Assembly: GCF_027484505.1 (NCBI RefSeq)
Contig: NZ_JAIXSV010000366.1
Location: forward strand, 1 to 32,992
Length of the DNA stretch: 32,992 nucleotides
Reading direction: 5' to 3'
Origin: Asticcacaulis sp.
Lineage (GTDB): Bacteria; Pseudomonadota; Alphaproteobacteria; Caulobacterales; Caulobacteraceae
The notes under the pieces were generated by a model. The model worked only from the letters and a program-made list of their open reading frames with translations. It searched no databases and was not told the DNA's origin. Shown one piece after another: positions 1-32,992 of the stretch (position 1 is its first letter; every line of letters starts with the position of its first letter). The translations under genes were made by a program, and so were the position numbers.

Positions 1-680
1 GTGAGGAACAGCGGGAACATGGCGATCAGGCCGACGAACAGGGTGGTGTAGAAGCCAAACCCGGCGCACATCAGCCAGACGGGCAGTGGCGGCCATACGA
101 GCCGGGTTTCGCTTTTCGTCTCGACCGCCGGGGTGCGGACGGCGGCGAACAGGGCGGTTCCGGCCAGCAGCGCCCACACGACCAGCACAGCACGCCAGCC
201 GGTAAAGAGCAGCAGGACTCCGCTCAGGCCCATGCCGATGGCAAAACCGGCCGGAACGAACGTGCTCCACAGGGTCAGCGCTGCGCCTTGATCCTGCGGC
301 CGGGCGACGGTGGCGATCAAAGACGGTGCGGCGATGACCACCATCAGATAGCCGGCGCTTTCGATCAGGCGCGCCGCAAACAGCGTCCAGAGACCGGGGA
401 TCAGCGCGCCGACCAGACCGCCGGCGGTCAGTAGCCCCATGCCGTACAGAAGCGCCTTGCGGCTGCCTAATCGCGCGATGAGGAGGCCCGCAATGATGCC
501 AAGGCTGGCTCCGCCGGTTTCAATCAGTGACACCAGCCAGCCGGCTTCGACGCGTGACAGCTTAAGGTCAGCGGAGATGACCGGGCTTAAGGAGGCGAAC
601 TTACCCAGAGCGGCGGCGGCCAGCACGCCGGTAAACCACAGGAGCAGGATGGGGCGCCAATGCGAGTCGATGCGGATCAT
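1..680 (-). CDS. MFS transporter, N-terminal part (runs off the window)
   Basis: Reading the minus strand from the ATG at 680 gives an open frame of 226 codons that continues past base 1. The product starts MIRIDSHWRPILLLWF and is a chain of hydrophobic helices (about six in the visible part) rich in Gly and Ala. A short basic loop, ARLGSRKAL, follows the second helix at about residues 70-80, which matches the loop 2-3 signature of the major facilitator superfamily. It should be an inner-membrane secondary transporter; the substrate cannot be read from this half. An in-frame TTG at 714-716 is an alternative start, but neither start has a strong ribosome binding site. It lies downstream of, and in the same direction as, the XRE regulator gene at 829-1353, so control by that regulator is possible. 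Confidence 0.8.
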   Translation of the reverse strand, partial: MIRIDSHWRPILLLWFTGVLAAAALGKFASLSPVISADLKLSRVEAGWLVSLIETGGASLGIIAGLLIARLGSRKALLYGMGLLTAGGLVGALIPGLWTLFAARLIESAGYLMVVIAAPSLIATVARPQDQGAALTLWSTFVPAGFAIGMGLSGVLLLFTGWRAVLVVWALLAGTALFAAVRTPAVETKSETRLVWPPLPVWLMCAGFGFYTTLFVGLIAMFPLFL

Positions 681-805
681 GCCTGCGTCGATACGGGCGT
701 GAGCGCGGGGGATCAACGCATATTTTATGCGGACTTTTTCAGCTCAGACGCCGGCAGAAAGTGAAGATGGGGCTCCTCGCAAGCTCGGGCGGCCGGTCGG
801 CCTTG

Positions 806-826
806 CCAAGTCTCTTTGAGACTTGG
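806..826 (-). terminator. Perfect 9-bp hairpin just after the XRE regulator gene
   Basis: CCAAGTCTC (806-814) and GAGACTTGG (818-826) form a perfect stem with a 3-nt loop, starting 2 nt beyond the regulator's stop codon at 829-831. There is no run of T after it on the minus strand, so it may be a weak terminator or an RNA 3'-end stabiliser rather than a strong intrinsic terminator. Confidence 0.5.
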
Positions 827-828
827 AG

Positions 829-1353
829 CTATAGCGTGGTCACCAGCCGCGCCGCGCGCCCGTCCGATAGCAACAGCCGCTCCCAGATCAGGCGGCTTTG
901 GACGATGGGGATGATGGGGTGGTGGTTGGGCCCCGTAGCGACCTCGATGCGGCTGAGGCGGCCATCGCGCCAGCCCAGGCCCTCCAGAGACGCTTCGGCG
1001 GCCAGTATCTCCTCAGAGGCATAGCGGATCAGGGACTTGCCCAGAAACGCCCCCGGCTCGGCCCGCCACAGGCCTTCCCGCGACGGCGATACCGCCAGCA
1101 GATCGTGTGTGCGGTCATCGATCAGGTGCACGCTGAGCTGCGACGTTTCCACCAGTCGCCTGAGGATGGCGTCCTGCGCCGAGTCGGCCAGAAGCCGCTG
1201 CGCCCGCTGCCACTGAGCGTCCGGCAGGACCAGAGCCCCGCTTTCCCAGCGCGACACCGTCGTCTGCGTCACGCCCATCAACTCGGCCAGATGGCTCTGC
1301 TTGAGGCCTTTCAGCAGCCGCAGACGGCGCAGGGGTGAAGGGAGGCGGGACAT
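829..1353 (-). CDS. XRE-family helix-turn-helix transcriptional regulator
   Basis: A 174-residue protein from the ATG at 1353. Residues about 7-55 are a classic XRE/Cro helix-turn-helix: LRRLRLLKGLKQSHLAELMG, then VTQTTVSRWESG, where the second helix contacts DNA. The remaining 120 residues look like a small sensor domain with phrases such as VHLIDDRTHDLLAVSPSREG, which could be PAS-like, but I do not recognise a named family. The frame stays open upstream to a GTG at 1464, but that extension runs into the palindromic repeat and is not protein-like, so the ATG was chosen. The MFS transporter gene follows in the same direction after about 150 bases. It probably regulates that neighbour or itself; this is inferred only from position. 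Confidence 0.8.
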   Translation of the reverse strand: MSRLPSPLRRLRLLKGLKQSHLAELMGVTQTTVSRWESGALVLPDAQWQRAQRLLADSAQDAILRRLVETSQLSVHLIDDRTHDLLAVSPSREGLWRAEPGAFLGKSLIRYASEEILAAEASLEGLGWRDGRLSRIEVATGPNHHPIIPIVQSRLIWERLLLSDGRAARLVTTL

Positions 1354-1427
1354 GACCCGACTGTGGCAGGGGCGGGGGTTAAGATCAATACCGGGCGCTA
1401 CGGCATTGACGCGGATGCTTATGGCGA

Positions 1428-1560
1428 GCCCCCACCGTCCCGGCACCTGTCGTTGCCGGTCCACCTCCAGGGTTTAGGCAAGCCTCTTCTCATACCTACT
1501 CCCCCGGCGTGCAGGGGGAGGTGGCATCTGAGCGTAAGCGAGGATGACGGAGGGGGGCTC
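1428..1560. repeat. Composite GC-rich palindromic repeat, copy a
   Basis: The block starts at cccccaccgtcccggcacc, continues through ccggtccacctcc and ttaggcaagcctcttctca, and ends with tactcccccggcgtgc, gggggaggtggc and a closing ggagggggg. The copy at 2557-2695 has the same order of parts, a half copy lies at 2137-2190 and an inverted copy at 22505-22620. The parts fold into GC-rich hairpins. It looks like a REP-type dispersed intergenic element; the family name is unknown to me. Confidence 0.75.
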
Positions 1561-1570
1561 GGATCACACA

Positions 1571-1609
1571 AGAAAAGGGCGCAGATGGTGCCACCTGCGC
1601 CCGGTTATG
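1571..1609 (-). terminator. Intrinsic terminator of the 1633-2040 gene; 39-bp copy 1
   Basis: On the minus strand GGGCGCAGGTGG-cacc-ATCTGCGCCC forms a strong hairpin (one wobble pair) followed by TTTTCT, a textbook Rho-independent terminator 24 bases after the stop of the periplasmic protein gene. All 39 bases are identical to 3353-3391, the terminator behind thiC. Confidence 0.85.
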
Positions 1610-1632
1610 CGTTCTCTTCTCGTTCAATGATA

Positions 1633-2040
1633 TCAGGTACAAGGCGTCTTGATTGCCTCTTCCATGGACTTGAGGCCCGCGTCCATTTCCTCAATCTGGG
1701 CGTTTATCTTATCCTTATCGGTCCCAGCCGGAGCGTAGGTCACCATTTCTTTCATGCCGTCCCGCAGATCGACCATGTGCGGATACATTTCCTTGGTCAG
1801 ATTGCACACGGTCACCCGGTCGTTGGCTTCCGCAGCGGGCTTCATCTTTTCAGCAAGTTCCTGTATCTTGATCACCGTCGCCTGCATGCGGGTGAGAAGC
1901 GCCTGCATTTTCGCCTCATTACCGTTCGGCGCCGCGTTTTGCGCCGTAGCCGGTGACGTCGGCTTGTCCTGCGCCAGCACAGGCTGGGTGAGCATGACCA
2001 TGCCAAGGCCGAGCGCCAGAGCGCCGAGTGATTTACGCAT
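1633..2040 (-). CDS. Small exported (periplasmic) protein of unknown function
   Basis: A 135-residue protein starting MRKSLGALALGLGMVMLTQP. It has a clear Sec signal peptide (Arg-Lys, hydrophobic core, VLAQ cleavage near residue 24). The mature part is helical and charged, with many Met, Lys and Glu, and has two cysteines (in VCNLTKEM and the C-terminal TPCT) that could form a disulfide. No enzyme motif is visible and I do not recognise the family. It is a monocistronic gene with its own terminator at 1571-1609 and is bracketed by palindromic repeats. The ribosome binding region upstream of 2040 reads AGGGGGATACTCA, a good Shine-Dalgarno sequence. Confidence 0.8.
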   Translation of the reverse strand: MRKSLGALALGLGMVMLTQPVLAQDKPTSPATAQNAAPNGNEAKMQALLTRMQATVIKIQELAEKMKPAAEANDRVTVCNLTKEMYPHMVDLRDGMKEMVTYAPAGTDKDKINAQIEEMDAGLKSMEEAIKTPCT

Positions 2041-2136
2041 TGAGTATCCCCCTGAGAAAGCGTCCGCCCTTCGGACGGTTCTGATTTAAGGGCGCAATGG
2101 TCCCGTTGGCCAGTGAAATTTTTGTCCCGTCTTCAT

Positions 2137-2190
2137 TCCTACTCCCCCGGCGTGCCGGGGGAGGTGGCGCGCAGCGTCGGAGGGGGGCTA
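2137..2190. repeat. Palindromic repeat, copy b (half element)
   Basis: Contains CCCCCGGC-GT-GCCGGGGG, a perfect 8-bp stem, then aggtggcgcgcagcg and cggaggggggc. It corresponds to the right half of copies a and c. It ends at the stop codon of the broken DUF559 gene. Confidence 0.75.
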
Positions 2191-2547
2191 ACGCACACTG
2201 TTCATACGCTCGGTGGCTAAACGGTAAACCCCATCGGCAACCTCATCGGGATCGCGGTAAATGTCCGCTGCATTTATCCGGCAGGTTTCGATACCCTGAT
2301 TGCGAAGCCATTCGTCGCGCCGGGCATCACGGGCCGCCACCTCATTAAGGCCGTGATGCTGGCCATCGACCTCAATGGCCAGCCGCGCCTTGTAGCAATA
2401 CATGTCCAGCACATAGGGGCCGATGGCGTATTGTCGGCGAAAAATCGGGCCATTCGGGTGACGTGTTTTCAGTCGGTCTCACAGGTTGAATTCCGGCGGC
2501 GTCAGGGCGCGACGCAGGCGTCTGGCCAGATTGTATTTAGGCGTCAT
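2188..2547 (-). pseudogene. DUF559 endonuclease-like gene interrupted by an in-frame stop
   Basis: Read from the ATG at 2547, the minus strand gives MTPKYNLARRLRRALTPPEF-NL, a TGA stop at codon 23 (2479-2481), then DRLKTRHPNGPIFRRQYAIG and on to the end at 2188 with no other stop. The family normally has a Trp at this place (pattern NLWDRL), so one TGG-to-TGA change explains the break. The downstream part keeps the DUF559 core: YCYKARLAIEVDGQHH, then RRDEWLRNQGIETCRINA. This family has the PD-(D/E)xK nuclease fold related to very-short-patch repair enzymes. Total length would be 119 residues, normal for the family. A fragment could start at the GTG at 2412, but would lack the N-terminal helix and first strand. 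The gene lies between repeat copies b and c. Confidence 0.8.
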
Positions 2548-2556
2548 CTGTCGAAG

Positions 2557-2695
2557 GCCCCCCACCGTCCCGGCACCTTTCGGTGCCGGTCCACCTCCCC
2601 CAGTAAACTGGGGGAGTAGAATTTAGGCAAGCCTCTTCTCACCCCTACTCCCCCGGCGTGCCGGGGGAGGTGGCGCGCAGCGCCGGAGGGGGGCA
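2557..2695. repeat. Composite GC-rich palindromic repeat, copy c
   Basis: Same order of parts as copy a (1428-1560): cccccaccgtcccggcacc, ccggtccacctcc, an extra cccccagtaaactggggg hairpin, ttaggcaagcctcttctca, the CCCCCGGC/GCCGGGGG palindrome and the closing ggagggggg. It starts 10 bases upstream of the DUF559 start codon. Confidence 0.75.
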
Positions 2696-2742
2696 AAATT
2701 TGTTAGAGATTGCGAACTTTACTCACCAGCCATTTTGTTTGA

Positions 2743-3291
2743 TTATTTCAAGTAATTTTTAATGCTGGACTCTATTCGCTGCATGGTGGGCATTAGATTT
2801 GAATAATTTTCATTTATAAATTCGTCTATATCCATTTGAAAAAACTTATCAGGATCGTTTGTGGGTAAGCCATAGATTTGAAACTCTAAACGCCCTGGAG
2901 GCATCCGCGCGGGTATAGAGCTTGTTTCACCACTATGTTTTGCGTATGTGGGATGCCCGGAAAGCCTATTTCTCAGTGTTCTGATTCTGCTATTTATATT
3001 CAAATTTTCTTTTAAAATTAAATCGAATAAAATTTTTACACTATCTTGCTGAACATATACAGCATTTAATATTCCATACGCGATTAGCTTGCGTTCAGTT
3101 TCATTCCCTTTGATGTGAAGAGATTTGGCGATGCGAAGCATTTCGATCGTATCCAATAAGGCATCGGTTGCTCCATAAAACGCATTTCTATCTGTGTGAA
3201 AGACTCCCTTTATGTAGTCTTCAGAATATTGAAACTGCTTGTGTATCGACTCGCGTAGTTGTGAAAATTTAATCCAATTTTCTGTTTTCAT
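2743..3291 (-). CDS. AT-rich accessory gene; possible HEPN-fold protein
   Basis: A 182-residue protein starting MKTENWIKFSQLRESIHKQF. Base composition is clearly AT-rich compared with thiC and the other neighbours, with AAA, AAT and TTT codons frequent, which suggests horizontal transfer. The sequence is mainly helical and has no signal peptide or membrane segment. Residues 107-113 read RNRLSGH, which fits the R-N-x4-H form of the HEPN ribonuclease motif (Rx4-6H) and sits after a long helix, as in HEPN proteins. The remaining sequence matches nothing I recognise. There is no partner nucleotidyltransferase gene beside it. It could be an orphan toxin or abortive-infection protein, or the motif could be chance. 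It is convergent with nothing and lies just upstream of the thiC terminator on the same strand. Confidence 0.7.
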   Translation of the reverse strand: MKTENWIKFSQLRESIHKQFQYSEDYIKGVFHTDRNAFYGATDALLDTIEMLRIAKSLHIKGNETERKLIAYGILNAVYVQQDSVKILFDLILKENLNINSRIRTLRNRLSGHPTYAKHSGETSSIPARMPPGRLEFQIYGLPTNDPDKFFQMDIDEFINENYSNLMPTMQRIESSIKNYLK

Positions 3292-3352
3292 AGCGTCTTC
3301 CAGTGCTTGAAAAGCAACAATGCGTTGAAAGCCTATGAGCGATTCCTACAAT

Positions 3353-3391
3353 AGAAAAGGGCGCAGATGGTGCCACCTGCGCCCGGTTATG
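3353..3391 (-). terminator. Intrinsic terminator of thiC; 39-bp copy 2
   Basis: Identical over 39 bases to 1571-1609. On the minus strand it is a strong GC hairpin followed by TTTTCT, 50 bases downstream of the thiC stop codon. Confidence 0.85.
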
Positions 3392-3395
3392 GGGT

Positions 3396-3415
3396 TTGGG
3401 GCCAACTGGCCCCAA
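3396..3415 (-). terminator. Second hairpin between thiC and its terminator
   Basis: TTGGGGCC (3396-3403) pairs perfectly with GGCCCCAA (3408-3415) around a 4-nt loop. It precedes the T-tailed hairpin at 3353-3391 in the direction of thiC transcription, so thiC mRNA ends in two stacked hairpins. Confidence 0.55.
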
Positions 3416-3440
3416 TATGTTTTTCTTTTCGTCCTACCGA

Positions 3441-5405
<1,965 letters not shown>

Positions 5406-5407
5406 TT

Positions 5408-5502
5408 ACTCACTCCCTTCGCCGGCATGACCCGGATCAGGTTCGGCGGGTTTACGGACGCTGGTCCGATTCTCAGCCCGCTTGCGCGCGGACACCCCGG
5501 TG
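5408..5502 (-). promoter_or_regulatory. TPP (THI-box) riboswitch controlling thiC
   Basis: On the minus strand the order GGGGTGTCC, GGGCTGAGA, CCTGATCCGGGTCATGCCGG and CGAAGGGAGTGA reproduces the conserved helices of the thiamine pyrophosphate riboswitch: the CUGAGA motif of the pyrimidine-sensor helix and the ACCUGAUC...GCCAGCGAAGGGA motif of the pyrophosphate helix. It ends about 115 bases before the thiC start. No obvious T-tailed terminator was seen between it and the gene, so control may be at translation initiation; that is inferred. Confidence 0.95.
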
Positions 5503-5636
5503 AACGAAGCCCGGAATTTAGAGGAACGGCGACAGGGGGGCAAGGGGGAATGTGGCATTGCCGCGGGCCTCCGCCTCTTTACCCATTGGTAAACTTCCGG
5601 GCGCAAACTTATCCACAGGGGCCAGTGAGCCTCGTG

Positions 5637-5661
5637 CCGAAAAGTGGGCACCACTTTTCGG
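5637..5661. repeat. Palindromic hairpin CCGAAAAGTGG/CCACTTTTCGG
   Basis: A perfect 11-bp stem (5637-5647 and 5651-5661) around a 3-nt loop, followed by AAAAAC. A very similar palindrome is common as a dispersed intergenic repeat in alphaproteobacteria, as I recall it. It lies between the thiC leader and the 5737 gene and could act as a terminator reading to the left (minus-strand T run before it) or be a mobile REP element. Confidence 0.6.
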
Positions 5662-5689
5662 AAAAACATGAGGCGTTAGAAATCAGAGT

Positions 5690-5717
5690 GTTTGTCGGTT
5701 CACTTAAACCGACAAAC
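5690..5717 (+). promoter_or_regulatory. Perfect 11-bp inverted repeat in the leader of the 5737 gene
   Basis: GTTTGTCGGTT (5690-5700) and AACCGACAAAC (5707-5717) surround a 6-nt loop. The element ends 7 bases before the ribosome binding site GGAGGA (5725-5730). It could be an operator or an mRNA leader hairpin; nothing more can be said from sequence alone. Confidence 0.5.
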
Positions 5718-5736
5718 GCTCCTCGGAGGAAAGACG

Positions 5737-6225
5737 ATGCCCGCAGGTGAGCCTCTGCGTACCGTATCGGAGCAGGAACTGCATATGAAGGTCGGCGCCT
5801 ATGACGAATTGCGCCATCCCCACGGCTATGTCTATGCCAAGGAACACCATCACTGGTACTGGTTCGCCGGCATAGCGGCGTCGCTGGCGCTGGTCGGGGC
5901 CGTCTTCTGGGGCTATGCGCTGTATGCGCGCGGGGCGGCTCCGGTGTGTACGTCCAGCTTTGTGGATCGTTCGGTTTCCCCCAGCGGGGGGCGCATAGCC
6001 GAGGTGCGGCAGGTGTCCTGTCTGGGCGGAGCGCCGGACCTGCGGCTGATCGTGCATAATGCCGGAGCCACTGCGGAAGCGCCCGCCGTGTCGGCGTTTG
6101 AGGCCGGGACCGAGGTGCAGTTACGCTGGGTGTCGGACGGTGAGTTGGCCGTCGCCAAGCAGGGCGGGCGGGTGTGGTTCTTCAAAACCCACTGGAAGGA
6201 TGTGCGGGTGCATCTGGCGCAGTAG
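5737..6225 (+). CDS. Single-pass membrane protein of unknown function
   Basis: A 162-residue protein starting MPAGEPLRTVSEQELHMKVG. The start is set by GGAGGA six bases upstream. A cytoplasmic N-terminal segment of about 45 residues, rich in His and aromatic residues near KEHHHWYW, leads into one transmembrane helix (about residues 46-70, FAGIAASLALVGAVFWGYAL). The outer domain of about 90 residues has two cysteines (APVCTSSF, VSCLGG) and beta-rich text such as DLRLIVHNAG and VWFFKTHWKDVRVHLA. I do not recognise the family. It ends 3 bases from the stop of the convergent lipoprotein gene. Confidence 0.75.
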   Translation: MPAGEPLRTVSEQELHMKVGAYDELRHPHGYVYAKEHHHWYWFAGIAASLALVGAVFWGYALYARGAAPVCTSSFVDRSVSPSGGRIAEVRQVSCLGGAPDLRLIVHNAGATAEAPAVSAFEAGTEVQLRWVSDGELAVAKQGGRVWFFKTHWKDVRVHLAQ

Positions 6226-6228
6226 CCG

Positions 6229-6948
6229 CTACTCGGTAAAAAAGTCTTTGAGAGGCTGACTTTCGAACGTCGGCAAGGGTCTGTTGCCGGGTTTAGGGTC
6301 ATCGGCGTGCATAATCCAGCGCGTTGCCGTCAATGTCCATTCCGCGACGCCGACGCGCGCAGCTGTCGCGTCGAAGCGCCATACCCTGGGTTCACCTTCC
6401 TTATATTCCGGATAGTGTTCACAGGTCACGCTCAGGCTTGTGGCGCTGATCCATTTGACCGGTCGGCACGAGGGTTGAAAGACAATCGCCTCTTCGCCCC
6501 CAAGCCAGTCCTTGATGGACAGTGTGGATGAACCGTTCATTTCGTCCATCTCCTCCGACCCAGTGGCGATAAAGCGCCCGTCTGGGGCGGCCTTGGCATT
6601 ATATCCCCACAGGGCGAAGTCCTTGCCCACCTTGTCAATGACCACTTCGTTGCCGCCTTCGCCATGCTCAAATTTCAGCAGGGCAAAGTCCGCCAGCGTG
6701 GTGGCCGGACGGTCCTGAAGGCGGATGGGGCCTATGAAGCGCCAGATTTCGCAGGTGTCGAATCCACCACAATCTTTGGGATGGCTTTTGCGGCGGCCTA
6801 TGACCTGCCCGTTATGGAAAAGGGTCAGTTCGTCGCCTTTCTGCACCGCCAAAGGGGAGGTCTTTGCCAATTGCGGACTGGTCGTGCTGCACCCGGCCAG
6901 CAGCAAGGCGACCGATACACCCCCCAGCCATTTCTCAAAAGATCGCAT
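6229..6948 (-). CDS. Putative lipoprotein of unknown function
   Basis: A 239-residue protein from the ATG at 6948, which follows a strong GGGGAGG ribosome binding site. The N-terminus MRSFEKWLGGVSVALLLAGC ends in a lipobox (LLAGC, Cys20), so it should be lipid-anchored, probably at the outer membrane. The mature part is beta-rich with four cysteines in two pairs: KDCGGFDTCEIW and PSCRPVKW with VTCEHY. Phrases such as RFIATGSEEMDEM and WLGGEEAIVFQP suggest a beta-propeller-like or sheet domain, but no family is recognised. It is transcribed divergently from the AIM24 gene at 7096, sharing about 150 bases of upstream DNA. Confidence 0.75.
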   Translation of the reverse strand: MRSFEKWLGGVSVALLLAGCSTTSPQLAKTSPLAVQKGDELTLFHNGQVIGRRKSHPKDCGGFDTCEIWRFIGPIRLQDRPATTLADFALLKFEHGEGGNEVVIDKVGKDFALWGYNAKAAPDGRFIATGSEEMDEMNGSSTLSIKDWLGGEEAIVFQPSCRPVKWISATSLSVTCEHYPEYKEGEPRVWRFDATAARVGVAEWTLTATRWIMHADDPKPGNRPLPTFESQPLKDFFTE

Positions 6949-7095
6949 CTTAACCTCCCCCAATGCCTCCCCATTTTGGGGGCGAACCCAACAAAGTCAA
7001 TTGCAAACGATATTACGGGGGTGGCTGAGCGATTTGGCTCTTCCTTTTGCGACCGCGCACGCTACATCTGCTGCGTCATCCAGAGGAGGCTTTTT

Positions 7096-7932
7096 ATGTT
7101 CGGCAATGCGTCCGTTCCTACCACCCACCATCGTCAGGCCGGTGTGGCCGACGACATCGACTTTGAAATCAAGGGCGAAGAACTGCAATTCGTTGAGATC
7201 GAACTCGATCCGGGCGAAAGCGCTATCGCCGAAGCCGGCGGCATGGTGTGGAAGGATGCCAGCGTCGGCATGACCACGGTGTTCGGCGACGGGTCGGGTC
7301 AGCAAAAGGGCTTTATGGGGGCGCTGCTGGGCGCGGGCAAGCGCCTGATTTCGGGTGAAAGCCTGTTCACCACCGTCTTCACCCACAATGGTCAGGGCAA
7401 GGCGCGGGTGGCCTTTTCGGCTCCGGTGCCTGGCTCTATCATCCCGCTCAAGCTGTCGGACGTCGGCGGTCGCCTGATCTGTCAGAAGGACTCCTTTCTG
7501 GCGGCGGCCAAGGGCGTGTCGCTTGGTATCGCTTTTCAGCGCAAGGTCATGACCGGCCTGTTCGGTGGCGAAGGCTTCATCATGCAGAAGCTGGAAGGCG
7601 ACGGCTGGGTCTTCGTGCAGTTCGGCGGCGCGGTCATTGAGCGCACGCTGGCCCCCGGTGAGCAGCTTCATGTCGATACGGGCTGCGTGGCGGCCTTTAC
7701 CGATACGGTCGATTTCGACCTGGTGCAGGCGGGCGGCGTCAAGTCGATGCTGTTCGGCGGCGAAGGCGTCTTCTTCGCGCAACTGACCGGGCCGGGTAAG
7801 GTGTGGATTCAGTCGCTGCCCTTCTCGCGTCTGGCCGGTCGCGTGCTGGCGGCGGCCGGGGGCGGGGGTCCGAACAGTGGCGAAGGCTCGGTCTTAGGCG
7901 GCCTTGGCGACCTGATCGGCGGGAATAGATAA
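7096..7932 (+). CDS. AIM24 / TIGR00266 family protein
   Basis: A 278-residue protein starting MFGNASVPTTHHRQAGVADD. The start is set by AGAGGAGG six bases upstream; the frame stays open upstream to 6664, but that part overlaps the lipoprotein gene and its promoter region. The repeated beta-strand pattern (EIKGEELQFVEIELDPGES, EAGGMVWKDASVGMTTVFGD, GEGFIMQKLEGDGWVFVQ, VDTGCVAAFTDTVDFDL, FFAQLTGPGKVWIQSLPF) is characteristic of the AIM24 family, a beta-sandwich protein related to mitochondrial AIM24. The biochemical role of the bacterial members is not established. The C-terminus is a glycine-rich tail (AAAGGGGPNSGEG). It is convergent with the lipoprotein gene at 7939-8745, six bases between stops. 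Confidence 0.88.
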   Translation: MFGNASVPTTHHRQAGVADDIDFEIKGEELQFVEIELDPGESAIAEAGGMVWKDASVGMTTVFGDGSGQQKGFMGALLGAGKRLISGESLFTTVFTHNGQGKARVAFSAPVPGSIIPLKLSDVGGRLICQKDSFLAAAKGVSLGIAFQRKVMTGLFGGEGFIMQKLEGDGWVFVQFGGAVIERTLAPGEQLHVDTGCVAAFTDTVDFDLVQAGGVKSMLFGGEGVFFAQLTGPGKVWIQSLPFSRLAGRVLAAAGGGGPNSGEGSVLGGLGDLIGGNR

Positions 7933-7938
7933 CCCGCC

Positions 7939-8745
7939 TTAATCCTGTTGAGCCTCTGGTATATTGCCGGGGGCTTTTTCAGGCGTCTTTTGCGGGCGCG
8001 TGGCCGGGACGTAGAGGCCGGTCACGCGGTCGATAATAAAGCCCGTTTCGTTGATGCGCCCGCCATAGGCCGCGCAGGGATCGGTCGTTGAGGTATAGCT
8101 GCGGCTGGGCGGCAGCGGCTCCGGCGACATGACGCGCGCCGCGTCGTCACCGAAGGGCTCGGCAAATTGCAGCGCGTCGCCCAGCCGCGACAGGGACGGC
8201 GAGTCCGTGCCCAGCGCCTGCGCCTGACGCGCCCACACGATGGCGGCAACCTGACGCTCTTTGACCTTCATTTCGGCCTCGGCCCCCAGACCGCCCAGCG
8301 ACCCCGGCAAGCGGATGCCCAATGGCCCCGGAATGAAGAAGTTGGCGACGGCTGCGGCGCCTGAGCCGGCGGTGCCGGTCGGTTCAAACCACGTGACCGC
8401 CGAATGCACCTCGGCATCGGACTGGCTGCGGTCGCTGACCATCTCATAGCGTTCAGCCAGTTCAAAACAAAGCTGCGCCTCGACCTCGGTGAGGACCAGC
8501 GCTTTCTCGTTGTCCTTGAGGGCATAGCGCGTAGTCTTACCGGTTGCCAGCTTCGTGGGGTGCAGATAGACGCGCTTCACCTGATTAAGCGCCGTCGTAT
8601 CGCGGTATTCGCGCGTCGTGGTGCGCCCGGACTTGCCCGGTGTCAGTTGTTCGGTCGAAGACAGGCTGGAGTCATGGCCGTCCGGGGCGCTGGCGCAGGC
8701 GGTCAGACCGAGGGCGAGGGCCGTGAAGGTGAGAGCGAGCCGCAT
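7939..8745 (-). CDS. DUF3313-like lipoprotein
   Basis: A 268-residue protein from the ATG at 8745. The N-terminus MRLALTFTALALGLTACASA has a lipobox (LTAC, Cys17), so the product should be lipid-anchored. The body, YLHPTKLATGKTTRY, LVLTEVEAQLCFELAERYEM and HSAVTWFEPTG followed by a hydrophobic glycine-rich stretch (VANFFIPGPLGIRLPGSLGG), fits the DUF3313 family of small outer-membrane-associated lipoproteins of unknown function. The C-terminal 90 residues are a Pro-rich extension. An in-frame start at 8775 is less likely, because it would push the signal peptide ten residues in. It diverges from the M50 protease gene at 8855. Confidence 0.75.
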   Translation of the reverse strand: MRLALTFTALALGLTACASAPDGHDSSLSSTEQLTPGKSGRTTTREYRDTTALNQVKRVYLHPTKLATGKTTRYALKDNEKALVLTEVEAQLCFELAERYEMVSDRSQSDAEVHSAVTWFEPTGTAGSGAAAVANFFIPGPLGIRLPGSLGGLGAEAEMKVKERQVAAIVWARQAQALGTDSPSLSRLGDALQFAEPFGDDAARVMSPEPLPPSRSYTSTTDPCAAYGGRINETGFIIDRVTGLYVPATRPQKTPEKAPGNIPEAQQD

Positions 8746-8854
8746 GTCTTTTCCCTGTGTGTAAGTGAATTGCATACGCGCACGGATCGCATTCGGATTG
8801 CAAGGCTTAATAGGGGCGATTGCGCAGAGACGGCACGTCTGCCATTAGGGTGAT

Positions 8855-9613
8855 ATGGAAACCGAGATCCGTCCGGCGACGCCGCTGAATTTTATCGTCC
8901 TGCTGGCCCTGTTCGGGGCGTCGGGGCTTGTGCTGTGGATGCGCCCGGAGGTGTCTGGGCTGGCCACCTTTGGTTTTGTCCTGCTGGGCTGGGTCATCGG
9001 CCTGTGCCTGCATGAGTTCGGCCATGCGGCCTCGGCGGCGGCCTTTGGAGACTATTCGGTCAAGGCGCGTGGTTACCTGACGCTCGATCCGGTCGTCTAT
9101 ATCAATGGCCCGAACAGCATCGTTTTACCCGTGCTGATTCTGGTGCTGGGGGGCATCGCCCTGCCCGGAGCCGCGGTGCTGATCCGGCCCGACCTGATCC
9201 GTTACCGCTGGCAGTCGTCGCTGATCGCGCTGGCCGGGCCGGTGATGAGCCTGCTCTTTGCTCTGATCAGTTATGGCGCGGCGCAGGTGGCGTTCGCGCA
9301 GTCGGCACCTGACGTGTTTTGGCAGGCGCTGATCCTGCTCAGCTTTTTCAACCTGATGGCCTTTGTTCTCAACCTGCTGCCCATTCCGGGTTTCGACGGG
9401 TTTGGCGTGATCACGCCGCTGCTGCCGCAGCCCCTGCGCGGCATGGCTGAGCGTCTGGAGCGCGTGCCGTGGATCAGCCTGCTGGCGCTGGTGCTGATCT
9501 TCTTCTTCGGGTTTCCGCTGATCTATGCCCTGCTGGGTCTGGTGGCGGGCACACTGGGCCTCGATCTGGACGGGATGCGCCCGGCATTCGATCGCTTTAC
9601 TTTTTGGAACTGA
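8855..9613 (+). CDS. Site-2 protease family (peptidase M50) membrane protein
   Basis: A 252-residue integral membrane protein with about six hydrophobic segments. The zinc motif is HEFGH (His53, Glu54, His57) inside the second helix, and the third ligand region NLLPIPGFDG (Asp181) is present in a later helix; together these define the site-2 protease (M50) family of intramembrane zinc metalloproteases. It is the short form, without PDZ domains, so the substrate is unknown. The ATG at 8855 has no strong Shine-Dalgarno sequence (AGGGTGAT is nearest). The stop codon overlaps the first of a series of hairpins at 9612-9748. Confidence 0.88.
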   Translation: METEIRPATPLNFIVLLALFGASGLVLWMRPEVSGLATFGFVLLGWVIGLCLHEFGHAASAAAFGDYSVKARGYLTLDPVVYINGPNSIVLPVLILVLGGIALPGAAVLIRPDLIRYRWQSSLIALAGPVMSLLFALISYGAAQVAFAQSAPDVFWQALILLSFFNLMAFVLNLLPIPGFDGFGVITPLLPQPLRGMAERLERVPWISLLALVLIFFFGFPLIYALLGLVAGTLGLDLDGMRPAFDRFTFWN

Positions 9614-9645
9614 GAGGAATGATTTCTCATGAAATCGTTCCTCTC
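9612..9645 (+). terminator. 14-bp hairpin overlapping the M50 protease stop codon
   Basis: GAGAGGAATGATTT (9612-9625) pairs with AAATCGTTCCTCTC (9632-9645), with one G-T wobble, around a 6-nt loop. It begins inside the stop codon. No T tail follows; it may work together with the later hairpins. Confidence 0.55.
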
Positions 9646-9647
9646 AA

Positions 9648-9685
9648 GCCGCCATTGAGGCGGCGGCCAAGGTGGCGGAGCCACC
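9648..9685. repeat. Two short GC hairpins in tandem
   Basis: GCCGCC-attga-GGCGGC (9648-9664) is followed by GGTGGC-gga-GCCACC (9671-9685). Both stems are perfect. They sit between two larger hairpins. Confidence 0.6.
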
Positions 9686-9709
9686 GCCCGGCGAGGGGCT
9701 AAACAAAAG

Positions 9710-9748
9710 CTGGATCATTATGTTTCTATAAGAAACATAATGATCCAG
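9710..9748. terminator. Perfect 18-bp hairpin between two convergent genes
   Basis: CTGGATCATTATGTTTCT (9710-9727) and its exact complement (9731-9748) flank a 3-nt loop. On the minus strand the stem is followed by CTTTTGTTT, which makes a good Rho-independent terminator for the sensor gene that ends at 9752. On the plus strand it is followed only by cctttacccct, weaker. Confidence 0.8.
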
Positions 9749-9751
9749 CCT

Positions 9752-10831
9752 TTACCCCTCCTGAACGATCACCCCGTACCAGCCCAGTCCGGCATAGGTT
9801 TCGTAGCCCGGTGTGCGGTGAAAGGCCACCAGCCGCTCTTGGCGGTCCACGTAGTGACCGGAGGTGCGGCCCTGCGTATCGAGCGGGATGCGCTCAGTAA
9901 GGCTGCCGCGGCCATCGGAGGCGGCAATGACCAGCCCCTGCGCATCGGTCAGCAGGACGCGCGTGCGGCGCTTTTCGGCCTCGCTCAGGCGCACCCCCTT
10001 GACGATGGTTTCCGCCTGCGGCTGCCAGTCGAAATGCACGCCCAATATGCCGATCAGTTCGCCATCGGCCTGACCGCCGACGCGCACGCCGGTGGCGTAA
10101 GAGGCGACCTGCGCCCCTTTCAGCAAGGGTTCGGTGGTGATGTCGGCGACGGCGAAATCGTTGCCGCTGTTAAGGCTCAGCGCCTTCTGGAACCAGTCGC
10201 GCAAGGCGACGTTCTGACCCGCGGCGTGGAAGCGGTCGGGGCGACCATTGGCCAGAATATTACCTTTCAGGTCGCACAGCCACAGGTCGATATAGACCGT
10301 ATAGGCGTCGAGAATGACCCCCAGACGCGAGGACGCGTAATGGCAATTGTCCTTCGTCGGATGCGAGGCGGCCTCCCACACGGCGGAATCGGTGGCCCAC
10401 CAGCGCACATCGCAGGTGCGTTCATACAGGTTGCGGTCGATCAGCTCGATGGCATTGAGCGCCAGATCGGTCAGGCGCGCGCCTTGCGCCTGCCGCGCCA
10501 TGTCGCGCGTCAGCTTTTCCAGCACTTCGATCTCTCCGCCCAGCTCGGAGGCCAGTGACGAAGACAGGCCTTCGACCTGGGTGGAGATGTTGCGCACCTC
10601 ATCGGCGACGACGCCGAACCCGGCCCCCAGCTCACCGGCGCGCCGGGCTTCGATCAGGGCATTGAGCGCCAGAATACGCAGGGTATTGGTCACCTGACGG
10701 ATGTCGCGGACCTTATGCTGGGTGAGGTCGCGCGCCCGCGCGGTGCGGGCGATGATGTCGTTGACCGAAACCGCTTCGTCGGAACCGGCGGTCTGTGTCC
10801 CGGATGCGCTGATCGTCGAAAGTGCGTCCAC
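9752..10831 (-). CDS. Soluble MCP-fragment/Cache-domain sensor, paralogue 1
   Basis: A 359-residue protein with no transmembrane helix. Residues 54-83 ([20 protein letters not shown], then VVADEVRNIS) are one strand and tip of the methyl-accepting chemotaxis protein signalling hairpin, preceded by a short helix, and are followed by a linker helix. Residues about 125-355 look like a Cache/PAS-type ligand domain: [78 protein letters not shown]. The usual order (sensor then hairpin) is reversed and the hairpin is shortened, with no HAMP domain. It could join chemoreceptor arrays or act alone; CheA and CheW contacts cannot be judged from this. The start is the GTG at 10831 with AAGGGG 6-7 bases upstream. 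It is a tandem paralogue of the gene at 10955-11977. Confidence 0.82.
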   Translation of the reverse strand: MDALSTISASGTQTAGSDEAVSVNDIIARTARARDLTQHKVRDIRQVTNTLRILALNALIEARRAGELGAGFGVVADEVRNISTQVEGLSSSLASELGGEIEVLEKLTRDMARQAQGARLTDLALNAIELIDRNLYERTCDVRWWATDSAVWEAASHPTKDNCHYASSRLGVILDAYTVYIDLWLCDLKGNILANGRPDRFHAAGQNVALRDWFQKALSLNSGNDFAVADITTEPLLKGAQVASYATGVRVGGQADGELIGILGVHFDWQPQAETIVKGVRLSEAEKRRTRVLLTDAQGLVIAASDGRGSLTERIPLDTQGRTSGHYVDRQERLVAFHRTPGYETYAGLGWYGVIVQEG

Positions 10832-10838
10832 GAATCAC

Positions 10839-10873
10839 CCCTTGTTGCTACTGCGGACGAGAGACAACAAGGG
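10839..10873 (-). promoter_or_regulatory. Inverted repeat that covers the ribosome binding site of the 10831 gene
   Basis: CCCTTGTTG (10839-10847) and CAACAAGGG (10865-10873) are perfect complements 17 nt apart. On the mRNA the downstream arm contains the AAGGGG ribosome binding site of the GTG start at 10831, so the hairpin would hide it. Confidence 0.5.
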
Positions 10874-10954
10874 TTTGAGGATGGTTTCAAGTCCAACCAT
10901 CGTCCGAAATATACAATTTATATGTATACGATGTAACGCGAACCTGTGAAGGAC

Positions 10955-11977
10955 TCACTGGGGTTGCACAATAACCCCATACCACCCGAGCCCCTGATAG
11001 GTTTCGTAGCCCGGCGTGCGGTGGAAGGCGACCAGCGCCCCGCTGTGCGGATCGGTATAATGCCCCATCGGACGCCCTTCGGTCAGCAGGCGCACCCGCT
11101 CGCTCAGCAGACCCTTGCCATCCGAAGCGGCGATCACCAGCCCTTGCGCATCGGTCAACAGGACGCGCGTGCGGGCCCGTTCGTCTTCGGACAGGCGCGC
11201 GCCCTGCGTGATGGTCAGGGCCTGTGGCTGCCAGTCGAACTGGATACCCAGCACGCCCAGAAGCGCGCCATGGGGGTCGCCGTCCTGCCGCACACCGGTC
11301 GCATAGGTGGCGACCTGCGCATCACCGAGCAGGGGTTCGGTCGTAATGTCGGCGACGGCAAATTCCTGACCGTTGCGCAGGCTGAGCGCGCGGCTGAACC
11401 AGGTGCGGTCGCGCACATTCTGCCCCTGCACGTGGTGGCGTTCCGGCCGGCCGTTGGCGAGGATATGACCATCGAGATCGCACAGCCAAAGATCGATATA
11501 GACGGTATAGGAATCGAGAATGACCCCCAGTCGCCGTGCCGCATAGGCGGTGCGTTCGCTCACCGGATCGGCGGCGGCCTGCCACAGGGCCGAGTCCGTG
11601 GCCCACCAGCGCACATCGCAGGTGCGCTCATACAAATTTCGGTCGATCAGCTCGATGGCATTGAGCGCCATGTCGGTCAGGCGCGCCCCCTGACTGGCCA
11701 GCGCCATGTCCTGAGTGAGGCTGTCGAGATTGATGATCTCATTACCCAGATCGCGCGCCAGCCCCTCAACCTCGGTCGATATGGCGCGCACCTCATCGGC
11801 GACCACTGAAAAGCCCGCGCCCTTGTCGCCGGCGTGCTTGGCCTCGATCAGGGCGTTGAGCGCCAGTATGCGCAGCTTGGCCGTCACGGCGCGGATGTCC
11901 TGCACCTTGGTGTGGGTGATGGTTTTGGCGCGGCGCGTTTGCGAGAGGATATCCGACAAGGTGATGGCGGAGGACAT
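10955..11977 (-). CDS. Soluble MCP-fragment/Cache-domain sensor, paralogue 2
   Basis: A 340-residue protein from the ATG at 11977, with a weak ribosome binding site. The MCP tip ([30 protein letters not shown]) lies at residues 38-67 and the Cache-like domain fills about 105-340. The sequence is closely similar to paralogue 1 throughout; the phrases [20 protein letters not shown] and ATDSA are identical in both. The N-terminal 20 residues differ. No membrane segment or HAMP domain is present. The two genes lie head to tail with 123 bases between them, so they probably arose by tandem duplication and may be transcribed together. Its position downstream of the puuAB-like pair is 288 bases away, so it is probably a separate unit. 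Confidence 0.82.
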
Positions 11978-12265
11978 GAAGCGGCGTCTTTCGTTGCAGG
12001 CTTACAAAGCACCGTGGCCTGACGAGAATCGGGTACGGGCGACAGGCAAAACGTGGGTTTGGGGGTGAGTGCGTATCCGCGTTATGCGAACGACTCGCGT
12101 CACAACCTATGCGGTTCGCAGGTGCCGCATCGCAAGGGTCGGCAAGGATTTTTGAGACGATTTGGGTCAATCTGTCGGGGAATGTTTCCCTAAGGACACG
12201 CTATGGTTTCCCGCGCAACTTTTCCGGGTGCGGATGAAACTATCTCAGCCGAAGATATGAATATG

Positions 12266-13549
12266 TTATACTCTGTCGCGCAAGGCGTACCAGCTTAAAC
12301 CGGCGATCATGGCGGGCGTGCGCAGCCATTTTCCGCCGGGAAAGGGCGGGGTGCGCAACCGCATCAGAAGCTCGGCGTCGCGGCGGTCGCCCATCACGGC
12401 GCGCGCCAGAAGCGTCCCGAAATAGGGGGCCAGAACCACTCCCTGACCGCTATAGCCCGCGCTGACCCAGACGTGGGGCGACAACGGCCGCACATAGGGC
12501 GAGCGGCTCAGCGTGATGGCCAGAGTGCCGCCCCAGCCGTGGGTGATTTCGATATCGGCCAGTTGCGGATAGACCTTCAGCATGTTGCGGCGGACAAAGG
12601 CGCGGATGTCCTTCGGAAACCACGGCGTGTAGTTTTCGCCGCCGCCGAACAGCAGGCGGTTGTCCGGCGTCTTGCGCCAGTAATTGACCACGAAGCGCGA
12701 ATCCGCCGCGGCGTAGTTGCTGGGCAGGATCGCATCATCGGGCAGGGGGGCGGTGGTCAGGATGAAGTTGTTGATCGGCAGCACATGCGCGTCGATGTCG
12801 GCATCGAGCCCCGACATATAGCCATTGCCGCAGATCAGCAGATGACGCGCCCTCAACCGTCCGTTTTTGAGACAGAGCGTTACACCGTCCGCCGTCGTCT
12901 CATAGCGCTCAACGCGGCTGTGCTCGTAAAGGCTGGCCCCTGCCGACATGGCGGCCCTGGCCAGCCCCTGCGCCAGTTTCAGCGGGTGCAGATGCCCGCC
13001 CCCGGCGTCAAACGTGCCGCCATAATAAACGTCGGTGCCCAGCTCGGCGGCAACCTCAGCCCGGTCCATAAAGCGCACCTGATCATAGCCGTAGCGGCGC
13101 GACACAAAGTCGGCATAGGCGCGGTCGTCTTCGGCAAAACGCGGGCGGTGCCAGGCGTGGATCAGGCCGGGACGCAGGTCGCAGTCGATGGCGTGCGCGG
13201 CAATCAGCCCTTTCAGATGCGCCTTGGCGGTTTCGGCCATCTCCCACAGTTCGCGTGCCGCATCGGCCCCTAGTTGGCTCTCCAGCGTTTGCGGATCGAC
13301 GCGCTGACCGGTGTGCAACTGCCCGCCATTACGCCCGGACGCCCCTGAGCCGATCTCCGCCCCTTCGAGCAGGGTGACGCAGACGCCCCTGCTGGCCAGT
13401 TCCAGTGCTGCGCCGAGGCCCGTATAGCCCCCGCCGATAATCGCCACATCCGTATCGGCCTCACCGGCAAAGGCAGGTCGGTTCAGCCGGCCCGCCGTAT
13501 CGGCGTACCAGCAGCCTTCGGGATGGCCGGTATTGCGGGCGGTTGTCAT
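12266..13549 (-). CDS. puuB: FAD-dependent oxidoreductase, gamma-glutamylputrescine oxidase-like
   Basis: A 427-residue flavoenzyme of the DAO family. Residues 35-50 (VAIIGGGYTGLGAALE) are the Rossmann dinucleotide-binding motif for FAD; SGASGRNGGQLHTGQRVD at about 70-87 is typical of the PuuB/OrdL group, and the C-terminal WVSAGYSGQGVVLAPYFG is the second FAD contact. In the putrescine pathway PuuB oxidises gamma-glutamylputrescine to the aldehyde with release of ammonia and hydrogen peroxide. The start at 13549 overlaps the stop of the upstream glutamine synthetase gene by one base (TGATG), so translation is coupled. The symbol is assigned from family and neighbour; other amine oxidase substrates are possible. 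Confidence 0.8.
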   Translation of the reverse strand: MTTARNTGHPEGCWYADTAGRLNRPAFAGEADTDVAIIGGGYTGLGAALELASRGVCVTLLEGAEIGSGASGRNGGQLHTGQRVDPQTLESQLGADAARELWEMAETAKAHLKGLIAAHAIDCDLRPGLIHAWHRPRFAEDDRAYADFVSRRYGYDQVRFMDRAEVAAELGTDVYYGGTFDAGGGHLHPLKLAQGLARAAMSAGASLYEHSRVERYETTADGVTLCLKNGRLRARHLLICGNGYMSGLDADIDAHVLPINNFILTTAPLPDDAILPSNYAAADSRFVVNYWRKTPDNRLLFGGGENYTPWFPKDIRAFVRRNMLKVYPQLADIEITHGWGGTLAITLSRSPYVRPLSPHVWVSAGYSGQGVVLAPYFGTLLARAVMGDRRDAELLMRLRTPPFPGGKWLRTPAMIAGLSWYALRDRV

Positions 13550-14949
13550 CACACATTCAGCAGCAGGAACTCGCGCTCCCACGGGCTGATGGTACGCATG
13601 AAGGTCTCATACTCATGGTGCTTGACGCGGGCATAGGCCGCGACAAAGGCGGGGCTGAGGATGGTGTTCAGGGCCTCGGAACGTTCCAGCTTGATCACCG
13701 ACTGGATAAGCGAATAGGGCAGTTCCGCCGAGGTGTCGTTCGACACGTCCGTATCGACCGGTGCCGTGGGCTTCAACCCTTCGACCATGCCCAGATAGCC
13801 GCAGGCCAGCACCGCCGCGATGGCCAGATAGGGGTTGGCGTCGGACGAGGGCAGGCGGTTTTCCAGACGGCGGTTGTCAGCATCCGACGGTGGCACGCGC
13901 AGGCCCGCCGTGCGGTTATCGAAGCCCCAGTGCGTATTGACCGGCGCGCCCGACCCCTTGGACAGGCGGCGGTAGGAGTTGACATAGGGCGCCAGCAGCG
14001 ACACGGCGGCGGGCATATAGGTCTGCTGACCGGCGATGAAGCTGAAGAAAAGGTCGGTCGGTTCGCCGGTTTTGGGGTCGGAAAACAGGTTGCGGCCGCT
14101 GCTGTCCACGATCGACTGGTGGATGTGCATGGCCGAGCCGGGCTCCAGGGCCATCGGCTTGGCCATGAAGGTGGCGTAGATGTCGTGCTCCAGCGCCGTT
14201 TCCTTGATGGTGCGCTTGAACATGAACACCTGATCGGCCAGCTCCAGCGGATCGCCGTGGCGCAGGTTGATCTCCATCTGCGCCACGCCCGATTCGTGGA
14301 TCAGGGTGTCGATTTCCAGCCCCTGCGCCTCCGAATATTCGTACATGTCCTCGAACAGGCCGTCGAACTCATTGACCGCCGAGATGGAATAACCCTGACG
14401 CCCCGTTTCCGGGCGGCCTGAGCGGCCCACGGGTGGTTTCAGCGCGTAGTCCGGGTCGATGTTCTTTTCGACGAGATAGAATTCCAGTTCCGGCGCGATG
14501 ACCGGCTTCCAGCCCTTTTCGTGATAGAGGCTGATGACGCGGCGCAGCACCTGACGCGGGCTTTCCTCGACCGGGCGGCCATCGGGATGGAAGGCGTCGT
14601 GGATGATCTGCGCCGTCGGGTCGGTCGCCCACGGCACAGCGGCCAGCGTGCGGAAATCCGGGCGCAGGAAGATGTCGGTATCGGACTGCACCGTGCCGAC
14701 AATGCCCTCTAGATCGGGGAAGTCGCCGGTAATGGTCTGATAGAAGATCGACAGGGGCAGGTTCATCGCCGCCGTGGTCAGGAATTTGCGCACCGGCATG
14801 ATCTTGCCACGCGCCACCCCGGCGAGGTCGGGGACCATGCACTCGATCTCTTCGATATTCTGCTCGGCCAGCCAGCCGGCGGCTTCGGAGACGTCGGCGG
14901 CCCCGCGCTTGGAAAAGCCGGACTGCGGACGTTTGGACTTCGATTTCAT
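13549..14949 (-). CDS. puuA: Glutamine synthetase family protein, probable gamma-glutamylputrescine synthetase
   Basis: A 466-residue member of the glutamine synthetase fold. Visible landmarks include IEEIECMVPDLAGVARGKIM near residue 32, the metal-binding APELEFYL at about 151-158, GVAQMEINLRHGDP, and the conserved HIHQSIVDSSGRNLF and THWGFDNRTAGLRVP in the catalytic half. The divergent N-terminus and the coupling to an FAD oxidoreductase point to PuuA, which joins glutamate to putrescine using ATP, rather than to nitrogen-assimilation GlnA. The ATG at 14949 has AGGTGA five bases upstream. Only puuA and puuB are present; puuC and puuD equivalents are not in this window. A palindrome upstream (15079-15094) is a candidate operator. 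Confidence 0.85.
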   Translation of the reverse strand: MKSKSKRPQSGFSKRGAADVSEAAGWLAEQNIEEIECMVPDLAGVARGKIMPVRKFLTTAAMNLPLSIFYQTITGDFPDLEGIVGTVQSDTDIFLRPDFRTLAAVPWATDPTAQIIHDAFHPDGRPVEESPRQVLRRVISLYHEKGWKPVIAPELEFYLVEKNIDPDYALKPPVGRSGRPETGRQGYSISAVNEFDGLFEDMYEYSEAQGLEIDTLIHESGVAQMEINLRHGDPLELADQVFMFKRTIKETALEHDIYATFMAKPMALEPGSAMHIHQSIVDSSGRNLFSDPKTGEPTDLFFSFIAGQQTYMPAAVSLLAPYVNSYRRLSKGSGAPVNTHWGFDNRTAGLRVPPSDADNRRLENRLPSSDANPYLAIAAVLACGYLGMVEGLKPTAPVDTDVSNDTSAELPYSLIQSVIKLERSEALNTILSPAFVAAYARVKHHEYETFMRTISPWEREFLLLNV

Positions 14950-15078
14950 GGGTCACCTGTGGAATGAGGCCCTGACGGCAGAGACGAACGCATGGATTTT
15001 TGATCCGGGCCCCGGTTGGGTGTGATCATGATGGCGCGGGTCGCGCGGTTTTGGCAACCCTCCATCCGGTCGTGCCCA

Positions 15079-15094
15079 AATTGTGATCACAATT
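15079..15094. promoter_or_regulatory. Perfect 16-bp palindrome upstream of puuA
   Basis: AATTGTGATCACAATT is a perfect palindrome 130 bases upstream of the puuA start and about 100 bases upstream of the divergent methyltransferase gene. Dyads of this kind often bind dimeric regulators; the half-site TTGTGA recalls, but is not spaced like, a CRP/FNR site. A shorter related string, tgtgatcatga, lies at 15020-15030. Confidence 0.5.
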
Positions 15095-15195
15095 CCGGGT
15101 GTTTGTCGAGCCTCAGAGGCTGACCGCGACCCTAAGGTTTGGTACAAAACAGAAGCGGGTGGTGAAAGGCGCTGTAAACGGCTAAAGCCTGCCCC

Positions 15196-15957
15196 ATGCT
15201 GTTTGAGATAACCGACCCTGACGACCCCCACCTTGAGCTGTACAGCGATGTAAAAGACCGTGATCTGACGGGTCGGCAGGGCCTGTTCATGGCCGAGGGC
15301 AAGGTGGTGCTGGAGCGCCTGTTCACCTCGCCCGTGGCCGAGACGGTGAGCGTGCTGACCACGCCAGAGCGACTGGGCGGACTGATGTCCTTGCCCGACG
15401 CGCCGGTCTATGTGGTGCCGCAAGGCGTGATGGATCAGGTGGCGGGCTTTCCCATCCATCGCGGCTATCTGGCGCTGGGGCGCTATGCGCCGAAACAGGC
15501 GTTGGCCGAGCGGGTCAGCGGCGCCACGGCGCGCGTTCTGGCTTTGCACGGCATCGCCAATACCGACAATATGGGCGGGCTGATGCGCAATGCGGCGGCC
15601 TTTGGCGTCGATGCGGTGCTGCTCGATACGACCTGCTGCGATCCCCTGTACCGCAAGGCCATCCGTGTCAGCGTCGGTGGCGCGCTGGAGGTGCCGCACT
15701 ATCGCACGGACGACATGGTGGGGACGCTGACGGAGCTGGGTCTGACGCCCTATGCCTTAAGCCCCTCCGGGGCGGTGACTCTGGAAGAGGTTACGCCTGC
15801 GCCGCGCTCAGCCGTCCTGTTCGGGGCCGAAGGGCCGGGCCTGCCGGCCGCGCTTATGGCGGCGTGTCAGACCGTGCGCATCGATATGCACGGCGGCTTC
15901 GACAGCCTCAATGTGGCGACCACCAGCGGCATTGTTCTGTATCGCTTTCGCCTCTGA
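15196..15957 (+). CDS. TrmH-family (SpoU) RNA 2'-O-methyltransferase
   Basis: A 253-residue knotted (SPOUT) methyltransferase that uses S-adenosylmethionine to methylate ribose in tRNA or rRNA. The three family motifs are present: motif 1 as NTDNMGGLMRNAAAFG (about 117-132), motif 2 as LFGAEGPGLP (about 208-217), motif 3 as GFDSLNVATTSGIVLYRF at the C-terminus, which forms the knot and SAM pocket. The N-terminal 90 residues match the small RNA-binding domain found in such enzymes. In motif 3 the usual Met/Pro lead is replaced by MHGGFDSLN. The target nucleotide cannot be read from sequence. The last 14 codons are repeated at 16970-17011. Confidence 0.9.
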   Translation: MLFEITDPDDPHLELYSDVKDRDLTGRQGLFMAEGKVVLERLFTSPVAETVSVLTTPERLGGLMSLPDAPVYVVPQGVMDQVAGFPIHRGYLALGRYAPKQALAERVSGATARVLALHGIANTDNMGGLMRNAAAFGVDAVLLDTTCCDPLYRKAIRVSVGGALEVPHYRTDDMVGTLTELGLTPYALSPSGAVTLEEVTPAPRSAVLFGAEGPGLPAALMAACQTVRIDMHGGFDSLNVATTSGIVLYRFRL

Positions 15958-16036
15958 CCCAACACCCTCTCTTGCGTTCTTGAGCGAAGCGTGACTTAAT
16001 AATGCTAAGTGGATATTATTGAGGGCGGAAAAACTC

Positions 16037-16942
16037 ATGAAATTCTGGATTTGTGTCGCTACTCTGGCGGCAGGCGTTTTGATCTCGGAAGCCGCCACGG
16101 CATCGACCTTTTTTCCGGAAGAGGTTGTCTGTGTGGTCGGCGGTGAAAAATTCACGCATCGGGCGCACATGTCCTATTCAACATGGGGCGGACGTCCTGA
16201 TGGAAAGCCTTATGGTTCGGCGGTTTTTCCCATTCTCCCGCCCGAATGCCCCGGCAACGGATTGTTCATGTACCGGGAGTTTTCGAAGGCCGAACTCACG
16301 CGGCTGAAGGCCCTTCTGGCATCGGCGGATTATCAGGCGCAACGCGCCAGTGAAACCCCCTTTGCCCGTATCGCGTGGCTGGAAACGGCACTCAACCCCG
16401 ACTCGGAGGACCTGCCGGGCATCTGGTTGCAAGCGTCCTGGGAGGCGGATGAAGCGCCGAGGCAAAAGGAAACGTATCAGCGCGCTTTTATTGCCGCGGC
16501 AAAGGTGCGCCTCTCGAAAATGAAAGAGCCGGAGACGCGATGGCTCATCCTGCGCATGATGAATGCCTATCGTGAGTTGGGTGAATTTGATGCGGCCCTG
16601 GCACTCTATGAGACGCTTAATCCTCAGGCGTTGATGAAGGGCTTACCCGACAATCCGAAAGCCGTGGATGCGCTTGATGAAGACAAGCAGGCGCGGTGGT
16701 ATACGGCACGCATGGCGAATATGCTGCGCACGGCTATTCTGCGTCACGATCGGTCCGCTGAACCGCTAGACTTGATTCCGGAAAGAGTAGCTGCGGAATT
16801 GTGCTTCTTTGAACCGGAGACTGTTGGGGATTTTGGACGGACCTACTGTGATATGCCTGCCATCAAAGCCGTGATTGAAGAAAATCGTGAAAGCTGGGCG
16901 GGGATTAAGGCAGAGATGGCAGCGGACCCAAAAGAGAAATAG
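16037..16942 (+). CDS. Secreted protein of unknown function
   Basis: A 301-residue protein starting MKFWICVATLAAGVLISEAA, a signal peptide with likely cleavage near ATAS. The mature part begins with a compact segment containing two cysteines (VVCVVGGEKF and PPECPGNG) and a Gly/Pro-rich middle (TWGGRPDGKPYGSAVFPI). From about residue 90 it is helical, with a TPR-like helix pair around LRMMNAYRELGEFDAALALY. The C-terminus has two more cysteines (ELCFFEPE, TYCDMP). I do not recognise the family. The gene lies exactly between the methyltransferase gene and a second partial copy of that gene's end, so it may have arrived by recombination. An in-frame TTG at 16019 is a less likely start. Confidence 0.75.
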   Translation: MKFWICVATLAAGVLISEAATASTFFPEEVVCVVGGEKFTHRAHMSYSTWGGRPDGKPYGSAVFPILPPECPGNGLFMYREFSKAELTRLKALLASADYQAQRASETPFARIAWLETALNPDSEDLPGIWLQASWEADEAPRQKETYQRAFIAAAKVRLSKMKEPETRWLILRMMNAYRELGEFDAALALYETLNPQALMKGLPDNPKAVDALDEDKQARWYTARMANMLRTAILRHDRSAEPLDLIPERVAAELCFFEPETVGDFGRTYCDMPAIKAVIEENRESWAGIKAEMAADPKEK

Positions 16943-16969
16943 TCGGCTCATTGAGACCGTCTCCCTCTG

Positions 16970-17011
16970 GCCACGACCAGCGGCATCGTCCTGTATCGTT
17001 TTCGCCTCTGA
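16970..17011 (+). pseudogene. Second copy of the 3' end of the SpoU methyltransferase gene
   Basis: Codons 16970-17011 read ATTSGIVLYRFRL and stop, identical in protein to the end of the gene at 15196-15957 (bases 15916-15957). The DNA differs at 5 of 42 positions, all third codon positions. It is a gene remnant with no start. Confidence 0.75.
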
Positions 17012-17039
17012 TGTAGTATTGTCACACAAAAGAGCTTGA

Positions 17040-17062
17040 TTAAATAAAATTGATATATTTAA
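17040..17062. promoter_or_regulatory. AT-rich inverted repeat upstream of the alpha-galactosidase gene
   Basis: TTAAATA (17040-17046) and TATTTAA (17056-17062) flank 9 bases in an otherwise GC-rich region, 28 bases upstream of the ATG. It may overlap the promoter or be an operator. Confidence 0.35.
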
Positions 17063-17089
17063 TGGGCGAAAACAAAGAGGGAGCTGAAA

Positions 17090-18304
17090 ATGAAAACGAC
17101 CGCCTGGTTGCTGGCCGCGGGCCTGAGTGTGAGTCTGTGTCTGGGGGGCGGTGTGGTCACCGCACAGGCGCACGAGACGCTGAAGCTGGAGGCCCCGAAG
17201 CCCAACCTGTTGCCCGCCCCGCCGATGGGGTGGAATTCGTGGAACAAATACGCCTGCAATATCACTGAGGACATCGTGCGCAAGCAGGCCGATGCCATGG
17301 CGGCGTCGGGCCTCAAAGAGGCGGGCTATCAGTATATTGTCATCGACGATTGCTGGCAAAAAAGCCGCGATGCCGACGGCAATATTCAGGTCGATCTGGA
17401 ACGCTTTCCGTCCGGCATGAAGGCCCTGATCGACTATGTGCACAGCAAGGGTCTGAAGTTCGGGCTCTATTCCGACGCCGGTTCGCTGACCTGCGGTGGC
17501 CGTCCGGGCAGTGCGGGGCATGAGTTTCAGGACGCCCGCCAATACGCCCGATGGGGCGTCGATTATCTGAAATACGACTGGTGCTACACCGGCACGCGCG
17601 ATGCCGAAGCGGCCTATACGATCATGGCCAAGGCGCTGCGCGAGTCGGGGCGCGATATCGTCCTGTCGATCTGTGAGTGGGGCGACAACTATCCGCAGCG
17701 CTGGGCCGCCCCCATCGGCCACCTGTGGCGCACTACGGGCGACATCTACGACGCCTGGGAGGGCAAGAAGGGCTATTCGATCGGCATGGTCAACATCCTC
17801 GACAAGCAGGTGGACCTCTGGCGCTATTCCGGCCCGAACCGCTGGAATGATCCTGACATGCTCGAAGTCGGTAATGGCGGCATGACGAGCACCGAATACG
17901 AGTCGCACTTTTCGCTGTGGGCCATGCTGGCCGCGCCGCTGATCGCCGGCAACGACCTGTCCAATATGGACGCTGATACGCTGCGCATCCTGACTAATAA
18001 GGACGTCATCGCCGTCGATCAGGACCCGCTGGGGCAGCAGGCCAAGCGCATCTGGAAAGAGGGCGACCTCGAAATCTGGGCGCGTCCGCTGAAAGGTGGC
18101 GATCAGGCGGTGGTGCTGTTTAACCGTGGTGCCGCCCCGGCTGAGATGAGCGTCACCTGGGAACAGCTCAACCTGCCCGCCGGTCTGAAGGTTCAGATGA
18201 AGGATCTGTGGTCCAAAAAGGTGACAAAGAACGTCAAGGCGCGCTTTGGCGGCACCGTGGCGTCGCACGGCGTGATTATGGTGCGGCTCACCCCAGTCCT
18301 CTGA
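17090..18304 (+). CDS. Alpha-galactosidase, glycoside hydrolase family 27
   Basis: A 404-residue exported enzyme that releases terminal alpha-galactose from oligosaccharides such as melibiose or raffinose. It starts with a signal peptide (MKTTAWLLAAGLSVSLCLGG, cleavage near AQAHE). The catalytic barrel begins PPMGWNSWNKYACN at about 44-57. YIVIDDCWQ (82-90) binds substrate, the nucleophile is Asp163 in YLKYDWC, and the acid/base is Asp218 in WRTTGDIYDAW. WNDPDMLEVGNGG (252-264) is a further signature. A beta-sandwich domain closes the C-terminus. Length and motifs are normal for a bacterial/plant-type GH27. The start follows AGAGGGAG at suitable spacing. It stands alone and is convergent with the WYL regulator gene. 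Confidence 0.93.
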   Translation: MKTTAWLLAAGLSVSLCLGGGVVTAQAHETLKLEAPKPNLLPAPPMGWNSWNKYACNITEDIVRKQADAMAASGLKEAGYQYIVIDDCWQKSRDADGNIQVDLERFPSGMKALIDYVHSKGLKFGLYSDAGSLTCGGRPGSAGHEFQDARQYARWGVDYLKYDWCYTGTRDAEAAYTIMAKALRESGRDIVLSICEWGDNYPQRWAAPIGHLWRTTGDIYDAWEGKKGYSIGMVNILDKQVDLWRYSGPNRWNDPDMLEVGNGGMTSTEYESHFSLWAMLAAPLIAGNDLSNMDADTLRILTNKDVIAVDQDPLGQQAKRIWKEGDLEIWARPLKGGDQAVVLFNRGAAPAEMSVTWEQLNLPAGLKVQMKDLWSKKVTKNVKARFGGTVASHGVIMVRLTPVL

Positions 18305-18327
18305 TCACGGCTTTGTGAACGGTTAGA

Positions 18328-19095
18328 TCAGGCGGTTTCGTCCTCGGTTTCATCGGACATGCTGCCAAAACCTGTCACCATGTTGCGGTTGGACTGTTCC
18401 GGCATCATCACCTCGCCCTCGCGCAGCGTGTCGCGCCACGCCTTGAGCAGCGCGGCGCGGCGGCGCGGGAAGGGGATGTCGAGCGGCTTCCAGCTCAGTA
18501 TGCGTTCGGTGCGGAAGTGCCGAAACGCCTGTTTCAGTTCGCACCACACCACCAGTATGCGCAGGTGGTCGAAAAAGCCGAGCGCGATGGGCCAGACGGT
18601 GCGTTCGCTGACCGTGCCCTTGAGGTCGATATAGCTCATATAGACGCAGCGTTCCGAACGGATGGCCGATCGGATCAGGGCCGGGTCGATATGGGCTTCC
18701 GGTACGGCCAGACCGCGCCCGACCAGCAGGCCGCGCTGCGTAAGGTCGTCACGGATGGCGGCGGGCAGGTGCGGGCTCAGGGCCTGAATCAGGCTTTGCG
18801 CCGCTTCGCCCAGACGCGGTTCGGCGCGATCAGCGACCCACAAGGCCCCGGTGATCAGGGCTTCGATCTCTTCCGGCGACAGCATCAGCGGCGGCAGACG
18901 ATAGGCCGGTTTCAGCACATAGCCAATGCCCGGCGCGCCTTCGATGGGGGCCCCCTGCGCCTGCAAGGCAGCGATGTCGCGGTAGAGCGTGCGCAGCGAC
19001 GTCCCCAGCCGGGCCGACAAGGCGCGCCCGCTGACGGGAGCGCTGTGTTCACGCAAGGCTTCGAGCAGGGCGGTGTGGCGGTCGGCGGTCTTCAT
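18328..19095 (-). CDS. WYL-domain (YafY-type) transcriptional regulator
   Basis: A 255-residue DNA-binding protein from the ATG at 19095. Residues 1-60 (MKTADRHTALLEALREHSAP, SGRALSARLGTSLRTLYRDI) form a winged helix of the DeoR/HTH_11 type. Residues about 65-130 are a helical linker (LPPLMLSPEEIEALITGALW) and about 140-220 the WYL domain (CVYMSYIDLKGTVSERTVWP, HLRILVVWCELKQAFRHFRT), which in this family binds small ligands or nucleic acid. The WYL signature itself is replaced by VVWCEL. The frame is open to 19203, but that extension covers the inverted repeat and is not protein-like. It diverges from the thiolase-prp operon and may control it, or itself, through the dyad at 19108-19134. Confidence 0.88.
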   Translation of the reverse strand: MKTADRHTALLEALREHSAPVSGRALSARLGTSLRTLYRDIAALQAQGAPIEGAPGIGYVLKPAYRLPPLMLSPEEIEALITGALWVADRAEPRLGEAAQSLIQALSPHLPAAIRDDLTQRGLLVGRGLAVPEAHIDPALIRSAIRSERCVYMSYIDLKGTVSERTVWPIALGFFDHLRILVVWCELKQAFRHFRTERILSWKPLDIPFPRRRAALLKAWRDTLREGEVMMPEQSNRNMVTGFGSMSDETEDETA

Positions 19096-19107
19096 CGGGT
19101 GAGTGTA

Positions 19108-19134
19108 ACATGCTGCCAAAAAATTGCAGCATGT
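19108..19134. promoter_or_regulatory. Dyad operator candidate next to the WYL regulator start
   Basis: ACATGCTGC (19108-19116) and GCAGCATGT (19126-19134) are perfect 9-bp arms around 9 AT-rich bases, 13 bases upstream of the regulator's ATG. The size and position fit the operator of a dimeric winged-helix repressor acting on its own promoter. Confidence 0.6.
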
Positions 19135-19270
19135 ATCGCCGGACGCGCGTTTTTCCGGTCCCGAAAACGTGTCCGGCGCCTGCATTGACTCCCGCTGCGG
19201 CAAGGGTTTACGCCTTTTCTCGAACGCAACTGACGCAGAAGCGGTTGCGAGTTAAACGGGAGCCCACACC

Positions 19271-20431
19271 ATGCACGCAGCGGCCATTGTCGGCTGGGGT
19301 CATACGCCGTTCGGACGGCTGGACCTGTCGCTCGAAGCGCTCATTCAGACGGCGGCGCGTGAGGCGCTTAGCGACGCCGGAATCAGCGGAGCCAACGTCG
19401 ATGCGGTGTTTCTGGGCCTGTACAATGCCGGCCTGACGCCCGATGGTTTTTGCGCCTCGATGGTGCTGGGGGCGGATGAGGGCCTGCGCTACACACCCGC
19501 CACGCGGCTGGAAAACGCCTGCGCGTCGGGATCGGCGGCGCTCTATGCGGCAATGGACGCCATTGCGTCGGGGCGCATTGACACCGCACTGGTCGTCGGG
19601 GCCGAAAAAATGACCGCGCTCGACGGGGCGGGCGTGACGCGCGCTCTGGGGGCCGCCAGCTATCAGGCCGAAGAGGCGGGACTGTCCTTCCCCGACATCT
19701 TTGCTCGTTTTGCCCGCGCCTATGGTGAGCGCTACGGCGATCCGACTCTGGCCATGGCGCATATCGCCGCCAAGAACCATCAGGCGGCGCTCAATAATCC
19801 GCTGGCGCAGCTCAAAAAACCGCTGTCGGTCGAGTTCTGCGCCACGGTGTCCGACAAGAACCCGCTGATTTCCGACCCGCTGAAGATGACCGACTGTTCG
19901 CTCGTGTCGGACGGGGCGGCGGCCATCGTCCTCACCCGCGCTGACCGGGCCAGGGACTTCCGACGCGCCGTTGGGTTCCGCGCGTCGGTTCAGGTCAATG
20001 ACCTGCTGCCTTTGTCGGCCAAGGACATGACCGACTTTACCGGTCCGCGGCTGGCCTTTGAGCGCGCCTACGCGCAGGCGGGTGTGTCGGTGTCTGACAT
20101 CAGCTTTGCTGAAGTCCACGACTGCTTCACCATTGCCGAACTGCTGGTCGCCGAAGCCATGGGGCTGGCCCCCAAGGGGCAGGGGGCAGAGTTCATCATC
20201 GCCGGTGGCACCGGTCGTCAGGGCCTTTGCCCCACCAATATGTCCGGCGGTCTGAAGGCCAAGGGCCATCCGGTCGGGGCGACGGGCGTTTCCATGCACG
20301 TTATCGCCGCGCGGCAACTGTGTGCGGAGGCGGGCGAGATGCAACTGCCTGACCCGAAGCTCGGACTGGCCTTCAATATGGGCGGCGGTGCGGTCGCCAA
20401 CTATGTGAGTATTCTGGAGAGACTGTCATGA
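19271..20431 (+). CDS. Thiolase family protein (acetyl-CoA acetyltransferase, SCP-x type)
   Basis: A 386-residue thiolase, first gene of the prp operon. The acyl-binding cysteine is Cys84 in [11 protein letters not shown]; the other catalytic parts are [10 protein letters not shown] (about 278-287) and [11 protein letters not shown] (about 333-343). The NACASG and HDCF motifs are those of the lipid-transfer/SCP-x thiolase branch, which often acts on branched or odd 3-ketoacyl-CoA, rather than of the classic PhaA/AtoB branch. It would split 3-ketoacyl-CoA with CoA to give a shorter acyl-CoA. Its stop overlaps the prpB start by four bases (ATGA), so it is translated with the methylcitrate genes and may deliver propionyl-CoA to them. 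It could instead be a synthase-like homologue; the substrate is inferred. Confidence 0.88.
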
Positions 20432-21306
20432 CCTCACCCGGTGCCCGATTTCGTGCGGCGCTTAAGGCCGAAACCCCGTTGCAGGTCATCGGCGCGATCA
20501 ATGCCAATCACGCGCTTTTGGCCAAGCGCGCCGGTTACCGCGCCATTTATCTGAGCGGCGGTGGCGTGGCGGCGGGGTCTTTGGGGATGCCCGATCTGGG
20601 CATCAGCGGCCTTGAGGACGTGCTGATCGACGTGCGCCGCATCACCGATGTCTGCGACCTGCCGCTGATGGTCGATATTGATACGGGCTTTGGCCCCTCC
20701 GCCTTCAATATCGAGCGCACGGTCAAGGCGCTGATCAAGGCCGGGGCCGCCGCCTGTCATATTGAGGATCAGGTGGGGGCCAAGCGCTGTGGCCACCGGC
20801 CGGGCAAGGAGATCGTGTCGGTCGCGGAAATGGTCGATCGCGTTAAGGCCGCCGCCAATGCCAAGACCGATCCGGACTTTTTCCTGATCGCCCGCACCGA
20901 CGCCATTGCCGTGGACGGGGTTGATGCGGCGATTGAGCGGGCGCTGGCCTGCGTCGAAGCCGGGGCAGACGGCATTTTTGCCGAAGCGGCCTATGACCTC
21001 GACACCTATCGCCGCTTTACCGCCGCCGTAAAGGTGCCCGTGCTGGCCAATATCACCGAGTTCGGCAAGACGCCGCTGTTTACGCGCGAAGAACTGGCCT
21101 CTGCGGGGGTGGCCATTCAGCTCTACCCGCTGTCGGCCTTCCGCGCCATGAACAAGGCCGCCGAGACCGTCTATGAGGCCATCCGGCGCGACGGCCATCA
21201 GAAAAATGTGCTCGACCTGATGCAGACGCGCGACGAGCTATATCAGCGCATCGACTATTACGACTACGAACAGCGCCTCGATGCGATGTTCAATAAAAAC
21301 AAATAA
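20428..21306 (+). CDS. prpB: 2-Methylisocitrate lyase PrpB
   Basis: A 292-residue cytoplasmic lyase that splits 2-methylisocitrate into pyruvate and succinate, the last step of the methylcitrate cycle. It belongs to the isocitrate lyase/PEP mutase superfamily. Signatures seen are [20 protein letters not shown] (41-60), the metal site VDIDTGFG (82-89), and the active-site loop KRCGH (119-123, catalytic Cys121), followed by FLIARTDA. Length is normal. The start is fixed by the 4-base overlap with the thiolase gene. prpC follows after 18 bases. Confidence 0.95.
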
Positions 21307-21324
21307 TAAGCGGAGGGAGCGGCC

Positions 21325-22500
21325 ATGAATGCCGTCAGTGAACTGCCCAAAGGGGAGGCGACAACCGCCTTCAAGCCCAAGAAGTCGGTCGCCCTGTCGG
21401 GTATGGCGGCGGGCAATACGGCCCTGTGTACGGTGGGGCGCACGGGGAATGATCTGGCCTATCGCGGCTATGACATTCTCGACCTGGCCCAGACGTGCGA
21501 GTTCGAGGAGGTGGCGTACCTGCTGGTGCACGGCAGCCTGCCGACCGTTTCGGAGCTGACGGCCTATAAGAGCAAGCTGCGCGCCCTGCGCGGCCTGCCG
21601 GTCAGCCTGAAGTCGGTGCTGGAGCAGATACCGCCGTCGGCGCATCCGATGGATGTGATGCGCACCGGCGTCTCCCTGCTGGGCTGCCTCGCGCCGGAAA
21701 AGGACGACCACAATGCGCCCTCGGCCCGCGACATTGCCGACAAACTGATGGCGTCTCTGGGGTCGATGCTGCTCTACTGGTATCACTACAGCCACAATGG
21801 CAAGCGTATCGAGGTCGAGACGGACGACGACTCCATCGGCGGGCACTTCCTGCACCTGCTGCACGGCGAAAAACCGCGCGAAAGCTGGGTGAAGGCCATG
21901 CATATTTCGCTGATCCTCTATGCCGAGCATGAATTCAACGCCTCGACCTTTGCCGGGCGGGTGATCGCCGGGACGGGCTCGGACATGTATTCGTGCATTG
22001 CTGGAGCCATTGGCGCGCTGCGCGGACCCAAGCACGGCGGGGCCAATGAGGTGGCCTTTGAGATCCAGAAGCGTTACGCGACGCCGGACGAGGCCGAGGC
22101 CGATATCCGCGCCCGTGTCGAACGCAAGGAAGTGGTGATCGGCTTTGGCCACCCGGTCTATACGGTCTCCGACCCGCGCAATGTGGTGATCAAACAGGTC
22201 GCCCACGACCTCAGCGTCGAGCAGAGTTCGCTGAAAATGTACGCCATTGCCGAGCGCTTGGAGCGCGTGATGTGGGAGGTCAAGAAGATGTTCCCCAATC
22301 TCGACTGGTTCTCCGCCGTCTCCTATCACCGCATGGGCGTGCCGACGGCCATGTTCACGCCGCTGTTTGCCATAGCGCGTACCGCTGGCTGGTCAGCCCA
22401 CGTGATTGAGCAACGCATCGACGGCAAGATCATCCGCCCCAGCGCCAACTATACCGGCCCCGAAGACCGCGCCTTCGTCAGGATCGAAGAGCGTCAATAA
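21325..22500 (+). CDS. prpC: 2-Methylcitrate synthase PrpC
   Basis: A 391-residue member of the citrate synthase family that condenses propionyl-CoA with oxaloacetate. The catalytic triad is clear: His237 in GPKHGGANE, His276 in GFGHPVYTV, and Asp327 in [14 protein letters not shown] (201-207) and [13 protein letters not shown] near the C-terminus also fit. The short length and lack of the regulatory N-terminal domain distinguish it from the main GltA. The start ATG has GCGGAGGGAG upstream at good spacing. It sits between prpB and prpD, which makes the methylcitrate assignment secure. Confidence 0.93.
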
Positions 22501-22504
22501 TCAT

Positions 22505-22620
22505 TATCCCTCCCTGCGAAGCAGGGAGGGGGGACCGCGAAGCGGTGGGTGGGGCCTGTCCCCTCCGTCATCTTCGCCTTGCTCAGATGCCACCTCCCCC
22601 GCTGTGCAGGGGAGGATGTA
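22505..22620. repeat. Palindromic repeat, inverted copy d, between prpC and prpD
   Basis: Begins with CCCTCCCTGC-GAA-GCAGGGAGGG, a perfect 10-bp hairpin, and contains ccctccgtcatcttcgc, ctcagatgccacctccccc and gtgcaggggagg. The latter strings are the reverse complement of copy a (1507-1558). It fills almost all of the 130-base gap inside the prp operon. Confidence 0.75.
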
Positions 22621-22630
22621 GGAAACATCC

Positions 22631-24082
22631 ATGTCCACACATATCCCCAATATCCGCCCTGAACCCGACAGCGTGTTTGTCGATATCGCCGACTACGTGC
22701 TGAACTATAAAATCCACTCCGACCTCGCCTATGAGACGGCGCGCAACTGCCTGATCGACACGCTGGGCTGCGGGCTTGAGGCGCTGGACTATCCCGCCTG
22801 CACCAAGCTTCTGGGGCCTATCGTGCCGGGCACCACCGTGCCCAATGGTGCCAAGGTGCCGGGCACCCCGTTCCAGCTCGATCCCGTACAGGCGGCCTTC
22901 AATATCGGCGCGATGATCCGCTGGCTCGATTTCAACGACACCTGGCTGGCGGCCGAATGGGGGCACCCGTCGGATAATCTGGGCGGTATTCTGGCGGTTG
23001 CCGACTGGATATCGCGCAATCGCGTCGCGGCGGGCAAGGCACCACTGACCATGCGTGACGTGCTCACCGCCATGATCAAGGCGCATGAGATTCAGGGCGT
23101 GCTGGCGCTGGACAACAGCTTCAACCGCGTCGGCCTCGACCACGTCATCCTCGTCAAGGTCGCCTCGACGGCGGTGGTGGCCGGGATGCTGGGCCTGACG
23201 CGCGAGGAGATCATCGACGCCGTGTCGCTGGCCTTTGTCGATGGGCAGAGCTTGCGCACCTATCGCCACGCCCCCAATACCGGCTCGCGCAAGTCCTGGG
23301 CGGCGGGCGACGCCACCAGCCGCGCCGTGCGACTGGCCCTTATGGTGCAGAAGGGTGAGATGGGCTACCCCTCGGCCCTGACCGCGCCGGTGTGGGGCTT
23401 CTACGACGTCTCCTTCAAGGGCAAGCCGTTCAGCTTCCAGCGCCCCTACGGCAGCTATGTGATGGAGCACGTGTTGTTCAAGATCAGCTATCCGGCGGAG
23501 TTCCATTCGCAAACCGCCGTCGAAGCGGCTATGCGCGTGCATCAGGAACTGCGGGCCAAAGGACTGTCGCCGGACGACATCGCGCGCATCGACGTGCGCA
23601 CCCATGAGGCCTGCGTGCGTATCATCGACAAGAAAGGGCCGCTGCACAACCCGGCCGACCGCGACCACTGCATCCAGTACATGATGGCCGTGCCGATCCT
23701 GTTCGGGCGTCTGACGGCGGCGGATTACGAGGACGAGGTGGCGCAGGATGCGCGGATTGACGCCCTGCGCGACAAGATCTTCTGCACCGAAGACCCGCAG
23801 TTCACCAGGGACTATCACGACCCGGACAAGCGCTCGATCGCCAATGCGGTGACCGTCACGCTCAACGACGGCACGGTGTGGGAGGAGATCGTGGTCGAAT
23901 ATCCGATCGGCCACAAACGCCGCCGCAAGGAAGGCATCCCGCTGCTGGAGGCCAAGTTCCGCACCAATCTCAACCGCCGCTTCCCCAAAAAGCAGCAGCA
24001 GGCCATTTTCGACCTCAGCCTCGATCAGCAGGCGCTGGAGGCCACGGCGGTGCATGAATATGTCGATATGTATGTGATCTGA
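22631..24082 (+). CDS. prpD: 2-Methylcitrate dehydratase PrpD
   Basis: A 483-residue MmgE/PrpD-family enzyme that dehydrates 2-methylcitrate to 2-methyl-cis-aconitate, without an iron-sulfur cluster. Recognisable parts are [18 protein letters not shown] near residue 38, [20 protein letters not shown] (about 96-115) with the active-site loop, [20 protein letters not shown], and the middle [20 protein letters not shown]. Length is typical. The ATG at 22631 has TAGGAA six bases upstream, just after repeat copy d. This completes the prpBCD set; no prpE, prpF or acnD is seen here, so the hydratase step must be done by a general aconitase. Confidence 0.93.
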
Positions 24083-24170
24083 GGCGTCTCAATAGAGCAG
24101 CCGAAGGCTCTGATTGCATCCTTATGCCCCGCGCCGCACCCTGCCTGCTGTCACAATAGGCCGGGAAATC

Positions 24171-24626
24171 ATGTCGCATAATGCTGAAAAGCCACACAAA
24201 AAGAGCGGGTTCGTCCGTTTCGCGCACGCCACCGCCATCGCAGCGGGCAGCCCCTGGGCCTTCGGGCTGGCGGTCGCAGTGGTGGGGGTGTGGATACTTA
24301 CCGGGCCTGTGTTCGGTTTCTCGGACACCTGGCAACTGGTGATCAATACGGGCACAACCATTGCCACCTTCCTGATGGTCTTCCTGATTCAGAACACGCA
24401 AAACCGTGACGCCCGCATCATGCAACTCAAGCTGGATGAGCTGATCCGTGCGGTGTCAAAGGCCAATACGGCCTATATCGACATGGAGAATATGAGCGAG
24501 ACCGAACTGGCCGCGCTTCAGACGCACTATGAGGCGCTGGCCAAGAAAGCGCGCGAAGAAGGGGACCAGAAGGCCGCCGAGGCGCACGCGAAAGCCGGTG
24601 CCAAGGCCGCGCGGGTGCTGGGGTGA
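24171..24626 (+). CDS. Low-affinity iron permease family protein
   Basis: A 151-residue membrane protein from the ATG at 24171. It has two hydrophobic segments (SPWAFGLAVAVVGVWILTGP and LVINTGTTIATFLMVFLIQN), followed by the sequence NTQNRDARIMQLKLDELIRA, which is the hallmark of the short bacterial relatives of the fungal Fet4 low-affinity iron permease. The C-terminal 50 residues are a charged coiled-coil-like helix rich in Ala, Lys and Glu. Whether the bacterial form moves iron is not proven. An upstream in-frame start at 24114 is less likely, since MSHNAEKPHKKSG is the usual N-terminus. Confidence 0.85.
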   Translation: MSHNAEKPHKKSGFVRFAHATAIAAGSPWAFGLAVAVVGVWILTGPVFGFSDTWQLVINTGTTIATFLMVFLIQNTQNRDARIMQLKLDELIRAVSKANTAYIDMENMSETELAALQTHYEALAKKAREEGDQKAAEAHAKAGAKAARVLG

Positions 24627-24661
24627 GAGGACCCGCCCCTATGCCGGATAAGGATACGCCA

Positions 24662-24687
24662 AACGCCGCCCGGTGAGGGGCGGCGTT
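24662..24687. terminator. Hairpin between the convergent permease and DUF4142 genes
   Basis: AACGCCGCCC (24662-24671) and GGGCGGCGTT (24678-24687) form a perfect 10-bp stem with a 6-nt loop. It lies between two convergent genes and can serve both; the T run is short. Confidence 0.7.
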
Positions 24688-24709
24688 CGCGTTATCGCGC
24701 GGGACCGGA

Positions 24710-25297
24710 TCAATACTTTTCGTCGAGCTTTTCGATGTCGGCCTTGTGCATTTTAAGCGTCGGCAGGGTCTTGGCCGCAAAATCCTTGACCGGACCGGCC
24801 TGACCGTCCTTGGCTTCCTTTTCGAACAGGTCGATCGTCTTGTCGTGCGCCTTTTGCTGGGCGTCGATATATTTGGCGTCGAAATCCTCAGCCGAGGCGT
24901 TCTTCAGGTCGTTCAGCATGTCCTGATGCTCGGAATCGAGCCCTTCGGCCGGCGGCGTCAGCCCGGCAGCCGTGATGGCGGCCTTCAGCTCAGTGGCGGC
25001 CTTGGTGTGGTCGGTCACCATCTTTTGCGCAAAGGCCTTCAGATCGGCCTTCTTGGTGCGCTCGATCGCCAGCTTGCTCGACTCGATTTCAAACACACCG
25101 GCGACGGTGGCGCGACCCGCAAAGTCGATATTCTCCGAAGCGCTGGAAGAGGCGCTGTCAAAGACGCTCGACGAGCTTTCAGACGCGCTCTCCGCGGCCT
25201 CTTCGGCGGCGTTTTCCTGCGGCGATCCGCAGGCGGCCAGCGGCAGGATGAGCACGCCGGCCAGCGTGGCGGCGGTAAAGGCTTTCTTAGAAAACAT
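24710..25297 (-). CDS. DUF4142 lipoprotein
   Basis: A 195-residue protein from the ATG at 25297. The N-terminus MFSKKAFTAATLAGVLILPL-AAC has a lipobox (LAAC, Cys23). A Ser/Glu/Ala-rich linker (about 25-55) leads to a helical domain: VAGVFEIESSKLAIERTKKA, FAQKMVTDHTKAATELKAAI, HQDMLNDLKNASAEDFDAKY, DAQQKAHDKTIDLFEKEAKD. This is the DUF4142 four-helix domain, related to ferritin-like bundles and common in exported proteins of soil and plant-associated bacteria; function unknown. GGAAAG precedes the start at good distance. An in-frame start at 25399 is unlikely, because it would bury the signal peptide. Confidence 0.9.
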   Translation of the reverse strand: MFSKKAFTAATLAGVLILPLAACGSPQENAAEEAAESASESSSSVFDSASSSASENIDFAGRATVAGVFEIESSKLAIERTKKADLKAFAQKMVTDHTKAATELKAAITAAGLTPPAEGLDSEHQDMLNDLKNASAEDFDAKYIDAQQKAHDKTIDLFEKEAKDGQAGPVKDFAAKTLPTLKMHKADIEKLDEKY

Positions 25298-25493
25298 CAG
25301 TCTTTCCAATGTGATAACGGAACTGTGATGGCTCAGGACCGTATCAGTGCGGATGTAAGAAGGTTGCGCCGCTTTTGCCGCAACGCATGAAAAAGCCATA
25401 AAGCGCTACCCGCCCCAAGATCGTATTGTCCGGTTACAGGCTTTAGGGTTAGCATCGCCGCGATTTGCAGATTCCCGTACGGAAAACGCTCCA

Positions 25494-26420
25494 ATGGACA
25501 CTGGCCGACCCACCTCCGGAGCCTCGGTTTTGACGGACGACACCCTCTCTGAGGCGCAACACCAGAGCGCATTGCTGGCGGCGATTGTCGCCTCGTCGGA
25601 CGATGCCATCGTCTCCAAGACGCTCGACGGTATCATCACCACCTGGAATGCCGGAGCCGAGCGTATTTTCGGCTATACGGCGGCCGAAGCGGTCGGGCAG
25701 CACATCACCCTGATCATTCCGCCCGACATGCACGATGAGGAATACGTCATCATCGGCAAGGTGCGCAGCGGTCAGCGGGTCGAACACTTTGAAACCGTGC
25801 GCCGCACCAAGTCCGGGGCCCTGATCGACATTTCGCTGACCGTCTCGCCGGTGCGCGATGAGGCCGGGCGCATCATCGGTGCCTCAAAGATTGCCCGTGA
25901 CATCACGCGCCAGAAGGCCATCGAGGCGCAACTGGCCGAAGCCAGCCGCCGCCGCGACGAATTCATGGCCAATATGAGCCACGAACTGCGCACGCCGATG
26001 AACGCCGTCATCGGTCTGGCCCATATCCTCAGCCTGTCGCCCAACCTCTCCGAGCGCGAGCAGATCTATGTCCGTGTGCTGAAACAGAGCGGCGAAAACC
26101 TGCTGCACCTGATCAACAACCTGCTGGATGTGTCCAAGATCGAGGCCGGAGCCATCGAGCTGGAGACGCGCGACTTCAACCTGCCCGAACTGATCGAACA
26201 GACGGTGGCCGCGCCGCGCGTCCACGCTGCGGAAAAGGGGGTCGGCTTTGGCGTGGCCTACGGCCCTCAGCTGCGCGAATATTACCGCAGCGATCCGCTG
26301 AGGGTGCAGCAGATACTGAGCAACCTGCTGGCCAATGCCGTCAAATTCACCGATATCGGCCGCATCGACCTGCGCCTATCGGTGGTGCACACCGAAGCCG
26401 GCAGCGCGCGTGCGCTTTGA
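25494..26420 (+). CDS. Hybrid histidine kinase, N-terminal part (gene split by a frameshift)
   Basis: A 308-residue fragment of a soluble hybrid sensor kinase. Residues about 25-140 are a PAS/PAC domain (ASSDDAIVSKTLDGIITTWN, GASKIARDITRQK). The dimerisation domain holds the phospho-accepting His163 in MANMSHELRTPMN. The start of the ATPase domain is present, including the N-box LSNLLANAVKFTD. The frame then ends in TGA at 26418-26420, inside the ATPase domain. Codons continue without loss in the next frame from about 26400 (RVRFEVMDTGVGIPP), so one inserted base or two missing bases in ggcagcgcgcgtgcg (26400-26414) explains the break. Without the second part the kinase would be inactive. No membrane segment is visible. 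Confidence 0.85.
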   Translation: MDTGRPTSGASVLTDDTLSEAQHQSALLAAIVASSDDAIVSKTLDGIITTWNAGAERIFGYTAAEAVGQHITLIIPPDMHDEEYVIIGKVRSGQRVEHFETVRRTKSGALIDISLTVSPVRDEAGRIIGASKIARDITRQKAIEAQLAEASRRRDEFMANMSHELRTPMNAVIGLAHILSLSPNLSEREQIYVRVLKQSGENLLHLINNLLDVSKIEAGAIELETRDFNLPELIEQTVAAPRVHAAEKGVGFGVAYGPQLREYYRSDPLRVQQILSNLLANAVKFTDIGRIDLRLSVVHTEAGSARAL

Positions 26421-27066
26421 GGTGATGGATACCGGCGTCGGCATCCCCCCGGACAAGCTGGACACCATCTTTGAAAAGTTTACGCAGGCCGATGCCTCGA
26501 TGACGCGGCGCTATGGCGGCACGGGTCTGGGCCTGTCGATTGCCCGCGCCCTGGCCGAACAGATGGGGGGCACGCTGAGCGCCGCCAGCACACCGGGGCA
26601 GGGGGCCATCTTCAGCGCCGAACTACCGTTGACGCACGATCCTGCCCGTCCGCAGACCCTTGAGGCCGCAAAACCGCTCTCTGAGGGTCGGCGTCAGGTG
26701 CTGATCGTCGAAGACTATGAGCCGAACATCGTGGTGGTCTCTACGCTGCTCGATCAGATGGGGCTCAATTACGATGTAGCGCGCACCGGCACCGAAGCCC
26801 TGCGCCGCGCCGAAATGCGCGCCTATGACCTGATCCTGATGGACGTACAGATGCCCGGCATGGACGGCTTTGAAAGCACGCGCCGCATCCGCCAGATGGA
26901 AACGCAGCGCGCCCTGCCGGCCACGCCAGTGGTGGCCATGACGGCCCATGTGCGCGATTCCGACCGCCGCCGCTGCTTCGAGGCGGGCATGACGGGCTTC
27001 ATCCCCAAACCCTTTGAACCGCAGACCTTCATGCAGGTGGTGGGCGAAGCCATCGCCGCCGCCTGA
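26335..27066 (+). CDS. Hybrid histidine kinase, C-terminal part: ATPase and receiver (same split gene)
   Basis: Real homology begins near base 26403; the 23 residues before it, from the ATG at 26335, are the wrong frame of the ATPase domain. The part contains the G1 box MDTGVGIPPDKL, the F box FEKFTQADAS, the G2 box YGGTGLGLSIARALAEQMGG, and then a receiver domain with QVLIVEDYEPN, the phospho-acceptor Asp in LILMDVQMPGMDG, the Thr in VVAMTAHV and the Lys in GFIPKPF. If the frameshift is real, the only way to make this part is new initiation, for example at the ATG at 26425, 5 bases after the upstream stop. Together the two parts form a complete PAS-HisKA-HATPase-REC protein. Confidence 0.8.
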   Translation: MPSNSPISAASTCAYRWCTPKPAARVRFEVMDTGVGIPPDKLDTIFEKFTQADASMTRRYGGTGLGLSIARALAEQMGGTLSAASTPGQGAIFSAELPLTHDPARPQTLEAAKPLSEGRRQVLIVEDYEPNIVVVSTLLDQMGLNYDVARTGTEALRRAEMRAYDLILMDVQMPGMDGFESTRRIRQMETQRALPATPVVAMTAHVRDSDRRRCFEAGMTGFIPKPFEPQTFMQVVGEAIAAA

Positions 27067-27081
27067 GCGACGAGGTGAGGG

Positions 27082-27100
27082 GGACGGTTTGCGACCGTCC
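27082..27100 (+). terminator. Short hairpin after the hybrid kinase
   Basis: GGACGGT-ttgcg-ACCGTCC is a perfect 7-bp stem starting 15 bases beyond the stop codon. There is no T run, so this is a weak call. Confidence 0.4.
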
Positions 27101-27133
27101 ACAGGCTTTGTGCGCAAAAAGCAAAATTAGCGC

Positions 27134-27161
27134 TTGCAAGGGCGGAAAAAATTCGTATGTT
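27134..27161 (+). promoter_or_regulatory. Probable promoter of tRNA-Lys
   Basis: TTGCAA (27134-27139) and TATGTT (27156-27161) are spaced by 16 bases, close to the sigma-70 consensus, about 55 bases before the tRNA. The spacer and -10 box also contain an 8-bp inverted repeat (GGGCGGAA 27140-27147, TTCCGCCC 27160-27167). Confidence 0.6.
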
Positions 27162-27216
27162 CCGCCCCTCAACGCCGGGGCTTGCCAACAGCCCCACCTT
27201 GAAAGCGGTGAAAAGT

Positions 27217-27292
<76 letters not shown>

Positions 27293-27402
27293 TTCCTCCT
27301 TCCGCCAGCGTCCGGCGAAGTTGAAAAAATCCTTAAAATATGGTATGTTATCGGAGTGCTCATCCGAGATCATCCGCTCCTGTCCGCCGTTATCCGGGCA
27401 AA

Positions 27403-27455
27403 TTGGGGGTATTTCTGGGGGTACGCGGCAAACTCCAATTTTGCGATACCCCCAA
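27403..27455. promoter_or_regulatory. GGGGGTA repeats before the integrase: candidate integrase arm sites or operator
   Basis: TTGGGGGTAT at 27403-27412, CTGGGGGTAC at 27415-27424 in the same orientation, and the inverted ATACCCCCAA at 27446-27455, which ends directly at the integrase ATG. The first and third copies are exact complements. Similar repeated G-runs occur upstream of P4-type integrases, as I recall. Confidence 0.55.
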
Positions 27456-28670
27456 ATGGCGCTCACAGACTCCGCAATTCGTTCGGCGAGGCCAAAGGCC
27501 AAACCCTACAAGCTCTCCGACGGCGAGGGCATGTTTCTGCTAGTGACGACTTCCGGCGGAAAGCTCTGGCGATTGAAATATCGCTTCTCCGGGCAAGAGC
27601 GGTTGCTGGCCATCGGGCAGTATCCTGTCGTCGGTCTTAAAGACGCGCGGAAACGACGGGACGAGGCGAGGGAACTTCTTGCTGAAGGCATTGACCCTTC
27701 CCTGGACAAAAAGCGCAAGGCTGTCGCCGCTGCTATACAGGCCAGCAACACGTTTAAAGTTGTAGCGCAGGAGCTTTGTGAGAAGCTTGAGCGCGAGGGT
27801 GTGGCCAATGCAACGAAGGTTCGAAACGACCGTTGCATAAAGCAGCTTGAGCCTGATCTGGGGCATCGCCCGGTTTCGGAGATTGAACCCTATGAAATCC
27901 TCAATGCCCTAAAGAAGTTTGAGCGCAGGGGCATTTATGAGACCGCGAACCGGCTCAGGGCGTTTGCGGCGCGGGTCTTCCGGTATGCCATCGTAACAGG
28001 GCGCGCGAAGGTCAACCCCGCAGCCGACATCAGCGAGGCGTTGGTAAAGCCTAAAACCAAACATATGGCTGCAATTGTGGACCCTCAGGCCCTCGGTGAA
28101 TTGCTCAGGGCAGTGGAGACTTTCGACAAATACATGACGACGACGCTTGCGTTGAAGCTCACGCCGCATCTTTTCGTCAGACCCGGCGAGTTGCGTCACA
28201 TGGAATGGACGGAGGTCGATTTTGAAGCGAAGATTTGGCGCATACCTCCTGAGAAGATGAAAATGCGCAATGAGCACGTTGTGCCGCTATCTCGGCAAGC
28301 GTTGGAAATTCTCTCTGATGCGAAGGCTTTGGCGAACGGCGGAAGCTATGTGTTCCCGTCCATCCGCACTTGGCTTCGGCCCATGAGCGAGAACACCATC
28401 AATGTTGCGCTTCGGCGTCTGGGGTATAGTGGTGACGAAATGACCGCGCACGGCTTCCGAAGTACGGCCAGTACGCTACTGAATGAATCTGGCCTCTGGT
28501 CGCCGGATGCTATTGAGCGCGCTCTTGCTCACAAAGGTGGAGACCGAGTGAGGGCGATTTACCATCGAGGCGCGCATTGGGACGAACGAGTGCGAATGGC
28601 ACAATGGTGGTCCGACTATCTCGATAGACTGCGCGATGGCGCGGAGATCGTTCCAATCTACGCGGCTTAG
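27456..28670 (+). CDS. P4-type tyrosine recombinase (integrase)
   Basis: A 404-residue site-specific recombinase starting MALTDSAIRSARPKAKPYKL. Residues 1-90 are the DUF4102 arm-type DNA-binding domain (KLSDGEGMFLLVTTSGGKLW, YRFSGQERLLAIGQYPVVGL), residues about 98-195 the core-binding domain, and the rest the catalytic domain with Arg242 (VRPGELRHMEW), His332 and Arg335 (AHGFR), His359 (ALAHKGG) and the nucleophile Tyr369 (AIYHRGAHWDERVRMAQWW). It should integrate and excise the island at the tRNA-Lys 3' end. An in-frame upstream start at 27279 overlaps the tRNA and is rejected. No obvious Shine-Dalgarno sequence precedes the ATG, since the repeat ATACCCCCAA abuts it. The catalytic residues are all present, so the enzyme may be active. 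Confidence 0.94.
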   Translation: MALTDSAIRSARPKAKPYKLSDGEGMFLLVTTSGGKLWRLKYRFSGQERLLAIGQYPVVGLKDARKRRDEARELLAEGIDPSLDKKRKAVAAAIQASNTFKVVAQELCEKLEREGVANATKVRNDRCIKQLEPDLGHRPVSEIEPYEILNALKKFERRGIYETANRLRAFAARVFRYAIVTGRAKVNPAADISEALVKPKTKHMAAIVDPQALGELLRAVETFDKYMTTTLALKLTPHLFVRPGELRHMEWTEVDFEAKIWRIPPEKMKMRNEHVVPLSRQALEILSDAKALANGGSYVFPSIRTWLRPMSENTINVALRRLGYSGDEMTAHGFRSTASTLLNESGLWSPDAIERALAHKGGDRVRAIYHRGAHWDERVRMAQWWSDYLDRLRDGAEIVPIYAA

Positions 28671-28758
28671 CTGATACGAATCGTCTGAATACGTCTTTGA
28701 TGTAATTTTTTGAAGTACTCAATTGCCAAATGGAGCCACCAAAATGAGCCCCCAATCC

Positions 28759-28935
28759 TTATATGCTGTTTGGTTTGGACGCACCAACAGCGGCGGCCAA
28801 TGCTACCAGCGCTGCAAGCAGTGTTTCCCAGTCCAAATCCTTATGGTTGTCGCCAATCAACAGTAGAGTTGCCACAGCGGAAATGCTTGCCGCTATGATC
28901 GAGTAAATGATGGTCTTGGTCGTTTCGGTCCCCAT
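28759..28935 (-). CDS. Small two-helix membrane protein
   Basis: A 58-residue protein from the ATG at 28935 (an in-frame TTG at 28974 would give 71). It consists of a short N-terminus (MGTETTKT), a first hydrophobic segment (IIYSIIAASISAVATLLLIG), a charged turn (DNHKDLDWE), a second hydrophobic segment (TLLAALVALAAAVGA) and a short tail SKPNSI. The shape is that of a hairpin in the inner membrane, as in small holins or membrane toxins, but no family is recognised. It lies inside the island, between the integrase and the ATPase genes, and points away from both the integrase's 3' end and the ATPase gene. No good ribosome binding site is visible. Confidence 0.45.
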   Translation of the reverse strand: MGTETTKTIIYSIIAASISAVATLLLIGDNHKDLDWETLLAALVALAAAVGASKPNSI

Positions 28936-29096
28936 ATTAGGCTGGTACGATATTCGACAATCTTGGTCGCGCAATAAATCCCGCGTGCGCGTGATACCGG
29001 TTAAGGCGCATTCGCGCGTATAAACTCAGCGTTGTGTCGCATTGCGCAGGCGTGGTAGCGTTTCTTCGGAGGGGCGAATCTGTTTCCTGCGAGAAT

Positions 29097-29118
29097 TACG
29101 TCAGGCTGGGCTGACGTA
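29097..29118. promoter_or_regulatory. Inverted repeat in the promoter region of the ariA-like gene
   Basis: TACGTCAG (29097-29104) and CTGACGTA (29111-29118) are perfect arms around 6 bases, 41 bases upstream of the ATPase ATG. The region may hold an operator; no regulator gene lies next to it on this island. Confidence 0.45.
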
Positions 29119-29158
29119 GAATTTCGCGTAGTATTTGCCCCGCGCATGAGGAAACGAT

Positions 29159-30595
29159 ATGTCTGATCAGCTATTGGAATTGTCAATTTCAGAATCCATC
29201 ATTCAACAATTCTCACTGAAGCTTGCGAATGGTTACAAGGATATTGATTTATTCGCTAATCATTCAGTTAAAATACTGGTCGCGGAAAATGGGGCCGGTA
29301 AGACGACCCTATTAAATACTCTGTATTCTATTTTGATAGGTGACTACAGAGTTTTTCTGTCAGCTGAGTTTGAAGAGTTGAACCTCACTATTTCTGGCCG
29401 ATATTGGAGCCATAAACGTAGTGAATTCTCGCCAATCACAGACGAAATGTACAAAGAGTGGATGGAGCTAGACCTCTGGCAAAGGATGGAGATGTCACCG
29501 CCGACCAAGACTGAGGCTGAGGAGTTGGTTTTAGCAACTGTAGAAGCGGATGAATCTGCAATTGAGAATACAAAATACTTTGCCAAAGAATGGGGACAGC
29601 ATAGATTTCCAACTAGCTATCTTAAGAATAGTCTACAATCGCTCGGCACACGATCGTCTGTCGCGGCAGTTAAAAAGAAGCGGGATAATTTCGTTAAATT
29701 TATTAACGAAGTTCAAGAAAGTTTGGAAGGGCACTCTGTGCTGTACCTCCCGACTTACCGTAGAATTGAGGCGTTGCTTCCGGAGTACAGGATTAAGCAA
29801 GGTGGTGGCCGTCGCTCTCCTCCCTATCGGCGAACTGGACAGCCAACGCAGCTAATTCATTTCGGGCTACAGGATGTCGAAAGTCGGCTATCAGAAATGG
29901 CGGAAGATATTCGACGCACCACTGTAAGGGCCTTTTCGCAAATTAACGCAAGAACACTTGATGATTTGGTGTTCGGTAACTACCGCAGGAACATTGAAGA
30001 TTCAAATCCTATAAATATTGAGTCTCTGCAAGTCGTTCTTGGGCGACTTGGGCGTAATGATGAAAAGACTCGAAAGAGAATGGAGAGTTTAATATCGACC
30101 GGTGATATTAACTCTGAAGATAATATCTATCTAAAGAGCTTTTTAGATCAGCTGATGCAGACATACGCGTCTACGCAAGATAGAGAATCTGCAATTGAGG
30201 AATTTATTGAAGTTATCAACTCGTATTGGCGTGATGATATAAATGAAAAGTCATTCATGTTCGATAAAGCTTCAGCGGAAGCTAAGGTGGTAAATACATA
30301 CACTGGTAGAAAGCTTCCATTGGAGGCGCTTTCTTCTGGAGAAAAGCAAATTATTAGTATATTTGCGAGATTGTATTTGGAGCCTGAGCAAAATGCTATA
30401 GTTTTGATAGATGAACCTGAGCTTTCGCTGTCAATGGAGTGGCAGATGAAGTTTTTGCCCGATATTGTCAAGGCGAAAAGCTGTCGTCAACTTATCGCTA
30501 TCACGCATTCGCCATTTATATTTAAAAATGATCTGCGGCCGTATGCTGGGGATCTGAAGGTAACGCGTTACAACAAAAGCCAGACCAGCATCTAA
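29159..30595 (+). CDS. ariA: AAA15/ABC-type ATPase, AriA-like subunit of a PARIS defence system
   Basis: A 478-residue soluble ATPase of the SMC/RecF-like group. Walker A is AENGAGKTT (42-50, Lys48), the ABC signature is LSSGEKQ (391-397), Walker B is AIVLIDEPEL (413-422, Asp418 Glu419) and the H-loop is His450 in AITHSPF. The middle (about 100-380) is helical and charged. The start has GAGGAAA five bases before the ATG. The DUF4435 gene follows after one base, so the two are coupled. The pairing of an AAA15 ATPase with a DUF4435 TOPRIM protein is the definition of PARIS, where AriA senses phage anti-restriction proteins such as Ocr and holds AriB in check. Gene order and length fit; trigger specificity here is unknown. 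The symbol is assigned by architecture. Confidence 0.8.
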   Translation: MSDQLLELSISESIIQQFSLKLANGYKDIDLFANHSVKILVAENGAGKTTLLNTLYSILIGDYRVFLSAEFEELNLTISGRYWSHKRSEFSPITDEMYKEWMELDLWQRMEMSPPTKTEAEELVLATVEADESAIENTKYFAKEWGQHRFPTSYLKNSLQSLGTRSSVAAVKKKRDNFVKFINEVQESLEGHSVLYLPTYRRIEALLPEYRIKQGGGRRSPPYRRTGQPTQLIHFGLQDVESRLSEMAEDIRRTTVRAFSQINARTLDDLVFGNYRRNIEDSNPINIESLQVVLGRLGRNDEKTRKRMESLISTGDINSEDNIYLKSFLDQLMQTYASTQDRESAIEEFIEVINSYWRDDINEKSFMFDKASAEAKVVNTYTGRKLPLEALSSGEKQIISIFARLYLEPEQNAIVLIDEPELSLSMEWQMKFLPDIVKAKSCRQLIAITHSPFIFKNDLRPYAGDLKVTRYNKSQTSI

Positions 30596-30596
30596 A

Positions 30597-31511
30597 ATGT
30601 CGAGAACTCAAGCTATATCCGATGCAAGCAATTCCGACGAAGCGCTTTTTCTAAGGTTGTTGCAGTTTAAGGGCGGCTGTGGTCAGCCTTTCATTTTCTT
30701 AGTCGAAGGAAATGACGATGTTACATTTTTCGATGCGTGCCTATGCAGGCTTAAGCCTCTCGCCAGAGAAAGAGTGGCAACGTATAATTGCAACGGTAAG
30801 GGAAACGTTCTTAAGCTCCATGATATAATCAGTCATAGCAAAGAAATCAGCTTGGATGATTTCTGGTGTTTTATCGATAAAGACTTTGATGGAATGCGAG
30901 GGCATGTACCAAGTGAAAAAATATGGATGACTCCAACATACTCATTCGAAAATCTACTTGTATCGGAAGAAGTTTTAAAATCTCTTCTTGTTTGTGAGTT
31001 TAGATGTAACGACATTAATGCTGCGAAAGATATCGCTACCATTCAAGCGAATTTTCAATCCTTCATTAGTTCTTACACTCATCATTTGAGTTTTGCGAAT
31101 CTCTGCGCTTTTTATGCTCGGAGGAAGGATGTTGAGACGCATGCACATGATAGCACAATCACCCCGGCGATTTCCGCGAATTTCCATGAGGTAAAATTCT
31201 CTCTAAGCGACGATGATGTAGTTAGACGTATGGGGAAAAAAGCTCCGCTCGACAAAGCTGATGTGAACTCTCTTGCCGTAGAGTTCCAAGCGCTTGACCC
31301 GCTCGCGGATTGGCGGGGTAAGTTCTTGTTGACGGCCTTCGTCGCTTTTCTCGAGGCTTTAAAACACGATCGCGGTTCCAAAGCCCCCGTGATATTTTCA
31401 ACTAAGGCGAAGATGACGTTTGATCCACGTACAGACTCTATTCGCACTTTTACTAGTTTGGCTGTTCTACCAAAATGCTTAACAGAGTATTTGGAGACAG
31501 TTCCCGTTTAA
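30597..31511 (+). CDS. ariB: DUF4435 TOPRIM nuclease, AriB-like subunit of a PARIS defence system
   Basis: A 304-residue protein with an N-terminal TOPRIM-like nuclease domain: FIFLVEGNDDVTFFD at 32-46 (acidic Glu37), CNGKGNVLKLHD at about 65-76, and the metal-binding WCFIDKDFDG at 90-99 (Asp94, Asp96, Asp98). The C-terminal two thirds are helical and typical of DUF4435. In the E. coli PARIS system AriB is released from AriA when the phage inhibitor is sensed, and it cuts host tRNA-Lys, stopping translation. The start lies one base after the AriA stop. The length fits AriB. Other AAA+DUF4435 pairs exist, so the exact subtype is an inference. Codon use is AT-rich, as in the ATPase gene. Confidence 0.8.
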   Translation: MSRTQAISDASNSDEALFLRLLQFKGGCGQPFIFLVEGNDDVTFFDACLCRLKPLARERVATYNCNGKGNVLKLHDIISHSKEISLDDFWCFIDKDFDGMRGHVPSEKIWMTPTYSFENLLVSEEVLKSLLVCEFRCNDINAAKDIATIQANFQSFISSYTHHLSFANLCAFYARRKDVETHAHDSTITPAISANFHEVKFSLSDDDVVRRMGKKAPLDKADVNSLAVEFQALDPLADWRGKFLLTAFVAFLEALKHDRGSKAPVIFSTKAKMTFDPRTDSIRTFTSLAVLPKCLTEYLETVPV

Positions 31512-31527
31512 CTTCAATGGTCGTTGT

Positions 31528-31791
31528 TTATAATTCTTTTTCCGGGATTAGTACAGTCAGGGGAGTTTCGCTTTTCTTGAACACATGATCGCATTCGCTT
31601 CTTGATTTTCTGACGTGTAATAGTTGCTTGGCGGCGACCTCGCGAATAAAGAGCGGCGATATGCGCCGGAATGATGAGGATTGTGACAATCTTAGTAGCA
31701 ATCTGAAGCTGTCTCGTATAGAATCCCTGATGGCGCTGTACGTGCAGTGCTGGGGCGTGGAAACCCCGTAGTGTTGGTTGACGTCGGCCAT
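31528..31791 (-). CDS. Small ORF with a very strong ribosome binding site, unknown function
   Basis: An 87-residue frame starting MADVNQHYGVSTPQHCTYSA at the ATG at 31791. The upstream AAGGAGGTGCGTCGGA is a near-perfect Shine-Dalgarno sequence (AAGGAGGTG, spacing about 8), which is the main support for translation. The protein is basic and Ser-rich (FRLLLRLSQSSSFRR, RKSRSECDHVFKK) with two cysteines, no signal peptide and no domain I recognise. It is convergent with ariB and divergent from the XRE-sigma gene. A competing frame on the same strand (95 codons from 31801) lacks such a site. It could be a small regulator or a decayed gene. Confidence 0.4.
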   Translation of the reverse strand: MADVNQHYGVSTPQHCTYSAIRDSIRDSFRLLLRLSQSSSFRRISPLFIREVAAKQLLHVRKSRSECDHVFKKSETPLTVLIPEKEL

Positions 31792-31892
31792 TCCGACGCA
31801 CCTCCTTGACCCTTATGTGGTCGGGGAGCCTGTGGCGTATGCAACAGGCCCCGGCTAAAGGTCACAGGGACCGTGCACTGCCGGTTTTCCAA

Positions 31893-31917
31893 CTCCCCGA
31901 TCTCCAGGATCGAGGAG
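31893..31917 (+). promoter_or_regulatory. Hairpin in the leader of the XRE-sigma gene
   Basis: A 10-bp stem with one mismatch: CTCCCCGATC (31893-31902) against GATCGAGGAG (31908-31917), with a 5-nt loop, 50 bases upstream of the ATG at 31968. Confidence 0.45.
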
Positions 31918-31967
31918 GCTTCCTTAGGCGGGGACGTACCGCCAATTGGAGCCTTGGGGGTTTCAAG

Positions 31968-32801
31968 ATGACGATTGAGCTCAATGCCGTTGATACCCAT
32001 GTAGGCGAGCGCATCCGCGCCCGACGGCTCTTTCTGCAAATGTCCGAAGAGTGGCTGGCCGGGTTCCTTGAGATGCCGGTGGCAGACCTCGTTGCTATCG
32101 AAGAGGGCAAAAAACGTATCGGTTCTGACGAGCTGATGCGTTGCACCGAAGCCTTAGGCGTGCCCGAGCGTTACTTCTATATGGGCTTTGGATCGAAGCC
32201 GCCGGGGCCGGATAATTCGAAGCCCTGGAGTCGGGAAATCGACCGCTGGTTCGCCACGAACCTGTTCCCGCATGAAGGCTTCTTTATGAACATCGCCATC
32301 CGTCTGACGCGCAACCGCGAGACGGCGCGCGAGATGCTTCAGGACGCGTACCTTTATCTCGTTCGCGACGACAACTGGCGGAAGGTTGAGTTTCCGCGCG
32401 CCTATGTAAAGCAGGTTCTTCATTTCCGTTTCTGGAGCAAACTTCAACGCGACCGCATCGTACCGATTGACCTGGTGGCGAACTTTGAAGCCATCGATCA
32501 GGTCTCGGATGAGCCCACGGCCTTTGACCTGCTTTCGGCGGGGCAACGCCGTCACATCGTTCTTCAGGCTATCGAAGACTTGCCCCCAAGATGCCGTCAG
32601 GTGGTCAAGCTGAGGCGCTTAAAGGAGATGTCTCCCCCCGACATTGCGAAGGAAATGGGCATCAGTGTCAGCATGGTTGAGAAGCATCTCGCCAAGGGCA
32701 TGAACCTAATCGGGAAGCGCCTTGGTGAGCCCTATAATGAGGAGCCCTCGGCACCCTCAAAGCCCCCGATCTTCCCTAACAAAAGCCGCGCATCCGAGTA
32801 G
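31968..32801 (+). CDS. Fusion of an XRE helix-turn-helix domain to a FecI-like ECF sigma factor
   Basis: A 277-residue protein. Residues 10-73 (VGERIRARRLFLQMSEEWLA, then LVAIEEGKKRIG, LMRCTEALGVPERYFYM) are an XRE domain close in sequence to the regulators widespread in alphaproteobacteria. Residues about 101-165 are sigma region 2 (FFMNIAIRLTRNRETAREML, QDAYLYLVRD, FRFWSKLQRD) and about 192-252 region 4 (LPPRCRQVVKLRRLKEMSPP, DIAKEMGISVSMVEKHLAKG), as in FecI-type ECF sigma factors. FecI proteins normally consist only of the two sigma regions. The start at 31968 was chosen as the beginning of homology; the frame is open upstream to 31806. No strong ribosome binding site is visible. A FecR-like gene follows 64 bases downstream. 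Confidence 0.85.
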   Translation: MTIELNAVDTHVGERIRARRLFLQMSEEWLAGFLEMPVADLVAIEEGKKRIGSDELMRCTEALGVPERYFYMGFGSKPPGPDNSKPWSREIDRWFATNLFPHEGFFMNIAIRLTRNRETAREMLQDAYLYLVRDDNWRKVEFPRAYVKQVLHFRFWSKLQRDRIVPIDLVANFEAIDQVSDEPTAFDLLSAGQRRHIVLQAIEDLPPRCRQVVKLRRLKEMSPPDIAKEMGISVSMVEKHLAKGMNLIGKRLGEPYNEEPSAPSKPPIFPNKSRASE

Positions 32802-32864
32802 ATTACCGCATGTATTTTCGTGTACCGTGTGCATCGGCTTCGGGCGTTTGCGAGGCCGTAAAGG

Positions 32865-32992
32865 ATGCGCCTGTTCGTGACTGAGGACACCACATCAGAG
32901 CAAGACCGTATCGAAGATGCGGCGGCTCTCTGGCATACACGTCTGGAGGCCGGGACGGCTGATCTCGATGCATTTAATGCCTGGAGAGATGA
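32865..32992 (+). CDS. FecR-like anti-sigma factor, N-terminal part (cut by the window edge)
   Basis: The frame reads MRLFVTEDTTSEQDRIEDAA, ALWHTRLEAGTADLDAFNAW, RD and runs off the window. The stretch AALWHTRLEAG...FNAW is the conserved DUF4880 motif at the start of FecR proteins. In FecIR systems FecR sits in the inner membrane, reads a signal from a TonB-dependent receptor and controls its sigma factor. The start could be the ATG at 32865 or the in-frame GTG at 32877, which has AAAGGA at better spacing. Position right after the ECF sigma gene supports the pair. Confidence 0.8.
   Translation, partial: MRLFVTEDTTSEQDRIEDAAALWHTRLEAGTADLDAFNAWRD

Follow-up and report, generated by a model that had tools for sequence, protein, structure and literature searches.

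A two-gene PARIS locus beside a tRNA-Lys(CTT) gene and a tyrosine integrase in Asticcacaulis

Gene content of the locus and its integration site

The window, by which we mean the whole stretch of 32,992 nucleotides analyzed here (Asticcacaulis sp., RefSeq assembly GCF_027484505.1, contig NZ_JAIXSV010000366.1), carries towards its right end a tRNA-Lys(CTT) gene, a tyrosine integrase, the gene pair ariA-ariB, a structured RNA and the first genes of an HTH-sigma/FecR module (Table 1). The preliminary description of this DNA had placed the pair on an island in a Caulobacteraceae-like host. The host assignment is correct, and the island is borne out by the tRNA gene, the integrase and the low GC content of ariA and ariB (0.42 and 0.43, respectively, versus 0.617 for positions 1-27200 of the window). 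The frames of both genes are open at full length and lie on the same strand, with a single base separating the stop of ariA from the start of ariB, and a ribosome-binding-like site, GAGGA, is seen by eye directly 5' of ariA. Elsewhere in the window a TPP riboswitch is found on the minus strand (positions 5397-5509, 72.6 bits).

Table 1. Features at the right end of the window
Feature	Position	Strand	Evidence	Remarks
tRNA-Lys(CTT)	27217..27292	+	ARAGORN; Rfam tRNA 70.2 bits	apparent island integration site
island tyrosine integrase	27456..28670	+		start by eye; mechanical ORF from 27279
ariA, ABC-type ATPase, 478 aa	29159..30595	+	PADLOC AriA 1.4e-33	predicted sensor and scaffold
ariB, DUF4435/TOPRIM nuclease, 304 aa	30597..31511	+	PADLOC AriB 1.1e-24	predicted effector
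structured RNA, weakly sRNA-Xcc1-like	31801..31906	+	full-length RF02221 match, 35.9 bits (gathering score 53), E 1.3e-4	
HTH + ECF-type sigma factor gene	31968..32801	+	Sigma70_r4_2 1.5e-14	start by eye
FecR-like gene start, cut at contig end	32877..32992	+		GTG start by eye; continues on C262 or C239

The integrase contains the Arm-DNA-bind_3 (1.7e-26), Phage_int_M (3.4e-25) and Phage_integrase (4.4e-23) domains of Pfam and also matches the phrog_1 integrase family (2.2e-64). Homologous integrase sequences or their remnants lie 3' of the tRNA-Lys gene in three of the four close relatives that were fetched (L040, L042 and L043), the fourth (L041) having no integrase sequence after its tRNA-Lys; a search of the family genomes recovered no AriB match in any of the four. 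As the integrase recurs at this position and these relatives gave no AriB match, the tRNA-Lys(CTT) gene looks like a recurrent integration site, with ariAB as its variable cargo. A repeat of the tRNA 3' end, sought as the right attachment site in the remaining window, yielded only an 11-base chance match. The contig is coextensive with the window and stops at 32992, placing the right end of the island beyond this contig.

We also considered whether the island might have chosen a tRNA-Lys site because AriB attacks tRNA-Lys, and rejected this idea because the kinds of tRNA found near PARIS are mixed. A tRNA gene occurs near the pair in 14 of the 60 scanned sources that have both genes (L004 and L127 being one locus), although the stretches surveyed are unequal in length, so that a missing tRNA means little. 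The kinds observed are Ser (in four), Arg, Pro, Tyr, Thr, Met and Ala/Glu/Asp, one of them being Thr(UGU); among these 14 sources Lys is seen only in the window.

The AriA and AriB proteins and their relatives

PARIS is a bacterial suicide defense system that is thought to sense a phage anti-defense protein and then to cut the cell's own tRNAs. The pair had initially been read as such a system from the motifs of its two products, and these motifs are found as stated. AriA displays the Walker A motif NGAGKTT (residues 44-50, including Lys48), the signature LSSGEKQ (at 391), the Walker B motif IVLIDEPE (at 414) and the H-loop ITHSPFI (at 448), while AriB displays the acidic motifs EGNDD (at 37) and IDKDFDG (at 93) of the DUF4435/TOPRIM proteins. 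In an alignment of 31 AriAs, N44, G45, G47, K48, S392-Q397, D418/E419 and H450 are invariant, as are E37, D94, D96, E118, R240 and G241 among 34 aligned AriBs. This invariance indicates that the motifs are not due to chance and refutes a loss of the acidic nuclease site from the DUF4435 protein. The rows of both alignments are the better matches chosen from 60 pairs; the AriA of L048, for which there is only a 276-residue frame, was left out of the AriA alignment.

Profile searches point in the same direction. The top PADLOC models for the two proteins are AriA and AriB, respectively. Against Pfam, AriA matches AAA_21 (64.6 bits) and AAA_15 (55.1 bits), and AriB matches DUF4435 over residues 33-259 (80.9 bits). 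All three scores exceed the thresholds that the discoverers of PARIS used for their genome search, namely 32, 27 and 27 bits for AAA_15, AAA_21 and DUF4435, as given in the accessible part of PMC9122126. By sequence, AriA matches the solved AriA in the PDB with 1.3e-17 and PtuA with just 1.3e-5. The structures were predicted protein by protein, with a pLDDT of 95.1 for AriB and 79.7 for AriA, in which the stretch 202-230 is poorly predicted. When the AriB model was used in a fold search, the PARIS AriB chains 8v46_D and 8ux9_A were the only PDB matches below 0.001 (E 4.3e-7), followed by OLD at 0.018. For AriA the 15 best chains are all from PARIS entries (top 2.2e-15), the first other being the retron IA complex (1.6e-8). 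The TM-scores of these matches are modest: 0.41-0.43 for AriB and, normalized by the query, 0.50-0.58 for the chains ranked 1-14 with AriA. Gene content, order and intactness, catalytic residues, predicted folds and the pairing in relatives are all established by the analysis. With HMMs, folds and gene pairing in agreement, and PARIS models and structures scoring best for both proteins, the original identification is confirmed, and we conclude that ariAB is a genuine and ordinary copy of PARIS.

To place this copy among its relatives, we scanned 88 sources, comprising 80 genome loci (the best 80 of 212 AriA relatives), five viral loci, L003, L004 and the window itself. Both genes are present in 60 of these, window included, and in 54 of the 60 they are separated or overlap by at most 100 nt. 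L003/L072 and L004/L127 each count twice among the 60, and at the weak end the AriB matches have E values of about 1e-4. Among these best 80 of 212, PARIS-like pairs were found in Paracoccus, Hyphomicrobium, Mesorhizobium, Rhizobium, Gluconobacter, an uncultured sphingomonad and others. The presence of such pairs in several alphaproteobacteria, another Caulobacter among them, means that the host is no novelty, and the interest that the preliminary description had attached to it, on the ground that the studied examples are gamma-proteobacterial, is not upheld.

The nearest relative found is a pair on the IMG/VR contig 3300025853_013446 (L004 = L127 = L162), whose AriA and AriB are respectively 81% and 67% identical to those of the window. 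In a 33-row AriA tree the window is sister to this contig with 100/100 support, and the two are joined next by Roseomonas (100/99). The genomic setting of the IMG/VR pair is different: in lieu of a tyrosine integrase at a tRNA-Lys it adjoins a Mu-like transposase gene (phrog_310, 3.4e-154), a repressor and a ParB-like gene, with the PARIS pair lying to the left of these Mu-like phage genes (L004/L162, 1559-9272). A further phage-family gene (phrog_12870) between ariB and the repressor makes it likely that ariAB here is part of the Mu-like phage, whose left end was not located. In L169 and L175, which are likewise Mu-like and maybe one phage, a 591-residue ATPase-like gene occupies a comparable slot, as judged by eye.

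The next closest pair comes from a different host family, in Roseomonas oleicola (L047; AriA 55% and AriB 41% identical). Caulobacter sp. 17J80-11 (L072 = L003) belongs to the same family as the host of the window and has the same two-gene layout, but its AriA and AriB are only 28% and 27% identical. The tree puts its AriA into a remote group, so that this copy was probably acquired independently. The program warns of long branches meeting in that group, and the branch of the B185-like row is very long, which leaves the exact places of both unsure. Across the family, AriB was detected in 2 of 199 genomes, the own genome counted. A three-sequence profile found it in one of 385 genomes of the class, again the own, though this profile is perhaps too insensitive, given that the class has PARIS-like pairs. 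The phage records searched gave no match, and the plasmid search gave a single remote one, in Pantoea. A literature search returned nothing on this locus among the matches listed.

Comparison with E. coli B185 PARIS and alternative readings

The PARIS of E. coli B185 (PDB 8ux9, 8v45-8v49) resembles the present system in the gene pair (as described in the accessible part of PMC9122126), the ABC ATPase motifs, the TOPRIM acids and the overall folds. In B185 three AriB subunits are held by AriA hexamers (PMC11455837). By homology, AriA of the window would build an ATP-dependent ring that keeps AriB inactive, until AriB is set free by a phage protein; this trigger would probably be an acidic decoy that counters restriction, or else some other protein that binds AriA. 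The freed AriB would then dimerize, with E37, D94, D96 and E118 forming a two-metal TOPRIM site, and nick particular host tRNAs, leading to a stop of translation and the sacrifice of the infected cell. For the ring, the sequestration, the trigger and the tRNA cleavage, this scheme draws on E. coli B185. We regard it as very probable that the locus is a two-gene PARIS, borne by an island with an integrase at tRNA-Lys(CTT), with B185-like ring formation, release and tRNA nicking by homology. The five N6_Mtase matches in the own genome, four of them over the cut-off, are uninformative as to whether this PARIS guards restriction, as such matches are also present in 13 of 14 control genomes.

The most serious alternative is that the system is PARIS by descent and architecture, but that its AriB acts on a different substrate, be it different tRNAs, some other RNA or DNA, and its AriA responds to a trigger unlike the Ocr-like proteins. 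Several observations speak for it. The B185 AriB is reached by the profile of 34 AriBs only at E 0.18, and thus lies out of its reach at 0.01, and single-sequence phmmer searches miss it at E values as high as 10; at this remove from the E. coli protein, both trigger and tRNA targets may differ. E37, D94, D96 and E118 align with E26, D88, E90 and the glutamate of ENY in B185 (numbering counted), and the window has DKDFD where B185 has DREF. The second metal-site acid is D96 as against E90, a position counted in the alignment and whose importance is inferred from the DREF/DRAF sequences in the PDB. In B185, K60 and K64 hold the anticodon loop (PMC12409363). These lysines are matched just in part, since the sole possible counterpart in the window, K68, falls on K60 in one alignment and on K64 in another. 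The RG motif R240/G241 may correspond to B185 R236, which touches the D-loop in the published model, if one counts from a Pseudoalteromonas AriB that is 46% identical to the B185 piece.

The tRNA side is more favorable to a shared target. B185 AriB, which cuts between positions 40 and 41, needs U36AAUC|A41 and U16 (with U17) in the tRNA, as found or modeled in PMC12409363, and the host tRNA-Lys(CTT) has both U36AAUCA41 and U16U17, so that a target of the same class is available. However, a hybrid tRNA bearing the U36AAUCA41 site was left uncut, indicating that the motif alone is insufficient (PMC12409363), and the host tRNA-Lys(CTT) is accordingly just a plausible target. The authors of that study themselves pose the conservation of targets across PARIS systems as a question. 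On balance, we consider a changed substrate and trigger possible but the less likely reading, and retain B185-like action as the preferred one.

That the copy is decayed or silent, and devoid of function, is very unlikely. The integrase remnants at the same site in relatives and the rarity of AriB in the family would fit such a state; against this, the frames are full-length, neither the catalytic nor the ATPase residues have been lost, and ariA is preceded by the ribosome-binding-like site.

The effector of Septu and of the retron PtuAB systems is an HNH nuclease. These systems share a related ABC ATPase with the present one, but have HNH where it has TOPRIM; PtuB of retron-Eco7 is an instance of such an HNH effector (PMC12409363). 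In the OLD/Gabija classes 1-3, ATPase and TOPRIM reside in one chain, a distinction made in the accessible part of PMC10568477. Although PADLOC PtuA models also score with AriA (best 1.7e-18), whose fold resembles PtuA, and an OLD-like TOPRIM model falls only slightly short of its cut-off with AriB (21.7 versus 23.2 bits), membership in either group is extremely improbable, given a DUF4435/TOPRIM partner with no HNH family match, the placement of ATPase and TOPRIM in two separate ORFs and the clearly better scores of both proteins with PARIS models and structures.

The adjoining RNA and the HTH-sigma/FecR module

The structured RNA and the HTH-sigma gene downstream of ariB are probably not part of PARIS itself. 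The RF02221 cut-off is reached in none of the 25 genomes of the genus, but sub-threshold matches at E 0.01 occur in 10 of these 25 as against none of 14 control genomes. We aligned 22 copies of the RNA (21 distinct), made up of 12 of the 14 Rfam-model matches, nine recovered by DNA similarity and the window; those beyond the window are L046 and L180-L199. The alignment yields a structure of three helices, in which 98.3% of the cells are paired. In it 12 of 23 pairs are changed on both sides, while shuffled alignments average 3.7 such pairs, none of 500 attaining 12, and sliding the alignment leaves 0 to 4. Deriving the structure from this very alignment works in its favor, and copies related to one another do not count as independent.

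In 19 of the 22 copies a leave-one-out HMM finds an HTH coding sequence, of an HTH or HTH-sigma gene, that starts 100-320 nt from the beginning of the RNA and on its strand; of the other three, two have the HTH at 449 and 556 and one is without it. Some of the 22 copies are close relatives of one another, and the regions were collected with a DNA query that included the HTH-sigma gene of the window, even if the majority of the matches used stop short of that gene's start codon. In integron cassettes of Xanthomonas, sRNA-Xcc1 lies upstream of symE, according to the accessible part of PMC12444791. A control of PARIS by the adjoining RNA was also considered and is unsupported, as the RNA is 3' of ariB and ahead of the next gene.

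The HTH-sigma gene scores 57.8 bits with a sigma70-ECF model (cut-off 42.9). Positions 32874-32992 of the window overlap exactly, over 119 bases, with the ends of both contigs C262 and C239. The assembly probably branches at this FecR-like gene, one of the two contigs being the true continuation of the island. The protein encoded on C262 combines FecR with DUF4880. Within the own genome the RNA occurs three times, the copies on C261 and C175 leading a sigma gene, and there are two FecR ends, on C262 (L044) and C239 (L045); the genome thus apparently has two copies of the HTH-sigma/FecR module. Defense genes are found on the contigs that carry or join these modules, with PARIS as a fourth side: on C262, C239 and C175 (L046) we observed a Septu-like PDC-M01AB, LmuB, PDC-S02 and a type II methyltransferase accompanied by a type IIG-like restriction partner. 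In L199, an AAA_21 ATPase gene (387 residues) and a 294-residue gene lie beside a copy of the RNA/HTH-sigma/FecR arrangement (5377-7424); the latter has no Pfam match at 0.001, and the two are possibly another ATPase plus effector pair.

It is conceivable from these arrangements, though we judge it improbable, that PARIS is one unit of a composite defense island built around a mobile control module of Xcc1-like leader RNA, HTH-sigma and orphan FecR, which recurs between PARIS, Septu-like, Lamassu-like and restriction-modification systems and may act in sensing or timing the expression of these systems, or else aid their accumulation. Elsewhere in the genus, as judged by eye, a gene resembling a TonB receptor may instead close the module, so that a role in defense is no more than possible.

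Taken together, ariAB is ordinary in kind, and its value lies in the distance of its AriB from the studied one and in the neighboring RNA. It adds a well-supported alphaproteobacterial clade to PARIS, with an AriB far from that of E. coli B185. Less expected within the locus are the RNA and its HTH-sigma gene, which merit separate study, while the remote AriB offers a useful test of whether the tRNA targets and triggers of PARIS are conserved.
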